Shown here in pieces: positions 1 through 64,000 of a DNA stretch of 64,000 nucleotides. The DNA comes from Lysobacteraceae bacterium (GTDB lineage: Bacteria; Pseudomonadota; Gammaproteobacteria; Xanthomonadales; Xanthomonadaceae). The notes under the pieces were generated by a model, which ran no database searches, had not been told where the DNA came from, and was given only the letters and a program-made list of their open reading frames with translations. The DNA is taken from assembly GCA_023954075.1 (NCBI GenBank), contig JAMLIV010000001.1:124001-188000 (forward strand), in the 5' to 3' direction. Both the position numbers and the translations under genes were made by a program. Each line of letters opens with the position of its first letter. Positions within the stretch are counted from its first letter, which is position 1.

Positions 1-378
1 GGTGTGGAACGGCAGTTTCTGCCGCTTGTTCATCGCAAGGTCGCGCTTTTCCTCGAAGCCGATGCGCTTGACGCCGCCCAGCAGCAGGGCCTTCTCGCCG
101 CGGATGCGCTCCAGCGTGGCCGGCACGATGTCCGGGTCGATGCGGTTGGGTTCATGGCCTTCCAGCCCCAGCATCAGCGCCTTGTCGGTGCCGTGGCCGC
201 GGCCGGTCAGTGCGAGGGAGCCGAACACCTCGGCGCGCACCCGCGCCACCCGCTCCATCAGCCCGGCGTCGCGGATGTGGTGGTCGACGAAGCGCGTCGC
301 GGCCCGCATCGGGCCGACGGTGTGCGAGCTGGACGGGCCGATACCGATTTTCAGAAGATCGAAGATGCTGACGGCCAT
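1..378 (-). CDS. sdaA: L-serine ammonia-lyase, N-terminal part (runs off the window)
   Basis: Deaminates L-serine to pyruvate and ammonia in the cytoplasm with an oxygen-sensitive [4Fe-4S] cluster. Reading leftwards from ATG at 378, the first 126 codons give MAVSIFDLLKIGIGPSSSHT followed by VGPMRAA, the serine/substrate loop signature near the N-terminus of one-chain serine dehydratases, and further on GRGHGTDKA. A GGAG ribosome site lies about 8 bases upstream and a TAGAAT -10 box at 405-410. The C-terminal catalytic domain with the cluster cysteines is outside the window. It is divergent from the glutaredoxin-like gene. Identification is firm; completeness cannot be judged. Confidence 0.93.
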   Translation of the reverse strand, partial: MAVSIFDLLKIGIGPSSSHTVGPMRAATRFVDHHIRDAGLMERVARVRAEVFGSLALTGRGHGTDKALMLGLEGHEPNRIDPDIVPATLERIRGEKALLLGGVKRIGFEEKRDLAMNKRQKLPFHT

Positions 379-404
379 GACCACCACTCCGGGGAGAACC
401 CGCT

Positions 405-410
405 ATTCTA
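405..410 (-). promoter_or_regulatory. Putative -10 box for sdaA
   Basis: TAGAAT on the minus strand, 27 bases before the sdaA start. The same hexamer stands before other genes here (18132, 25184, and on the minus strand at 50644), which supports it as this genome's common -10 form. No convincing -35 was seen. Confidence 0.4.
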
Positions 411-448
411 GAGCGATTGCTCCAACGCGATGTGAACCCCGGCAATCC

Positions 449-676
449 GTGAACCTGATCCTCTTCCAGCGCGATGATTGCCACCTGTGCGACCTGGCGC
501 TGGACGTGCTCGCAAGCGCCGGCGCGCCCGACTTCGAAAGCCTCTTCATCGATGGGGACGCCGCGCTCGAGGCGCGCTACGGTGCGCGCGTTCCGGTGCT
601 GCGCTGCGGGGACTCGGGTGTGGAGCTCGACTGGCCGTTCGATGCCGCCCGGCTGGCGCGCTTCCTCGCGCGCTGA
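449..676 (+). CDS. Small glutaredoxin-like protein
   Basis: A 75-residue thioredoxin-fold protein starting at GTG 449. It begins MNLILFQRDDCHLCDLALDV, a beta strand followed by the CHLC redox motif, and has VPVLRC near residue 48, where the cis-proline of glutaredoxins lies. It resembles the short glutaredoxin family (DUF836) that is probably a thiol-disulfide oxidoreductase; its substrate is unknown. An open frame continues upstream to the window edge, but that part is antisense to sdaA and is not protein-like. The gene converges on the kinase gene, with a palindromic repeat between them. Confidence 0.75.
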   Translation: MNLILFQRDDCHLCDLALDVLASAGAPDFESLFIDGDAALEARYGARVPVLRCGDSGVELDWPFDAARLARFLAR

Positions 677-681
677 GGCAC

Positions 682-806
682 CTCTGAACAAGTCGTCATC
701 CCGGTGAAGGCCGGGTCCATGCTGCTGTTTTGGAATGGATTGGACAGGCCTTCCGCTGTCAGAAACGGCCAGCCTTGGCTGGAATGACGGTGGAGCCTTG
801 TTCAGA
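682..806. repeat. Palindromic intergenic repeat between convergent genes
   Basis: Outer arms TGAACAAG (about 684) and CTTGTTCA (about 796) enclose a second imperfect inverted repeat running from CGTCATCCCGG (694) to GGAATGACGG (781-790). A related element with the same CGTCATCCCGGTG beginning lies inside ccoI at 44640. It sits between the ends of two convergent genes, so it may also act as a bidirectional terminator, although there is no long T run. Confidence 0.65.
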
Positions 807-812
807 CCTTCC

Positions 813-3281
813 CTAAGGTGCCGCAGCTTCGGCCGCTTCGAGCTTGGCGATGGATTCGCGGATGCGCGCCAGCGGCCCGTCCGCATTGCCGAACAGCGTG
901 ATGTGGATGGCCAGCGAGCGCTCCAGGCTGGCGCGCGCCGCGGCCAGATCGCCCAGGGCGATCTGCGACAGGCCCAGCCCGCGCAGGGTCTCGGCGGTGG
1001 CGCTGGTTTCCGGGCCGAATACCGTTTCAGCCAGCGCCAGTACCGCCAGCAGCTCATCGCGCGACTCCTGCGCCTGGCCGTTGTCGCGCAGCCAGTTGGC
1101 GTGGTTGCCGCGCACTATCACGGTCATCGGTGCGTCCGGCCCGTTGTGGCGCAGGGAATGTTCGTAGGCGAAGCGGTAGTGCGGTCCCGCCTCGGCGATC
1201 CTGGCCACTCCACCCTGCTGGCGCAGCGCGCCGCCCAGGTTGCCGTGCACCATGGCGAGGGTCGGGGAGTCTGCGCCGAACTGGCTCGCGACCGGCTCCA
1301 GCATCGCCTTGAGGATGGTTTCCGCGCCGGCGTAGTCGCGCTTTTGCAGGTGGAAGACCGAAAGACTCAGCCGCATGTTCAGGACGCGCGGGTGGTCGAT
1401 GCCGAGGTCTTCCGCGCGCCGCGCGATCATTTCCTGCAGCAGGGCGATGGCCTCGTCGTATTTTCCCGCATCGCTCAGCAGGATGGACAAGCGCAGTCCG
1501 GCATCGAGGAGCTGCGGGTGGTTTTCCGGAACGCGCGCCTCGAGCGCGTCATAGGCGCGCTGTGCCTGCACCATGGCTTCTTCCATCTGGCTGCGCTGGC
1601 GCAGCGTCCAGCTCAGCCGTGAACGCAGGTCGGCTTCCAGCGTGGGGCCGGCCCGGCGCGGATCGCGGCTGGCGACGTCGATTGCTTCGCGCAGCACGGC
1701 TTCGGATTCGGCGTACTGCCCGGCATCGACCAGCGCACTGCCCAGGCGCTGCGCCACCAGCAGCGCCTCGTGGCTGTCGCTGCCAAAGCGCGCGTTGACC
1801 TGTTCGCGTGCGGCCTGAAGCTGGGGGATCGCCTTGCGCGGCTGGCCGATGCCGGTGTAGCTCTCGGCAATCACCAGCTCCACCGCGAGCCGGCCTTCCG
1901 GATCTTCGGCCAGCTCCACCGCGGTGCGCCGGGCGGCGTCATCCAGCACGCGCAGCATGAGGGTGGGATCGAGATCGCGGGCGAAGTCCGGATCCACGCT
2001 CGACAGCACGCTGCCGAGGAAGTCGGAGGTCACGCGCGCACGGGTAGCTTCGCGTTCGGCCCGCTGCAGCGCCCAGGTGGTCGCGACGAGGCCGCAGACC
2101 AGGGCCAGCAGCACGGTTGCGGCGGCGACGGTGCCGATGCGATGGCGGCGAATGAACTTGCGCACCGCCTGGGCGCGGCGCGGCGGTGCGGCGTTGACCG
2201 GGTATCCGTCGAGGTAGCGGCCCAGGTCTTCAGCCAGCAGCGCGACGGATGCGTAACGCTGCTCGGGATCTTCCGCCATCGCCTTGCGCACGATCCAGTC
2301 CAGGTCGCTGCGCAGCGTGCTGAGCAGGGCGGCCGGCGTGGATCCGCACTGGCGCGCGTGGGCTCGGAGGGTGTCGTCAGGGATCGTCGCCAGACGATGC
2401 GAGGGCGTGGGGGCATCCGGCCCCGCGTTTTCCGCGGGCGGCCGTTCGCCCGCCATCAGCTCGTACAGCAGTGCACCCAGGGCGTACACGTCGCAGCGGC
2501 TGTCGCAGCGGCCGTTCGGATCGCGCTGCTCGGGACTCATGTAGCCCGGCGTTCCCGCGGCCTGCGCGGTGCCTCCGATACCGGCCGCAATGCCGAAATC
2601 GATGATGCGCGGGCGCGCGATGCCGTCAACCTCTTCCACCAGCACGTTGGCCGGCTTGATGTCACGGTGCACCACGCCTTTCTGGTGCGCATGCTGGACT
2701 CCGTCGCATACGCGCAGGAACAGCGCAAGGCGCTCGCGCAGCGGCAGCGCGTGATTTTCGCAGTAGCGCGAAATCGGCTCGCCTTCGATGTATTCCATTA
2801 CCAGCCAGGGGCGATCATCGGCGTCGGTTCCGGCATCGTGGATCAGCGCGATGACCGGATGACGCATCTGCGCCAGCATCTGGCGCTCGACCTCGAAGAA
2901 CGCGCGCTGCTGGCTGTCCAGCCCGATGCGGTCGATGAGCTTGAGCGCCACCTGGCGCTGGTAGGCACCGTCGGCACGATGGGCCAGGTACACGGCGCCC
3001 ATGCCGCCGTGGCCAAGCGGTTCGTCGATGGCCCAGGGGCCGAAGCGGGTGCCGGGCGGCAGCGTGGCATTGGAGGCGAGCAGCTTCATCACGCTGACGG
3101 CGGGCTTGCGCATGCGGTGGGTGGCCTGGCTCTCGATGTCGAGCATGCGCAGCAGCTCGTCCAGCAGCAGCGGATCGTCGCTTGCGCTGCTTCGCGCAAA
3201 GGCGTCGCGTGCGTCCGCCGGCAGCTCGCAGGCCGCGTGGAACAGATCCTGGAGCCGCTGCCAGCGGATGGCGGTACTCAT
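813..3281 (-). CDS. Membrane serine/threonine protein kinase with TPR C-terminus
   Basis: An 822-residue PknB-type kinase. Residues about 80-360 form the kinase domain: glycine loop LGHGGMGAVYLA (89-100), catalytic lysine in VALKLID (K114), HRDIKPANV (205-213), DFG (228-230) and GYMSPEQ (246-252). All catalytic residues are present. A basic stretch RRHR leads into one membrane helix at about 383-404, and the rest is a series of TPR-like helical repeats, presumably on the outer side and likely sensory or scaffolding. Residues 1-75 are helical and unassigned. Its ATG overlaps the stop of the ECF sigma gene by 4 bases (ATGA), so the two are co-translated. This suggests the kinase controls the sigma factor; the ligand is unknown. 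Confidence 0.92.
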   Translation of the reverse strand: MSTAIRWQRLQDLFHAACELPADARDAFARSSASDDPLLLDELLRMLDIESQATHRMRKPAVSVMKLLASNATLPPGTRFGPWAIDEPLGHGGMGAVYLAHRADGAYQRQVALKLIDRIGLDSQQRAFFEVERQMLAQMRHPVIALIHDAGTDADDRPWLVMEYIEGEPISRYCENHALPLRERLALFLRVCDGVQHAHQKGVVHRDIKPANVLVEEVDGIARPRIIDFGIAAGIGGTAQAAGTPGYMSPEQRDPNGRCDSRCDVYALGALLYELMAGERPPAENAGPDAPTPSHRLATIPDDTLRAHARQCGSTPAALLSTLRSDLDWIVRKAMAEDPEQRYASVALLAEDLGRYLDGYPVNAAPPRRAQAVRKFIRRHRIGTVAAATVLLALVCGLVATTWALQRAEREATRARVTSDFLGSVLSSVDPDFARDLDPTLMLRVLDDAARRTAVELAEDPEGRLAVELVIAESYTGIGQPRKAIPQLQAAREQVNARFGSDSHEALLVAQRLGSALVDAGQYAESEAVLREAIDVASRDPRRAGPTLEADLRSRLSWTLRQRSQMEEAMVQAQRAYDALEARVPENHPQLLDAGLRLSILLSDAGKYDEAIALLQEMIARRAEDLGIDHPRVLNMRLSLSVFHLQKRDYAGAETILKAMLEPVASQFGADSPTLAMVHGNLGGALRQQGGVARIAEAGPHYRFAYEHSLRHNGPDAPMTVIVRGNHANWLRDNGQAQESRDELLAVLALAETVFGPETSATAETLRGLGLSQIALGDLAAARASLERSLAIHITLFGNADGPLARIRESIAKLEAAEAAAP

Positions 3282-3835
3282 GCCAGTCTCGATGCAAGCC
3301 AGATGCGCGCGAAGCGCAGGTCGCGTTCCAGCGTGGCGGTCGAGATGGCCAGGATCTCGGCGATTTCATCGTGCGGGAATCCCGCAAGTTCGGCGAGCGC
3401 AAACGCCTGCGACTTGCGCTCATCGAGTTTTTCCAGCTGGTCGAGCGCATTGCCGAGGATCGCAAGATCGGCGGGCTGCGGCGAAGGATCGACCAGGCGA
3501 AGGCTCAGGGTGGCCGGGTCCGACTGCCCGGGCCGCGCCCGGGCGCTGCGCGCAAGATCGATCAGGAGCCGGCGCATCTGCAGCGCGGCGAAGGCGAAAA
3601 AGTGCTGGCGGGTGGGGAAGGCGACATGCGCCTGTCCCACCCGCATCCAGGCCTCGTGGACCAGTTCGGCCGCCTCCAGCTGCGGCCGGCGCTCGCGCTG
3701 CAGCTGCACGCTCGCAATGCGGTGCAGCTCGGCATAGACCTGATCGGCCAGTGCGTTGGAGGCACCGTCCTTGCCGTCCGACCAGGCGCGCAGCAACTGC
3801 GTGATGGGTGCGTTGTCGAGAGGTGGGGCCGTCAT
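3278..3835 (-). CDS. ECF-type RNA polymerase sigma factor, kinase-linked
   Basis: A 185-residue ECF sigma factor. The region-2 core is at about residues 22-95, including AAELVHEAWMRV and FFAFAALQMRRLLIDLARS. Region 4 is at about 130-185 with ALAELAGFPHDEIAEILAIS and TLERDLRFARIWL, the helix-turn-helix. It matches the ECF group (TIGR02999-like) often found beside PknB-TPR kinases. No anti-sigma gene is adjacent; instead the kinase gene overlaps its 3' end. From the known behaviour of kinase-linked ECF groups, activation by phosphorylation is a reasonable inference. It is divergent from ruvB with a 123-base gap. Confidence 0.9.
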   Translation of the reverse strand: MTAPPLDNAPITQLLRAWSDGKDGASNALADQVYAELHRIASVQLQRERRPQLEAAELVHEAWMRVGQAHVAFPTRQHFFAFAALQMRRLLIDLARSARARPGQSDPATLSLRLVDPSPQPADLAILGNALDQLEKLDERKSQAFALAELAGFPHDEIAEILAISTATLERDLRFARIWLASRLA

Positions 3836-3958
3836 GGGGTGCGATGATACCTGCCGCAGGTGACATCACCATTGGCTGGTGACATCGCCGGACGCGGCGG
3901 CGGGGTGGCACGCGGCGGATGCGACCCACGCGCAGCGGATTTGGGTGACAATGGCCAG

Positions 3959-5002
3959 ATGACTTCCGATCGCATCATTGCCGCAGATGCCACCTCCGAG
4001 GACGCCGCGGCCGAGGCCCACATCCGTCCGCGCACGCTCGACCAGTACCTTGGCCAGCAGGCGGTGCGCGAACAGCTGCGCATCTACATCGACGCGGCGA
4101 AGCAGCGCGGCGAGGCGCTCGACCACGTGCTGATCTTCGGCCCGCCCGGGCTGGGCAAGACCACCCTGTCGCACGTCATCGCCAACGAGCTGGGCGTGAA
4201 CCTGCGCCAGACCTCCGGCCCGGTGATCGAGAAGGCCGGCGATCTGGCCGCACTCCTGACCAACCTGCAGCCGCACGACGTCCTCTTCATCGACGAGATC
4301 CATCGCATGCAGCCGGTGGTGGAGGAGGTGCTGTATCCGGCGATGGAGGACTACCAGATCGACATCATGATCGGCGAAGGCCCGGCCGCGCGCTCGATCA
4401 AGCTCGATCTGCCGCCCTTCACCCTGGTCGGTGCCACCACGCGCGCGGGCCTGCTCACCGCGCCGCTGCGCGACCGCTTCGGCATCGTGCAGCGGCTGGA
4501 GTTCTACACGGTCGATGAGCTGACCCGCATCGTGCGCCGTTCCGCGCAGATCCTCGAGATCCCCTGCGAACCGGAGGGCGCGGGCGAGATCGCGCGCCGC
4601 GCGCGCGGCACCCCGCGCATCGCCAACCGCCTGCTGCGACGGGTGCGCGACTACGCGCAGGTCAAGGGCGATGGCGTCATCACCCGCGCCATCGCCGACG
4701 CGGCGATGGCCATGCTCAAAGTCGACCCGGAAGGCTTCGACCAGCTCGACCGGCGCATGCTGACCATGATCATCGAGAGTTTCGACGGCGGCCCGGTCGG
4801 CATCGAGTCCCTCGCCGCGGCGCTGAGCGAGGAGCGCGGCACGCTGGAAGACGTGATCGAGCCCTACCTCATCCAGCAGGGTTACCTGATTCGCACCGCG
4901 CGCGGCCGCATGGCCAGCGCCAAGGCGTACCGGCACCTTGGGCTGGTGCCTCGGGCGCGTGAATCGGGAATGGAGAATGGAGAATCGGGGGCGCTGTTCT
5001 GA
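3959..5002 (+). CDS. ruvB: Holliday junction branch migration helicase RuvB
   Basis: A 347-residue AAA+ motor that drives branch migration with RuvA during recombination repair. Walker A is GPPGLGKTT, Walker B is LFIDEIHR, sensor 1 lies in [12 protein letters not shown], the arginine finger follows in LRDRFG, and a C-terminal winged helix contains [12 protein letters not shown]. The start is set at ATG 3959 (MTSDRII); the open frame upstream is not conserved-looking. The last ~14 residues ([14 protein letters not shown]) are encoded by one arm of an inverted repeat and look unlike normal RuvB tails. The gene overlaps ybgC by one base (TGATG). ruvC and ruvA are not immediately upstream. Confidence 0.97.
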
Positions 5003-5055
5003 TGCCGTCTCCGCCGGTCGCGCCGACTCCCGACTCCCGATTCCCGATTCCCGAG
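4961..5055. repeat. Inverted repeat spanning the ruvB/ybgC junction
   Basis: Left arm 4961-4990 consists of GAATCGGGAATGG-type units; right arm 5024-5055 consists of CGACTCCCGA/TTCCCGATTCCCG units and is roughly the reverse complement. The ruvB stop and ybgC start lie in the loop. The element therefore codes for the RuvB tail and the YbgC head. Similar GGGAATCGGGAAT repeats are familiar as intergenic hairpins in xanthomonads (general knowledge); here it was captured in coding sequence. Confidence 0.8.
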
Positions 5056-5478
5056 GCACAGGCGTTCAGCCTGCCGATACGGGTTTACTGGGAAGATACC
5101 GATGCCGGCGGGGTGGTGTACCACGCCGCCTATGTGCGTTTTCTGGAGCGCGCGCGGACCGAATGGCTGCGCGCGCTTGGCGTTTCGCAGCAGGCGCTGC
5201 GCGATCGTGACGACGTGGTGTTCGCGGTGCGAGGCATGCGCCTGGATTTCCTGGCACCGGCGCGGCTGGATGACGCGCTCGAGGTCGAGGTCCGCCTCGT
5301 CGGGGTCGGGCGGGCCAGCGTGACGTTCGCCCAGCGCATTGCCCGCCCTTGCGACGCGCGGGTGCTGCTGGAGGCCGAAGTCCGCGTGGCCTGCCTTGCG
5401 GCATCCACGTTCCGCCCGCGTGCCTTGCCCGACGGGCTGCAGGCGCAATTCCGCAATTCGATGACCGAGGTGAGCTGA
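5002..5478 (+). CDS. ybgC: Tol-Pal-associated acyl-CoA thioesterase YbgC
   Basis: A 158-residue hotdog-fold thioesterase of the 4-hydroxybenzoyl-CoA thioesterase group; it hydrolyses acyl-CoA and acts with the Tol-Pal system at the inner face of the membrane. The catalytic aspartate lies in VYWEDTDAGGVVYHAAYV and is followed by RFLERARTEWLR. The first ~22 residues ([20 protein letters not shown]) come from the palindromic repeat and have no counterpart in ordinary YbgC, which begins close to the beta strand FSLPIRVYW. No better internal start is visible. First gene of the tol operon, two bases before tolQ. Confidence 0.94.
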   Translation: MPSPPVAPTPDSRFPIPEAQAFSLPIRVYWEDTDAGGVVYHAAYVRFLERARTEWLRALGVSQQALRDRDDVVFAVRGMRLDFLAPARLDDALEVEVRLVGVGRASVTFAQRIARPCDARVLLEAEVRVACLAASTFRPRALPDGLQAQFRNSMTEVS

Positions 5479-5480
5479 CG

Positions 5481-6251
5481 ATGATGTTCCTGGCCCTGCT
5501 GCAGTCCGCCGCCCCGGCTGGCGCTTCGCCGCTGCCGGATGCGCCCATTCCGGGCCTGCCCGCGGCACCGGACGCCGGGCTGGATTACCTCCAGCTCATC
5601 CTGCACGCGAGCCTGCCGGTGCAGCTGGTGATTGTCCTGCTGCTCCTGGCCTCGGTGGCGTCCTGGGCGATCATCTTCCGCAAGCACCGCGTGTTGCGCG
5701 GCGCGAACCGCGCGGCGGACGATTTCGAGGAACGGTTCTGGTCCGGCGGCGACCTCGCCGCGCTGTTTCGCGAAGTTTCCGGAAGTGACCAGCGCCCGAC
5801 CGGGCTTGCCGCCATCTTCGAAGCCGGTTTCCGCGAGTTCGCCCGCCTGCGGCAGAAGCGCGGCATGGATTCGCGCACCCAGATCGAGGGTGCGCAGCGC
5901 GCGATGCGCGCCAGCCTCGCGCGCGAGGTCGATGGGCTGGAGAGCAATCTTGAACTGCTCGCCAACGTCGGCTCCATCAGCCCCTACGTCGGCCTGTTCG
6001 GCACGGTGTGGGGCATCATGATCTCGTTCCACGGCTTGGCCTCGATGAAGGAAGCCACCATCGCCACCGTGGCCCCGGGCATCTCCGAGGCGCTGGTCGC
6101 CACCGCGATGGGCCTGTTCGCCGCCATCCCGGCGGTGTGGGCCTACAACCGCTTCGCGACCAAGGTCGATCGCATCAACGTGCGCTATGAGGCCTTCGCC
6201 GAGGAGTTCAGCTCGATCCTGCAGCGGCAGGCACCGCACGACGAGTATTGA
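5481..6251 (+). CDS. tolQ: Tol-Pal proton channel subunit TolQ
   Basis: A 256-residue inner-membrane protein of the MotA/TolQ/ExbB family. A helix near 45-65 (QLVIVLLLLASVASWAIIF) precedes a cytoplasmic loop, and two further helices follow (VGSISPYVGLFGTVWGIMIS and ISEALVATAMGLFAAIPAVW). With TolR it forms the proton-driven stator that energises TolA. Start ATG 5481 (MMFLALLQ) follows a GAGGTGAGCTGACG ribosome site. Compared with E. coli TolQ (230 residues) it has a longer proline/alanine-rich periplasmic N-terminus. Operon order ybgC-tolQ-R-A-B-pal-cpoB is the standard one. Confidence 0.97.
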   Translation: MMFLALLQSAAPAGASPLPDAPIPGLPAAPDAGLDYLQLILHASLPVQLVIVLLLLASVASWAIIFRKHRVLRGANRAADDFEERFWSGGDLAALFREVSGSDQRPTGLAAIFEAGFREFARLRQKRGMDSRTQIEGAQRAMRASLAREVDGLESNLELLANVGSISPYVGLFGTVWGIMISFHGLASMKEATIATVAPGISEALVATAMGLFAAIPAVWAYNRFATKVDRINVRYEAFAEEFSSILQRQAPHDEY

Positions 6252-6337
6252 GCCTCGCATAGCCCCGCCGCCGCCGTTCCACCGTTCTTCGAGTCCGCAG
6301 CGCGCCCGCCGGCGCGCGTCCGAGCCAGGGTGATCCC

Positions 6338-6772
6338 ATGAGCATGCGCCTTCGCAAACGTCGCCGGCTGAAAGCCGAGATCAACGTCGTTCCCTACATC
6401 GACGTGATGCTGGTGTTGCTCATCATCTTCATGGTGACCGCGCCGCTGCTGCGGCTGGGCGTGGACGTGAAGCTGCCCGAGGCCAACGCGCGCGCCATGG
6501 AAGCGCCCAAGGATCCGATCATCGTGGGCGTCACGAAAGACGGGCGCTACCTGCTGACCCTGCAGGGCCAGCAGGCCGAGGAGCTGGACGAAGCCGCGCT
6601 GGAAGCCCGCATCGCCGCCTTCGTACGCCAGGATCCCCAGACCGCCGTCTACATTGCCGGCGACATGGGCGCACAGTATTCGCTGATCTATGGTGCGATG
6701 GCGACGCTGCAGCGCGCCGGCGTGGTGCGCATCACCTTCATGGGCGAATCCGCAGGCAAGGCGGGGCGCTGA
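6338..6772 (+). CDS. tolR: Tol-Pal system protein TolR
   Basis: A 144-residue ExbD/TolR family protein. A short basic cytoplasmic head (MSMRLRKRRRLKAEIN) precedes the single membrane helix VVPYIDVMLVLLIIFMV, whose aspartate (D22) is the proton-carrying residue of the family. The periplasmic domain ends at residue 144. It works with TolQ to transduce the proton gradient to TolA during outer-membrane constriction at division. It follows tolQ by 86 bases and precedes tolA by 4. Confidence 0.97.
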   Translation: MSMRLRKRRRLKAEINVVPYIDVMLVLLIIFMVTAPLLRLGVDVKLPEANARAMEAPKDPIIVGVTKDGRYLLTLQGQQAEELDEAALEARIAAFVRQDPQTAVYIAGDMGAQYSLIYGAMATLQRAGVVRITFMGESAGKAGR

Positions 6773-6776
6773 ACCG

Positions 6777-7706
6777 ATGCAGGAGCGCCGCGACAACCTG
6801 CTCGCGATCCTGCAGGCGCTGGGCCTGCACCTGCTGCTGCTCGGGTTCCTTTTCGTCGGGCTGCTGTTCCAGCGCACGCCGCAGCCGCTGTCCGTGGCCG
6901 GCGGCACGATCGAAGCGGTGTTGACCGACACGCTGGCGGCACCGCCTGCCGCACCGCGTCCGACACCCGCCGCGCCGCAGTCCCGGCCGCGCCCGCAGCC
7001 CACGCCCGAACCCAAGCCGCAGGAGGCGGTGCAGCCACCCCAGCCCACACCGCAGGCCCCGGTGCCCAAGCCCGACGCCGTGGACCAGGAGCGCATCGTG
7101 CGTGAAGCGGCCCGGAAGGCCGAAGACGCGCGCCGCGAGCAGGAAGAGCGGCGTCGGCAGGAACAGGTGCTGCTGGAAGAGCAGAAGCAGCAGCAGGAGG
7201 CCGAGCGCCGCCAGCGCCTCGCCCAGCAGCAGGCCGAGCGCGACAAGCAGCTCGCCGATATCCGCCGCCAGCGCGAGGAGGCCGAGAAACGCCGCCGCCT
7301 GGAAGAGGAAAAACTCAGGCAGATCACCGACATGCGGCAGCAAGCGGCGGACGCTTCCTCCGCGCCGGCCTCCACCGCGCCGCCGTCCGATCGCCTCGGC
7401 AACCAGGGCACCGACGATGGTCTTCTGGGCCGCTACCAGCTCGCGATCCAGCAGCAGGTGGACCGCAACTGGCTGCGCCCCGACAGCCTGCGCCCCGGCC
7501 TGCGCTGCTACGTCGGCGTTACCCAGATGGTCGGCGGCCAGGTGAGCGGTCTGGACTTCGCCCGCTGCCCGGCCGATGACATCACCCGCCGCTCCATTGA
7601 AGCGGCGCTCATGCGCGAGGCGCTACCGTATCGCGGCTACGAAAGCGTGTTCCAACGCAAGCTCAACATCCCCTTCTGCTATCCCGTCGAGGTCTGTGTC
7701 CGATGA
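6777..7706 (+). CDS. tolA: Cell envelope protein TolA
   Basis: A 309-residue TonB/TolA-type protein. It has an N-terminal membrane anchor (residues about 10-30, LQALGLHLLLLGFLFVGLLF), a proline-rich stretch (about 55-105), a long charged coiled coil rich in Glu, Arg and Gln (about 105-215), and a small C-terminal domain (about 225-309) that contacts TolB/Pal. The start at ATG 6777 follows the tolR stop by 4 bases. The 3' end overlaps tolB by ATGA, indicating translational coupling. The function in outer-membrane integrity is assigned by family and context. Confidence 0.95.
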   Translation: MQERRDNLLAILQALGLHLLLLGFLFVGLLFQRTPQPLSVAGGTIEAVLTDTLAAPPAAPRPTPAAPQSRPRPQPTPEPKPQEAVQPPQPTPQAPVPKPDAVDQERIVREAARKAEDARREQEERRRQEQVLLEEQKQQQEAERRQRLAQQQAERDKQLADIRRQREEAEKRRRLEEEKLRQITDMRQQAADASSAPASTAPPSDRLGNQGTDDGLLGRYQLAIQQQVDRNWLRPDSLRPGLRCYVGVTQMVGGQVSGLDFARCPADDITRRSIEAALMREALPYRGYESVFQRKLNIPFCYPVEVCVR

Positions 7707-9007
7707 TCCGCATCCTCCTGCTGCTTGCCGTCGTCCTGCTGCCGCTGCGCGGGCTGCAGGCGCAAACGCTGGAAATCGATCCGATCCGCGGCAGCGCGGC
7801 GGCGCTGCCCATCGCCGTGGTGCCGTTCGACTATCTCGGCGTGCAGGTCGCGCCCGATACCGACGTGGCGGCGGTGGTGCGCGCCGACCTCAACCGCTCC
7901 GGCTCGTTCCGCACCCTGGCCGAACGCGACCTGGTGGAGCGCCCGCTGCGCCAGTCCGACGTCAACTTCGGCACCTGGCGGTTGCTCAAGCAGGATTACC
8001 TTCTGGTGGGGCGCATCCTGGACGATCCTTCCGGCGGCTATCGCACCGAGTTCGAGCTGTTCGACGTGGCCAAGCAGGAGCGCCTGCTGGGGCTCGCGCT
8101 CAACGGCCGCCCCGGCAACATGCGCGACATCGCGCACCAGGTGGCCGATCAGGTCTACGAGAAAATCCTCGGCGTGCGCGGCGCGTTCTGGACCCGCATG
8201 GCCTATGTGACCGCCGTGGGTACCGGGCGCGACATGACCTACTCGCTGATGATCGCCGATGCCGACGGCTACAACCCGCAGACCGTGGTGCGCTCGCGCG
8301 AGCCGCTGCTGTCGCCGGCGTGGAGTCCGGACGGCCGGCGTCTGGCCTATGTGAGCTTCGAGCGCGGCTCCTCGTCCATCTATATCCAGGACCTGTCCAC
8401 CGGCTCGCGCGAGGTGGTGGCCAGTTTCAAGGGCATCAACGGCGCGCCGGCGTTTTCGCCCGACGGCACCCGCCTGGCGCTGGCGCTCTCGCGCACCGGC
8501 AATCCGGAAATCTACGTCATGGACCTGGCCAGCCGCGCCCTGACCCAGCTCACCAGCCACTGGAGCATCGACACCGAGCCGGTGTTCTCGATCGACGGGC
8601 GCAGCATCCTGTTCACCTCCGACCGCGGCGGCAAGCCGCAAATCTACGAGGTTCCCGTGGCCGGCGGCGAAGCGCAGCGCGTGACCTTCAGCGGCCAGTA
8701 CAACGCACGCGCCTCGCTCGAGCCGGGTGGGCGCATCGCCATGGCGCAAGGGGCCGGAAACGTGTATCGTATCGCGGTTCTTGACAGGCTCCACGGTAGC
8801 GGTGGCGAGGTGCGTTTCATTTCACCCGGCAACCTGGACGAGTCGCCGAGCTTCGCTCCGAATGGCAGCATGATTCTGTACGCCGCGCGCGAGAACCAGC
8901 GCGGCGTGCTGTATGTCGTATCCAGCGATGCGCGGGTACGGCAGCGTCTGGTTCTAGCCGATGGCGACGTCCGGGAGCCCGCCTGGTCGCCGTTCAGGCA
9001 GCGGTAA
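7703..9007 (+). CDS. tolB: Periplasmic beta-propeller protein TolB
   Basis: A 434-residue secreted protein with a signal peptide ending near residue 20 (LLLLAVVLLPLRGLQAQ). An alpha/beta domain (about 25-160) is followed by a WD40-like propeller with repeated PAWSPDGRRLAYVS-type blades, e.g. PAFSPDGTRLALALS and PVFSIDGRSILFTSD. It links TolA and Pal in the periplasm. It overlaps tolA by four bases. The operon continues to pal after a 75-base gap that contains an A+T-rich patch near 9025-9040, possibly an internal promoter. Confidence 0.96.
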   Translation: MIRILLLLAVVLLPLRGLQAQTLEIDPIRGSAAALPIAVVPFDYLGVQVAPDTDVAAVVRADLNRSGSFRTLAERDLVERPLRQSDVNFGTWRLLKQDYLLVGRILDDPSGGYRTEFELFDVAKQERLLGLALNGRPGNMRDIAHQVADQVYEKILGVRGAFWTRMAYVTAVGTGRDMTYSLMIADADGYNPQTVVRSREPLLSPAWSPDGRRLAYVSFERGSSSIYIQDLSTGSREVVASFKGINGAPAFSPDGTRLALALSRTGNPEIYVMDLASRALTQLTSHWSIDTEPVFSIDGRSILFTSDRGGKPQIYEVPVAGGEAQRVTFSGQYNARASLEPGGRIAMAQGAGNVYRIAVLDRLHGSGGEVRFISPGNLDESPSFAPNGSMILYAARENQRGVLYVVSSDARVRQRLVLADGDVREPAWSPFRQR

Positions 9008-9082
9008 CTCGCTGGACGGGCTATGTTCAATAATTAAACGATTCGTTCCCGATCACCTCACGCCTCCAAGGATTGCGCCGCA

Positions 9083-9595
9083 ATGAACACCCTGTTCCGT
9101 ATTGCCCTCGTTTCCGTCCTCGTCCTGTCCGTTGGCGCTTGCACCAAGAAGACCAAGCCCGTCGAGCAGCCGCCCGAGCCCACGCCGGCTCCGGTGGTCG
9201 ACACCACCCCGGTTTCCGACGGCCGCTACACGCCCGCCGACCTCGACACCGACTCCTGCCTGCGCCAGCGCGTGGTCTACTTCGACTTCGACCAGGACGT
9301 GCTGAAGCCGGAGTTCGCCGCGATCGTGTCCTGCCACTCCAAGTACCTGCGCGACCGTTCTTCCGCCCGCATCACCCTGGAAGGCAACGCCGACGAGCGC
9401 GGCACCCGGGAGTACAACATGGGTCTGGGCGAGCGTCGCGGCAACGCCGTGTCCTCGGCGATGCAGGCCAACGGCGGTTCGGCCGGCCAGCTCAACGTCG
9501 TCAGCTACGGCGAAGAGCGCCCGACCTGCACGGCGTCCAACGAGTCGTGCTGGAGCCAGAACCGTCGCGTCGAGATCGTGTACACCGCCAAGTAA
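9083..9595 (+). CDS. pal: Peptidoglycan-associated lipoprotein Pal
   Basis: A 170-residue outer-membrane lipoprotein. The signal MNTLFRIALVSVLVLSVGAC ends in the lipobox cysteine C20. A proline-rich linker follows, then an OmpA-like peptidoglycan-binding domain (about 60-168) with VVYFDFDQDVLKPEFAAI and ITLEGNADERGTREYN, the loops that bind meso-diaminopimelate. It tethers the outer membrane to peptidoglycan and is moved by TolQRA-TolB. It is followed three bases later by cpoB. Confidence 0.97.
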   Translation: MNTLFRIALVSVLVLSVGACTKKTKPVEQPPEPTPAPVVDTTPVSDGRYTPADLDTDSCLRQRVVYFDFDQDVLKPEFAAIVSCHSKYLRDRSSARITLEGNADERGTREYNMGLGERRGNAVSSAMQANGGSAGQLNVVSYGEERPTCTASNESCWSQNRRVEIVYTAK

Positions 9596-9598
9596 TCG

Positions 9599-10495
9599 AT
9601 GTCGATGTCGCGTCATTTCAGCGTCACCTGCGCAGCAGTGGTCCTCTGGGCCACTGCTGCGTGTTTTTCTGCGGCCTTCGCACAGGGCGGACGCCTGAGC
9701 CTGGCCGACCGCGTCGCCCAGCTCGAACGCCAGCAGCAGGCCGCTCCCGCGACCGATGCCAACGCCAACGTCGAACTGCTCAACCGCGTGACCCAGCTCC
9801 AGTCCGAAGTGCAGGCCCTGCGCGGCATGCTCGAGGAACAGGATTTCAAGCTGCGCGAGATGGAGCGCCGCAACCGCGATCTCGCGGTCGATTTCGATTC
9901 CCGCCTGGAGCGCCTGGAAGGCGGCTCGGGTACCGCTGCGCCCCTGATCGACCGCGAGCCCGCAGCGGCCACCGGCGGCACGCTCGGCGGCGTGGTGGGT
10001 TCGGTGATGGAAGAGCCCGACGTGCGTGCGCCCGTCGATGGCGGCGTGCAGTCGCAGCCGCTGGACGGCGGTGCGGCCGGTGCCGTGCTCGAGCCGATGG
10101 CCGATCCCGCGGCCGAACGCGCCGTCTACGACACCGCTTTCGACGCCCTCAAGAACGGCCAGTACGCCGAGGCGGCCCGCCGCTTCCAGTCGTTCCTGGC
10201 GCAGTATCCCGACGGCGAGTTCGCGCCCAACGCGCAGTACTGGCTGGGCGAGTCCTACTACGTCACCCAGAACTACCAGATCGCACTGGACGCCTTCGAG
10301 CGCCTCCTGGCCCGGTTTCCGACCAGCAACAAGGTGCCCGACGCGCTCCTCAAGGTGGGCTATTGCCACTATGAGCTGCGCCAGTGGGACCTGGCCGAGT
10401 CCACGCTCAACCAGGTGATCCAGACCTACCCCGACAGCACCGTGGCGCGCCTCGCGCAGGGCCGTCTGCGGGCGCTGCGGCTGGAAAACCGCTGA
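9599..10495 (+). CDS. cpoB: Cell division coordinator CpoB (YbgF)
   Basis: A 298-residue periplasmic protein. A signal peptide of about 28 residues ending AAFAQ is followed by an N-terminal trimerising coiled coil (about 33-110, with DRVAQLERQQQ and LLNRVTQLQSEVQALRGMLE), a linker, and a TPR domain from about 170 (AFDALKNGQYAEAARRFQSF, then NAQYWLGESYYV, then KVGYCHYEL). CpoB couples peptidoglycan synthesis with Tol-driven outer-membrane constriction. It is the last gene of the tol operon, only 3 bases after pal. Confidence 0.95.
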   Translation: MSMSRHFSVTCAAVVLWATAACFSAAFAQGGRLSLADRVAQLERQQQAAPATDANANVELLNRVTQLQSEVQALRGMLEEQDFKLREMERRNRDLAVDFDSRLERLEGGSGTAAPLIDREPAAATGGTLGGVVGSVMEEPDVRAPVDGGVQSQPLDGGAAGAVLEPMADPAAERAVYDTAFDALKNGQYAEAARRFQSFLAQYPDGEFAPNAQYWLGESYYVTQNYQIALDAFERLLARFPTSNKVPDALLKVGYCHYELRQWDLAESTLNQVIQTYPDSTVARLAQGRLRALRLENR

Positions 10496-10515
10496 TCTTC
10501 GGCGCAGAGCGGAAC

Positions 10516-11178
10516 ATGGACGCCGCAGACACCGAAGTGCTGCGGCTGCGCATCACCGAAGTCTTTGTTTCCCTGCAGGGCGAAGCCCGCGATGCCGGCT
10601 GGCCGACGGTGTTCATCCGCCTCACCGGTTGCCCCCTGCGCTGCACCTACTGCGACACGGCCTACGCCTTCCACGGCGGCGAATGGCGCAGCATCGAATC
10701 GCTGCTCGCCCAGACGCGCGCGTTCGGCGTGCGCCACGTTTGCGTCACCGGCGGCGAGCCGCTCGCGCAAAAGCGCTGCCTGCCCCTGCTCGAACGCCTC
10801 TGCGACGCCGGCTTCGATGTCTCGCTGGAAACCTCCGGCGCGATCGATATCGCCCCCGTCGATACACGCGTTTCGCGCATCCTCGACATCAAGACGCCCG
10901 GCTCGGGCGAGGCGGCGCGCAACCTCTGGCAGAACCTTGCGCAGCTCACCGCGCACGACCAGGTCAAGTTCGTGATCTGCGATCGGGCCGATTACGACTG
11001 GGCGGTCGACGTGCTGCGCCGCGAAGCGCTCGATACGCGCTGCACGGTCTGGTTCTCGCCCAGCAAGGGCCAGCTTTCCGAACGCGACCTGGCCGACTGG
11101 ATCGTCGCCGACCGCCTGCCGGTGCGCTTCCAGATGCAGCTGCACAAACTCCTGTGGAACGACGAGCCGGGGCGCTGA
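10516..11178 (+). CDS. queE: 7-carboxy-7-deazaguanine synthase QueE
   Basis: A 220-residue radical SAM enzyme that converts 6-carboxy-tetrahydropterin to 7-carboxy-7-deazaguanine on the way to queuosine. The cluster motif is CPLRCTYC (C39, C43, C46), preceded by the substrate strand [20 protein letters not shown] and followed by VTGGEPL, the SAM-binding GGE. The start at ATG 10516 gives a normal family N-terminus. It precedes queC by about 20 bases, forming a queE-queC pair behind the tol operon, an arrangement common in gammaproteobacteria. Confidence 0.95.
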
Positions 11179-11200
11179 TCCCCTGCGGATGGAGACGCTC

Positions 11201-11875
11201 GTGAAAAAAGCAGTCGTGCTGGTTTCCGGCGGCATGGATTCGGCCGTGGTCCTGGCCATGGCGCGCGAGCAGGGATTTTCCTGCCACGCGCTCAGCGTGC
11301 GCTACGGCCAGCGCCACACCTCGGAGCTGGACGCCGCCGCGCGCGTGGCGCAGGCGCAGCATGCGGTGGAACACAAGACCGTCGCCGTCGACCTGCGCAG
11401 CATCGGCGGCTCCGCGCTCACCGCCGACATCGACGTGCCCGAATCCCCGCAACAGGGCATCCCGATCACCTACGTTCCGGCGCGCAACACCATCATGCTG
11501 TCGATCGCCCTGGGCTGGGCCGAAGTGCTCGGCGCGCAGCATCTTTTTTGCGGCGTGAATGCGGTGGACTATTCCGGCTACCCGGACTGCCGCCCCGAAT
11601 TCATCCGTGCCTTCGAAGCGCTCGCCAACCTCGCCACCCGCGCCGGCGTCGAAGGCCATCGCCTCACCGTGCACGCCCCGCTCATGGCCATGAGCAAGGC
11701 CGCCATCGCGCAGGAGGGCGCGCGCCTGGGCGTGGATTTTTCCCTCACCGTCTCCTGCTACCAGGCCGATGCGCAAGGCCGCGCCTGCGCGCGCTGCGAC
11801 GCCTGCCGCCTGCGTGCGGCGGGCTTCGACGCGGCGGGAATGGCCGATCCCACCCGCTACGCGCCGGCCTCCTGA
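11201..11875 (+). CDS. queC: 7-cyano-7-deazaguanine synthase QueC
   Basis: Converts 7-carboxy-7-deazaguanine and ammonia to preQ0 using ATP. It carries the PP-loop SGGMDSAVV near the N-terminus, [11 protein letters not shown] in the centre, and a C-terminal zinc site built from four cysteines (SCYQ, then ACARCDACR). GTG 11201 is preferred because a GGAG site lies 6-8 bases before it and the protein then begins [11 protein letters not shown], as is usual; an in-frame ATG at 11189 would add four residues. The two que genes supply precursor for queuosine in tRNAs. Confidence 0.94.
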
Positions 11876-12007
11876 CCCACACGCGATGCGCCCCGCGCTT
11901 GTCCCGCGGGCGCAGCCTCACTTAAACTTCGTCCCCTTTCGCGCGCCGCATCCTGCGGTGCCCCGACCACGAAAGAGCGCCGGCTCACCCCGGCCGCACA
12001 GCACACC

Positions 12008-12082
12008 GGGCCGTTAGCTCAGCGGTAGAGCAGTGGACTTTTAATCCATTGGTCGATGGTTCGATCCCATCACGGCCCACCA
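12008..12082 (+). tRNA. tRNA-Lys (anticodon TTT)
   Basis: A 75-base cloverleaf with encoded CCA. The acceptor arm GGGCCGT (12008-12014) pairs with ACGGCCC (12072-12078). The D arm is GCTCAGCGGTAGAGC, the anticodon loop CTTTTAA carries TTT, and the T arm has GGTTCGATCC. Immediately 3' lies the truncated end of an arylsulfatase gene, which suggests this tRNA was once an integration site. Confidence 0.97.
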
Positions 12083-12086
12083 TCCC

Positions 12087-12365
12087 GCAGCGCCGCCCCG
12101 CTTTCTGGCACCGCCCTGCGGACCGAGCGAATGGGAGCTGTACGATCTGCGCGAAGATCCGCTGGAGCAGCGCAACGTCGCTGCCGAGCACCCGGAGAAG
12201 TTCGCGGAGATGCAGGCCGAATGGCAGGCCTACGCGCGCTCGGTCGGCTACATCGAGGCTTCGGGCGACCGCGCGCTTGCGCACATGAGCGCCAAGGAGT
12301 TTTTCCCGCCGCTGCGGCAGGTCCGGCTGAGTCCGGTTCCAGCCGATGGCGGAATCACGCGTTGA
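12087..12365 (+). pseudogene. Arylsulfatase C-terminal remnant
   Basis: In the frame ending at TGA 12363-12365 the sequence reads RFLAPPCGPSEWELYDLRED (from 12099), then PLEQRNVAAEHPEKF, then EMQAEWQAYARSVGYIEASG. EWELYDLREDP is the hallmark close to the C-terminus of sulfatases of the arylsulfatase family. Only about 88 codons remain, there is no start codon or ribosome site, and the homology begins within 20 bases of the tRNA-Lys 3' end. The N-terminal part with the formylglycine site is absent from the window. A recombination or excision event at the tRNA is inferred. Confidence 0.8.
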
Positions 12366-12399
12366 AACACCGGCCGCCAATGGTGTCGGCCCGGCACCG

Positions 12400-12984
12400 T
12401 TATCCCGCATCGTCGATCCTGATGTTGCCCCACAGCAGCTTCCAGGCCAGCACCAGGCTGAGCGCCGCTCCCGCCGCAAGCAGGGCCTTGCCGACCTGCT
12501 GCTGGTCGGCAAGCAGATAGTTGGCGCACAGCCGCTGCGGCAGGGCCAGGTACAGCCAGCCGACCCGGAACGCGGTGGCGATTACTTCGGCCAGGAACAC
12601 GCCGCGCACCACGAATCCCATGCGCGGCCAGCTCAGCGCGAGCGGCAGTCCGATCAGCGCGGGGACGGCGAGGAACTTCGCCGCCGCAACCATCGGCGCA
12701 TCAATCGCCGCGTCCAGCACGCGCGGGATCATCCAGACCAGGCCGGCCAGCGATGCCAGCAGGAAGCCACAGATGCCGCCGGCATCCCAGCGCGCCGCCG
12801 CCACCGCGACGCGCGGCGGCAGCGCGCCCGCCAGCAGCGATCCCGCCACGGCCAGCAGCGGAATCTGCGCCAGCATGTGCAGCGTCATGGTGGATTCGAG
12901 CGCGTGCCGCACCGGCGGCAGCGCGAGCAGGCCCCACAGCAGCAGGCCCGCCCACGCGCGCCGGTTTGTCGAGGTGGTCCTCAT
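12400..12984 (-). CDS. Multi-pass membrane protein of the heme-copper oxidase operon
   Basis: A 194-residue hydrophobic protein with about five or six membrane helices (near 12-26, 35-55, 68-90, 100-120, 126-148 and 165-184). No cofactor motif is evident and the family is not recognised. Its ATG overlaps the stop of the SCO gene by four bases (ATGA), so it belongs to the subunit II - subunit I - SCO operon. The position matches the 'orf1' that closes the norSY-senC-orf1 cluster known from Nitrosomonas europaea, which supports an assembly or stability role, though that is inference from order only. Confidence 0.8.
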   Translation of the reverse strand: MRTTSTNRRAWAGLLLWGLLALPPVRHALESTMTLHMLAQIPLLAVAGSLLAGALPPRVAVAAARWDAGGICGFLLASLAGLVWMIPRVLDAAIDAPMVAAAKFLAVPALIGLPLALSWPRMGFVVRGVFLAEVIATAFRVGWLYLALPQRLCANYLLADQQQVGKALLAAGAALSLVLAWKLLWGNIRIDDAG

Positions 12985-13598
12985 GGTTGCAGCCGCGCAC
13001 GCACGTAGCGTTCGGCTGCGGCGGCGTCGTTCCAGTCCAGGATCGCGACCAGTCGGCCGGCGGGATCCACCACGTTGATCGCCGCGTTGTGGACGTAGCC
13101 GTCGAGTCCGTCCGGGATCGCGATGACGCCGAACGAGCGCATCAGCGCATCGAGTTCGCCCGCCTTCGTCGGCCGCGCCGCGATCCAGCCGGGGCCCCGA
13201 TTGCGCGAGCGGCGCTGGTAGTCGGCGAGCTGCGCGGGATCGTCGTGCGACGGGTCGAAGCTGATGCTCAGCAGCGCGACCCTGCCGTCCGCGATCGGTC
13301 CGGAAAGCCGCGTTTCGAGGCGCGCGAACTCGTTGCCCTGCACCGAACAGTACGTGAGGCATCGGGTGTAGATGAAGTCCACCAGCAGCCAGCGGCCGTG
13401 CAGGCTGGCCAGTTCGATGGTGTCGCCGCCGGCGGTCTGCAGCGAGGCCGCCGGCAGCGCGCGCGGGTGCTCGCTCACGGCGATCCGCCGTGCGCCTTCC
13501 ACAGTGAATGCGCGAAATCCGTGGGTAACCGCGGCGAGCGTTGCGATCCCTGCGGCGACGATCAGAAGGCTAGCCAGCAGCGTCCGCAGCACCCGCAC
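12981..13598 (-). CDS. SCO1/SenC family copper chaperone
   Basis: A 205-residue membrane-anchored thioredoxin-fold protein that inserts copper into the CuA centre of subunit II. One N-terminal helix (about 5-24) is followed by the copper motif YTRCLTYCSVQGNEF (C80 and C84) and the conserved distal histidine in YVHNAAINVVD. GTG 13598 is chosen as start because GGGAGGA precedes it by five bases; a longer frame upstream would overlap subunit I too far. It still overlaps the subunit I stop by about 29 bases, and its own stop overlaps the next gene by ATGA. Confidence 0.92.
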   Translation of the reverse strand: MRVLRTLLASLLIVAAGIATLAAVTHGFRAFTVEGARRIAVSEHPRALPAASLQTAGGDTIELASLHGRWLLVDFIYTRCLTYCSVQGNEFARLETRLSGPIADGRVALLSISFDPSHDDPAQLADYQRRSRNRGPGWIAARPTKAGELDALMRSFGVIAIPDGLDGYVHNAAINVVDPAGRLVAILDWNDAAAAERYVRARLQP

Positions 13599-15078
13599 CG
13601 GATCCTCCCGCCGCCGGCTTGCGCAAGAGGCCCGCCGTGATCCGGATCGCGAAGTACAGCATCGCCAGCAGGACCAGGCTTCCGCCGATCGCGCCGGCCA
13701 CATCGGAACCGAGCCAGGCATCCAGATGCACGTCCATGCGCCGGGCGACGCTGTCGAGGCCGCCGCGCAGGAAGGAGAACGCGAGAGTCAGACCGCCGAC
13801 CAGCAGCATGGCCAGGCCGATCAGGTTGTCCGCGGTCGAGTTCGGCGGCACCTGCTCATCGCTGCGCCGTCCCATGACGTGGAACATCAGCGCCAGGCAC
13901 ATCGGCAGCACGCCGATCAGCAGGTAGAAGTGGAAATGCCCCGGCACCCACTGGGTGTTGTGCATCACCAGGTTGTTGCGGATCGTGCCGTCGAGGATCG
14001 CCGGGACGATGCCGGCCGCCCAGCCGAACATCGCAAGGATCATGAGCCTGGAGGGCAGGTTCCAGCGGATGTTGGACTGGTAGAGGTTGGTGAGCGCGCC
14101 ATAGACGGTCACCAGGAAAACCGGGAATCCCGCGCCCCAGGACACCACCTGGCCCATGATCGACAGCCAGCGCGGCTGGGCGAAGTCCATCAGCAGGTGG
14201 TGCGGGAAGACGACGATCACGAACACCGTGCTTACCGCCCACGACCACAGGAACGGACGCGAGATGGGATAGGGCTTCTGCGTGTAGCGCGGCAGCAGCG
14301 CGTAGACGACGATCACGCCCATGTAGATCGTGGCATTGATGTACATGTGCCCGAACCAGTAGATCAGGTTCTTGGCCAGCAGCGCGTCGAGCGTGACCTG
14401 CGGGAAGTAGATGTTGACCAGTCCCATCACCAGCACCACGGCACCGGCGATGATGCCGATCGAGTTGGCGATGATCACCATGGTGCTGGCCACCACGGTC
14501 TTGGGATGATCCGGATCGATGGTGCCGCCGAACAGCCACTGCAGGCCCAGCGCGCGCCCCAGGTTGCCGTGCACCTTGATGATGGCTGCGGCCGCGTCGA
14601 AGTAGAACAGCAGCGCGCCGACGCCGATGAACAGGTAGCCCAGCATGAACAGCGCCGCCGCGCCGGGCGTCCACAGGCCCATGCTGCTGGTGGGCAGCGG
14701 ATACAGGAAGGTCCACAGCCCGCCGTAGTTGCCCAGGAAGATCGAGGCGATGATGCACAGCGCCCCGATCAGGAAAAGGACGTAATTGGCGACGAAGGCC
14801 CACAGGTGCAGGCGCACGTACTTGCGCAGGAAGTACCACATCACTCCCATCGTCACCATGCCCATGGTGCCGACCATGCCGGCACCGTGCATCGACAGCA
14901 GCTTGTAGAACCAGTCCGGCGGCACGCCGATCCAGCGCGCCTGCGCCATGCGCATGGTCACGCCGAAGGTCATCATCAGCACCAGCAGGATCACCGCGCT
15001 GATCATGTACCAGTTGAACGCCACGCGTTCCCCGCCGCGCAGGCGCTCTTCTTCGGGATACAGGGTGAGTGATGCCAT
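13570..15078 (-). CDS. Heme-copper oxidase subunit I, B-family/sNOR-type candidate
   Basis: A 502-residue, about 12-helix catalytic subunit. Seen directly: low-spin heme ligand H64 (SMHGAGM), CuB ligands H244 (WFGHMYINATIYMG) and H293/H294 (FPHHLLMDFAQP), high-spin heme ligand H381 and second low-spin ligand H383 (QWVPGHFHFYLL). The tyrosine that oxygen reductases carry four residues after the first CuB histidine (HPEVY) is replaced by asparagine (H-M-Y-I-N, N248). The family literature associates Asn there with sNOR nitric oxide reductases. Together with the subunit II - I - SCO - membrane protein order, this makes an NO reductase plausible. Automatic pipelines would call it cytochrome c oxidase subunit I. 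Confidence 0.85.
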   Translation of the reverse strand: MASLTLYPEEERLRGGERVAFNWYMISAVILLVLMMTFGVTMRMAQARWIGVPPDWFYKLLSMHGAGMVGTMGMVTMGVMWYFLRKYVRLHLWAFVANYVLFLIGALCIIASIFLGNYGGLWTFLYPLPTSSMGLWTPGAAALFMLGYLFIGVGALLFYFDAAAAIIKVHGNLGRALGLQWLFGGTIDPDHPKTVVASTMVIIANSIGIIAGAVVLVMGLVNIYFPQVTLDALLAKNLIYWFGHMYINATIYMGVIVVYALLPRYTQKPYPISRPFLWSWAVSTVFVIVVFPHHLLMDFAQPRWLSIMGQVVSWGAGFPVFLVTVYGALTNLYQSNIRWNLPSRLMILAMFGWAAGIVPAILDGTIRNNLVMHNTQWVPGHFHFYLLIGVLPMCLALMFHVMGRRSDEQVPPNSTADNLIGLAMLLVGGLTLAFSFLRGGLDSVARRMDVHLDAWLGSDVAGAIGGSLVLLAMLYFAIRITAGLLRKPAAGGSGAGAADAAG

Positions 15079-15089
15079 GGTCGACCCCC

Positions 15090-16025
15090 TTATTGGCCCG
15101 CGCTGCGCAGCGCGGCCACCTGTGCCGGCGTGACCGGGTCACCGTGGTTGCCCCAGGCGCTGCGCTCGTGGTTGACAACTGCGGCAATGTCCTCATCGCT
15201 GAGGATGTCCTTGAACGGCTGCATGGGCACCGGATAGGCGACTCCGCCGATGACCTTGCCCTGCAGCCCGTAAAGCACCGCGTGGATGTGTGCGGTCGGA
15301 TCGGCGTCGTTGACTGCCGCGTTGTCGGCCAGCGGCGGGTAGATGCCCGGCAGGCCCTGGCCGCTCGGCTGGTGGCAGGCCGCGCAGTGCGTGGCGTACA
15401 CCTGTTCGCCGCTGGCGGCGACCGGTTCGCCTGCCGCCGCCGCCTTCCCCGCGGCGGGGGCTTCACCTGCAGCCGGCTGCGCCGACGCGAGGCTGGCCAC
15501 CACGTTGATCGTGGCCGTCATCGGGGCGTGCCCCAGTCCGCAATACTCCAGGCACATGACCGTGTACTTGCCCGGGGTGTCGAAGGTGTGCAGCAGCTTG
15601 TTGGTGTAGCCGGGCATCGCCTGGGTCTGGCTCACGATGCGGCCGTCCGGCGAGTACAGCGCGAACCCGTGGTTGACATCCGCGCTGGTGACGCGGAACT
15701 CCACGGCGCTGCCGGCCTCGACGGTCGATGGCGTGATCTGCCAGGACCACTGTCGCCCCACCACGTCGACGACCTGCTGGGCCGCGAGCGGTTTTTTCTG
15801 GTGTGGAATCGGATAGTGGCGCAGCGTCGCCCAGGTGCCGACAGTGAAGCCCACCAGCAGGATGCCGAAGAGCCATGCCTGCAGCCGCCGCGCATTGCGT
15901 GCGGACCTGCGTGCTGCCTCGTCGTCTGCAGGCTTGCCGGCCTGCAGAATGACCAAAAGGAATCCGAGTGCGACCAGCCCGATTCCCGTCAGGGCGATGA
16001 TCCAGACAACCTCTTGCAGGGCCAT
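15090..16025 (-). CDS. Heme-copper oxidase subunit II with CuA and fused cytochrome c domain
   Basis: A 311-residue protein. Two membrane helices (about 8-28 and 49-67) are followed by a cupredoxin domain with a full CuA set: H119 (VNHGF) and C158, E160, C162, H166, M169 in CLEYCGLGHAPM. An alanine/glycine/proline linker (about 180-205) leads to a C-terminal cytochrome c domain with CAACH (C214, C217, H218) and a possible axial Met in PVPMQPF. The start at ATG 16025 has GGGGAGACGC before it. It is the first gene of the operon, 12 bases before subunit I, and takes electrons from soluble cytochrome c. Confidence 0.93.
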   Translation of the reverse strand: MALQEVVWIIALTGIGLVALGFLLVILQAGKPADDEAARRSARNARRLQAWLFGILLVGFTVGTWATLRHYPIPHQKKPLAAQQVVDVVGRQWSWQITPSTVEAGSAVEFRVTSADVNHGFALYSPDGRIVSQTQAMPGYTNKLLHTFDTPGKYTVMCLEYCGLGHAPMTATINVVASLASAQPAAGEAPAAGKAAAAGEPVAASGEQVYATHCAACHQPSGQGLPGIYPPLADNAAVNDADPTAHIHAVLYGLQGKVIGGVAYPVPMQPFKDILSDEDIAAVVNHERSAWGNHGDPVTPAQVAALRSAGQ

Positions 16026-16062
16026 GCGTCTCCCCTTGCATGACTGCGGCATACCCGCGGTT

Positions 16063-16091
16063 TTACTACTACCTCAGCAAAGCGCTGTCAA
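16063..16091 (-). promoter_or_regulatory. Sigma-70-type promoter of the heme-copper oxidase operon
   Basis: On the minus strand a perfect -35 TTGACA (16086-16091) is followed 17 bases later by TAGTAA (16063-16068). It lies 38 bases before the subunit II start and is one of the best promoter matches in the window. Confidence 0.65.
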
Positions 16092-16350
16092 CAAGGGAGC
16101 ATCGAAACTGCCATGTCCGGACCAGCGTCACCGCAACGATACGACGTGGTCTGATCCGTACGGGCAGGTGTCGCAGGCTCAAGTTTTCCGCAGATTGAAA
16201 CCGCCGCTTCGCAACGTGCCGCCACGCGTGCGCACGGTGGTTTGCCGGGTCGGATCCGATGGCGATTGCGCAGGTCGTCTCGCGCGTCCCGATGATTGCG
16301 CCGGTGCTCCGATCGTGCCAGTCTGTCGATTCCGTGACCGGAGGTGACCC
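16092..16350. other. Intergenic region between divergent oxidase operon and cupin gene
   Basis: About 260 bases with no gene-like frame. It ends in a GGAGGTGACCC ribosome site for the cupin gene. No inverted repeat or regulator box stood out apart from the oxidase promoter to its left. Confidence 0.6.
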
Positions 16351-16731
16351 GTGAGCAAAGACCCTGTTTCGATCAAGGAATTGGCCAAGGGCAACAAGGA
16401 TTTCCGGCGTGAGGCCGTCACCGGCAAGCATTCGCAGATCGTGCTGATGTGTCTGGAGCCCGGGGAGGCCATCGGGGAGGAGGTGCACGGCGGGAACGAC
16501 CAGATCTTCGTGGTCGCCAAGGGCAGCGGCGAAGCGCTGGTCGCGGGGGCGTCCCAGCCGCTGGAAAAGGGCTCGATGCTGCTGGTGCCCGCGGGCACGC
16601 CCCACGACATCCGCAATACCGGCAGCAAGCGCCTGCGTCTGGTCACGATCTACTCGCCGCCGCACCACGCCCCCGGCACCGTGCACCGCACCCGCGAGGA
16701 CGCGATGCGCGCGGAAGCGCACGAGCACTGA
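16351..16731 (+). CDS. Cupin-domain protein
   Basis: A 126-residue single-cupin protein starting at GTG 16351 behind a strong GGAGG site. Motif 1 is GEEVHGGNDQIFVVAKGSGE, with His and Glu/Asp-type metal ligands partly preserved, and motif 2 is PAGTPHDIRNTG. The C-terminus is histidine-rich (YSPPHHAPGTVHRT, then EAHEH) and may bind metal. Such small cupins are often stress-related or sugar/metal-binding proteins; no substrate can be inferred. It is divergent from the oxidase operon. Confidence 0.85.
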   Translation: MSKDPVSIKELAKGNKDFRREAVTGKHSQIVLMCLEPGEAIGEEVHGGNDQIFVVAKGSGEALVAGASQPLEKGSMLLVPAGTPHDIRNTGSKRLRLVTIYSPPHHAPGTVHRTREDAMRAEAHEH

Positions 16732-17158
16732 CGGCGCGGCGCAACGGCCCGAAACTTCGCGCGGCGGCAGCGGCGCGCCGCAGTCGGACTGCGTCCGCTC
16801 CGCTGCGCGGACAGCTGCGTCGAGCCTGCGGGTTCGGTCCGGACAAGTCGGGTGCGAAAAGGGCGATCCCGCGGCGCTGGCGGGCAGCCGTGGCCCCGCT
16901 CATCGCGGGACCAGACCCTCGGTCACCGTTGCGCTCATCCTTGCAACGCAAGCGCCTTGCCAGGCACCGTGCGATCCAGTCCTTCAGGTTCAAATCGACC
17001 GCCTTCGGCGGACAGCGGCAGCGCCGCCCATGCGTGCAGCGTGTTCACCGCAGCGCGCGTGACCCGTGCCAAGTCGGCAGGGACGACCAGGATGATCGGG
17101 CGACCGGCCTGCCCCGTGGCCGACTGCACCAGCAGCGCGCCGGTGATGTTTCCGCCCA
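16732..17158. other. Gap with no confident gene, 3' of cupin and of tRNA-Phe
   Basis: 427 bases. A minus-strand open stretch (about 17160 down to 16935) reads GGNITGALLVQSATGQAG, then RPIILVVPADLARVTRAAV, and has no start or ribosome site; it could be a coding remnant but I do not recognise it. The rest (16740-16930) is GC-rich and shows no convincing frame. Confidence 0.45.
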
Positions 17159-17192
17159 ACAAAAAACCAGCCGCGAGGGCTGGTTTTTTGTA
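17159..17192 (-). terminator. Rho-independent terminator after tRNA-Phe
   Basis: A perfect stem AAAAAACCAGCC / GGCTGGTTTTTT around a GCGAG loop, starting seven bases after the CCA end of tRNA-Phe on the minus strand and followed by a T run. The symmetric A/T flanks would let it work from either side. Confidence 0.92.
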
Positions 17193-17198
17193 TGTGGA

Positions 17199-17274
17199 TG
17201 GTGGCCCGGGGCGGAATCGAACCACCGACACGCGGATTTTCAATCCGCTGCTCTACCAACTGAGCTACCGGGCC
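17199..17274 (-). tRNA. tRNA-Phe (anticodon GAA)
   Basis: A 76-base cloverleaf with encoded CCA on the minus strand. The acceptor is GGCCCGG / CCGGGCC, the D arm GCTCAGTTGGTAGAGC, the anticodon loop TTGAAAA with GAA, and the T arm GGTTCGATTCC. A strong terminator follows. Confidence 0.98.
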
Positions 17275-17349
17275 AGGTACTGAAGATGCGATGCAGGCGC
17301 GAGGCGGGCTGCAGCGAGCGCGCTATTAGATCGGCTCGCGGGGCAGACG

Positions 17350-18051
17350 TCAAGCTGGATCGGGCTCGGATGGTGCGGCCGATGCTGGATCGGGCGGTGT
17401 GCGTGGATCGGGCGCGGGCGGCTCGGTCTGTGGTGCGCTCCGGGATGGGTCGGACGAGGAGGATGCCGGATCGGCGCGGGTTGCCAGCCGCAGCACCAGC
17501 GCCTCGCCGCTGCCTTCCAGCACCAGGCGATCACCGGGCATGGGTTCGAGCAGGAGGCTGTCGCCGGCGGACAGGGCCAGCGTGCCCTGCGCACGCAGGC
17601 GCGCGTGGCCGGCCATGAGGTGGACCAGCCAGCGCACGCCCTGTTCGGGCAGGAACACCATGGGTCCGACCAGCGGCCGGTGCAGCAGGCGGGCGTCCAG
17701 CCGCTGCGGATCCCACATCAGGTTGAACACCTGCACCGGGCCGGCGGGAAGGTGGCAGGCGACCACTTCGGCACCGTCGAATTCGTAGCGCTGATGCGGG
17801 GCTTCGAGGGTGATGCGACGCCCGTCGCTGAAGCCCAGGCGCAGGGCATCGCCCAGCAGCAGGACCTGGCTGCGGCGATAGCCGGGATAGGCGGAGAACA
17901 GGGTGTCCTGGCTGATTTCCGCGATCGAGGCGCGCCAGATGAAATCCTCCGCCTCCGGTACCCGCAGGATCTCGCGGGTCCAGCCCTGTCCGTTGCGCCA
18001 GCGTTCGCGGCGGTATTCGTTGGCAGGCAGCAGGTGCACGATGGCGGGCAT
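17350..18051 (-). CDS. hutD: HutD/Ves family protein
   Basis: A 233-residue protein of the HutD family, a double cupin-like fold linked genetically to histidine use; its biochemical role is not settled. Family signatures include WRNGQGWTREILR (about 17-30), FIWRASIAEISQDTLFSAYP and FNLMWDP. The start at ATG 18051 (MPAIVHLLPANEYRRERWRN) gives the usual N-terminus. The last ~40 residues are Pro/Ser/Asp low complexity encoded by GGATCGG-like short repeats and look like a late extension. The other hut gene here, hutI, lies 33 kb away. Divergent from the M20 peptidase gene. Confidence 0.88.
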   Translation of the reverse strand: MPAIVHLLPANEYRRERWRNGQGWTREILRVPEAEDFIWRASIAEISQDTLFSAYPGYRRSQVLLLGDALRLGFSDGRRITLEAPHQRYEFDGAEVVACHLPAGPVQVFNLMWDPQRLDARLLHRPLVGPMVFLPEQGVRWLVHLMAGHARLRAQGTLALSAGDSLLLEPMPGDRLVLEGSGEALVLRLATRADPASSSSDPSRSAPQTEPPAPDPRTPPDPASAAPSEPDPA

Positions 18052-18131
18052 GGTTGCGAGCGGGTGGTTGCAATGCGGCGAGGGTAGCGCGGTCGTGCGG
18101 GGCGGTGGAACAGGCGCACGGCGCGGCGCGG

Positions 18132-18137
18132 TAGAAT
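18132..18137 (+). promoter_or_regulatory. Putative -10 box for the M20 peptidase gene
   Basis: TAGAAT, 27 bases before the start, in the same context (GTAGAAT) as before sufT. The -35 region is weak. Confidence 0.4.
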
Positions 18138-18163
18138 TGCGCCTTTCCCCGATGGAGCCGGCC

Positions 18164-19654
18164 ATGGATACCGCCCGCATTGATCGTTTCACCTCGCGCA
18201 AATGGGACGAGGACATCGTTCCCCAGTTGGTCGAGTACATCCGGATTCCGAACAAATCGCCGCTGTTCGATCCCGATTGGGTGGCGCATGGCTACATGGA
18301 TCAGGCGGTGGACCTAATGGAGCGCTGGGCGCGCGCCCAGCCCATCGCCGGCATGCAGGTCGAGGTGGTGCGTCTGGCCGGGCGCACGCCGCTGATCTTC
18401 ATCGACATTCCCGGCACCGATCCGGCAAGCGATGACTGCGTGCTGCTGTACGGGCATCTGGACAAGCAGCCGGAAATGACCGGCTGGGCCGAAGATCTCG
18501 GCCCGTGGATTCCGGTGCTCAAGGGCGACAAGCTTTACGGGCGCGGCGGCGCGGACGACGGCTATGCGATTTTCGGTTCGCTGGCGGCGGTCATGGCGCT
18601 GCAGGAACAGGGCGCACCGCACTGCCGCTGCGTGGTGCTGATCGAGGCCTGCGAGGAATCGGGCAGCTACGACCTGCCGTTCTACGTCGATCATCTGGCC
18701 GAGCGTATCGGCAGGCCCTCGCTGGTGGTGTGCCTGGACTCGGGCTGCGGCAACTACGAGCAGCTGTGGTGCACCACCTCGCTGCGCGGCATGGCGGGCG
18801 GCAACCTGCGGGTGAACGTGCTGTCGGAAGGCGTGCACTCTGGCGATGCCTCGGGCATCGTGCCATCGAGCTTCCGCATTCTGCGCAGCCTGCTCGATCG
18901 GCTGGAGGATCAGGCCACGGGCACGATCCGCATCGACGATCTCTTCGTCGAAATCCCGGCCGAGCGCGTCGAGCAGGCGCAGCGCGTGGCCGAGGTGCTG
19001 GGCAGCGAGGTGTTCGACAAGTTTCCCTTCCTCGCGGGCATGACGCCGGTCGCCAGCGACCTGACCGAACTGGTGCTCAATCGCACCTGGCGTCCGGCGC
19101 TGGCGATCACCGGCGTCGACGGCCTGCCGCCGCTGGGCAGCGCCGGCAACGTGCTGCGCCCGACCACGGCGGTGAAGGTGTCGCTGCGCCTGCCGCCGAC
19201 GCTGGACGGCGAAACCGCCGGGAAGATTCTCAGCGGGCTGCTGCTCGATTCTCCGCCTTACGGTGCCCAGGTCGAGTTCAGTCTGGAGAAGTCCTCGACC
19301 GGCTGGAACGCACCGGCGATGTCGCCCTGGCTGTCCACGGCGATCGCCGAGGCGTCGCAGGCCTTCTTCGGCAAGCCGGCGATGTACATGGGCGAGGGCG
19401 GCACGATTCCCTTCATGGGTATGCTGGGCGAAAAGTTCCCCGGCGCGCAGTTCATGATCACCGGCGTGCTGGGTCCGCACTCCAACGCTCATGGTCCCAA
19501 CGAATTCCTGCACATTCCCACCGGCAAGCGCGTGACCAGCGCGGTGGCGCACGTGCTGGCGGCGCACCATGCGGCCAGCGGCCAGGGCCTGACCCGCGGT
19601 GCCGCCGCGGCTGCCGGCGACAGCCGCTTCGGCGATCATGCATCCTGCTGCTGA
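18164..19654 (+). CDS. M20 family metallopeptidase (dipeptidase-like)
   Basis: A 496-residue di-zinc peptidase of the M20/ArgE/CPG2 family. Zinc and catalytic motifs are LLYGHLDKQPE (His ligand and catalytic Asp), GRGGADDGYA (bridging Asp), IEACEESGSYD (catalytic Glu and Glu ligand), VCLDSG (Asp ligand) and GPHSNAHGPNE (final His). The dimerisation domain is about 220-380 and includes EGVHSGDASGI. No signal peptide is seen, so it is probably cytoplasmic. Start ATG 18164 lies under a -10-like box. It likely releases amino acids from short peptides, matching the peptidase-rich window. Confidence 0.92.
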   Translation: MDTARIDRFTSRKWDEDIVPQLVEYIRIPNKSPLFDPDWVAHGYMDQAVDLMERWARAQPIAGMQVEVVRLAGRTPLIFIDIPGTDPASDDCVLLYGHLDKQPEMTGWAEDLGPWIPVLKGDKLYGRGGADDGYAIFGSLAAVMALQEQGAPHCRCVVLIEACEESGSYDLPFYVDHLAERIGRPSLVVCLDSGCGNYEQLWCTTSLRGMAGGNLRVNVLSEGVHSGDASGIVPSSFRILRSLLDRLEDQATGTIRIDDLFVEIPAERVEQAQRVAEVLGSEVFDKFPFLAGMTPVASDLTELVLNRTWRPALAITGVDGLPPLGSAGNVLRPTTAVKVSLRLPPTLDGETAGKILSGLLLDSPPYGAQVEFSLEKSSTGWNAPAMSPWLSTAIAEASQAFFGKPAMYMGEGGTIPFMGMLGEKFPGAQFMITGVLGPHSNAHGPNEFLHIPTGKRVTSAVAHVLAAHHAASGQGLTRGAAAAAGDSRFGDHASCC

Positions 19655-19687
19655 ACCTTCGATCCACCGTACGCAAGGAGTCACACC

Positions 19688-19939
19688 ATGATGAATCTTC
19701 TTGGCACCATCCTGATCGGCCTCGTCGCGGGCCTGATCGCGCGCGCGATCAAACCGGGCAATGACCCGATGGGCTGGATCATGACCATCCTTCTTGGCAT
19801 CGGCGGCTCGCTTCTGGCCACCTGGGGCGGACAGGCGCTGGGTCTGTACCAGGCGGGGCAGGCGGCGGGATTCATCGGCGCGGTGGTGGGGGCCGTGATC
19901 CTGCTGGTGCTGTGGGGCGCACTGAGCAAGAAGCGCTGA
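19688..19939 (+). CDS. GlsB/YeaQ/YmgE family membrane protein
   Basis: An 83-residue protein with three membrane helices (about 3-20, 30-48, 55-78) and the family pattern GLVAGLIARAIKPGNDPMGW, then IGGSLLATWGGQALGLY. The family is linked to envelope stress and known as transglycosylase-associated, but no enzyme activity is established. AAGGAG precedes the start by 8 bases; the second ATG (19691) is equally possible. Confidence 0.9.
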   Translation: MMNLLGTILIGLVAGLIARAIKPGNDPMGWIMTILLGIGGSLLATWGGQALGLYQAGQAAGFIGAVVGAVILLVLWGALSKKR

Positions 19940-19989
19940 CCGGGCGGATTGCGCGGCGCGGGCGCAGGTCCGCTTGTGCCGGAAAGAGC

Positions 19990-20469
19990 ATGAATACAAG
20001 CCGGCTGGGCATGGCGATGGCGGCAGTCTTGGCGCTGGCGGGATGCGGCACCGCACCGGTTTCCGATGCTGCGGATGCCGCGTCGCACGAGGTGACGGAG
20101 GGCGGCGGATCGAGGCCGCTGGACGGGCAGTTCTGACACCTGTCCACTGCCGATCGCGGTCCGCTGGCGGCGCTGGCGCATGCGCGCACGGTGACGCTCG
20201 GCTTCGGCGAGGGCCGTGCCTTCGGCTACGCCGGCTGCAGCCGCTACTTTTCCGGCTATACGCTCAGCGGCAACCGCCTCGCCCCGGGTCCGTCCGGCAG
20301 CACGATGATGTACTGCGAAGGCGAGGGCGGCGAGGTCGAGCGCGCCTTCCTGCCTCTGCCGGAGCACCCTTTCATCCTCCAGCGCGAGGGCGAGCACATG
20401 CGCCTCATCGCGCCGGATGGAACGCGGCTGGAGTTCGAGGCGGCAGCGGTGGAGTCGCGCTACCCGTAG
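19990..20469 (+). pseudogene. META/HslJ-domain lipoprotein interrupted by an in-frame TGA
   Basis: The first part (ATG 19990) has a lipoprotein signal with lipobox LALAGC and ends ...GGGSRPLDGQF at TGA 20134-20136. The same frame continues without a shift as HLSTADRGPLAALAHARTVT, then LGFGEGRAFGYAGCSRYFSG, then MMYCEGEGGEVERAFL, to a stop at 20467-20469. That is a typical META/HslJ domain. The TGA stands where this family has a conserved tryptophan (QF-W-HL), so a single TGG to TGA change explains it. A remnant starting at GTG 20191 would lack the domain's first strand and the signal. Sequencing error cannot be excluded. Confidence 0.75.
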
Positions 20470-20473
20470 CGCG

Positions 20474-22702
20474 TCACGCGCCGGCCTGCGCGTGCGTCGG
20501 CGCGACCTCGTCGAAATAGCGATCGATCACCGTGGGGCGGTCGATGGCATAGCCTTGCGCGTAGTTGACGCCCAGGTCGGCCAGCCGCTGCAGGACCGCC
20601 TCGTTCTCGGTGCATTCGGCGATGGTCTGCTTGCGCATGACCCGGCCGATGTCCGTGATCGAGCGGATGATGGCGTAGGCCAGCGGCGAGTGTTCCACCT
20701 CGCGCACGAAGCTGCCGTCGATCTTGAAGAAGTCCACGTCGAGCGAGCGCAGGTAGCCGAACGAGCAGAATCCGGTGCCGAAGTCGTCCAGCGCGAAGCG
20801 GCAGCCGAGCGAACGCACCGCGGCGATGAAGTGCTGCGCGCGGGCCAGGTCGACCAGGGCGCTGGTTTCCGTCAGTTCGAAGCAAAGCTGATCCGGGCGC
20901 AGGGCGCTGGCGGCCAGGCGGGCGGCCAGATGGTCGAGAAAGTGCTCGTCCTGCAGCGAGCTGGCCGACAGGTTGATCGCACACAGCCGGACTCCGCGCG
21001 TATGCTCGGGATGCCGGTTGAACCAGTGCAGGGTCGTGTCGAGCACGTGCCGATCGAGCCGGGCCGCGAGGCCATAGCGTTCGGCGGCCGCGATGAACTG
21101 CCCCGGCAGGACCAGCTTCTGCCCCGGCTCGCGCAGTCGGATGAGCACCTCGAAGTGGCGCGGCCCATCGGCGGCCGCCTGCAGCGGCGAGATCGACTGG
21201 CAGTGCAGCTCGAAGTGGTCCACCTCGATGGCCTGCCCCAGGCGCAGCGCCCAGCGCATCGTGTCCGAGCTCGCCTGCACGATGTCGCGCTGCCCCGGTT
21301 CCACGCGCTGCACGCGATTGCCGCCCTGTTCCTTGGCCGCGAAGCAGGCCGTGTCGGCCAGTGCCAGCAGGCTGCCGAAATCAGTCTGTCCACCGGTGAC
21401 GGGAACCAGCCCCATGCTGATCGTGGGGGCGGCTACGTGGCCGCCGGTCTGGAACCGGTAGCCCGCCACCGCCTCGCACAGGCGCTGCGCCCGCGCCGTG
21501 GCGGCTTCCGGACCCACCTCATGCATGAGCACGGCGAACTCGTCGCCGCCGATCCGGGCCAGGTCGTCGCCCGGCGGAAGGTTGGCGCGCAGCACTCCGG
21601 TCACGGCGCAGATCAGGTCGTCGCCCACCGCGTGGCTGAAGGCGTCGTTGATCAGGCGGAAACGGTCAAGATCGATATAGGCCAGCGCCAGCGCCGGCAG
21701 CGGTCGCACCTGCAGCGCCCGTCGCACCTGGTATTCGAAGGCGCTGCGGTTGAGCGTGCCGGTCAGCGGGTCGGTTGTGGCGCGGCGCAGGAGCCGTGCA
21801 GACGCGATCCGGCTCTGATGCATGCCCATCGCGAGGGTGACCGGAATGATCGCGATGACGCACAGGAAGGCCGCCAGGATGGTCGCCTCGATCGGCGTTG
21901 TCGGTGCGGGGCCGGCCAGGCCGAGCGTCACGGCGGTGGCGAGCAGCACCGCCACCACGGCGTTGGCGACGGCAGTCACGATCGGCGGCAGCCGCACCGC
22001 CGCCCAGGTCAGGGCCGCCAGCGGCAGGCCGACCATCGCCAGCGCGTGTGCTTCCAGCGCCCGGACGATCAGGATCCCGCCGAGGAGGATCAGGCAGGTA
22101 AGGAGGATCCACGCGTGCAGTTCGGTACGCGTCGCGTAGCGCAGGGACATGCGCGACAGCGGCCGACTGCGACGTTCGAACGCATGGTGCAGCAGCAGGA
22201 GCGTGGCGGGTGTCATGGTGACGATGCCGAACAGGTCGCCCATGGCCCAGCGCGCGGCATCGGCGAACACCGCGTCGGCGCTTGTCATGCCGCTGACCCG
22301 CAGGCCTGCCGTTGCCAGCGTCGCACTGCTGACTGCCGCAAATATCCCGCCGAGAATCATTGCGCTGCCGGACGCGATGTCGAAGCGCCTGACCGCATCG
22401 GGACGCAGCCGCCGCACCAGCAGGACGCCGCCCACGCATCCGGCCACGTTGGCGGCGATCGACCAGGGCACGAACGAAGCCGGCACCGGCGCGACCGTCA
22501 GGTGCACCAGAAGCACCGCGATGGCGGGCAGCGGCCACCAGCGCGGGCCGAAGTACAGCAGCGCGCCGAAGGCGATGCCGGTGGGAGGCCAGATCAGGGT
22601 GACTTCGGTGGGGCCGGTGGCGAGCAGGGAAGTCCAGGCCAGCGCTACGTAGGCGCTGACCAGAATCGCTGCCGCCCCGAATTGGCGCGCCCCGGCTCCC
22701 AT
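20474..22702 (-). CDS. MASE1-GGDEF-EAL cyclic-di-GMP enzyme
   Basis: A 742-residue inner-membrane protein. Residues 1-295 form a multi-helix MASE1-like sensor (opening VTLIWPPTGIAFGALLYFGP). The diguanylate cyclase domain is about 305-475, with DPLTGTLNRSAF and an intact ARIGGDEFAVL (385-389). The EAL domain is about 490-735. Its EAL core is EVLIRL (EVL), and other metal/catalytic motifs are present: INLSASSL, FELTETS, DDFGTGFCSFGYL, FKIDGSFV, TIAECTENE. The RxxD product-inhibition site before GGDEF is not recognisable. Both activities are possible; the net direction is unknown. The start at ATG 22702 gives a membrane-first N-terminus. Divergent from the SET gene. Confidence 0.93.
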   Translation of the reverse strand: MGAGARQFGAAAILVSAYVALAWTSLLATGPTEVTLIWPPTGIAFGALLYFGPRWWPLPAIAVLLVHLTVAPVPASFVPWSIAANVAGCVGGVLLVRRLRPDAVRRFDIASGSAMILGGIFAAVSSATLATAGLRVSGMTSADAVFADAARWAMGDLFGIVTMTPATLLLLHHAFERRSRPLSRMSLRYATRTELHAWILLTCLILLGGILIVRALEAHALAMVGLPLAALTWAAVRLPPIVTAVANAVVAVLLATAVTLGLAGPAPTTPIEATILAAFLCVIAIIPVTLAMGMHQSRIASARLLRRATTDPLTGTLNRSAFEYQVRRALQVRPLPALALAYIDLDRFRLINDAFSHAVGDDLICAVTGVLRANLPPGDDLARIGGDEFAVLMHEVGPEAATARAQRLCEAVAGYRFQTGGHVAAPTISMGLVPVTGGQTDFGSLLALADTACFAAKEQGGNRVQRVEPGQRDIVQASSDTMRWALRLGQAIEVDHFELHCQSISPLQAAADGPRHFEVLIRLREPGQKLVLPGQFIAAAERYGLAARLDRHVLDTTLHWFNRHPEHTRGVRLCAINLSASSLQDEHFLDHLAARLAASALRPDQLCFELTETSALVDLARAQHFIAAVRSLGCRFALDDFGTGFCSFGYLRSLDVDFFKIDGSFVREVEHSPLAYAIIRSITDIGRVMRKQTIAECTENEAVLQRLADLGVNYAQGYAIDRPTVIDRYFDEVAPTHAQAGA

Positions 22703-22787
22703 GGGCGGAGTGTAGGTGCAAAACGGCACCCGCGGGTGGCGCGGGAAACTGCTAGAGTTCGGGCGATTGGTGCGTGAACGATCCCGA

Positions 22788-23252
22788 ATGAAAAAGTCCA
22801 TCGAATGCCGCCGTTCGCCGATCCACGGCAACGGCGTCTTTGCGCTGCAGGCCATCCCCGGCGGCACCGTCCTGTGCCGCTATGGCGGCACCCTGATGAC
22901 CCACGAGGAGGCCGACGAGCGCTATGGCGATGCGCTGGAGAGCGGCCACACCTTCCTCTTCACCCTCAACGACGAGTACATCGTCGATGGCGGCCGGCGT
23001 GGCACGATCGCGCGTTGGATCAACCACAGCTGCGCGCCCAACTGCGAGGCGCAGGTCGTCGAGCACCCCGATGATCGGCGGCGCGACCGCATCGAGATCC
23101 ACGCCCTGCGCGACATTGCCGCCGGCGAGGAGCTGGCCTACGACTACGGCATCCGCCTGGAGGTGCCGCACACGGCGCGGATGAAGGCGCTGTGGCCCTG
23201 TCGCTGCGGCGCGCCGGCGTGCACCGGAACGATGCTGCGGCCGAAGAGGTAG
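22788..23252 (+). CDS. SET-domain protein-lysine methyltransferase
   Basis: A 154-residue minimal SET protein. It begins KKSIECRRSPIHGNGVFALQ, has YGGTLMTHEEAD, the hallmark knot INHSCAPNCEAQV (SAM and lysine pocket), EELAYDYG with the active-site tyrosine, and a post-SET zinc motif CRCGAPACTG at the end. All catalytic elements are there, so it should methylate lysines using SAM; bacterial substrates of such short SET proteins are mostly unknown. The start at ATG 22788 is preferred over upstream frames, which run into the divergent gene. Confidence 0.92.
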   Translation: MKKSIECRRSPIHGNGVFALQAIPGGTVLCRYGGTLMTHEEADERYGDALESGHTFLFTLNDEYIVDGGRRGTIARWINHSCAPNCEAQVVEHPDDRRRDRIEIHALRDIAAGEELAYDYGIRLEVPHTARMKALWPCRCGAPACTGTMLRPKR

Positions 23253-23261
23253 GCGTCGGCC

Positions 23262-23834
23262 TCAGGTCGCGAGCGATACGGCCAGATCCTGCAGCGGCGC
23301 GACCAGCAGGATGCGCAGCAGCAGGATGCCGAGCATCGCCAGCATCGGTGAAAGGTCCAGCCCACCCGGTGCCGGCAACGCGCGGCGCAGCGGGCGCAGC
23401 ACCGGTTCGGTGAGCTGCACCACCAGCGGTACCAGCGGATGGCGGCTGCCGTCACCGATCCAGCTCATCACCACCCGGATCAGGATCAGCCAGAAGTAGA
23501 GCATCAGCAGCAGGCCGATGGTTTCCGCCAGCCCCAGCAGCGCGACCGCGAGCGGTGCCGGTGACCGCCCGGCGAGCGCCAGGGTCAGCGCCGCCTTCAC
23601 GCATCCGATCGCCAGGGTCACGAGTGCCGCGGCCAGATCGATGCGCCGCCATGGCTTGAGCCAGCGCCGCAGCGGCATGAGGACGGGGTTGGTGAAACGG
23701 TAGAGGCCCTGGCAGATCGGATTGTGGAAGTTGACCCCGGCCCACTGCACCAGGACGCGCAGCGCGAACAGCAGCGCCAGCACGCCGAATACGACCTCGA
23801 TCAGCAGCAGGGCGGCCTGGCTGACGTAGGACAC
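23262..23834 (-). CDS. YggT family membrane protein
   Basis: A 190-residue integral membrane protein made of two YggT repeats. Each has a helix pair and the loop ending NPxxxPLRR: LYRFTNPVLMPLRRWLKP near 45-62 and VQLTEPVLRPLRRALPAP near 150-167. The family is tied to osmotic/ion homeostasis and envelope biogenesis, without a proven activity. GTG 23834 lies only 2 bases after the proC stop, the usual proC-yggT arrangement. Confidence 0.9.
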   Translation of the reverse strand: MSYVSQAALLLIEVVFGVLALLFALRVLVQWAGVNFHNPICQGLYRFTNPVLMPLRRWLKPWRRIDLAAALVTLAIGCVKAALTLALAGRSPAPLAVALLGLAETIGLLLMLYFWLILIRVVMSWIGDGSRHPLVPLVVQLTEPVLRPLRRALPAPGGLDLSPMLAMLGILLLRILLVAPLQDLAVSLAT

Positions 23835-23836
23835 GG

Positions 23837-24682
23837 TCAGCGGCCCGCCTGCGCGGAAAGTTCGGCGCCGCGGTGCGCGGCGGCCTCGATTGCGCGCGCG
23901 ACGATGCCGGAGAACCCGTCGCGCGCGAAGCTTTCCAGCGCCGCCTGGGTGGTGCCGCCGGGCGAAGTCACGCGCTGGCGCAGCGCGCCCGCGTCCTCGC
24001 CCGATTCGGTCAGCATTCGCCCTGCGCCCAGGCAGGTTTGCGCCGCCAGCACGCGCGCCGCTTCGGGCGGCAGTCCCAGGCGCTGCGCGGCGGCCTGCAT
24101 GGCCTCGGCCAGCAGAAAGACATAGGCCGGGCCGCTGCCGGACAGCGCCGTCACCAGGTCCATGTGCGCTTCGCTGTCGAGCCAGACGCCCACCCCGACC
24201 GCGCCCAGAACCGTATCGGCCAGCGCGCGCTGGGCCGGAGTGACCCGGGCATTGGCAAAAAGACCCGTCGCGCCGGCACCGAGCAGGGCCGGCGTGTTCG
24301 GCATCGCCCGCACCACCGCCCGCCCGCCGCCCAGCCAGGCATCGAGCTGGGTCGTGGTGATGCCTGCGGCGATCGAGACGGCCACCGCCTGGGGCGGAAA
24401 GGCCGCGGCGAGGGATTCGCAGACTGGCTTCATCACCTGCGGCTTGACCGCAAGCATCACCAGCGCGGCATCGGGCAGCACCGCCGCCGCGTCGGGCGCG
24501 GTGCCGATGCCCCAGTCGGCGGCAAGGGCATCGCGCGCCTCCTGTGAAGGGTCGACCGCGACGATCCGCGCCGCCGGCGTGCCGCGCGCGATCAGGCCGC
24601 CGACCAGGCTGCGGCCCATGTTGCCGCCGCCGATGAACAGGATGAGGCCGTCGGATTCGGCGCGCGCAGAGGCTGGGTTCAT
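23837..24682 (-). CDS. proC: Pyrroline-5-carboxylate reductase
   Basis: A 281-residue enzyme for the last step of proline synthesis, reducing 1-pyrroline-5-carboxylate with NAD(P)H. The Rossmann motif is FIGGGNMGRSLVGGL, the mid-domain has MLAVKPQVM and VRAMPNTPALLG, and the C-terminal signature reads ALSGSGPAYVFLLAEAM, then RQRVTSPGGTT. The start at ATG 24682 (MNPASARAESDGL) is preferred; a GTG at 24733 would add 17 residues. It is co-transcribed with the yggT-type gene. Confidence 0.96.
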   Translation of the reverse strand: MNPASARAESDGLILFIGGGNMGRSLVGGLIARGTPAARIVAVDPSQEARDALAADWGIGTAPDAAAVLPDAALVMLAVKPQVMKPVCESLAAAFPPQAVAVSIAAGITTTQLDAWLGGGRAVVRAMPNTPALLGAGATGLFANARVTPAQRALADTVLGAVGVGVWLDSEAHMDLVTALSGSGPAYVFLLAEAMQAAAQRLGLPPEAARVLAAQTCLGAGRMLTESGEDAGALRQRVTSPGGTTQAALESFARDGFSGIVARAIEAAAHRGAELSAQAGR

Positions 24683-24749
24683 GGGGTACGTCCACGGGGA
24701 ATCGACGGGAGCATGGCAACAGCGCCCGGCCACCGCAAGCCGCGCAGGC

Positions 24750-25145
24750 TCAGCGTCCGAGCCGCCAGGCCAGCGGCAGCGCCAGCGCGGCGGCGAGGCC
24801 GTCGATCCAGCTTGCGTTGAAGCGCCACCAGGTCAGTGCCAGCGGCGGGTCGATGCGCCAGATCGCCTCGTGCGGCAGCGCTCCGAACGCACGGCCGATG
24901 CTGATGGCGGCGATCACGAAGGCACTGGTTGCGAGCGTTGCCAGCGTGGTGCCCAGGGCCAGCGCCGCGCGGCCGCGGTCGGCGCGCAATCCGGCCAGGC
25001 GCAGCATCAGCGCGACATCGATCGCGGCCACCGGTGCCATCCATCCGCAGGGCGATTTCAGCACCAGCGCCACCGCGCTCCAGATGGCGCTCATGCCGGC
25101 AATGGCGAGCAGCGCCGTGGCGGCGGCAAGCAGGGCATATCGCAC
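24750..25145 (-). CDS. Uncharacterised small membrane protein
   Basis: A 131-residue protein with about four hydrophobic helices (near 3-30, 36-52, 62-88 and 112-130). A Trp-rich stretch (IDPPLALTWWRFNASWIDG) sits before the last helix. No family is recognised and there are no catalytic motifs. It lies upstream of proC on the same strand and is divergent from sufT across 133 bases. Confidence 0.65.
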   Translation of the reverse strand: MRYALLAAATALLAIAGMSAIWSAVALVLKSPCGWMAPVAAIDVALMLRLAGLRADRGRAALALGTTLATLATSAFVIAAISIGRAFGALPHEAIWRIDPPLALTWWRFNASWIDGLAAALALPLAWRLGR

Positions 25146-25183
25146 GTGGAAGCTCCGGACTCGGTGATGCGGACGGGGTGCAG

Positions 25184-25189
25184 TAGAAT
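25184..25189 (+). promoter_or_regulatory. Putative -10 box for sufT
   Basis: TAGAAT in the context GCAGTAGAATAGCG, about 90 bases before the sufT start; the -35 is not clear. Confidence 0.35.
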
Positions 25190-25278
25190 AGCGAGTTGTC
25201 CGACCGGCGTTGCCGCGACCTGATCCGCAGGACGCGGCAACCGGCCCTGGACCATCTTTTCAGCGAAATGGCCAACAC

Positions 25279-25830
25279 ATGTACAGCCGCAGCAGTGAGC
25301 CGGTGACGTTCGAACGCGATTGCCAGGCCGTAATGGTTCCCCAGGGCGACGAGGTCACCCTGCCGGCGGGTGCCGTCGGCTATATCACCCAGGCGCTTGG
25401 CGGCAGCTTCACCGTCTTCGTCGAAGGCAACCTGTTCCGCATCGCGGGGGAGGATGCGGATGCTCTCGGCAAGGAAAAACCCGAGCCGCTGCGCGTCCCG
25501 GAGGATGCCACCGACGCCGACATCGAGGCCCTTGCCTGGGAACAGATGCGTACCTGCTTCGACCCGGAAATCCCGGTCAACATCGTCGATCTGGGGCTGG
25601 TGTACGGCTGCGAGGTCATCCATGGCGACGACGGCACGCGCCGGATCGAGGTGAAGATCACCCTGACCGCGCCGGGCTGCGGCATGGGCGAAATCCTCGC
25701 CCAGGACGTGCGCGGCAAGCTGGAGATGATCCCTACCGTGGTCGAGGCCGACGTGGAAGTGGTGTTCGATCCACCGTGGAACCAGTCGCTGATGTCCGAA
25801 GCGGCGCGTCTGGAAACGGGCATGTGGTGA
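25279..25830 (+). CDS. sufT: Iron-sulfur cluster assembly factor SufT
   Basis: A 183-residue MIP18/DUF59-family protein. An N-terminal domain of about 80 residues (EPVTFERDCQAVMVPQGDEV...) precedes the DUF59 core with MRTCFDPEIPVNIVDLGLVY and ITLTAPGCGMGE, where the reactive cysteine sits. It ends with VVFDPPWNQSLMSEAARLETG. SufT aids maturation of Fe-S proteins; suf genes are not adjacent here. The start at ATG 25279 (MYSRSSEPV) is the family-like one; an open frame of about 23 codons before it looks untranslated. Confidence 0.92.
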   Translation: MYSRSSEPVTFERDCQAVMVPQGDEVTLPAGAVGYITQALGGSFTVFVEGNLFRIAGEDADALGKEKPEPLRVPEDATDADIEALAWEQMRTCFDPEIPVNIVDLGLVYGCEVIHGDDGTRRIEVKITLTAPGCGMGEILAQDVRGKLEMIPTVVEADVEVVFDPPWNQSLMSEAARLETGMW

Positions 25831-26343
25831 GTCTTCCCGCGGCGCGCCCGTCGCGCTGCGCGGCATCGGCGTGATGCCGCCCCGTCTGCCGCGGTCGCGC
25901 CCGCCGCGGCGTGCCCGATCGGTTGCACGATCGGCGGACGTCCAGACTGACGCGGGGCGTCAGATTCCGCCCTCCGGCGACGATTCTTCGCGCATTGATG
26001 CGATGCATCATGCGCCAGCCCCTGTTCGCATGGCGCGCACGGAACCGCATGGCCATGCGGTTTTGCGGGTCTGACTGAGAGCCGGCTCACGGTTTGGTTG
26101 ACAGCGCATTTTTCCCGTTGCTAGGGTCCGCGGCGCGGTTTCCCGGGGAGTGGGGTGATCGCAGCCATTCGCAGATATCCACGGTTCGGCAAACGGCTCA
26201 CGGTTGATCGAAGTGAGCGCGGAACCGCGGAAGCCGGGCCGCAGGAAGCGGCATGGGCGGATGGTCGAAACGGGGAGCCTGTCCGGTGGATGAAAGGGAT
26301 GTCATTCCCGGCACCTTCATTTTCCAACCTTTGGGGATCACAC
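25831..26343. other. 513-base gap upstream of the secreted protease gene
   Basis: No gene-like frame was found. It contains short GC hairpins (for example near 25895-25925) and the protease promoter at 26098-26127. The 216 bases from that promoter to the GTG start form a long leader. An in-frame ATG at about 26293 exists, but the peptide from it lacks a normal signal-sequence N-terminus. Confidence 0.6.
26098..26127 (+). promoter_or_regulatory. Putative promoter of the subtilase gene
   Basis: A perfect -35 TTGACA (26098-26103), 18 bases, then TAGGGT (26122-26127). It would give a leader of about 210 bases. Confidence 0.5.
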
Positions 26344-28944
26344 GTGAATACATGCAACTTCCGCTCGCTGCGGGCCAATGCCGTGGCGCTCGCGCTGGCG
26401 TTGAGTCTGCCGGGTCTCGCGTTCGCGCAGGCCGATGTCACCTTCGCCGGTGCGCGCCTGCAGGCATCGGCCATCGACCAGGCCGAAACCTACGACCGCT
26501 TCATCATCAAGTTCCAGGACCAGGGCGCACGCCAGACCGGTGCGCTGCGCGCCAGTGCCTTGAGCCTTGCGGGAAGCCGGCTCGGGGCCGAGGTGTCCAG
26601 CCTGCGCCAGCTGGCGGTGGGCGGCGAAGTGCTGATGGTGAATCGCAAGCTCAATGCCGGGGAAGCGCTGAAGTTCATGCAGGCGCTGGCCGAGCAGGGC
26701 GGCGTGGAGTACGTGGAAATCGATCGGCTCAACCAGCCGCTGTATGTCCCCAACGACACCCGCTACGGCGAGCAGTGGCACTACTTCGAAAGCGTGGGCG
26801 GACTGAACCTGCCGGCCGCGTGGGATCATTCCACCGGCAGCGGCGTCGTGGTCGCGGTGCTGGATACCGGCATCACCAACCACAGCGACCTCAACGCCAA
26901 CGTGGTGGCCGGCTACGATTTCATTTCCACCGCTTCGGTCGCCGGTGACGGCAATGGCCGCGACTCCGACCCCTCCGACGTGGGTGACGCCTCCGGCGGC
27001 TATCCGTCGAGCTGGCACGGTACCCACGTGGCCGGCACCGTTGCTGCGGTCACCAACAACAACAAGGGCATCGCGGGCGTCGCCTTCAACGCCAAAATCC
27101 AGCCGGTGCGCGTGCTGGGCAAGGGCGGCGGCTACGATTCGGACATCTCCGATGCGATCATCTGGGCTTCGGGCGGCAGCGTCAGCGGCGTGCCCGCCAA
27201 CGCCACCCCGGCCAAGGTCATCAATCTGAGCCTGGGCGGCAGCGGTTCCTGCGGCACCACCTCCCAGAATGCGATCAACAGCGCGGTGTCGCGCGGCGCG
27301 GTGCTGGTCATCGCGGCGGGCAATGACAACGTCAACGTGTCCGGTGCCTCGCCGGCCAACTGCAACAACGTGATCGCGGTGGCGGCCAACGACAAGGAAG
27401 GCAACCGCTCCTGGTATTCGAACTACGGTGCGCTGATCGACGTGACCGCGCCGGGCGGCGAAACCTGCGTCCCGAACTCCACGCTCACCGGCTGCCAGAC
27501 CGCCACCACCGCCAAGGGCATCCTTTCCACGCTCAACAGCGGTACCAACGGGCCGGTGGCCGAGACCTACGCCTTCTACGACGGTACCTCGATGGCCACC
27601 CCGCACGTCGCTGGCGTCGCCGCGCTGATGATCAGCGCCTCGCCCACCACGCTCACGCCGGCGCAGATCGAGAGCACCCTGAAGAGCACCGCGCGCGCCA
27701 TGCCCGGCACCTGCTCGGGCGGCTGCGGTGCGGGCATCGTCGACGCCTACGCGGCGGTCATGGCGGTCAAGGGAAGCACCGCCAACGTGCCGCCGGTGGC
27801 GAACTTCACCAGCAGCGTGAACGGCCTGACGGTGACGTTTACCGATACCTCCACCGACAGCGACGGTTCCATCGCCTCGCGCAGCTGGAACTTCGGCGAC
27901 GGCACCAGCTCTACCGCGGCCAATCCCAGCAAGACCTATGCCGCGGCGGGCACCTACACCGTGACCCTCACGGTCACCGACAACAAGGGTGCCACGCACA
28001 GCAAGAGCGCCTCGGTGACGGTCAGCGGCGGCGGCAGCCCCGGTGGCGGCGCGTTGACCAACGGCGTTCCGGTCACGGGCATCTCCGGCGCGACCAGCAG
28101 CACCCAGTACTGGAGCATCGCGGTGCCGTCGGGAGCCAGCAACCTGGTGGTCGAGACCTCGGGCGGTACCGGCGACATGGACCTCTACGTGCGCTTCGGT
28201 TCGCAGCCCACCACCTCTGCCTACGATTGCCGTCCGTACCGGGCCGGCAACGTCGAGACCTGCACCTTCGCCACGCCCGGCGTCGGCACCTACCACATCA
28301 TGCTGCGCGGCTACAGCGCCTTCACCGGCGTCACGCTCAAGGCGAGCTACGCGACCACGGCACCCAACGTGCCGCCGGTGGCGAACTTCACCAGCAGCGT
28401 GAGCGGCCTGACGGTGAATTTCACCGACACCTCGACCGACAGCGACGGTTCCATCGCCTCGCGCAGCTGGAACTTCGGCGACGGCACCACGTCCACGGCG
28501 ACCAATCCGAGCAAGACCTACGCGGCGGGTGGCACCTACACCGTGACCCTCACGGTCACCGACAACAAGGGCGCCACGCACAGCAAGAGCGCCTCGGTGA
28601 CGGTCAGCGGCGGCGGTGCCAATGCCAACGGCGGCGCGCTGGCCAACAACGTGGCGGTGACGGGCATCTCGGGTGCGGCCAGCAGCACCAAGTACTGGAC
28701 CATCGCGGTTCCGGCCGGGGCGAAGAACCTCAGCATCTCGATCTCGGGCGGCACCGGTGATGCGGACATGTACGTGCGCTTCGGTGCCCAGCCGACGACC
28801 TCGACCTACGACTGCCGCCCCTACAGGGCCGGCAACAGCGAGTCGTGTTCGGCGACCACGCCTTCGACCGGCACCTACTACATCATGCTGCGCGGCTACA
28901 AGGCCTACTCGGGCGTCACGCTGAAGGCGAGCTACACGCCGTAA
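26344..28944 (+). CDS. Secreted S8 subtilisin-like protease with two PKD-PPC modules
   Basis: An 866-residue exoprotease. The signal peptide (1-29, ending LPGLAFAQ) is followed by an I9-type propeptide to about residue 140. The catalytic triad is D174 (VVVAVLDTGI), H225 (SWHGTHVAGTV) and S416 (DGTSMATPHVAGVAAL). After the protease come PKD1 (about 481-565), PPC1 (572-673), PKD2 (about 675-757) and PPC2 (to 866); each PKD carries SRSWNFGDGT. PPC domains are often removed after secretion. GTG 26344 is chosen because it follows GGGGATCACAC and starts the signal peptide properly. Likely secreted by type II secretion for protein scavenging. Confidence 0.92.
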   Translation: MNTCNFRSLRANAVALALALSLPGLAFAQADVTFAGARLQASAIDQAETYDRFIIKFQDQGARQTGALRASALSLAGSRLGAEVSSLRQLAVGGEVLMVNRKLNAGEALKFMQALAEQGGVEYVEIDRLNQPLYVPNDTRYGEQWHYFESVGGLNLPAAWDHSTGSGVVVAVLDTGITNHSDLNANVVAGYDFISTASVAGDGNGRDSDPSDVGDASGGYPSSWHGTHVAGTVAAVTNNNKGIAGVAFNAKIQPVRVLGKGGGYDSDISDAIIWASGGSVSGVPANATPAKVINLSLGGSGSCGTTSQNAINSAVSRGAVLVIAAGNDNVNVSGASPANCNNVIAVAANDKEGNRSWYSNYGALIDVTAPGGETCVPNSTLTGCQTATTAKGILSTLNSGTNGPVAETYAFYDGTSMATPHVAGVAALMISASPTTLTPAQIESTLKSTARAMPGTCSGGCGAGIVDAYAAVMAVKGSTANVPPVANFTSSVNGLTVTFTDTSTDSDGSIASRSWNFGDGTSSTAANPSKTYAAAGTYTVTLTVTDNKGATHSKSASVTVSGGGSPGGGALTNGVPVTGISGATSSTQYWSIAVPSGASNLVVETSGGTGDMDLYVRFGSQPTTSAYDCRPYRAGNVETCTFATPGVGTYHIMLRGYSAFTGVTLKASYATTAPNVPPVANFTSSVSGLTVNFTDTSTDSDGSIASRSWNFGDGTTSTATNPSKTYAAGGTYTVTLTVTDNKGATHSKSASVTVSGGGANANGGALANNVAVTGISGAASSTKYWTIAVPAGAKNLSISISGGTGDADMYVRFGAQPTTSTYDCRPYRAGNSESCSATTPSTGTYYIMLRGYKAYSGVTLKASYTP
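27784..28944 (+). repeat. Tandem duplication of a 582-base PKD-PPC module
   Basis: Copy 1 is 27784-28365 and copy 2 is 28366-28944, both starting AACGTGCCGCCGGTGGCG. The PKD parts are nearly identical over about 250 bases, with long runs of perfect match; the PPC parts are clearly more diverged. This points to duplication followed by gene conversion or selection on the PKD part. Confidence 0.9.
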
Positions 28945-28972
28945 GCGGCGGCCTGAGGCTGCATGAAGAAAG

Positions 28973-29000
28973 AAAAAGCCCCGGTTCGCCGGGGCTTTTT
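28973..29000. terminator. Bidirectional rho-independent terminator
   Basis: AAAAAGCCCCGG / CCGGGGCTTTTT around a TTCG tetraloop, between the convergent ends of the protease gene and the asparaginase-like gene. The T runs on both strands let it serve both. Confidence 0.93.
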
Positions 29001-29040
29001 CATGGATCTGCGCGGGAGCGGGCCGTCGCGCGGTGCGGCG

Positions 29041-29532
29041 TCAGTCTGCGGCGGCCTCGAAGCGGTTGGCCGCCACGTTCTTGCGCACCCGGGCGGGATC
29101 CCAGATGCGCCCGTTCATGGCGATGTAGACGCCCGCCGGCAGGCACTGCACCGCGCCGACCGCGCAGCCGATGTTGAACTCGGCGTCCGAGCCGCGGAAG
29201 CGCGCCGGGTTGAGCGCGCCGGTCAGCACGATGGTCTTGCCGGGAATCGTCGCCAGCACCTTTGCCGTGGCCACCATGGTGTCGGTGCCGTGGGTGACCA
29301 GTACGCGCTCGGCCTCCTGCGCCGCGATGGTGGCGCGCAGCAGCTCGCGGTCGGCATCGGAGATGTGCAGGCTGTCCTTGCGCAGGATTGGAATCACGCT
29401 GAAGGAAAACGCCACGCCCAGCTCATTCAGGATGCGGCCGATCTGCGGCTCGCCGATCTGGTAGTCGGATTTGTCGTCGAAGTAGATCTTGTCGATCGTG
29501 CCGCCGGTGGTGACGATGCAGAGCCGGTCCAT
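29041..29532 (-). CDS. Single-domain asparaginase-like protein
   Basis: A 163-residue protein matching only the N-terminal domain of L-asparaginases. The nucleophile loop is VTTGGTIDKIYF (Thr12-type), and the second catalytic motif is VLVTHGTDTMVATAKVL with the conserved Thr-Asp pair. The C-terminal domain that completes the active site of normal ~330-residue enzymes is missing, and the frame ends cleanly before a terminator. Short proteins of this type exist as a family, so it need not be a truncation; whether it hydrolyses asparagine is uncertain. Confidence 0.85.
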   Translation of the reverse strand: MDRLCIVTTGGTIDKIYFDDKSDYQIGEPQIGRILNELGVAFSFSVIPILRKDSLHISDADRELLRATIAAQEAERVLVTHGTDTMVATAKVLATIPGKTIVLTGALNPARFRGSDAEFNIGCAVGAVQCLPAGVYIAMNGRIWDPARVRKNVAANRFEAAAD

Positions 29533-29567
29533 GGGGATTCACCGTGCGCGAAAATGTCGACCGCCAA

Positions 29568-29933
29568 TCATACACCGCGACGGCGCGCGAACCGCTGCCG
29601 CAGGCCGCCCCAACTGGCCGCGACGACCAGCGCGACCGACAGCGCGACTTCGGTGAGTGCCGCCGCCCGCACCTCTGCATCGGCCCATGCTTCGGAGACG
29701 CCGTGGCTGAAGGTGAAGAGCGCGCCCAGGCCGCCCCAGAAGGCCGCACTGCGTCGGCGCAGCAGGAGCAGGACCAGCGCCGGCAGCATCGGCGCGGCGT
29801 GGATCGCGGCGGCGAGCCATGCGGGCACGCGCGCGGGAACGAACCACCACAGCTGCCAGAACAGCGCCAGCGCGAACAGCGCCACGATGCACGCCGCGGC
29901 CAGCGCGCGCCGGCTCACGGCGCCGGCCTGCAT
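29568..29933 (-). CDS. DUF2069 membrane protein
   Basis: A 121-residue protein with four membrane helices (about 8-30, 38-58, 63-80, 93-112) and the DUF2069 pattern LFWQLWWFVP and GALFTFSHGVSEAW. Function unknown. In related genomes DUF2069 lies near wrbA and yihY; yihY is upstream here across the gap, wrbA is absent. Start ATG 29933. Confidence 0.8.
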   Translation of the reverse strand: MQAGAVSRRALAAACIVALFALALFWQLWWFVPARVPAWLAAAIHAAPMLPALVLLLLRRRSAAFWGGLGALFTFSHGVSEAWADAEVRAAALTEVALSVALVVAASWGGLRQRFARRRGV

Positions 29934-30383
29934 GCGCGATCCGGGCCGCGCCGGCGGAGGAGGGCGACACGCGCGGCGTGGGGAAGGGGGGCGTCGAGCA
30001 TGGGCGGGCTGCCGGAAGGAAAACGCAAAGCCTAACGGCCCGGCCTGCGGAAGTCGCGCCCTGGGAGCCTGCGCGGCAGAAGACTGTCCGGTCTGCGAAG
30101 CCCCCTGTGCGGTCCATTTTTCCGCCGCTTCTTGACCTGTAGCGCTGCTACAGGCCTGCAAACCGTCAAAAAACTGCCTGGAGCAAGTTTTTGACATCGC
30201 GCAGCGATGGCCCGAAGGGTTGCCGCCATGGACGGCGGCAACAAAAAACTGTCCTCGCACAGGATGCTTCTCGCCTCGAACGCTTCTACCGCGCAGGCTC
30301 CTGGCCGGAAGGTCATGCCGGCTCCCCCGGACCGGCCCGGCAGGGCTACGCTGCAACCGCCTCTTCCCGGTATCTTCCCGTCC
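29934..30383. other. 450-base gap holding a large palindrome, upstream of yihY
   Basis: No convincing gene. It is dominated by the 240-base imperfect palindrome at 30063-30302. The yihY-type gene could in principle start earlier, within the palindrome, but the in-frame sequence there is not protein-like. Confidence 0.6.
30063..30302. repeat. 240-base imperfect palindromic element
   Basis: Outer arms GGGAGCCTGCGCGGCAGAAG (30063-30082) and CTTCTACCGCGCAGGCTCCT (30283-30302) are inverse copies with two mismatches. CTGTGCG (30105) pairs with CGCACAG (30256). Nested inside are a perfect hairpin CCTGTAGC-GCT-GCTACAGG (30136-30154) and GTCAAAAAAC / GTTTTTGAC (30165-30195). It has no transposase frame, so it may be a MITE-like or regulatory RNA structure. 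Confidence 0.7.
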
Positions 30384-31634
30384 ATGGCCGGCTTGCCCAA
30401 CCTCTTCGGATGGATCGACCCGCACCGCGAGCGGGTGCGATCGTTCCTGCGCTTCCTGGCGCGGCGCTTCATCGAGGACCGCTGCTTCGATTCCGCCGCC
30501 ACGCTCGCCTACGCGACCCTGTTCGCCGCGGTGCCGCTGGCGGCGGTGGTGTTCGGCATCGTTTCGATGTTCCCCATCTACGAGAACTGGGTGGAAGACC
30601 TCACCCGCTTCATCTTCGCCAATTTCATGCCGACAGCGGCCGACAGCGTGGCGAGCTTTCTTGCCGAAGCGGCCGGCAATGCCCGCACGCTGTCGGCCGT
30701 GGGTGCGATCACGGTGCTGCTGACGGCGCTGTTGACGCTGTCGCGCATCGAGGACACCTTCAACCGCATCTGGCGCGTCAGCGCGCCGCGGCGGGCGCTC
30801 TCGCGCCTGCTGATCTATTGGGCCGCGATGACGCTCCTGCCGCTGCTGGCGGTGGCCAGCTTCGCGGTGTCGTCGTATCTGACCTCGCTGCCGCTGCTCG
30901 CCGACGAGGCGCAGCACGGGATCCTGCTGCGGGTGTTGCCGGTGGGACTGGAGCTGCTGACCTTCACCCTGGCCTATCGGCTGATTCCCAACCGCACCGT
31001 GGTATTCCGCCACACTCTCATCGCCGGCGCGCTGGCGACGCTGCTGTTCGAGCTGGCGAAGTGGGGCTTCGCGCTCTACCTCACCCGCGCCAACTACCAG
31101 GCGCTGTACGGCGCGATCGCGGTGGTCCCGATTTTCCTGATCTGGCTCTACGTTTCCTGGGTGGTGGTGCTGCTGGGCGCGTCGCTGGCGGCGTCGCTGT
31201 CGGCGTTTCGATACCAGCCGGCGCAGCAGCGCCTGCCGGCGGGATTCGAGCTGTACGGCCTGCTGCGCCTGCTGGGGCGCTTTTCGCAGGCACAGGGCAC
31301 CGGCAGCAGCCTGCACACGGCGCACCTGCAGCAGCTTGAGCCGTCGATCAGCGACGATGTCCTCATGCACCTGCTGGCCGCGCTTTCCGAGGCGCGCGTG
31401 ATCCAGCGGCTGGACGACGGCGGCTATGCGCTGGTGCGCGACCTCAATCACCTGCCGCTGGCCGAACTCTACGAAAGCGCCGCGCTGCGCATCCCGCTGA
31501 CGCAGGCTCCCTTGCCTGACGGTGGCGACGCCAGCGGGCGGCGCGCGGCCGCCGAGCTGGAGGCGCTGCGCGCGCCGCTGCGCGAGCGGATGCGGCGCAG
31601 CGTGGCGCAGATTCTGAACGGATTGGAGGAATGA
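30384..31634 (+). CDS. YihY family inner-membrane protein
   Basis: A 416-residue protein of the YihY/virulence factor BrkB family, formerly misnamed ribonuclease BN. Residues 1-280 carry six membrane helices, with FDSAATLAYATLFAAVPLAA near 35-55 and LYVSWVVVLLGASLAASLSA near 255-275. The C-terminal 130 residues form a soluble, winged-helix-like domain. The substrate is unknown; a transporter role is often proposed. Start ATG 30384 (MAGLPNLFGW) is chosen because upstream codons fall in the palindrome. It is followed after one base by the TlpA-like gene. Confidence 0.88.
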   Translation: MAGLPNLFGWIDPHRERVRSFLRFLARRFIEDRCFDSAATLAYATLFAAVPLAAVVFGIVSMFPIYENWVEDLTRFIFANFMPTAADSVASFLAEAAGNARTLSAVGAITVLLTALLTLSRIEDTFNRIWRVSAPRRALSRLLIYWAAMTLLPLLAVASFAVSSYLTSLPLLADEAQHGILLRVLPVGLELLTFTLAYRLIPNRTVVFRHTLIAGALATLLFELAKWGFALYLTRANYQALYGAIAVVPIFLIWLYVSWVVVLLGASLAASLSAFRYQPAQQRLPAGFELYGLLRLLGRFSQAQGTGSSLHTAHLQQLEPSISDDVLMHLLAALSEARVIQRLDDGGYALVRDLNHLPLAELYESAALRIPLTQAPLPDGGDASGRRAAAELEALRAPLRERMRRSVAQILNGLEE

Positions 31635-31635
31635 C

Positions 31636-32133
31636 ATGAAGGCGTGGTTTTTCGGGCTGGTCCTTGCGATATCCGGACTCGCGGCCGTGGGCGCGATCGC
31701 CAGCGAAGTGGCGCAGGATGGCGCGGTTCCCGAGCTTCGCATCGCCACCCTCGATGGCGACACTTTCGATCTGTCGCAGCAGCGCGATCGCTGGGTCGTG
31801 GTGAACTACTGGGCGACCTGGTGCAGTCCCTGCCTCAAGGAAATGCCGGATCTCGACGCTTTTGCCACTTCCCGTACCGACGTGACGGTGATCGGACTGG
31901 CCTACGAGGACATCGCGCCGGAGGAGATGCGCGCCTTTCTGGCCGAGCATCCCGTGAGCTATCCGATCGCGATCGTCGATGTGTTCGAGCCGCCGGCGGA
32001 TTTTCCCGCGCCGCGCGGTTTGCCGATGACCTGGCTGATCGCGCCCGACGGGCGGGTGGCCAAGCGCTTCCTCGGGCCGGTGACCGGGCACGAGCTGGCC
32101 GAGGCCATCGCGGCCGACGCATCCGCCCGATGA
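31636..32133 (+). CDS. TlpA/ResA-like thiol-disulfide oxidoreductase
   Basis: A 165-residue exported thioredoxin-fold protein. A signal or anchor lies at residues 1-23, then [16 protein letters not shown], and the redox motif [20 protein letters not shown] (CSPC). The cis-proline region is [15 protein letters not shown]. It probably acts in the periplasm reducing or repairing disulfides, for instance in cytochrome c maturation; no partner gene is adjacent. An ATGA overlap joins it to the acylphosphatase gene. Confidence 0.92.
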
Positions 32134-32399
32134 CGGCCGCGCGCTTCTTCGTGGAAGGCCGGGTGCAGGGCGTGTTCTATCGCGCCACCACCCGCGACAA
32201 GGCGCTGTCCCTGGGTCTTTGCGGCCATGCGCGCAATCTGGCCGATGGTCGGGTGGAAGTGCTGGCGGCCGGCCCCGAAGCCGCGCTCGATGCCCTGGAG
32301 GCATGGCTCTGGCAGGGGCCGGCGCTGGCGCGGGTCAGCGCGGTGCGGCGCGAAGCGGCGGGGCCGGATGCGGTGGGCGAGGGATTCGTGACGGGCTGA
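32130..32399 (+). CDS. acyP: Acylphosphatase
   Basis: An 89-residue enzyme hydrolysing acyl phosphates. It shows the family signature [20 protein letters not shown] (catalytic Arg of GRVQGVFYR) and [17 protein letters not shown] with the catalytic Asn. Length is standard. The start overlaps the stop of the TlpA-like gene (ATGA), indicating coupling. It converges on the second kinase gene. Confidence 0.94.
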
Positions 32400-32408
32400 C
32401 CGCTGGCG

Positions 32409-34844
<2,436 letters not shown>

Positions 34845-35038
34845 GTGCGTACTCCCGATGCGATGCCGCATCCTGCCACAGGTGTCGCCACGCGCGGCCG
34901 GGCGCATCGACCGCGCCTTCGCGGTTGGCTGGATGCGAGGCGGCGGGGTGATGAAATCGGCGTCCGGCAGACAGGGGGCCTTACTGACTTGAGGCTGCAC
35001 GGCGGCTCGTCGTGGCCTGGAACGCGTGAAGGCAGGAC

Positions 35039-35044
35039 TATAAT
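35039..35044 (+). promoter_or_regulatory. -10 box of prfC
   Basis: A perfect TATAAT (context ACTATAATCACC) 48 bases before the prfC start; the -35 about 17 bases upstream (CCTGGA) is poor. Confidence 0.55.
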
Positions 35045-35091
35045 CACCGCCTTCCTCATCGACCTGCGCGCCCGGCCGGGCGTCTTTCCCC

Positions 35092-36702
35092 ATGTCCGAC
35101 GTTTCCCTGCAGGCGCGCCGCCGGCGCACCTTCGCCATCATTTCCCACCCCGACGCGGGCAAGACCACGCTGACCGAGAAGCTGCTGCTGTTCGGCGGCG
35201 CGATCCAGATGGCCGGTTCGGTCAAGGGCCGCAAGGCCGCGCGCCACGCCACGTCCGACTGGATGGCGCTGGAGCAGGAGCGCGGCATCTCGGTCACCAG
35301 TTCGGTGATGCAGTTCCCCTACGGAGACTGCATCGTGAATCTGCTCGACACCCCCGGCCACGCCGACTTCGGCGAGGACACCTACCGCGTGCTGACCGCG
35401 GTGGATTCGGCGCTGATGGTGATCGACGTGGCCAAGGGCGTGGAGGAGCGCACCATCAAGCTGATGGAGGTCTGCCGGCTGCGCGACACGCCGATCATGA
35501 CCTTCATCAACAAGCTCGACCGCGAGGGCCGCGAGCCGATCGAGCTGCTCGACGAGGTGGAAAGCGTGCTGGGCATCCAGTGCGCGCCGGTGACCTGGCC
35601 GATCGGCATGGGCAAGCGCCTCAAGGGCGTGGTGCACCTGGTCACCGGGGAAGTCCACCTGTACGAGCCGGGGCGCAACTTCACCCGGCAGGATTCGACC
35701 ATTTTTCCGTCGCTCGACGCGCCCGGGCTGGCCGAGCGCATCGGCGAATCCATGCTGGCCGATCTTCGCGACGAACTGGAGCTGGTGCAGGGGGCCAGCC
35801 ATCCGTTCGATCTGGACGAGTACCTCGCCGGACGCCAGACACCGGTGTTCTTCGGCTCTGGAATCAACAACTTCGGCGTGCAACTCCTGCTGGACTTCTT
35901 CATCGAGCACGCGCCGGCACCGCAGCCGCGCGCCACCACCACCCGGATCGTCGATCCGGCGGAGCCGCGGCTCACCGGTTTCGTCTTCAAGATCCAGGCC
36001 AACATGGACCCCAAGCACCGCGACCGGGTGGCCTTCATGCGGGTGTGCTCGGGGCGTTTCGAGCCCGGCATCAAGACCCTGCACGTGCGCAGCGGCAAGG
36101 AAATGAAGCTCGCCAACGCGCTGACCTTCCTGGCCTCGGATCGGGAGCTGGCCGTCGAAGCCTGGCCGGGCGATGTGATCGGCATCCACAACCACGGCAC
36201 CATCGCCATCGGCGACAGCTTCAGCGAAGGCGAGCCGCTGACCTTCACCGGCATCCCCAACTTCGCCCCCGAACTGTTTCGCCGCGCGCGCCTGAAGGAT
36301 CCGCTCAAGCTCAAGCAGCTGCAGAAGGGGCTGACGCAGCTCTCGGAGGAGGGGGCCACGCAGTTTTTCCGCCCGCTGATGAGCAACGACCTGATCCTGG
36401 GCGCGGTCGGCACCCTGCAGTTCGACGTGGCGGCCTATCGGCTCAAGGACGAGTACGGCGTGGAGGCGGTGTTCGAGCCGGTCTCCGTGGCGACCGCGCG
36501 CTGGGTCTACTGCCAGGACGCGAAGAAGCTGGAGGAGTTCCGCGAGAAGAACGCGATGAACCTCGCGCTGGACGCCGCCGACCAGCTCGTCTATCTGGCA
36601 CCGACGCGGGTCAACCTGCAGCTGGCGCAGGAGCGCGCGCCCGCGGTGGCGTTCCGCGCCACGCGCGAGACGGCTTACGCTGCGCCATCGGCAGCAGGCT
36701 GA
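35092..36702 (+). CDS. prfC: Peptide chain release factor 3
   Basis: A 536-residue GTPase that removes RF1/RF2 from the ribosome after peptide release. G1 is [14 protein letters not shown], switch I has [11 protein letters not shown]3 is [15 protein letters not shown]4 is NKLDRE. Domain II with [20 protein letters not shown] and the RF3 C-terminal domain ([19 protein letters not shown]) follow. Length matches the E. coli protein (529). It stands alone under its own TATAAT box. Confidence 0.97.
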
Positions 36703-36717
36703 TGCCGGGGCGTCGGC

Positions 36718-37146
36718 TCAGCCGGTGATGTAGCGCTGCAACTGGTCCAGCTCGTGCTGTTGCTGCTCGATCACTGCGGCGAGCAGGTCGCCGATGGAGA
36801 TGACGCCCTGCACCCGGCCGTTCTCGACCACCGGCAGGTGGCGGATGCGGTTTCGGGTCACGGTCTGCATGCACGTCTGCGCATCGTCGTCGGGCGATAC
36901 CGTGATCAGCTTGCTGGTCATGATGTCGCGTACCGGCGTTTGCTTCGAGGACAGGCCGGCCAGCACGATCTTGCGCGCGTAGTCGCGCTCGGAAAGGATG
37001 CCGATCAGCGCTTCACCCTGCATGACCAGCACCGCGCCGACGCCCTTCTCGGCCATCAGACGGATGGCGTCGATCACCGGGACGTCGGGTGAGATGGAGT
37101 GGATGTCCGGAGACTTGGACTCCAGAAGTTGCCGCACAGTACGCAT
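36718..37146 (-). CDS. CBS-domain protein
   Basis: A 142-residue protein made of two CBS domains: residues about 8-65 (SPDVPVIDAIRLMAEKGVGA, then GILSERDYARKIVLAG) and about 72-130 (IMTSKLITVSPDDDAQTCMQ, then HLPVVENGRVQGVISIGDLL). Such tandem CBS proteins usually bind adenine nucleotides and act as energy sensors; the target is not evident. It is divergent from ccoN, so its promoter region shares the gap with the FNR/Anr box. Confidence 0.9.
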   Translation of the reverse strand: MRTVRQLLESKSPDIHSISPDVPVIDAIRLMAEKGVGAVLVMQGEALIGILSERDYARKIVLAGLSSKQTPVRDIMTSKLITVSPDDDAQTCMQTVTRNRIRHLPVVENGRVQGVISIGDLLAAVIEQQQHELDQLQRYITG

Positions 37147-37281
37147 GGACCGCCCTCCCGCTGTTGGGTCCGGGCCCGCGCGGGCCCGGCGCACCGGGTC
37201 CGAGGATACCCCATCCGAGCGGGCCTGGGACGGGTGAGGTTGCCGATCGCATCCGGTAAACTGCGCCGCTTTCGCGGGTAT

Positions 37282-37295
37282 TTGACTCAGGTCAA
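37282..37295. promoter_or_regulatory. FNR/Anr box upstream of ccoN
   Basis: A perfect dyad TTGAC-TCAG-GTCAA, close to the TTGAT-N4-ATCAA consensus, centred 61 bases before the ccoN start. This is the expected site for an oxygen-responsive FNR/Anr regulator of cbb3 oxidase. It lies in the divergent gap and could also act on the CBS gene. Confidence 0.8.
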
Positions 37296-37349
37296 GCGCG
37301 CCGCCCCTGCCACGGCACACCATGCCCCGTCCCTGCATCGAGGCCGAAC

Positions 37350-38783
37350 ATGTCTTCGACAACGCTCAATGAAACCTACAACGACAAGGTGGTGCGCCAG
37401 TTCGCGGCTGCAACCGTGATCTGGGGCATCGTCGGGATGCTGGTGGGGGTCATCATCGCTGCCCAGCTCTACTGGCCCGAGATGACCGACGGCATCGCCT
37501 GGCTCGGCTACGGCCGTCTGCGCCCGCTGCACACCAACGGCATGATCTTCGCCTTCGGCGGCTCGGTGCTGTTCGCCACCTCGCTGTACGTGGTGCAGCG
37601 CACCTGCCACGTGCGCCTGATTTCCGACCGGCTCGCCAGCTTCGTGTTCTGGGGCTGGCAGGCCGCAATGGTCGGCGCGGCCATCACCCTGCCACTGGGC
37701 ATCACCCAGAGCAAGGAGTACGCCGAGCTGGAGTGGCCGCTGGACATCCTCGTCACGGTGGTCTGGGTGGCCTACGGCTGGCTGTTCTTCGGCACCATCG
37801 TCAAGCGCCGGGTCAAGCACATCTACGTGGCCAACTGGTTCTACGGTGCCTACGTGATCGCCGTGGCGCTGCTGCACATCGTCAACAACCTGGTGATGCC
37901 GGCCGGGCTGTGGAAGTCCTATCCGGTCTACAGCGGCGCGGTCGACGCCATGGCGCAGTGGTGGTACGGCCACAACGGCGTGGCCTTCCTGCTGACCGTG
38001 GGATATCTGGCGATGATGTATTACTTCGTGCCCAAGCAGGTGCAGCGGCCGATCTATTCCTATCGCCTTTCCATCGTGCACTTCTGGGCGCTGATCTCGA
38101 TCTACATGTGGGCTGGCCCGCATCACCTGCTGTACACCTCGTTGCCCGACTGGGTGCAGTCGGTGGGCATGGTGTTCTCGCTGATCCTGCTGGCACCCTC
38201 GTGGGGCGGTGCGATGAACGGCATCCTCACGCTCTCGGGGGTCTGGTACAAGCTGCGCACCGATCCGATCCTGAAGTTCCTGATCGTGTCGCTGAGCTTC
38301 TACATGATCGCCACCTTCGAAGGCCCGATGCTTTCGATCAAGACGGTCAACTCGCTCTCCCACTACACCGACTGGACCGTGGGCCACGTGCACGCCGGCA
38401 CCCTGGGCTGGGTGGCGATGATCTCGATCGGCTCGCTCTACGCGCTGTATCCGCGCGTGCTGGGCCTGCAGCAGATGTATTCGGTCAAGTGGATCGACGC
38501 ACACTTCTGGCTGCATACCATCGGCGTGGTGTTCTACATCGCCTCGATGTGGATCGCCGGCGTCATGCAGGGCCTGATGTGGCGCGCCACCGGCGACGAC
38601 GGCACCCTGACCTACACCTTCGTCGAATCGGTCGCGGCCACCTATCCCTACTACCTGTTCCGCTTCCTGGGCGGGGTGATGGTGCTCAGCGGCATGCTGC
38701 TGATGGCGTGGAACGTCATCAGGACCTACGGCATGACCGACAGGATCGTGCCGGTGGCGGTTCCGGCCCCGGCGCACGGTTGA
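37350..38783 (+). CDS. ccoN: cbb3-type cytochrome c oxidase subunit I
   Basis: A 477-residue catalytic subunit with about 12 helices. Heme and CuB ligands: [15 protein letters not shown] (low-spin His), [16 protein letters not shown] (CuB His), [14 protein letters not shown] (CuB His pair) and [11 protein letters not shown] (high-spin and low-spin His). [11 protein letters not shown] carries the helix-VII tyrosine that replaces the cross-linked Tyr of other oxidases. It reduces O2 with very high affinity and starts a tightly packed cluster extending to 46450. Confidence 0.97.
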
Positions 38784-38793
38784 GGAGACGATC

Positions 38794-39447
38794 ATGAGTC
38801 AGGAAAAAGTCACCGGACACGGCAAGATCGAGCGCAACGTGGGCCTGATGGCGGTGCTGATCGCCGCCGCCATCTCCCTGGGCGGGCTGGCGGAAATCAT
38901 CCCGCTCATGTTCCAGGCCGAAGCCGTGGAGCCGGCACCGGGCGTCAAGCCCTATCCGCCGCTGGAGCTGGCCGGGCGCGACGTCTATGTGCGCGAAGGC
39001 TGCTACAACTGCCACTCGCAGATGGTGCGCACCCTGCGCTTCGAAACCGAGCGCTACGGCCACTATTCGCTGGCCGGTGAATCGGTCTACGACCGCCCGT
39101 TCCAGTGGGGCTCCAAGCGCACCGGGCCGGATCTGGCGCGCGTCGGCGGGCGCTACTCGGACGACTGGCACATCGTGCACCTGATGAACCCGCGCGACGT
39201 GGTGCCGCAGTCCAACATGCCGTCCTATCCGTGGCTGGCCGAGCGCACGATCCGCGCCGACGAGGTGGTCCGGAAGATCACCGCCCTGCGCAAGCTTGGC
39301 GACCCGTATTCGGACGAAGACCTCGCGGGCGTCGCCACCGCGGTCGAGGGCAAGACCGAGCTCGACGCGCTGGTCGCCTATCTGCAGGGTCTGGGACGGC
39401 ATGCGCCGCGCCCCGGCGTCGATGCGGCCGCCGGAGCCGCGCCATGA
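38794..39447 (+). CDS. ccoO: cbb3-type cytochrome c oxidase subunit II (mono-heme)
   Basis: A 217-residue membrane-anchored cytochrome c. An N-terminal helix (about 16-38) precedes one heme-binding motif, [17 protein letters not shown] (CYNCH), with the axial Met probably in [11 protein letters not shown]. It passes electrons from CcoP to CcoN. It lies ten bases after ccoN and overlaps ccoQ (ATGA). Confidence 0.97.
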
Positions 39448-39602
39448 GCAGCGGCACCGTGACCGGAATCGTCACCGTGGTGCTGCTGGTGCTGTTCCTC
39501 TACGGCTGCTTCTGGGCCTGGAGTTCACGGCGCAACGCGGATTTTGAGGAGGCGGCGCACCTGCCGCTGGAAGACGAGATCGTGAAGGGAGAAGGCCCAT
39601 GA
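39444..39602 (+). CDS. ccoQ: cbb3-type oxidase subunit CcoQ
   Basis: A 52-residue single-helix protein (helix about 8-27, [20 protein letters not shown]) with a charged C-terminus ([12 protein letters not shown]). This is the CcoQ/FixQ pattern; it stabilises the oxidase complex. It overlaps ccoO and ccoP by four bases each. Confidence 0.92.
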
Positions 39603-40501
39603 GCGCCGGCTGGTCGCTGTATGTCATCGCGCTGATCGTCCTGAACGTCGGCGGCTGCGTCTGGCTGCTGTGGCGCACCTCGTCGCTGCGGCCCGGCGAT
39701 CCGGCTCCGGACGAGACCGGGCACGTCTGGGACGGCGATATCACCGAATACAACAAACCGTTGCCACGCTGGTGGATCAACCTGTTCTACATCACCATCG
39801 TGTTTTCCATCGGCTATCTGGTCCTGTACCCGGGCTTCGGCTCGTTCGTGGGCACTCTCGGCTGGACCTCGGTGGGTGAACACGACGCCGATGCCGCCAA
39901 GGCGCGCGCGGTGCTGGATGCCACGTTCGCGCGCTACGAGGGCCTGCCGATCGACGAGATCGCCAGGGATCCCGAGGCGATTCCGCTGGGCCGCAAGATA
40001 TTCGCCAACACCTGTGCCACCTGCCACGGCTCGGACGCCAAGGGGGCGCGCGGCTTTCCGAACCTGACCGATGACGACTGGCAATGGGGCGGCTCGCCCG
40101 ACGACATCCTCACCACGGTGCGACATGGCCGCCAGGCGGTGATGCCGCCGTTCGGCGACGTGGTGGGCGGCGAGAAAGGTGCCGGCGAGGTGGCGGTTTA
40201 CGTGCAGTCGCTCTCCGGCCAGCGCGTGGACGCCGCCATGGCGGCGGCCGGCAAGCCGAAGTTCGACATGGTCTGCGTCGCCTGCCACGGCGCGGACGGC
40301 GGCGGCAATCCGCTGCTCGGTGCCCCCAACCTCAGCGACGACATCTGGCTCTACGGCGGCGACTTCGGCACGATCCGCGATGCGGTGCTGAAGGGCCACA
40401 ACGGCGCCATGCCGGCGCACGAGCCGATCATCGGCGAGACCCGCGCGCGCGTGGTCGCGGCATGGGTCTGGGCCCAGTCGCACGGCGGCGGGGCGCAGTG
40501 A
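39599..40501 (+). CDS. ccoP: cbb3-type cytochrome c oxidase subunit III (di-heme)
   Basis: A 300-residue di-heme cytochrome c. Two helices (about 6-25 and 58-80) flank the conserved HVWDGDITEYNKPLPRWW. Heme motif 1 is NTCATCHGSDAKGARGFPNL and motif 2 is MVCVACHGADGGGNPLLGAP, with the usual Met-containing loops (QAVMPPFG and GAMPAHEP). It is the electron entry point of the oxidase. It overlaps the following small gene by one base. Confidence 0.97.
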   Translation: MSAGWSLYVIALIVLNVGGCVWLLWRTSSLRPGDPAPDETGHVWDGDITEYNKPLPRWWINLFYITIVFSIGYLVLYPGFGSFVGTLGWTSVGEHDADAAKARAVLDATFARYEGLPIDEIARDPEAIPLGRKIFANTCATCHGSDAKGARGFPNLTDDDWQWGGSPDDILTTVRHGRQAVMPPFGDVVGGEKGAGEVAVYVQSLSGQRVDAAMAAAGKPKFDMVCVACHGADGGGNPLLGAPNLSDDIWLYGGDFGTIRDAVLKGHNGAMPAHEPIIGETRARVVAAWVWAQSHGGGAQ

Positions 40502-40800
40502 TGTCAGGCACCGAGCCGGTCCAGCCCAACTATCCCTGCGCGCTGCCACTGGTGCAGCGCGTGGGAGCCATCGCCTGGCCGAGCTTCTTTTCGGCCTGCG
40601 TGATGACGATGGTGTTCTTTGCCTTCGTCGATCCGCTGGCGCTGCGTGACATGACCTTTCCGGAACTCGACATTCCGCGCGAGTTTGGCTATTCGGTCGG
40701 GTTCTTCATGTTCTGGATCGCGACCGCCAGTTCGAGCCTGTTCACCTGGCTGCTGCTGCACCCGCGCATCCGCTTCAACCGACCCTTGCCAAGATCGTAA
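40501..40800 (+). CDS. Small membrane protein between ccoP and ccoG
   Basis: A 99-residue protein with two membrane helices (about 24-43 and 66-86; AIAWPSFFSACVMTMVFFAF and VGFFMFWIATASSSLFTWLL). Stop-start overlap with ccoP (TGATG) and position before ccoG put it in the cbb3 operon. It is not one of the named Cco subunits; a role in assembly or in stabilising the complex is inferred only from context. Confidence 0.85.
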   Translation: MSGTEPVQPNYPCALPLVQRVGAIAWPSFFSACVMTMVFFAFVDPLALRDMTFPELDIPREFGYSVGFFMFWIATASSSLFTWLLLHPRIRFNRPLPRS

Positions 40801-40818
40801 AGGAGCAGGGCCGCGATC

Positions 40819-42405
40819 TTGTCGGCCCCCGCAGTGAAAAAGGAAATCCCTGTCAGCGTAGATACCGCGCTCTACGTCGCCGAGCCCAAGATCCAGTCGC
40901 GCGAGATCGACGGGCGCTACCAGCGCCTTCGCAAGCTCGCCACGATCGTGCTGTTGGGCATGTTCTACGTATTCCCATGGTTGACCTGGGACGGCCACCA
41001 GGCGGTGCTGTTCGATCTGCCGGCGCGACGCTTCTACGTATTCGGTTTGGCGTTCTGGCCGCAGGACTTCATCTTCCTCGCCGTGCTGCTGATCATCGCC
41101 GGGATGAGCCTGTTCTTCTTCACCGCGCTGGCCGGGCGGCTGTGGTGCGGCTTCGCCTGCCCGCAGACGGTGTGGACGGAAGTGTTCATCGGGATGGAGC
41201 AGCTGTTCGAGGGCGACCGCAGCGCGCGCCTGCGCCTGGACAAGTCGCCCTGGACGCGCGAGAAGATCCTCAAGCGCGGCAGCCGCCACGCGGCCTGGAT
41301 CGTGTTCGCGCTGTGGACCGGCTTCACCTTTGTCGGCTTCTTTACCCCGATCAAGGAACTGGCGCTGCGCACCTGGCCGTTCGCCTGGACCGGCTGGGAA
41401 ATCTTCTGGGTGCTGTTCTATTCCATCGCCACCTGGGGCAATGCGGGCGTGCTGCGCGAGCAGGTCTGCAAGTACATGTGCCCCTACGCACGCTTCCAGA
41501 GCGCGATGTTCGACCGCAACACGCTCATCATCAGCTACGACGCCGCGCGCGGCGAGCCGCGCGGGCCGCGCAAGCGCGGAACGCTGGATTCGGCAGAAGC
41601 GCGCGGGCGCTCGCCGCTGAGCCTCGAGCAAGCCGACTCGGCGCTGCTGTACGCGGCCCGGCATCAGAGCGCCGCCTCGCGCGCGGTCGACGCGCGCGTG
41701 ACCACCGGCCTGGTCGATGACTGGGGCAACAGCGATGAGCTGGGCCGGGCGCTGTACGAAAAGGCCAGCCTCGACAAGACGCTGCTGGGCGACTGCATCG
41801 ACTGCTCGCTGTGCGTGCAGGTCTGCCCGGTCGGCATCGACATCCGCAACGGGCTGCAGTACGAATGCATCGCCTGCGGGGCGTGCGTGGATGCCTGCAA
41901 CGAAGTGATGGACAAGACCGGCTACCCGCGCGGCCTGATCCGCTTCACCACCCAGAACGCGCTCGAAGGCAAGCCCACCCGCATCCTGCGCCCGCGCATC
42001 TGGGTGTACGGCCTGCTGCTGCTCATGCTCCTGGTCGGCTGGGGCGTGGGCGTGACCTCGCGTTCGCCGGTCACGGTCGAAGTGCTGCGCGACCGCAATG
42101 CGCTGTATCGCGAGACCGCGCAGGGCACGATCGAAAACGGCTACGGGGTCAAGCTGATCAACAAGACCGAGCGTGCCGCGACCTATCGGGTGAGCGTGGA
42201 AAGCGACGCGGGCGTGAGCCTGGCGGATGCGCCGCGGGTGGTCGAGATTCCGGCGCAGGAAGTCGTCAACCTGCCGGTGACGCTGAGCGCCCCGCTGGGC
42301 GCGGTGCGCGGTCGCACCACGGTCGAGTTCGTGATCGAGGGCGAGTCGCAGGGCAAGCCGATCCGGATCAGCGAAGAAGCGGCTTTCTTCGGCCCGGCGA
42401 GGTGA
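40819..42405 (+). CDS. ccoG: cbb3 oxidase maturation protein CcoG, with an insertion
   Basis: A 528-residue membrane ferredoxin-like protein that reduces Cu(II) for loading of the oxidase. It starts at TTG 40819 (AGGAG 13 bases upstream; GTG 40834 is an alternative). Features: helices from about 40, GRLWCGFACPQTVWTE (C110, C114), CKYMCPYARFQSAMFD, two [4Fe-4S] motifs CIDCSLCVQVC (326-336) and CIACGACVDAC (350-360), and a C-terminal Ig-like domain. Between RGEPRGPRKRGT and the first cluster there are about 66 extra residues (256-321) where most CcoG proteins have about a dozen. Confidence 0.94.
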   Translation: MSAPAVKKEIPVSVDTALYVAEPKIQSREIDGRYQRLRKLATIVLLGMFYVFPWLTWDGHQAVLFDLPARRFYVFGLAFWPQDFIFLAVLLIIAGMSLFFFTALAGRLWCGFACPQTVWTEVFIGMEQLFEGDRSARLRLDKSPWTREKILKRGSRHAAWIVFALWTGFTFVGFFTPIKELALRTWPFAWTGWEIFWVLFYSIATWGNAGVLREQVCKYMCPYARFQSAMFDRNTLIISYDAARGEPRGPRKRGTLDSAEARGRSPLSLEQADSALLYAARHQSAASRAVDARVTTGLVDDWGNSDELGRALYEKASLDKTLLGDCIDCSLCVQVCPVGIDIRNGLQYECIACGACVDACNEVMDKTGYPRGLIRFTTQNALEGKPTRILRPRIWVYGLLLLMLLVGWGVGVTSRSPVTVEVLRDRNALYRETAQGTIENGYGVKLINKTERAATYRVSVESDAGVSLADAPRVVEIPAQEVVNLPVTLSAPLGAVRGRTTVEFVIEGESQGKPIRISEEAAFFGPAR

Positions 42406-42410
42406 GCGCC

Positions 42411-42926
42411 GTGACCGACTCCGCACGCACCGCGTCACCCTGGTATCGCGAACCCATGATGTGGCTGGTGGCGGGCATTCCCGCCGTGATGGTCACAGCC
42501 AGCCTGGTGCTGGTGGCCATCTCCGTGCACGTGGGCGCGGACGAGGCGCTGCCCGTCGACGTCAGGCGCACCGCGCAGATCCAGGTGGAAGACCTGCGCG
42601 CCGATCGCGCCGCCATTGCCTTGGGCATGCGCGGCACGCTGTCCATCGATCCGGCGACCGGGGCGGTCGACGTCGGCATCGATCCGCTGCCGGAATCCGC
42701 GGTACGGTTGCGGCTGGCGCTGATCCACCCCAGCCGGGCGGCGCAGGATCGCCATCTGACGCTCACCCGCAGCGGCGAGCGCTTCCTCGGGCGCGTGCCG
42801 CTGCCGCTGCCGGCGGTTTGGACGGTGCTGGTGTCGGCCGATGACGGTGCCTGGCGGATCGCCGGGCGCTTCGAGGCCGGACGCGCCGCGATCGCGCTGG
42901 CACCGCAGTTCTCGGAGGGGCATTGA
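42411..42926 (+). CDS. ccoH: FixH/CcoH-like cbb3 assembly protein
   Basis: A 171-residue protein with one N-terminal helix (about 15-38, MMWLVAGIPAVMVTASLVLV) after the family-like head SPWYREPMMW, and a periplasmic Ig-like domain ending RIAGRFEAGRAAIALAP. This fits the FixH family needed for CcoP/CcoI-dependent assembly. GTG 42411 follows GAGGTGA by six bases; GTG 42402, overlapping the ccoG stop, is the alternative. The stop overlaps the ccoI start (TTGA). Confidence 0.88.
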   Translation: MTDSARTASPWYREPMMWLVAGIPAVMVTASLVLVAISVHVGADEALPVDVRRTAQIQVEDLRADRAAIALGMRGTLSIDPATGAVDVGIDPLPESAVRLRLALIHPSRAAQDRHLTLTRSGERFLGRVPLPLPAVWTVLVSADDGAWRIAGRFEAGRAAIALAPQFSEGH

Positions 42927-45499
42927 CTGCCTGCGTGATGGAAGTCGGCCAAACCCGCAGCGTGGAAGCGGGCTGCTTCCACTGCGGCGAACCCCTGGGT
43001 GCCGAGGCCATCGCCTCGTGGATCGCCGATGCCGAGCACGACTTCTGTTGCCGCGGCTGCGCCGGCGCGGCCGAATGGATCGCCACCGCCGGTCTGGCCG
43101 ATTACTACCGCCTGCGCCAGGCGCAGGGCGCGCGGGTCGATGACAGCGACGCCGACCTTTCGCTGTGGGATCGCCCCGAGGTGCAGGCCGAACACGTGCG
43201 CAGCGTGTCGGAGGGCAGCCAGATCACGGTGCTGACCGATGGCATGCGCTGCGCCGCCTGTGCCTGGCTGATCGATCGCGCCCTGCGCCGCCGCGCCGGC
43301 GTGCGCGAGGTCGTTGCCAATGCGGTGACCGGGCGCATCCGCATCACCTGGGATGCCTCGGCCATGCGCCTGTCGCAGGTGCTTGGCGACCTGTCGGCGC
43401 TCGGCTACCGCGCCCATCTTTCGCCCGGACAGGCGCGCGAAGATGCGCGCCGGCGCGAGCGCCGCAGCGCGATCCTGCGCCTGGGCGTGGCCGGCCTGGG
43501 AGCGATGCAGGCGATGATGTTCGCCGAGGCGCTGTACCTGGACACCGCGCGGGAAATGTCGATCCCGCTGCGCGACTTCCTGCGCTGGGTCACCTTCCTG
43601 CTGGCCACGCCGGTGGTGTTCTATTCGGGCTGGCCCTTCATCGCCGGGATGTGGAACGAGCTGCGGCTGCGCCGCTTCGGCATGGATACGCTGGTGGCCA
43701 CCTCGGTGCTGCTGGCCTATTTCGCCAGCCTGTTCGAGACCCTGCGCGGCGGCACGCACGTATGGTTCGATGCCGCAGTGATGTTCGTGCTTTTCCTCCT
43801 GATCGCGCGCCAGATCGAAGCGGCGGCGCGCGCGCGCGCCACCGATCACGTCGATACGCTGGCGCGCGCGCGGCCGGCGTTCGCGTGGCGTGAGGACGGC
43901 GATGGCTGCGCTGCGCAGGTTCCCGTCGCCACGCTGTCGCCGGGCGATGTGGTGCGGGTGCCGCCGGGCGAAGCCGTGCCTGCCGATGGCCTCGCGCTGG
44001 CCGCGGCCGCGGTGGACGAATCGCTCCTGACCGGGGAAGCCGAGCCGGTGTCGCGCGCTGAAGGCGAGGAGTTGCGCGCCGGAAGCATCGTGGTCGGCAG
44101 CGTGGCGCGCCTGCGCGTGACGCGCACCGGGCAGGACACCTGGCTTTCGCAACTTTCCCGCCTGATCGAGCGCGCCCAGAATGAGCGCCCCGCCGCGGCG
44201 CGACTGGCGGACGCGGTGGCCACGCGCTTCGTGCTGGCGCTGTTCGCCGCCGCCGCACTCACCTGCCTGTGGTGGCTGAAGCACGATCCTTCGCGCGCCT
44301 TCGAGGTTACGCTTGCGGTGCTGGTGGTGGCCTGCCCCTGCGCGCTGTCACTGGCCATTCCCACCGCCATCGCCAGCGCCCACACCGCGCTGGCGCGGAT
44401 CGGCGTGCTGGCGATGCGTCCGGACGCGCTCGACGTCTTGGCGCGCGTGGACACCGTGGTGTTCGACAAGACCGGCACCCTGAGTCTGGGTGAGCCGAGC
44501 CTGCGCGCGGTGGAGACCTTCGGTGGCATCACCCGCGCCGAGGCGCTGCGCATCGCGCGGGCGCTGGAGCGCGACAGCCGGCATCCGCTGGCGCGCGTGT
44601 TTGTCCGGGAATCGCCGGAGAACCAGGGCACGCCCCGCTCCGTCATCCCGGTGCAGGCCGGGAGTCCGTTTGATTCTGCTGTTGAAAGCCGGATGGATCC
44701 CGGCCGGCACGGGAACGACGGTGAGGAAACCCTGATCGAGGAGTCGATGTTGCTGCGTACGGAGAGCGCACGCATCGAGCACATACCCGGCTTCGGCGTC
44801 GAAGCGCATGCCGGTGACCGGCGCTGGCGGCTCGGCCATGCCGCGTTCGCTGCCAGTCGCCCCGACGACGGCGCGCTCTGGCTGGGTGACGGTGAAACCG
44901 CGTTTGCCCGCTTCGCGATCCGCGACGCGCTGCGTCCGGATGCCGCCGAGGCCGTGTCCGCCTGCCGCGTGCTCGGGCTGGAATGCGAGCTTCTGAGCGG
45001 CGATGGCGAAGCCGCCGTGGCGGAGGCCGCCAGCGCGCTGGGCATCTCGCGCCACAGCGCGCGCCGTACCCCGGAGCAGAAGCTCGAACGCATCCGCGCC
45101 CTGCAGCGCGAGGGCCGCGTCGTGCTCATGGTGGGCGACGGCATCAACGATGCGCCGGTGCTGGCCGGCGCGGACGTCTCGATCGCCATGCACGGTGGTG
45201 CGGCGCTTGCCCACGGGGCGGCCGACGTGGTGCTGACGGCGCAGCAGCTCGCGCGCGTGCCGCAGGCGATCGCGCTGGCGCGCCGCGCGCGCGTGACGCT
45301 GCGGCAGAACCTGGCCTGGGCGCTGGGCTACAACCTCATTGCGCTGCCGTTTGCCGCGGCCGGCTGGATCGAGCCGTGGCTGGCGGCGCTGGGCATGGCC
45401 GGCTCCTCGCTGATCGTGACGCTGAACGCCCTGCGCCTGGTGCGGCGTGAGCCGGCGATGCGGCCCGATGTCGCCGCTGCAGCCCGGTCCGCGGCATGA
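42923..45499 (+). CDS. ccoI: Copper-translocating P-type ATPase CcoI (FixI)
   Basis: An 858-residue P1B ATPase supplying copper for the CuB site. The N-terminus has a Cys-rich FixI motif (CFHCGEPL and FCCRGC) and a heavy-metal domain with GMRCAACAW (C110, C113). Later come the transport motif CPC at 471-473 (VVACPCALSL), the phosphorylated Asp D515 (VVFDKTGTLSL), SRHPLA in the nucleotide domain and MVGDGINDAPVL. Residues about 573-600 are encoded by an inserted palindromic repeat. TTG 42923 overlaps the ccoH stop; ATG 42938 is an alternative. Confidence 0.94.
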   Translation: MTACVMEVGQTRSVEAGCFHCGEPLGAEAIASWIADAEHDFCCRGCAGAAEWIATAGLADYYRLRQAQGARVDDSDADLSLWDRPEVQAEHVRSVSEGSQITVLTDGMRCAACAWLIDRALRRRAGVREVVANAVTGRIRITWDASAMRLSQVLGDLSALGYRAHLSPGQAREDARRRERRSAILRLGVAGLGAMQAMMFAEALYLDTAREMSIPLRDFLRWVTFLLATPVVFYSGWPFIAGMWNELRLRRFGMDTLVATSVLLAYFASLFETLRGGTHVWFDAAVMFVLFLLIARQIEAAARARATDHVDTLARARPAFAWREDGDGCAAQVPVATLSPGDVVRVPPGEAVPADGLALAAAAVDESLLTGEAEPVSRAEGEELRAGSIVVGSVARLRVTRTGQDTWLSQLSRLIERAQNERPAAARLADAVATRFVLALFAAAALTCLWWLKHDPSRAFEVTLAVLVVACPCALSLAIPTAIASAHTALARIGVLAMRPDALDVLARVDTVVFDKTGTLSLGEPSLRAVETFGGITRAEALRIARALERDSRHPLARVFVRESPENQGTPRSVIPVQAGSPFDSAVESRMDPGRHGNDGEETLIEESMLLRTESARIEHIPGFGVEAHAGDRRWRLGHAAFAASRPDDGALWLGDGETAFARFAIRDALRPDAAEAVSACRVLGLECELLSGDGEAAVAEAASALGISRHSARRTPEQKLERIRALQREGRVVLMVGDGINDAPVLAGADVSIAMHGGAALAHGAADVVLTAQQLARVPQAIALARRARVTLRQNLAWALGYNLIALPFAAAGWIEPWLAALGMAGSSLIVTLNALRLVRREPAMRPDVAAAARSAA
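44640..44723 (+). repeat. Palindromic repeat inserted in frame within ccoI
   Basis: An 84-base element (28 codons) beginning CCGTCATCCCGGTGCAGGCC and ending in CACGGGAACGACGGTG, an imperfect inverted repeat related to the one at 694-792. It is translated as SVIPVQAGSPF, then ESRMDPGRHGND, the usual readthrough of such repeats, and lies in a loop of the nucleotide-binding domain. Confidence 0.85.
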
Positions 45500-45738
45500 A
45501 CATCCTGCTCGCGCTCGTCCCGATCAGCGTGGTACTGCTCGGCATTGCGATCTGGGCCTTCGTCTGGGCGGTGCGGCGCGGGCAGTTCGACGATCTGGAA
45601 ACCCCGGCGCTGGACATCCTGGTCGAGGATGCGCCGGCCGCCCAGGCCGTGCAGCCATCGCAGGCGGCGGATGCGGCGGCGCCGTCGCGGGACGCAGCGG
45701 CGAATGTGCGCGACCCGGACGGCCGCGATGCCGATTGA
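45496..45738 (+). CDS. ccoS: cbb3 oxidase assembly protein CcoS
   Basis: An 80-residue protein. One helix (about 3-24, LLALVPISVVLLGIAIWAFV) is followed by WAVRRGQFDDLETPALDILVE, the CcoS signature. The C-terminus is Ala/Asp-rich and longer than usual. It is required for heme and copper insertion into cbb3 oxidase. It overlaps ccoI by four bases and the next gene by 11. Confidence 0.93.
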   Translation: MNILLALVPISVVLLGIAIWAFVWAVRRGQFDDLETPALDILVEDAPAAQAVQPSQAADAAAPSRDAAANVRDPDGRDAD

Positions 45739-46450
45739 CCTTGTCGCGCTGGGTGCCGCGCTGCTCGCCGGCCTGATCGGAAGCGTGCACTGCGTGGCCA
45801 TGTGCGGCGGCATCGCCACCGGCTTCGCGCCCTTCGGCGCGGATCGGAAAACCGCCTGGCGGGTGGCGCTGACCACCAACCTCGGCCGGGTCAGCGGCTA
45901 TGTGCTGGCCGGCATCATCGTGGGCGGCTTCGGGCATGGGCTGGTGGCGCTGTTCCGCGCCGAATCGCTGATGTTCGCCCTGCGCGCGCTGGCGGGGCTG
46001 GTGCTGATCCTGATCGCGCTGCGCGCGCTCGGGCTGGCCGGGCGGTTTCGCGTCCTGGGGGCGGCTGGTGAAGTGCTCTGGTCGATGGTGCGGCCGCTGC
46101 AGGCGCGCCTGCTGCCGGCGAACACTTTCCCGCGCCGCTTCGGCCTGGGAATGATCTGGGGCTGGATGCCTTGTGGCCTCTCCGGAACCCTGCTCACGGT
46201 CGCCTGGCTGCAGGCCACCGCGCCGGGCGGCGGCGCGATCATGGCGGCGTTCGGGCTGGGCACGCTGCCAGCCATGCTGCCGCTGAGCTACAGCGGCGCG
46301 CGCTGGGTGGCGCGACCGGGCCAGCGCCGCCTCGCCGGTGTGCTGATGCTGCTGGCCGGACTGACCACCTTGGCCGCGCCCTGGCTGATGCAGCTGCCCG
46401 CGCTGCACGATGCGCTTGCGGCGCTGGGCTGCCTGCCGCGAACGTCCTGA
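45728..46450 (+). CDS. Sulfite exporter TauE/SafE-like membrane protein of the cco cluster
   Basis: A 240-residue protein with about six helices of the COG2836 group. The N-terminal motif GSVHCVAMCGGIATGFAP (HCxxMC) may bind copper, and WGWMPCGLSGTLLTVAWLQA is the second repeat motif. This subgroup regularly ends cco clusters and is thought to assist oxidase biogenesis or metal trafficking, not sulfite export; that is inference from context. It starts inside the ccoS 3' end. Confidence 0.88.
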   Translation: MPIDLVALGAALLAGLIGSVHCVAMCGGIATGFAPFGADRKTAWRVALTTNLGRVSGYVLAGIIVGGFGHGLVALFRAESLMFALRALAGLVLILIALRALGLAGRFRVLGAAGEVLWSMVRPLQARLLPANTFPRRFGLGMIWGWMPCGLSGTLLTVAWLQATAPGGGAIMAAFGLGTLPAMLPLSYSGARWVARPGQRRLAGVLMLLAGLTTLAAPWLMQLPALHDALAALGCLPRTS

Positions 46451-46480
46451 GGGCACGGCGGGACCGGGCCCTCACCGCGC

Positions 46481-46494
46481 CTGATCCAGGTCAA
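46481..46494. promoter_or_regulatory. FNR/Anr-like box upstream of the TonB receptor gene
   Basis: CTGAT-CCAG-GTCAA: one mismatch to the TTGAT-N4-ATCAA consensus in each half. It is centred about 95 bases before the receptor start and shares the spacer-plus-right-half CAGGTCAA with the ccoN box. Confidence 0.45.
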
Positions 46495-46582
46495 GCACCG
46501 CAATGGGAGAGCCGGACACAGCGACCGTCGAGTTCGATACACTCGGCAACGTTTTGTTAACCAATCACGGCAAGGGGATTCC

Positions 46583-48991
46583 ATGTTCAGTTCGACCCAT
46601 CGCAATGCGTTGTATGTCGCCGTTCTGATGGCGCTGGTCGCGATGCCGGGTGCGGTCACTCCTGCCGCTGCGGCAGGACAGGGCGCGGCCGGCTCCACCG
46701 CCACCGAGGCACAGCGCCTGGACGCCGTCACGGTGCTGGGCTCGCGTCGTCACGATCGCAGTTCGGATACGGATACGCCGGTTCCCATTGACGTCCTGCC
46801 GATGCAGGCAGCCGCCACGCAAGGGGGCAAGTTCGATCTGACCGAATACCTGCAGTACGCCTCGCCCTCGTTCACCGCCGGCCGCCAGACCGGTGCCGAC
46901 AACACCGACTCGGTGGAGAACGCCGCGCTGCGCGGTCTGGGTTCGGACCAGACCCTGGTGCTGGTGAACGGCAAGCGCCTGCACACGGCGGCACTGGTCA
47001 ACATCTTCGGCGTGCGCAATCGCGGTGCCACCGGTGCCGACCTCAACACCATCCCGCTGCTGGCGCTCGACCAGGTCGAAATCCTGCGCGACGGTGCCGC
47101 GGCGCAGTACGGCTCCGATGCCATCGCCGGCGTCATCAACCTCTCGCTCAAGCGCAGCAAGGGCTGCGAAGTGGTGGCGGGCTACGGCCAGTACTCGCGC
47201 GGCGATGGCGAGAACTGGACCGGTTCGGGCTACTGCGGCTTCGGCATCGGCAACGACGGCGTACTGGCGCTGACCGCCGAGTACCAGGACCGCGGCCGCT
47301 CCAACCGCGCCACCGAGGCCGATCCGCACCGCATCATCGGCGATGGCAAGGTGCGCAACGGCACCTTCTACCTCAACGGCGAGCTGCCGTTCGGCGAGAA
47401 TGCGACGTTCTACTTCAACGGCGGCATCCAGAACCGCGACGCGTCCTCGGCGGCCTGGGGTCGCGGCGGCATCGGCTCCGACGACATTCCCTCGCGCAAC
47501 TCCGAGGCGATGTATCCCGACGGCTACGCGCCCTTCATCGACGCCTACGTGCAGGATCGCCACGGCACCGTCGGTGCCTGGTGGATGAGCGGCGACTGGC
47601 GCATGGATTTGTCCCAGACCGCGGGCTACAACCGCCTGATGGACACCATCCGCAACACCATGAATGCCTCGATCGCCAACCTCGACCTCATCAACGGCGG
47701 CAGCGGCATCAGCCCGAGCGTGTTCGATGCGGGCGGCTTCTCGTTCGCGCAGCAGACCACGAACTTCGACGTCTCGCGCTTCTTCAGCGGCTGGCGCAGC
47801 GGCCTCAACCTGGCCTTCGGTGCCGAGTTCCGCCACGAGACCTACAAGATCTACGCCGGCGAAGAAGGCTCGTGGGCCGACTATGACGGCCCCGGCGGCG
47901 GCAACGCCGGCAGCCAGGGTTTCCCCGGCTTCCAGCCGGGCGATGCGACCAGCAAGAGCCGCCACAGCTGGGCCGGCTACCTCGACGTGGAGACCTACTG
48001 GACCGACCGGTTCAGCACCAGCCAGGCGATCCGCTTCGAGGATTACAGCGACTTCGGCTCCACCGCCACCGGCAAGCTGGCCGCGGCGTTCCGTGCCAAC
48101 GAGGCCTGGCTGCTGCGCGGCTCGGCCAGCACCGGCTTCCGCGCGCCCTCGCTGCAGCAGCGCTACTTCTCCTCCACCTTCACCGACTTCGTCGCCGGCG
48201 TGCCGACCGACGTGGTGCTGGCCCCCAACGGCGGTGCCGTCGCGACCGCGGCCGGCATCCCGTCGCTGAAGGAAGAGGAGTCCATGAACTTCACCCTGGG
48301 CTTCACCTGGACTCCGACCGATGCGCTCTCGGTCACGCTCGATGGCTACCAGATCGAGATCGACGACCGCATCGTGCTCAGCGGCCGCTTCCAGGACGAC
48401 GACCCGAGCATCGGCGACATCCTGCAGCAGCTGGGCGTGGGCGAGGCGCAGTTCTTCGTGAACTCGGTGGACACCCGCACCCGCGGCATCGACCTGACCA
48501 TCAACCATCGCGCCAACGTCGGCCAGGGCGTGCTCAACACCTTCCTCGCCTTCAATCGCGGCACCACCAAGGTGCAGAAGGTGAACACGCCGCCCAACCT
48601 CCTCGGGCGCGAGGAGTCGCTGCTGGAGGAGCGCGACCGCCGCTTCATCGAAGGCGGCTCGCCGCGCTCCAAGGCGGTGCTCGGCTTCGACTACGTGCTG
48701 GGCAACTGGGCGACCGACTTCAAGGTGATCTACTTCGGCCCGATGACGCTCGGCACCTTCTCCGGTCCGCCGGAGCCCAACCAGGAGTACTCGGGCAAGA
48801 CCTCGGCGGATCTCGCGTTCACCTACAGCTTCACCGAGAACGCCAAGCTCACGCTCGGCGGCACCAACCTGCTCGACACCTTCCCGAGCCGACAGAATCC
48901 GGACGAGACCGACAACGGCTACATCTACGAGGGCGTCCAGTTCGGCATCAACGGCCGCGCCTTCTTCACCCGCTTCAGCTATTCGTTCTGA
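46583..48991 (+). CDS. TonB-dependent outer-membrane receptor
   Basis: An 802-residue receptor. The signal peptide (about 1-31, ending TPAAAAG) is followed by a TonB-box-like LDAVTVLGSRR, a plug domain (about 55-195, with LRGLGSDQTLVLVNGKRL and IPLLALDQVEILRDGAAAQY) and a 22-strand-type barrel ending in RFSYSF with the terminal Phe. The substrate is not evident. It directly follows the cco cluster, has an FNR-like box and its own terminator, so a link to metal or heme supply for low-oxygen respiration is possible but unproven. Confidence 0.94.
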   Translation: MFSSTHRNALYVAVLMALVAMPGAVTPAAAAGQGAAGSTATEAQRLDAVTVLGSRRHDRSSDTDTPVPIDVLPMQAAATQGGKFDLTEYLQYASPSFTAGRQTGADNTDSVENAALRGLGSDQTLVLVNGKRLHTAALVNIFGVRNRGATGADLNTIPLLALDQVEILRDGAAAQYGSDAIAGVINLSLKRSKGCEVVAGYGQYSRGDGENWTGSGYCGFGIGNDGVLALTAEYQDRGRSNRATEADPHRIIGDGKVRNGTFYLNGELPFGENATFYFNGGIQNRDASSAAWGRGGIGSDDIPSRNSEAMYPDGYAPFIDAYVQDRHGTVGAWWMSGDWRMDLSQTAGYNRLMDTIRNTMNASIANLDLINGGSGISPSVFDAGGFSFAQQTTNFDVSRFFSGWRSGLNLAFGAEFRHETYKIYAGEEGSWADYDGPGGGNAGSQGFPGFQPGDATSKSRHSWAGYLDVETYWTDRFSTSQAIRFEDYSDFGSTATGKLAAAFRANEAWLLRGSASTGFRAPSLQQRYFSSTFTDFVAGVPTDVVLAPNGGAVATAAGIPSLKEEESMNFTLGFTWTPTDALSVTLDGYQIEIDDRIVLSGRFQDDDPSIGDILQQLGVGEAQFFVNSVDTRTRGIDLTINHRANVGQGVLNTFLAFNRGTTKVQKVNTPPNLLGREESLLEERDRRFIEGGSPRSKAVLGFDYVLGNWATDFKVIYFGPMTLGTFSGPPEPNQEYSGKTSADLAFTYSFTENAKLTLGGTNLLDTFPSRQNPDETDNGYIYEGVQFGINGRAFFTRFSYSF

Positions 48992-49007
48992 CCGCAAGCG
49001 GATTGGA

Positions 49008-49043
49008 AACGAAGAAGGGCGCCGCGGGGCGCCCTTCTTCGTT
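49008..49043. terminator. Strong terminator between TonB receptor and ahcY
   Basis: A perfect 16-base-pair stem AACGAAGAAGGGCGCC / GGCGCCCTTCTTCGTT with a GCGG loop, between two convergent genes. There is no long T tract, but TTCTTCGTT follows on either strand. Confidence 0.88.
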
Positions 49044-49064
49044 GCGAGGCCGCGGATGGCCGGT

Positions 49065-50510
49065 TCAGTAGCGGTAGTGCTCGGGCTTGTACGGGCCCTC
49101 GACCGGCACGCCGAGGTAGTCGGCCTGGGCCGCGGTCAGCCGGGTCAGCTTCACGCCGATCTTTTCCAGGTGCAGGCGCGCGACTTCCTCGTCCAGCTTC
49201 TTGGGCAGGATGTAGACCCTGTTTTCGTAGCGGTCCTTGTGGGCCCACAGGTCGATCTGCGCCAGGGTCTGGTTGGAGAAGCTGTTGCTCATCACGAAGC
49301 TCGGGTGGCCGGTGGCGCAGCCCAGGTTCACCAGGCGGCCTTCGGCCAGCAGGAAGATGGCGTTGCCGCTGGCGAACACGTACTTGTCCACCTGCGGCTT
49401 GATGTTGACCTGCTTCACGCCCGCCAACGCCTTGAGCGCATCGACCTGGATCTCGTTGTCGAAGTGGCCGATGTTGCAGACGATGGCCTGGTCCTTCATC
49501 GCGGTCATGTGCTCGACGCGGATGATGTCCCTGTTGCCGGTGGTGGTGACGTAGATGTCGGCCTCGCCCAGCGTGTCTTCGACGGTCGTGACCTCGTAGC
49601 CTTCCATCGCGGCCTGCAGGGCGCAGATCGGGTCGATCTCGGTGACGATCACGCGCGCGCCGTAGGCACGCAGCGAGGCGGCGCAGCCCTTGCCGACGTC
49701 GCCGTAGCCGCAGACCACGGCGACCTTGCCGGCCAGCATCACGTCGAGCGCGCGCTTGAGGCCGTCGGCCAGCGATTCGCGGCAGCCGTAGAGGTTGTCG
49801 AACTTCGACTTCGTCACCGAGTCGTTGACGTTGATCGCCGGGACCAGCAGCTTGTCGGCTTCGGCCAGCTGGTAGAGGCGGTGCACGCCGGTGGTGGTCT
49901 CTTCCGACACGCCCTTCCAGTCTGCGACCACGCGGGTCCAGTAGCCCGGGCGCTCCTTCGCGACGCGCTTGAGCAGGTTCTTGATCACCTGCTCCTCATG
50001 CGAACCCGAGGCGCCGTTCACCCAGCTCGCGTCGCCCTGTTCCAGCTCATAGCCCTTGTGGATGAGGAGCGTCACGTCGCCGCCGTCGTCCACCACCAGC
50101 TGCGGGCCGAGGAAGCCGCCCTTGCCGTTGGGGAAGGAAAGCGCATCGAGCGTGCAGTCCCAGTATTCCTCCAGCGTCTCGCCCTTCCACGCGAACACCG
50201 GCGTGCCGGTGGCGGCGATGGCGGCGGCGGCGTGGTCCTGGGTGGAGAAAATGTTGCACGAGGCCCAGCGCACGTCGGCACCGATGTCCTTGAGCGTCTC
50301 GATCAGGACGGCGGTCTGGATGGTCATGTGCAGCGAGCCGGTCACGCGCACGCCCTTGAGCGGGGTGGTGGCGGCGTGCTTGCCGCGGATCGACATCAGG
50401 CCCGGCATCTCGTGCTCGGCGATGTCGATCTCCTTGCGGCCCCAGTCGGCCAGGGAAAGATCGGCAACTTTGTAGTCGCCCGCGGCGGCGGGCTGGTGTG
50501 GTGCGTTCAT
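49065..50510 (-). CDS. ahcY: Adenosylhomocysteinase
   Basis: A 481-residue NAD-dependent enzyme that splits S-adenosylhomocysteine into adenosine and homocysteine, clearing the inhibitor left by methyltransferases. The NAD loop is [20 protein letters not shown], substrate motifs include SGCAS-type [14 protein letters not shown] and [12 protein letters not shown], and the C-terminus PYKPEHYRY is canonical. The start at ATG 50510 ([11 protein letters not shown]) is preceded by an SAH riboswitch. The gene stands alone. Confidence 0.97.
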
Positions 50511-50569
50511 GGCGAGACTCCGGTTCATTGGGCACCTGACCGAGGCGGGCAGGGCAGGGACAGACAAAC

Positions 50570-50637
50570 CGGGCGCCGTTGTGGATGGCCGAGCCTGGTT
50601 GCGGACAGGAATCCCGCAATCGCAGCGCCCCTCGGCG
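50570..50637 (-). ncRNA. S-adenosylhomocysteine riboswitch
   Basis: On the minus strand the leader contains CCGAGGGGCGCTGCG, hairpin TTGCGG...CCGCAA, then CCAGGCTCGG and AACGGCGCCC. This is the consensus of the SAH riboswitch: GGGCGC pairs with GCGCCC (P1), CCGAG pairs with CTCGG (pseudoknot), and the conserved CTGCG and CAACGG lie in the core. It sits between a TAGAAT -10 box (50644-50649) and the ahcY start, so it should turn ahcY on when SAH accumulates. Confidence 0.9.
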
Positions 50638-50643
50638 GGCGGC

Positions 50644-50649
50644 ATTCTA
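50644..50649 (-). promoter_or_regulatory. -10 box of ahcY
   Basis: TAGAAT on the minus strand just upstream of the SAH riboswitch, in position to start transcription at its 5' end. The -35 is weak. Confidence 0.5.
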
Positions 50650-50720
50650 GCAGCCGGGCGGTGCCGCATCCGCGGTCTCGATACGGCGGGTCGGCTGGCG
50701 TTGGGGATCGCGCCGGAGGT

Positions 50721-51950
50721 TCAGTCCACGCGCCGCCCGCCGACGTACAGCGCGCGCAGCAGGTCGCCGCCCAGCCAGTAGCTCAGCTCCGCCGGATCGC
50801 TCGCGTTCCAGAGCGCGAGATCGGCGCGCAGGCCGGGAGCCAGCCGCCCGCGATCCGCAAGCCCCAGCGCACGCGCGGCGTTGACGGTGGCCCCGCGCAG
50901 GGATTCCTCGGGCGTCAGGCGAAACTGGATGCAGGCCAGCGCCATCGCCAGGCGCAGGCTCAGCAGCGGCGACGTGCCGGGATTGGCATCGGTGGCCACA
51001 GCCATCGGCACGCCGAGGCGGCGGAAGCCATCGATCGGCGGCAGGCGGGTCTCGCGCAGGCAGAGGAAGGCGCCGGGCAGCAGCACCGCCGCCGTGCCGC
51101 TCGCGGCCATGGCGCGCACGCTGTCCTCGCTGGTGTATTCCACGTGGTCGGCGGATAGGCCGCCGAAGCGCGCCACCAGCGCGCCGCCGCCCGAATCACC
51201 GAGCTGGTCGGCGTGCAGCTTCACCGGGATATCCAGCGCGCGCGCCGCCTCGAATACCCGCGCGGTCTGCTCCGGGCTGAAGGCGATGCGCTCGCAGAAG
51301 GCGTCCACGGCGTCGACCAGGCCCTCGGCCGCCGCCGCGGGCAGCATCGTGCGGCAGACGAAGTCGATGTAGTCGTCGGCGCGGCCGGCGTATTCGGGCG
51401 GCAGCGCGTGGGCGCCGAGGAAGGTGGTGCGCACCCCGATGCCCAGCGCCTCGCCGATGCGGCGAGCGGCGCGCAGCATGGACAGTTCGCTGTCGATGGT
51501 GAGGCCGTAGCCCGACTTGATCTCGATCGTCCCCACGCCGTCGCGCACCAGCGCGCGGGCGCGGGCGCGGCCGATTTCGACCAAAGCGTCCTCGCTGGCC
51601 GCGCGCGTGGCGCGCACGGTGGAGGCGATGCCCCCGCCGGCGCGGGCGATGTCCTCGTAGCTTGCGCCCTCCAGGCGCTGTTCGAATTCGCCGGCACGAT
51701 CTCCCGCAAAGACCAGGTGGGTATGGCAGTCGATCAGTGCCGGCGTCACCAGCGCGCCGTTGCAGTCGACCACGACCGACGCGGCAAGCGCCTCCTGTGC
51801 CGCAAGCGCGTGCGTCGGGCCGGCGTAAACGATGCGGCCGTCGCGGCAGGCAAGGGTGCCGTCCTCGATCAGCCCGTAGCCACGGTCGTCGGCCAGCGTG
51901 ACCAGGCGCGCGCGGGTCAGGCAAAGATCGAATGGGGCGGTGTCGGGCAT
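50721..51950 (-). CDS. hutI: Imidazolonepropionase
   Basis: A 409-residue amidohydrolase for the third step of histidine degradation, opening imidazolone-5-propionate to formiminoglutamate. Metal site [16 protein letters not shown], substrate region [11 protein letters not shown] and IEIKSGYGL, later metal ligands in KLHADQLGD and SADHVEYT, and [12 protein letters not shown]. The start at ATG 51950 (MPDTAPFDL) is used; upstream frame looks non-coding. Other hut enzymes (hutH, hutU, hutG) are not in the window, and hutD is 33 kb away. Confidence 0.95.
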
Positions 51951-52291
51951 GGTCCGGCTCTGGCAAAATGCGGGAGTGCGCCGATGATCGCGGCGTCCGA
52001 CGCGCGTGTCGAGCCGCGCGGAGAACGCCATCGCCGCAGGTCGGCCCTACGTGGCCGACGTGGCGGGGCATCGAACACCGTTGCGGGACATTGAACACCC
52101 CGTCGGGGGCGTAGCCCCGACCGGCGCGCCGCTTCGCAGGTCGGCCCTGCGTGGCCGACGTGCCGCCGCCGCGCGTAGGGGGAGGGGTTGAGCCGCGCGC
52201 TGGGCGTCCCCACACAGGGAGGCCGCGCGTGGCATAATCCCATGCTTTTCCGGCACGCGCCGGCCCCTTTCCGAACAAAGCGAGTCTCTCG
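51951..52291. other. Intergenic region with repeats, upstream of yajC
   Basis: 341 bases without a gene. It holds two direct repeats (52035-52062 and 52135-52162), an inverted repeat TCGGGG / CCCCGA (about 52102-52121), and a CATAAT -10-like box at 52233-52238 that probably serves yajC. Confidence 0.65.
52035..52162. repeat. Pair of 28-base direct repeats of a dispersed element
   Basis: CGCAGGTCGGCCCTACGTGG... at 52035-52062 and the same with one A/G change at 52135-52162, spaced by exactly 100 bases. Each is itself palindromic (GTCGGCC...GGCCGAC). A third, inverted copy lies at 63263-63289. Confidence 0.8.
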
Positions 52292-52621
52292 ATGGATTTC
52301 CTGATCTCTTCCGCCTGGGCACAGGCTGCCGGCGCGCCGCAGGCTTCGCCGTGGTCGCCGCTGGTGATGATGCTGGTGTTCGTGGCGGTGTTCTTCTTCT
52401 TCGTCATCCGCCCCCAGATGAAGCGCGCCAAGGACCACCGCACCATGGTTTCGGCCATCGCCAAGGGCGACGAGGTGGTGACCAACGGCGGCATGCTTGG
52501 CCGCGTCGATGAAGTGGGCGATGCCTTCCTCGCCATCGAAGTTGCCGAGAAGGTGGTCATTCGCGTGCAGAAGAACGCCATCGCGGCGGTGCTTCCCAAG
52601 GGCACGCTCAAGTCCGCCTGA
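52292..52621 (+). CDS. yajC: Preprotein translocase subunit YajC
   Basis: A 109-residue protein with one membrane helix (about 24-42, LVMMLVFVAVFFFFVIRPQM) followed by the YajC domain KGDEVVTNGGMLGRVDEVGD. It associates with SecDF at the translocon. The order yajC-secD-secF is standard; tgt and queA, often upstream, are replaced here by hutI and a repeat-rich gap. Confidence 0.96.
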   Translation: MDFLISSAWAQAAGAPQASPWSPLVMMLVFVAVFFFFVIRPQMKRAKDHRTMVSAIAKGDEVVTNGGMLGRVDEVGDAFLAIEVAEKVVIRVQKNAIAAVLPKGTLKSA

Positions 52622-52689
52622 GTCGTTTTCCCGCTGTCCGAGCGCCGAGGGCATGGCTCCCGGTGCCCACCGCTGTCTGGTGAATCCAA

Positions 52690-54543
52690 ATGCTTGAATA
52701 CGCGCGCTGGAAATATGTGCTGGCGACACTGATCTTCATTGTCGCTTCGATCTACTCGCTGCCCAATCTGTATCCGCAGGACACCGCGGTCCAGATCACC
52801 GCCACCCGCGGCGGACAGCTCGACGATGCCCTCAAGGAGCGTGTCCAGGGCGTGCTCGAGCAAAGCCGGATCGGCTTCAAATCGATCGGGATCGAGAACA
52901 ACAACCTCCTGGTTCGTCTGGAAGACCCCAATCTGCAGATCCGCGCAGCCGATACGATTCGCGGTGTAGTGGGGCAGGGCTACATCGTTGCGCTCAACCT
53001 GGCATCCACCGTGCCTGACTGGCTCACCGCCATCGGTGCCAAGCCGATGCTGCTGGGCCTGGACCTGCAGGGCGGCGTGCACTTCCTGATGGAAGTGGAC
53101 CAGAAGGGCGCGCTGGAAAAGCGCGAGGCAAGCATGCTCGACGACATCCGCGGCGTGCTGCGCGAGAACAAGATTCCCTACGCCGGCGTGGATCGCGGTG
53201 CCACCGGCATCCTGATCCGCCTGCGCGACGCCGCCGACCGCAACACCGCCGCCGGCCTCATCGGTCGCGACGTGCCCCAGCTCCAGCTGGAAGACGGCAC
53301 CGAGCCGGCGGTGCTGGTCGCCCACCTGCGCGAGGCCGAGCTCAAGACCATCCTCGACAATGCAGTCGAACAGAACATCGGCACCCTGCGCAACCGAATC
53401 AACGAACTGGGCGTGGCCGAGCCGGTGATCCAGCGCCAGGGCGCGACCCGCATCGTGGTGCAGCTCCCCGGCGTGCAGGACACCGCCCAGGCCAAGAAGA
53501 TCCTCGGTGCCACCGCCACGCTGGAATATCGCGCAGCGGTCGACGGCAACGCCTTCGAGGCGGCGCAGAGCGGCCGCGTGCCGCCCGATGCGCGCCTGTA
53601 CTACGAGCGCGGCACCCAGCGCCCGATCCTGCTGTCGCGCCGCATCATCGCCTCGGGCGACCAGCTGGTGGATGCGCGCTCCGGCTTCGATCCGCAGGGC
53701 GGTGGGCCGATGGTGTCGGTGACGCTGAATTCGGCCGCCGGCGCGCGCATGAACGACTTCACCCGCGACAACGTCGGTCGCTTCATGGGCGTGGTCTACA
53801 TCGAGCGCCTGCCCGAAACCAAGATCGTCAACGGCGAAGAAGTTCGCAGCGTGCGCGTGACCGAGGAAGTCATCAACTACGCCCGCGTCAACGGCGTGTT
53901 CGGCCGCAAGTTCCAGACCACCGGCCTGGGTAGTTCGACCGAAGCCTCCGAGCTGGCCCTGCTGCTGCGCGCCGGCTCGCTGGCCGCGCCGGTGGACATC
54001 GTTGAGGAGCGCATCATCGGCCCCAGCCTGGGCAAGGAGAACATCCAGCGCGGCTGGACCGCGGTGAGCTACTCCTTCATCTTCGTGCTGGCCTTCTTCA
54101 TCGTGTATTACAAGGTCTTTGGCGTGGTCACCAACATCGCGCTGCTGCTCAACCTGCTGCTTGTGGTTGCCGCGATGTCGCTGCTGGGTGCCACGCTGAC
54201 CCTGCCGGGACTGGCCGGCATCGCGCTCACCGTGGGCCTGTCGGTGGACGCCAACGTCCTCATCAACGAGCGAATACGCGAGGAGTTGCGCCTCGGTCTG
54301 CCGCCGCAGACCGCCATCGCCGAAGGCTACGACCGCGCTTCGGGAACGATCTGGGATGCCAACGTCACCGCCCTGCTGGCCGGCATCGCGCTGTTCGCCT
54401 TCGGCACCGGGCCGGTCAAGGGCTTCGCCGTCACCCTGTGCCTGGGCATCCTGACCTCGATCTATACCGCCGTCGACGTGTCGCGCGGCGTGGCCACGCT
54501 GATCTACGGCGGTCGCCGCAAGGTCAAGCGGGTTCTGATTTGA
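52690..54543 (+). CDS. secD: Protein translocase subunit SecD
   Basis: A 617-residue RND-type membrane protein using the proton gradient to assist late steps of protein export. The first helix (about 8-28) is followed by a large periplasmic domain (P1), then helices 2-6 from about 450. SecD motifs: MLLGLDLQGGVHFLMEVD, TLRNRINELGVAEPVIQRQG, GLSVDANVLINERIREEL and GFAVTLCLGILTS. Length equals the E. coli protein (615). It lies 68 bases after yajC and 19 before secF. Confidence 0.97.
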   Translation: MLEYARWKYVLATLIFIVASIYSLPNLYPQDTAVQITATRGGQLDDALKERVQGVLEQSRIGFKSIGIENNNLLVRLEDPNLQIRAADTIRGVVGQGYIVALNLASTVPDWLTAIGAKPMLLGLDLQGGVHFLMEVDQKGALEKREASMLDDIRGVLRENKIPYAGVDRGATGILIRLRDAADRNTAAGLIGRDVPQLQLEDGTEPAVLVAHLREAELKTILDNAVEQNIGTLRNRINELGVAEPVIQRQGATRIVVQLPGVQDTAQAKKILGATATLEYRAAVDGNAFEAAQSGRVPPDARLYYERGTQRPILLSRRIIASGDQLVDARSGFDPQGGGPMVSVTLNSAAGARMNDFTRDNVGRFMGVVYIERLPETKIVNGEEVRSVRVTEEVINYARVNGVFGRKFQTTGLGSSTEASELALLLRAGSLAAPVDIVEERIIGPSLGKENIQRGWTAVSYSFIFVLAFFIVYYKVFGVVTNIALLLNLLLVVAAMSLLGATLTLPGLAGIALTVGLSVDANVLINERIREELRLGLPPQTAIAEGYDRASGTIWDANVTALLAGIALFAFGTGPVKGFAVTLCLGILTSIYTAVDVSRGVATLIYGGRRKVKRVLI

Positions 54544-54562
54544 GGCACGAAGGAGATCAGCG

Positions 54563-55501
54563 ATGAATATTTTTCCCTACGACAGCAAGATCGATTTCCT
54601 TCGCTACCGCCACGTCGCCCTGGTGATTGCCGTGCTCATGATCATCGGCAGCATGGTGCTGCTGGGCGTGCGCGGGCTCAACTACGCGCTCGACTTCACC
54701 GGCGGCACCGTGGCCGAACTGACCTTCGAGCATCCTGCCGACCTTGACGACCTGCGCGACCGCCTCGACGCCGGGGGCTATCCCGGTGCCGTGGTGCAGG
54801 CTTTCGGCTCGGAGTTCGACGTGATGGTGCGGCTGCAGTCGAGCGAAGGCCAGGACAACATCACCCAGACGGGCGATGCGGTGCGGACCGTGCTGTCTTC
54901 GAACGAAAACCCGGCCACCCTGGTGCGCAGCGATTTCGTCGGGCCGCAGGTGGGCAAGGAGCTGGCGCAGAACGGCATCCTTGCCGCGATTTTCGTGATG
55001 CTGGGCTTCGTGATCTACATTTCCATACGGTTCGAATGGAAGTTCGCCATCGCGGCCATCCTCTCCACCTCCTTCACCCTCATCATCACCACGGCCCTGT
55101 TCGCGGTGACCTGGCGCGAGTTCGACCTGACCGTGATGGCCGGCGTGCTCTCGGTGATGGGCTACGCGATCAACGACACCATCGTGGTCTTCGACCGCGT
55201 GCGCGAGAACTTCCGCTCCCTGCAAAAAGTGGACACCCGGGAAGTGCTGAATCGATCAGTCAACCAGACCCTGTCGCGTACCGTCATCACCTCGTTCGTG
55301 GCGCTGTTGACCGTGATCGCGCTGTATATCTACGGCGGCGATTCGCTCGAAGGCATGGCCGAATCGCAGATATGCGGCATCATCGTCGGCACCCTGTCTT
55401 CGATCTTCGTGGCCTGCCCGCTGCTGCTCCTGCTTGGCACCACCAAGATGGACATGATGCCCAAGGTGCGCGACGACGCCGATCTCGCACGTCGTCCGTA
55501 A
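54563..55501 (+). CDS. secF: Protein translocase subunit SecF
   Basis: A 312-residue partner of SecD. N-terminal helix (about 18-38), periplasmic region starting YALDFTGGTVAELTFEHPAD, then five helices with GYAINDTIVVFDRVREN (the conserved motif in helix 4-5) and LSRTVITSFVALLTVIALYI. AAGGAG lies about 9 bases before the start at ATG 54563. It is the last gene of the yajC-secDF operon; a GC-rich hairpin at 55509-55530 follows. Confidence 0.97.
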   Translation: MNIFPYDSKIDFLRYRHVALVIAVLMIIGSMVLLGVRGLNYALDFTGGTVAELTFEHPADLDDLRDRLDAGGYPGAVVQAFGSEFDVMVRLQSSEGQDNITQTGDAVRTVLSSNENPATLVRSDFVGPQVGKELAQNGILAAIFVMLGFVIYISIRFEWKFAIAAILSTSFTLIITTALFAVTWREFDLTVMAGVLSVMGYAINDTIVVFDRVRENFRSLQKVDTREVLNRSVNQTLSRTVITSFVALLTVIALYIYGGDSLEGMAESQICGIIVGTLSSIFVACPLLLLLGTTKMDMMPKVRDDADLARRP

Positions 55502-55508
55502 CGCAGCG

Positions 55509-55530
55509 CGCCCGCGGTTTCCGCCGCGGG
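55509..55530 (+). terminator. GC-rich hairpin after secF, possible terminator
   Basis: GCCCGCGG-TTTC-CGCCGCGGGC forms a strong stem eight bases after the secF stop. There is no T run, so factor-independent termination is doubtful. Confidence 0.4.
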
Positions 55531-55584
55531 CGTGTCGCAAGGGCGCGGCGGAATCACCTGCGGCGGTTCCGCCGCCATGCGCCG

Positions 55585-57684
55585 CTACGGTTCTTGCCGG
55601 GACGCGGCTTTCTTCGCCGCGCGCAGCTCGCGCACCAGCGCGGGGGCCATGTAGATGTGTTCGAGCGCGGCAAGGATCGCGGCGGGGTGGACGGAGATGT
55701 TGCGGCCGCGGGTTTCATCGAAACCGTAGGCGCGCCCGAGGGCGTGGCGATTGCGGTCGAAATTGAGGCCCACGAGGCGGCGCTGGCGATCGATGATCGG
55801 GCTGCCGGAATTGCCGCCGATGGTGTCGATGGTGGTGACCTGGTTGAGCGGCGTGGACGGATCCACGGTGCCGCGTCGGTTGAGCCAGCGCGCCGGCAGG
55901 GCGAAGGGCGCGGCCCCGGTGGCGCGCTCGTACATCTGCCCGAGGGTGGTGAGCGAGGCGACCTCGCGGCCGTTCTCCTCGTAGCCGCGGCGCACCCCGA
56001 ACGCGGCGCGCAGGGTGAAGCTGGCGTCGGGATAGGCATTGTCGCCGTCGCGGGCGAATCGCGCCGCCGAGATAAGCGCGTGCTGCGCCAGTTCGACTGA
56101 TTCGACCTGTGATTCCCACGCGCTGCGCGCCGCGCGTGCGGCCGGGTCGATCGCGGCGGCGAGCGCGAGCAGCGGGTCGCGGTTGCTCGAGATCGCTTCC
56201 GTGCCGCCGTCCCACAGGCGCGCGCGTTCGGCCGCATCGCCCAGGCCGGTGGCCCGCATCACGCGCTGCGCGACGGCGTGCGGTGAGTCCTTGCCCAGCA
56301 GGCGGCGGATCGCCGGGTGCCCGCTGCCGAGCACCTCGCGCGCGTGGCCCAGCGACCAGGCCAGCGTCATGGCCTCGTAGTCGGGATGGAACGGGATCGC
56401 TGCCACGGTGCGCTGGCGCAGCGCGGGCAGGGCGGATTCCGAATACTCGCGCAGGCGCTCGCCGTCCGGCCGCGCACGCTCGGCGGCGGCGCGCAGCAGG
56501 CTGCGCGCGTGCAGGAACATCGGGCTGGCGAAAGCGTGTCCGGTTTCAAGCTGGGTGTATTCGGCACCGAGGCGACGGCGTGCGGCCTGCGCCTGTGCGA
56601 TGGCCTCCCACGCGCCCGCGCTGCGCGCCGCGAGCGCCGGATCGGCCGCGACGAAATCGCGCAAGGCGCGCTCGTCCGCGCGCTTGCGCGCGAACAGATC
56701 GGGATCGTGCAGCGCCTCGATCTCGCCGCGCAGCACCTTGAGCTGGTTTTCCGCGCGGCGAAGATCGGCGCCGGCGAGGCGCGACTGCTCCGCGCCTTCG
56801 GCGCGATAGCGCGTCAGCAGGCCGCGCAGTTCGGCCAGGCGCAGCGCGGCGGCGGTGAGTTCGACGTCGCGCAGAGTCTCGAGCTGGCTCACCGTCAGCA
56901 GGCGGCGGGTGCGCCCCGGCTGGCCGGTGGCGACCACCAGCGCGCCTTCGGCGGCCCCGGCCGGATGCAGCGCGAACCAGTCGCCGGTGCGATAGGGCGC
57001 GCCATCCTTCCATACGCGCAGCAGCGCGGCATCGAAGGAAAAGCGCGGGAATTCGAAGTTGTCGAGATCGCCGCCGAAGCTGCCGGCGGCTTCCTCCGGC
57101 GCAAACACCAGGCGCAGCTCGCGCAGCCGCTCGTAGCGGTAGATCCAGTACTGCCCGCCCTGATACAGCTCCACCAGCTGGCAGCGCACGCTGTCGGCGT
57201 CACCTGCCACGCAGGCCGCTTCCAGTTCGGCCTGGATGCGGCTGCGCGCGGCGGCGAAGGCATCGCCCCGGGTGCCGTCGAGCGCGGCGCGCACGGTGGC
57301 GGTGACCTCGCGGGTTTCGACCAGGCGGCTGGCTTCCAGGCCCGGGCAGGTGCGTTCGTCGTCGCGCGAATCGGCGACGAAGGCGGTCAGCGCCAGGTCG
57401 CGCCGGGCGGTGGACAGGTCGCTCACGCAGCGCCGAACGCAGTGCGAGTTGGTCAGCACCAGCCCGTCGGGGCTGACGAACGAGGCCGAACAGCCCGATT
57501 CCAGCCGCACCGAGGCCTGCATGACGTGGTGCACCCACGCGGCATCGGGGCTGAAGCCGAAGTCGCGCTGCAGCATGGCCGCGGGCAGGTTGTCGAGCGT
57601 CCACATGCCCTCGGCGGAGTATGCGGGCGCGGCGGGAAGGGCGAGCGCGGCGAGCGCGGGCAGGGCGAGGATGAGGGATCGCAT
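55585..57684 (-). CDS. S46 family dipeptidyl-peptidase, DPP11-like specificity
   Basis: A 699-residue periplasmic serine peptidase that removes dipeptides from peptide N-termini. Signal peptide 1-23 (ending PAAPAYSA). Catalytic residues: H81 (VLTNSHCV), Asp in FGGDLDNFEFPR (206-208), nucleophile S626 (DTIGGNSGSPII). Eighteen residues after the serine, at the S1 pocket, stands Arg (LVGLNFDR, R644). In the known family an Arg here selects Asp/Glu at P1 (DPP11), so acidic specificity is inferred. It is the first of two S46 genes flanking the M2 and tdh genes. Confidence 0.92.
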   Translation of the reverse strand: MRSLILALPALAALALPAAPAYSAEGMWTLDNLPAAMLQRDFGFSPDAAWVHHVMQASVRLESGCSASFVSPDGLVLTNSHCVRRCVSDLSTARRDLALTAFVADSRDDERTCPGLEASRLVETREVTATVRAALDGTRGDAFAAARSRIQAELEAACVAGDADSVRCQLVELYQGGQYWIYRYERLRELRLVFAPEEAAGSFGGDLDNFEFPRFSFDAALLRVWKDGAPYRTGDWFALHPAGAAEGALVVATGQPGRTRRLLTVSQLETLRDVELTAAALRLAELRGLLTRYRAEGAEQSRLAGADLRRAENQLKVLRGEIEALHDPDLFARKRADERALRDFVAADPALAARSAGAWEAIAQAQAARRRLGAEYTQLETGHAFASPMFLHARSLLRAAAERARPDGERLREYSESALPALRQRTVAAIPFHPDYEAMTLAWSLGHAREVLGSGHPAIRRLLGKDSPHAVAQRVMRATGLGDAAERARLWDGGTEAISSNRDPLLALAAAIDPAARAARSAWESQVESVELAQHALISAARFARDGDNAYPDASFTLRAAFGVRRGYEENGREVASLTTLGQMYERATGAAPFALPARWLNRRGTVDPSTPLNQVTTIDTIGGNSGSPIIDRQRRLVGLNFDRNRHALGRAYGFDETRGRNISVHPAAILAALEHIYMAPALVRELRAAKKAASRQEP

Positions 57685-57764
57685 GGTCGCTCCGTCGGCA
57701 GGGGAGCCGGGAGCCTAGCAGGATGCGGCGGCGAGGCGGCCCGTGCGCCCCGCCGCCGATGTCC

Positions 57765-59711
57765 TCAGCCTTCCCAGCCGCAGTCCTTGCCCTGGTTCTT
57801 CATTTCCAGCCAGGCGTTGAGCGGGGCGAAGTATTCCAGCACCGGGGCGGCATCCATCTGTTCGCCGCCGGTCAGCTCCCTGAGGGTCTTCTGCCAGGGC
57901 TGGCTGCTGCCGGCCGCGAGCATCGCCCAGAAACGCGCGCCTGCCTCGGGGTTGCCGGCGAAGTTGCACTGGTAAAGCGGACCGTTGTGGCCGGCGGCAT
58001 CGCACAGCGCCTTGTAGAACTGGAATTGCAGGATGTGCGAAAGGAAGTAGCGGGTGTAGGGCGTGTTGCCCGGCACGTGGTATTTGGCACCCGGGTCGAA
58101 GAAGTCCTCGCCGCGCGCCTGGGCCGGTGCCACGCCCTGGTACTTGGCCTTCAGTTCCCACCAGGCCGCGTTGTAGTTCTCCGGCGCGATCGAGCCGTCG
58201 AACACGCCCCAGCGCCAGCGGTCGATCATCAGGCCGAAGGGCAGGAACGCGACCTTGGCCAGCGCCATGCGCATCTGCGCGTTGATGACTGCCTGCTCGC
58301 TCATCGTGGTCTGGTCGAGCAGCCCGATCGACGCCAGGTACTCGGGCGTCATCGACAGCACGATGGTGTCGCCGATGGCCTCGTGGAAACCGTCGTGCGC
58401 GCCGTTCTGGAACAGCGGCGGCTGCTCCTTGTAGGCCATGTAATAGAAGATGTGGCCGAGCTCGTGGTAGATCGTGGTGAGCTCTTCCTCGGTCGGCTTG
58501 ATGCACATCTTGATGCGCACTTCGCCGTGGGTATCCATGGGCCAGGCGCTGGCGTGGCAGACCACGTCGCGGTCGCGCGGCTGGATGAGCTGGGAATCGG
58601 TGTAGAACGAGCCCGGCAGCGCGGGCATCCCGAGACCGGTGTAGAAACCCTCGGCCAGGCGCGTCATCTTGGTGGCGATGTCCAGGTCGGCCTGGCGGCT
58701 GAGTTCGACCTGCCGCTCGGCGGTGAGCTTGCCCAGGCCGCCGGCCTGCGCCACCGAGGCGTTGAGCGCATCGTCGCGCTGCTGGCGCAGCGCGGTGCTG
58801 ATGTCGAGGCTGCCCACGCCCTTGTAGGGTTCCAGGATCGGCCAGAGGTTGCCCCAGTCCTGCTGCCACAGGTTGCCGGTGAGGTGTGCCGGCAGCATGC
58901 CGTCCACCTGGCCCTTGTCGCCGTACTTTTCCACCAGCTTGCCGCGGGTGTAGCACTGCAGCTGGGTGTAGAGCGGCTTGACCTGGTTCCAGAGGCGGTC
59001 GGTTTCGGCCTGGAATTCGGCCGGAGTCATGTCGTAGCCGGCGCGCCAGACTTCGCCGGTGTTGGCGTAGCCCATTTCCTTCGCGCCTTCATTGGTCAGC
59101 TCGACGAAACGCCGGTAGTCGGCGCGCATCGGCGGCGATACGGTGTGCCAGCCCTCCCATGCGGCGAGCTGCTCGTCGTAGCTGCTGGTGGCGGTGTCGG
59201 CGAGGATTTCGGAAATCCGGCCGATGTCGAGGCAGTCCTTGGCGGCCTCGCCGTCGCGGCACCACTTGCCGGCACCGTAGGCGGCTTCCATGCGGGTCGC
59301 GATGCCGGCCAGTTCCTTGAGCCGGGCCGGATCGCGCGGTGCCGGCATCGCGGCATCGGTCTTGAGGATGTGCAGCGCGCGCGCCGTGGCCGGCGTCTGC
59401 GCGGCCTCGTCATAGGTCTTGGCCTGCTCGACCAGGGCGTTGCGCAGCGTCAGCCAGCGCTCGTTGGCACCGGCGGCGACGCGCTGGCTGTCGGCATTGA
59501 TGTAGGTGCTGGAGAGCCACTGCGCCGAGGTGATTTCCGGCGTGACTTCCTCGATGCTGCGGTTGGCGCGGGCGATGAAGGCGTCGGCGCTTTCCGCCGG
59601 CGCGGCGGCGGGTGTTTTCGCGGCCTCGTCTTCGGGCGCGGAGCCGCAGGCGGTCAGGGTGAGCAGGGTGGCGGCGATGGCCGCTCCAAGCAGGGTGCGA
59701 ACAGGAGTCAT
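57765..59711 (-). CDS. M2 family peptidyl-dipeptidase (ACE homologue), lipoprotein
   Basis: A 648-residue zinc dicarboxypeptidase related to angiotensin-converting enzyme. Lipoprotein signal with lipobox LTLTAC (Cys about 22), so probably outer-membrane anchored. Zinc site TTIYHELGHIFYYMAY (HELGH) with third ligand in GFHEAIGDTI. Other ACE-like motifs: HASAWPMD, YHVPGNTPYTRYFLSHILQF. It releases dipeptides from C-termini and complements the S46 enzymes. Start ATG 59711. Confidence 0.94.
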   Translation of the reverse strand: MTPVRTLLGAAIAATLLTLTACGSAPEDEAAKTPAAAPAESADAFIARANRSIEEVTPEITSAQWLSSTYINADSQRVAAGANERWLTLRNALVEQAKTYDEAAQTPATARALHILKTDAAMPAPRDPARLKELAGIATRMEAAYGAGKWCRDGEAAKDCLDIGRISEILADTATSSYDEQLAAWEGWHTVSPPMRADYRRFVELTNEGAKEMGYANTGEVWRAGYDMTPAEFQAETDRLWNQVKPLYTQLQCYTRGKLVEKYGDKGQVDGMLPAHLTGNLWQQDWGNLWPILEPYKGVGSLDISTALRQQRDDALNASVAQAGGLGKLTAERQVELSRQADLDIATKMTRLAEGFYTGLGMPALPGSFYTDSQLIQPRDRDVVCHASAWPMDTHGEVRIKMCIKPTEEELTTIYHELGHIFYYMAYKEQPPLFQNGAHDGFHEAIGDTIVLSMTPEYLASIGLLDQTTMSEQAVINAQMRMALAKVAFLPFGLMIDRWRWGVFDGSIAPENYNAAWWELKAKYQGVAPAQARGEDFFDPGAKYHVPGNTPYTRYFLSHILQFQFYKALCDAAGHNGPLYQCNFAGNPEAGARFWAMLAAGSSQPWQKTLRELTGGEQMDAAPVLEYFAPLNAWLEMKNQGKDCGWEG

Positions 59712-59824
59712 GGCGTGTGCCTCATGGGTTCGGGCGGATGCCGTCTTCGGACGGTGCGGAAAAACCGGGGTCTGGTGGCGCGCGTGGCTGATCGCGGCGC
59801 GGGTCGGATGCGGGAATCGTCGGC

Positions 59825-60859
59825 TCAGGTCCAGTTGCAGACGATCTTGCCGCACTGGCCGGCTTCCATCAGGTCGAAACCCTTCTGGAAGTCGTCGATC
59901 TGGATCTGGTGGGTGAGCACCTTCTGCAGCGGGAAGCCGGTCAGCACCATCTGGGTCATCTTGTACCAGGTCTCGTACATCTTGCGCCCGTAGATGCCGT
60001 GCAGGGTGAGGCCCTTGAAGATCACCTTGTCCCAGTCGATGCCGGCACCGCGCGGCATGATCCCGAGCATCGCGATGCGGCCACCGTGGTACATGCAGTC
60101 GAGCATGTCGGCGAAGGCGCGCGGGTTGCCGCTCATTTCAAGGCCCACGTCGAAGCCTTCCATGTGCAGGTCGCTCACCACCTCGCGCAGCGACTGCTTG
60201 GCCACGTTCACCACGCGCGTGGCGCCCATGTCGGCGGCCAGCTTCAGGCGGTAGTCGTTGACGTCGGTCACCACCACGTTGCGCGCGCCGACGTGCTTGC
60301 AGATGCCCGCGGCGATGATGCCGATGGGGCCGGCACCGGTGATGAGCACGTCTTCGCCGATCACGTCGAACTCCAGCGCGCAGTGCGCGGCGTTGCCGTA
60401 GGGATCGAAGAAGGCCGCCAGCTCGGAGGGAATCTGGTCGGGGATCGGCCACAGGTTGCTGGCCGGCATCACGATGTACTCGGCAAACGCGCCGTGGCGG
60501 TTGACGCCGATGCCGATGGTGTTGGGGCACAGGTGCTGGCGGCCGGCGCGGCAGTTGCGGCAGTGGCCGCAGACGATGTGGCCCTCGGCCGACACCCGGT
60601 CGCCGATGCGGTAGCCGGTCACGCCCGGCCCCACTTCGACGATGCGTCCGACGAACTCGTGTCCGATCACCAGACCGGGCGTGATGGTGCGCTGGCTCCA
60701 TTCGTCCCAGAGGTAGATGTGCAGGTCGGTGCCGCAGATCGCGGTCTTTTCCAGCTTGATCAGGACCTCGTTGGGGCCGGCCTCGGGGACCGGCACGTCC
60801 TGCATCCAGATGCCGCGGGTGGCGTCGCGCTTGACCAGCGCCTTCATCGTTTGGGACAT
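59825..60859 (-). CDS. tdh: L-threonine 3-dehydrogenase
   Basis: A 344-residue zinc alcohol-dehydrogenase family enzyme oxidising threonine to 2-amino-3-ketobutyrate with NAD. Catalytic zinc ligands lie in [20 protein letters not shown] and VIGHEFVG; the structural zinc loop is [15 protein letters not shown]; the Rossmann motif is [14 protein letters not shown]. The body matches E. coli Tdh (341 residues). Start ATG 60859 or 60847 (MKALVKRD); no clear ribosome site distinguishes them. A TATAAT box lies on the minus strand at 60892-60897. The usual partner kbl is not adjacent. Confidence 0.96.
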
Positions 60860-60891
60860 GGCAAGGTGCACCGGAAAATGCAGGGACGGCA

Positions 60892-60897
60892 ATTATA
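60892..60897 (-). promoter_or_regulatory. -10 box of tdh
   Basis: Perfect TATAAT on the minus strand, 33 bases before the tdh start; no clear -35. Confidence 0.5.
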
Positions 60898-60969
60898 GAA
60901 CCGCGGCGCGGCGGGCCGGCAGCAGGCGGCCCCTGACCATCGGCCCATTTTCGCGCCCCGCGCGGCACC

Positions 60970-60975
60970 TATACT
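60970..60975 (+). promoter_or_regulatory. -10 box of the DPP7-like gene
   Basis: TATACT 36 bases before the start, in the divergent gap with tdh; the -35 is not clear. Confidence 0.45.
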
Positions 60976-61010
60976 CGGCAGTTCCGTCAGCCGTTCACGA
61001 GATCCCAGCA

Positions 61011-63185
61011 ATGCGCCTTCCCCTGATCTTCGCCGGCCTTCTGGCCGCAATGCCCGCCCTGGCCGTGGAGGGCATGTGGACCCCTGAGCAGCTGCCGGAA
61101 ATTTCCGAGGCGCTGACCCGCGCCGGCCTCCAGCTCGATCCGGCCGCGCTCTCCGACCTGCGCGGCCAGCCGATGGGCGCGGTGGTGTCGCTGGGCGGCT
61201 GCACCGCCTCGTTCGTCTCGCCCAGGGGCCTGGTGGTCACCAACCACCACTGCGCCTATGGCGCGCTGCAGCTCAATTCCACGCCCGAAAACCACATGCT
61301 GCGCGATGGCTTCATCGCCGCCTCGCTGGCCGACGAACCCTCCGCCGGCCCCGCCGCGCGCATCTGGGTGACCGAGGACATCAGCGACGTGACCGGCACA
61401 GTGCTCGGGGCGATTTCGCGCAAGGCCACCGACCGCCAGCGCAACGACGCCATCGAAGCGGCGCAGAAGAGGCTGGTGGCCGAATGCGAGGCCGACGGCC
61501 AGTACCGCTGCCGCGTGTTCTCGCATTTTGGCGGGGTGCAGTACCGCCTGTTCCGCCAGATGGAAATCCGCGACGTGCGCATCGCCTACGCGCCGCCCGA
61601 GGCCATCGGCAAGTTCGGCGGTGATACCGACAACTGGCAATGGCCGCGCCACACCGGCGACTTCACCTTCTATCGTGCCTACGTCGGCCCGGACGGCAAG
61701 CCCGCGCCGTTCTCGAAGGACAACGTGCCCTATCGGCCCAGGCACTTCCTTCCCATCGCGAAGGACGGCGTGGCCGAAGGCGACTTCGTGATGGTCGCCG
61801 GCTACCCCGGCCGCACCCAGCGCTACCAGCTCGCCGACCAGATTGAAGACGCCATTTCCTGGAGCTATCCGACCCAGATCGAGATCTTCGACGATCTGAT
61901 GGCGCTGATCCGGTCGGCCGGCGAGGCCGATCCGAAGGTGGCGATCACCTACGTAGCGACCATGGCCGGCCTGAACAACGCCCGCAAGAACATGGCCGGG
62001 ATGCTGGAAGGCTTCCGCCGCGCCGACGCCGCCGGCATCAAGCGGGGCGAGGAAAACGCGCTGGTGGCCTGGCTGCAGTCGCAGGGGCGCTCGGGCAAGG
62101 CGGCGCTGGACAACTATCGCCAGTACGTGGACCTCATCAACGGCCAGCGCGCCACCCGCGAGCGCGACCGCATCATGGCGATGATGAGTGGCAGCGGCCT
62201 GATCGGCTCGGCCAACACGCTCTATCGCCTCGCGCGCGAACGCGCCAAGACCGATGACGCCCTCCGCGAGGCGGGCTACCAGGAGCGCGACTGGCCGGCG
62301 CTGGAAGCCGGCCAGCGCCAGCTCGACCGCCGCATGGATCCGGGCGTGGATCGCCGGATCCTTGGCTACTGGCTGGCGAAGTACGCCGCGCTGCCGGCCG
62401 CCCAGCGCCTGCCCGAACTCGACGCCTGGGCCGGGCTTTCCGGCGATGCGCCCGCCACCGATGGGCTCAAGGCCAGGATCGATGCGCTCTATGCCGGCAC
62501 CCGCCTGGATACGCTCGATGCGCGCCTGGCCGCCTTCACCGCCACACCGGCCGAACTGGAGGCCAGCGACGACGGCTTCCTCCGTCTCGCCGCCGCGCTC
62601 TATCCCGCGATGCAGCGCCTGGAGGCCGAGCGCAAGACCTTCAACGGTGCCGTGGCGCGCCTGCAGCCGGGCTACATGCAGGCGCTGATCGATTTTCGCG
62701 ACAGCCAGGATCGTGCCACCTATCCCGACGCCAACTCCAGCCTGCGCATCACCTTCGGCAACGTAATGGGCGTCTCCCCGCGCGACGGCCTGTATTACCA
62801 GCCCTTCACCACCACCCGGGGTCTGGTGGAAAAGCACACCGGCGAAGGCGAGTTCGACGCCACCGCGGCACAGCTCGACGCCATCGCCGCGCGCCGCTTC
62901 GGCACCTGGGAAGTGCCCGCGCTCAAGGACGTGCCGGTCAACTACCTGGCCGATCTGGACGTGACCGGCGGCAACTCCGGCTCGCCCACGCTGAACGCGA
63001 AAGGCGAACTGGTGGGGCTCATCTTCGACGGCATCTGGGAATCGGTCGCGTCCAACTGGGTCTTCGATCCGGCCCTGACCCGCACCATCCACGTCGATTC
63101 GCGCTACATGCTCTGGGTCATGGACGAGGTCCATCCCGCGCCGGCGATCCTGGAGGAACTGGGCGTGAGTCCGCACCTGGATTGA
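61011..63185 (+). CDS. S46 family dipeptidyl-peptidase, DPP7-like specificity
   Basis: A 724-residue secreted serine peptidase. Signal peptide 1-18 (LLAAMPALA) followed by VEGMWTPEQLPEI. Catalytic H80 (VVTNHHCAYGALQ), Asp in FGGDTDNWQWPRHTGDF, nucleophile S656 (DVTGGNSGSPTLN). The S1-pocket position 18 residues after the serine is Gly (LVGLIFDG, G674), as in DPP7, which prefers hydrophobic P1 residues. This contrasts with the Arg of the other S46 gene at 55585-57684. The start at ATG 61011 gives a good signal sequence. Confidence 0.94.
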   Translation: MRLPLIFAGLLAAMPALAVEGMWTPEQLPEISEALTRAGLQLDPAALSDLRGQPMGAVVSLGGCTASFVSPRGLVVTNHHCAYGALQLNSTPENHMLRDGFIAASLADEPSAGPAARIWVTEDISDVTGTVLGAISRKATDRQRNDAIEAAQKRLVAECEADGQYRCRVFSHFGGVQYRLFRQMEIRDVRIAYAPPEAIGKFGGDTDNWQWPRHTGDFTFYRAYVGPDGKPAPFSKDNVPYRPRHFLPIAKDGVAEGDFVMVAGYPGRTQRYQLADQIEDAISWSYPTQIEIFDDLMALIRSAGEADPKVAITYVATMAGLNNARKNMAGMLEGFRRADAAGIKRGEENALVAWLQSQGRSGKAALDNYRQYVDLINGQRATRERDRIMAMMSGSGLIGSANTLYRLARERAKTDDALREAGYQERDWPALEAGQRQLDRRMDPGVDRRILGYWLAKYAALPAAQRLPELDAWAGLSGDAPATDGLKARIDALYAGTRLDTLDARLAAFTATPAELEASDDGFLRLAAALYPAMQRLEAERKTFNGAVARLQPGYMQALIDFRDSQDRATYPDANSSLRITFGNVMGVSPRDGLYYQPFTTTRGLVEKHTGEGEFDATAAQLDAIAARRFGTWEVPALKDVPVNYLADLDVTGGNSGSPTLNAKGELVGLIFDGIWESVASNWVFDPALTRTIHVDSRYMLWVMDEVHPAPAILEELGVSPHLD

Positions 63186-63186
63186 G

Positions 63187-63300
63187 CCATTGCGTCGGGG
63201 CGCACCATCGCGTCGGTGGCCACGCCCCCGACGACGGAGGTTTCCGTACACTGCAACGCAAGCGTCGGCCGCGTAGGGCCGACCTACGGTGGCGGTGGGC
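63187..63300. repeat. Repeat-filled gap between the DPP7-like gene and the ubiB-type gene
   Basis: CGTCGGGGCG (63192) and CCCCCGACG (about 63226) form an inverted pair, and 63263-63289 (CGTCGGCCGCGTAGGGCCGA...) is an inverted copy of the repeats at 52035 and 52135. It lies between convergent genes. Confidence 0.65.
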
Positions 63301-63303
63301 TGC

Positions 63304-64000
63304 TCATCGCCGCCCGCCGCGCAGGATGGAAATCAGCACCCACACCCCGCCCAGCGCGGCACCGATGAAGCCCAGCACGCCGAAGCCGGAGATGGTCGAC
63401 AGCGCGATCGGCCCCTTGATGTTCATCACGATGGCCGAACCGATGATCAGGGCCGAGGTGACCAGCCCGACCGTGAGCCGGCTGACGGCGCGGTCGAGCT
63501 GGTCGCCGAATGGCTTGAGCGAGGTGACTTCCACTTCCACATGCAGCTTGCCGCGCCGCGCCATGCGCAGGATGTGGCGCAGGTCGCGCGGCAGGCTGGC
63601 CACCAGGCTCATCGTGCTGGACAGGACGTGCCAGCCGCGCCGCGCCAGCGCGCGGGGCGAGTACTGCTCGGCCAGCGCCCGGCGCAGGTAGGGCAGGGCC
63701 ACCGCGGCCATGTCGAAATCCGGATCCAGCTCGCGTCCCATGCCCTCCAGCGTGACGAAGGCCTTGAGCATCAGTGCCAGATCCGGCGGCAGGGTCAGGC
63801 CGTTGTTGCGCAGCACCGCGATCATGTCGGTGAGCATGCGGCCAAAGCCCAGATGCCTGAGCGGCACGCCGCGGTAAGTGTCGACGAAGGCGTCGATCTC
63901 GGTGAGCAGCTGCGTCTCGTCGATGTCGATGCTGCCGGCCCAGTCCAGCAGCACCTCGGACACCTCATTCACTTCCTGCGTCGCCAGCCCGTAGAGGAGC
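63304..64000 (-). CDS. ABC1/UbiB family kinase-like protein, C-terminal part (runs off the window)
   Basis: The last ~232 residues of an AarF/ABC1/UbiB atypical kinase, which supports ubiquinone synthesis. Visible: LLYGLATQEVNEVSEVLLDW at the window edge, the helical C-terminal lobe with LALMLKAFVTLEGMGRELDP (a conserved segment of the family), and two C-terminal membrane helices (LTVGLVTSALIIGSAIVMNI and GFGVLGFIGAALGGVWVLIS). The kinase core with the KxGQ motif lies outside the window. It could be ubiB itself or a UbiB paralogue; context does not decide. Confidence 0.9.
   Translation of the reverse strand, partial: LLYGLATQEVNEVSEVLLDWAGSIDIDETQLLTEIDAFVDTYRGVPLRHLGFGRMLTDMIAVLRNNGLTLPPDLALMLKAFVTLEGMGRELDPDFDMAAVALPYLRRALAEQYSPRALARRGWHVLSSTMSLVASLPRDLRHILRMARRGKLHVEVEVTSLKPFGDQLDRAVSRLTVGLVTSALIIGSAIVMNIKGPIALSTISGFGVLGFIGAALGGVWVLISILRGGRR

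Follow-up and report, generated by a model that had tools for sequence, protein, structure and literature searches.

A four-gene sNOR operon, a probable nitric oxide reductase with a fused cytochrome c domain, in a Lysobacteraceae genome

The window analysed here, a 64-kb stretch of DNA from a Lysobacteraceae bacterium, carries a heme-copper operon that probably encodes an sNOR, i.e. a nitric oxide reductase of the heme-copper type that contains CuA and is linked to cytochrome c; judged from the sequences compared here, we put the probability of this reading at roughly 70%. The clade of subunit I, an active-site asparagine, the operon content and the kinship to the sNORs of Nitrococcus mobilis and of amoA-bearing genomes support its placement in the sNOR group. 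What is new is that ORF4, the small membrane protein of the operon, is common to sNOR and to the biochemically tested bNOR and was absent from those loci of Tyr-type ba3 oxidases that were read. New, too, are the NsrR-like regulators near 13/80 sNOR operons and the enrichment of NirK in sNOR genomes. sNOR has been proposed as an NO reductase, bNOR is a biochemically characterised one, and standard databases label sNOR genes as cytochrome c oxidase (PMC11388526). Because of this mislabelling, the ability of many bacteria to turn NO into N2O is undercounted. Whether NO or O2 is the substrate of sNOR is openly disputed (PMC6967387), and the ORF4 association constitutes independent comparative evidence on this point, offering at the same time a simple marker to test.

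Operon layout

All four frames (window 12400-16052) are intact, of full length and encoded on the minus strand:

12400..12984, minus strand: ORF4 (orf1/cbaC2-like), small membrane protein of 194 aa
12981..13598, minus strand: SCO1/SenC copper-insertion protein (Pfam SCO1-SenC; CLTYC motif)
13570..15078, minus strand: sNOR subunit I (NorY-like, 502 aa; COX1 Pfam PF00115, E 1.7e-44)
15090..16052 (probable start 16025), minus strand: sNOR subunit II (NorS-like; COX2 cupredoxin and cytochrome c, Pfam)
16053..16350, no strand: intergenic region 5' of the operon

Frames and Pfam matches thus agree with the gene order subunit II, subunit I, SCO/SenC, small membrane protein given in the initial annotation, with ORF4 giving no Pfam match in the window annotation scan. 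In the case of subunit II, a start at 16025 (MALQEVVW, with AAGGGGAGA just before it) is more likely than one at 16052, and SCO probably begins with a GTG at 13598, where its frame overlaps the last part of subunit I. Cytochrome oxidase models of NCBIfam match the operon, all of them below their cut-offs. Upstream, a cupin gene at 16351 is divergent from the operon. No NsrR, FNR/DNR or NorR site was recognisable in the region 16053-16350, and no Rrf2 or NsrR-like gene was found within the 64-kb window.

Subunit II and its cytochrome c domain

Subunit II has an intact CuA motif (CLEYCGLGHAPM) and two N-terminal hydrophobic stretches, read directly from the sequence, and in both respects it corresponds to an sNOR subunit II. 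Additionally, a class I cytochrome c domain (CAACH) is found at its C-terminus (window 15090-15460), a feature present in L029, L049 and L059 and in no other examined relative. The nearest domain is that of L049 (57%), and further oxidase operons (L111-L115) and the region of a NirK-like gene (L185) contain domains at 52-58%. Since similar domains are found in such different surroundings, the cytochrome c domain looks mobile and is perhaps a mobile electron-entry module. As a separate observation, L111, L112, L113 and L115 (from Rhodanobacter and the L005 genome) encode a heme-copper subunit I that is cbb3-like but diverged, and next to it a cytochrome c domain similar to that of the window.

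Active site and fold of subunit I

Subunit I has the full set of ligand histidines, and the family conserves them: H64 and H383 for the low-spin heme, H381 for the high-spin heme, and H244, H293 and H294 for CuB. Four positions after H244 stands Asn248 (codon AAT). In O2 reductases, a redox-active tyrosine donates the fourth electron in O2 splitting. As GHPIVY of Thermus ba3 pairs gap-free with GH-x3-N in the profile alignment, Asn248 occupies the column of the cross-linked Tyr237, in line with the initial reading of a complete set of heme and CuB histidines followed by Asn at H244+4. Column counts gave Asn in 91/91 sNOR and 3/3 bNOR sequences and in 0/27 A/B oxidases, which have Tyr throughout (16/16 B and 11/11 A). 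With all 91 sNORs carrying Asn against Tyr in all 27 A/B oxidases, the match is not by chance.

Subunit I of the window thus lacks the cross-linked Tyr that A and B oxygen reductases have at CuB-His +4, its Tyr252 standing at +8, and with Asn at +4 it also lacks the FeB-binding Glu of cNOR and qNOR. Tyr252 was considered as the cross-linked Tyr and rejected, as it falls four residues later, where other oxidases have Leu or Met. At this column 91/91 sNORs have Tyr; by column counts Asp363 is likewise sNOR-specific, and both Asn248 and Tyr252 are without variation in 81 sequences. The resulting spacing H-x3-N-x3-Y mirrors the H-x3-E-x3-E of cNOR, e.g. HYWVEGVWE in the cNOR of the same genome.

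As a mark of sNOR, the role given to it in the initial annotation, Asn held in every sNOR counted but is not exclusive: it marks sNOR and CuANOR alike (PMC8756737, Table A4) and is found in Bacillus too (PMC3475470). Because it is shared with bNOR/CuANOR, Asn alone is insufficient for an assignment to sNOR, and clade and operon decide.

An AlphaFold model of subunit I, computed with 40 aligned sequences, reached a pLDDT of 88 and a pTM of 0.90, and its matches in the PDB are heme-copper oxidases, with a TM of about 0.78 to bo3, aa3 and ba3. An sNOR is expected to have no canonical K or D proton channel. Compared to ba3, those columns that we take to form the K-pathway are mixed, with Tyr237, Tyr244 and Ser309 lost (Asn, Val255 and Val320) and Tyr248 and Thr312 kept (Tyr259 and Thr324). 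Next to Tyr259, position 260 is Glu in 79/81 sequences and Ala, with codon GCG, only in the window and in L058, a Rhodanobacter MAG. These are two apparently independent changes.

Phylogeny and distribution of the sNOR family

For comparison, 80 relatives were taken from named genomes, including those of Nitrococcus mobilis Nb-231, Rhodanobacter, Castellaniella caeni, Comamonas badia, Halochromatium and Alkalibacillus. The references of the subunit I tree were cNOR, bNOR and oxidases of types A, B and C (eNOR, gNOR, qNOR, nNOR and N. europaea NorY were left out). In this tree, 25 sNOR rows form one side of a 100/100 branch, with the window inside, in the group of Nitrococcus, and adjoining L005 and L006 (82/91). 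The same clade holds the sNORs of Nitrococcus mobilis and of the amoA-bearing genomes, so that tree and active-site column together bear out the proposed sNOR membership. The genome's own cNOR falls with the C oxidases. Long branches meet at the base of A, B and sNOR, and their deep order is not readable.

One alternative is that the operon is of the bNOR/CuANOR type or a B-type oxygen reductase and not an sNOR. bNOR does share the Asn column and the SCO and ORF4 neighbours. However, bNORs sit on a separate 100/100 branch among the ba3-type (B) oxidases, their scores with the sNOR profile stay under 50 bits, and Tyr252 and Asp363, both specific to sNOR, are missing from them. A jump in score sets the family apart: with the profile it is 641 vs 57 bits, and across 249 Bacillales genomes no sNOR member falls below 583 bits, the next heme-copper oxidase standing at 47. 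With the window outside the B-type clade and Tyr252 outside the column of the cross-linked Tyr, the two observations named in advance as speaking against an sNOR were both absent, and we consider this alternative extremely improbable.

The family reaches far beyond the ammonia oxidisers, with close relatives in Rhodanobacter, Castellaniella, Thermomonas, Dokdonella and Alcaligenaceae. The nearest relative has 77% identity. Homologues at 49% identity are found in two Burkholderiales genomes with amoA, presumably those of ammonia oxidisers, and share Asn, Tyr and the operon. Of about 90 sNOR loci, nearly all have the genes in the order II-I-SCO-ORF4, and this holds for Nitrococcus, the two amoA-bearing genomes and Bacillales as well. 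In the bacterial family of the window itself, sNOR was detected in 3/297 genomes, the window's included, and none was found in the single other genome of the same genus (85% complete). This distribution points to horizontal spread.

The window gene shows some peculiarities of its own. Its terminal branch in subunit I is about three times that of the nearest relatives (0.24 vs 0.075-0.094). Relative-rate tests were significant with the outgroups L012 and L024 and not with L048 and L038; as the outcome depends on the outgroup, a rate acceleration is not claimed. The long branch and Ala260, confined to the window and L058, would fit an sNOR whose function is being lost or altered in this lineage, with proton delivery impaired or rerouted by the change from Glu260 to Ala next to the retained K-pathway-like Tyr259 and with cNOR available as a backup. 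Against this stand the four intact full-length frames, the identity to the nearest relative, the retention of all other catalytic residues and the outgroup dependence of the rate tests, and we give such a decay or shift of function little credence.

ORF4 and SCO

ORF4 shows weak Pfam similarity to DUF1404 and Caa3_CtaG, which suggests a role in copper assembly. In 97 homologues P42, P87, D91, G112, W119, C153, Q161 and G165 are invariant. Its fold was predicted with a pLDDT of 94, and a search of this model against the PDB gave no relative.

Among the 249 Bacillales genomes, ORF4 is present in 37. Of the Bacillales ORF4 loci, 30 were read: 7 adjoin an sNOR and 23 a bNOR, SCO is present in every one, and no Tyr-type ba3 oxidase is a neighbour. 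In ba3-type loci, read over short flanks only, neither ORF4 nor SCO was seen. There are two exceptions to the association: the sNOR L129 is without an adjacent ORF4, and the genome of the bNOR L131 is not among the ORF4-bearing ones.

We tentatively propose, at somewhat less than even odds, that ORF4 and SCO could form a dedicated assembly module for Asn-type (NO-reducing) sites, common to sNOR and bNOR, in which the Tyr-to-Asn change would have arisen independently, with ORF4 usable as a genomic marker to tell NO reductases from similar-looking oxidases, and that E260A together with the fused cytochrome c would make the window enzyme a functionally altered sNOR variant.

Neighbouring regulators and NirK

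Rrf2 regulators were found within 5 kb of the sNOR operon in 13/80 loci from several lineages:

NsrR-like Rrf2 regulator loci: L082, L084, L071, L070, L068, L065, L052, L041, L074, L075, L081, L057, L054

The copies in L074 and L075 are nearly identical. The count leaves out a 30% hit in L013. When seven of the Rrf2 proteins were scanned, the NsrR model gave the best NCBIfam score, under its cut-off. Clustering of flanking genes yielded mostly antisense shadows of the operon, and Rrf2 was the only real family among those followed.

NirK above the curated cut-off occurs in 15/50 sNOR genomes vs 17/369 in the class background (p=2e-7, a statistic that ignores phylogeny). In Alkalibacillus aidingensis, the sNOR operon has a NirK-like gene (L080:1388-2431) about 2 kb away on the opposite strand. 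About ten sNOR genomes (e.g. G1346:C8:183729-184520) additionally have a NirK-like domain at ~175-210 bits, below cut-off, in frames of ~620-840 aa.

Proposed function and respiratory context

In the proposed mechanism, electrons would enter from a c-type cytochrome and, in the window enzyme, probably pass from the fused cytochrome c domain through CuA and the low-spin heme to the high-spin heme/CuB pair, where two NO would be converted to N2O. Asn248 would replace the redox-active Tyr, NO reduction presumably having no need of it, and Tyr252, at the place of the second Glu of cNOR, may fill a proton or second-sphere role. SCO and ORF4 would act as assembly factors loading copper. In the cell, the enzyme may serve in NO removal or respiration at low oxygen, beside a canonical cNOR.

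This cNOR lies on contig 13 (L151:4453-7145) and adjoins bc1 genes, so that NO reduction need not depend on the sNOR operon. Its NorC-like partner has 331 aa and two CxxCH motifs, i.e. an extra cytochrome c domain. The cbb3 oxidase that the initial annotation placed near 37 kb is present (subunit at C1:161386-162681, about window 37386-38681); the genome also has an aa3 oxidase, and O2 respiration is therefore covered by both and not by cbb3 alone. A search for nirK and nirS elsewhere in the genome, as suggested at the outset, found no NirK in this 86%-complete assembly, and the sole Cytochrom_D1 match, a YVTN-type beta-propeller, was rejected as NirS. The NosZ search (PF18764) gave no match anywhere, controls included, and is uninformative.

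We know of no assay of a purified sNOR and found none in the literature. Ammonia-oxidising bacteria with NOR genes form N2O by nitrifier denitrification, and strains without NOR genes release NO (PMC6478695). In N. europaea, limiting O2 induces the sNOR operon 2.7-10.8-fold and NO is reduced mainly by cNOR, from which the authors suggested an oxidase; they also point to the retained heme-copper centre and the absent NorB glutamates (PMC6967387). The assignment of the window operon as an NO reducer stands as far as sNOR membership goes, its substrate being what we infer against a published O2-reductase view.

Extended to the sNOR family, the window operon included, that view would make its members mainly high-affinity O2 reductases working at low oxygen and high NO, with Asn248 altering only the mechanism. 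The CuB ligands are complete, all three histidines indicating a heme-copper and not a heme-iron site, and in Nitrococcus mobilis the COX1 hits comprise only an A-type oxidase and the sNOR, which could therefore serve as low-O2 oxidase. E260A, the lack of NirK and NirS in the 86% genome, and the lack of an NsrR-like gene or site at the window also count against NO reduction. On the other hand, the cross-linked Tyr is lost in every sNOR counted, ORF4 is shared with bNOR and was not seen beside ba3 oxidases, sNOR loci are associated with NsrR-like regulators and NirK, and cbb3 and aa3 oxidases are already available in the window genome. The missing Tyr, the shared ORF4, the NsrR-like neighbours and the NirK association favour NO reduction, and we regard a primary role in O2 reduction as unlikely. 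An NO-reducing sNOR is the reading that we retain.

Comparison with known systems

In Nitrosomonas europaea, the cluster norSY-senC-orf1 corresponds to NE0683-86 (PMC4940428, Table 1), which agrees with the initial comparison, and the four genes of NorSY in N. europaea and other ammonia oxidisers, as well as their order, are the same as in the window (PMC4940428). The sNOR homologues of amoA-bearing genomes have a subunit II without cytochrome c domain and retain Glu260, whereas the window has the domain and Ala260. The same holds for the sNOR of Nitrococcus mobilis Nb-231 (L048), with CuA-only subunit II and Glu260, although its operon and active-site residues are as in the window, at 64% identity in subunit I.

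The type II qCuANOR cluster of Bacillus azotoformans and Geobacillus, which comprises a two-TM CuA subunit II, a short Asn subunit I, senC and a 4-5 TM protein (PMC3475470), has the same gene set and order as the window operon. Bacillales sNOR members share ~42-46% subunit I identity with the window and have no cytochrome c domain. In the case of Bacillus bNOR/CuANOR (type I qCuANOR), the Asn column and the SCO and ORF4 homologues are as in the window, but Tyr252 is missing, identity is ~23% and the protein groups with ba3 oxidases.

Thermus thermophilus ba3 (1EHK) has in common with the window the fold (TM about 0.78), the CuB and heme histidines and Tyr248/Thr312 (Tyr259/Thr324); it differs in Tyr237, which is Asn in the window, and in Tyr244 and Ser309, which are both Val. 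Unlike the window operon, the ba3-type loci read have no ORF4.
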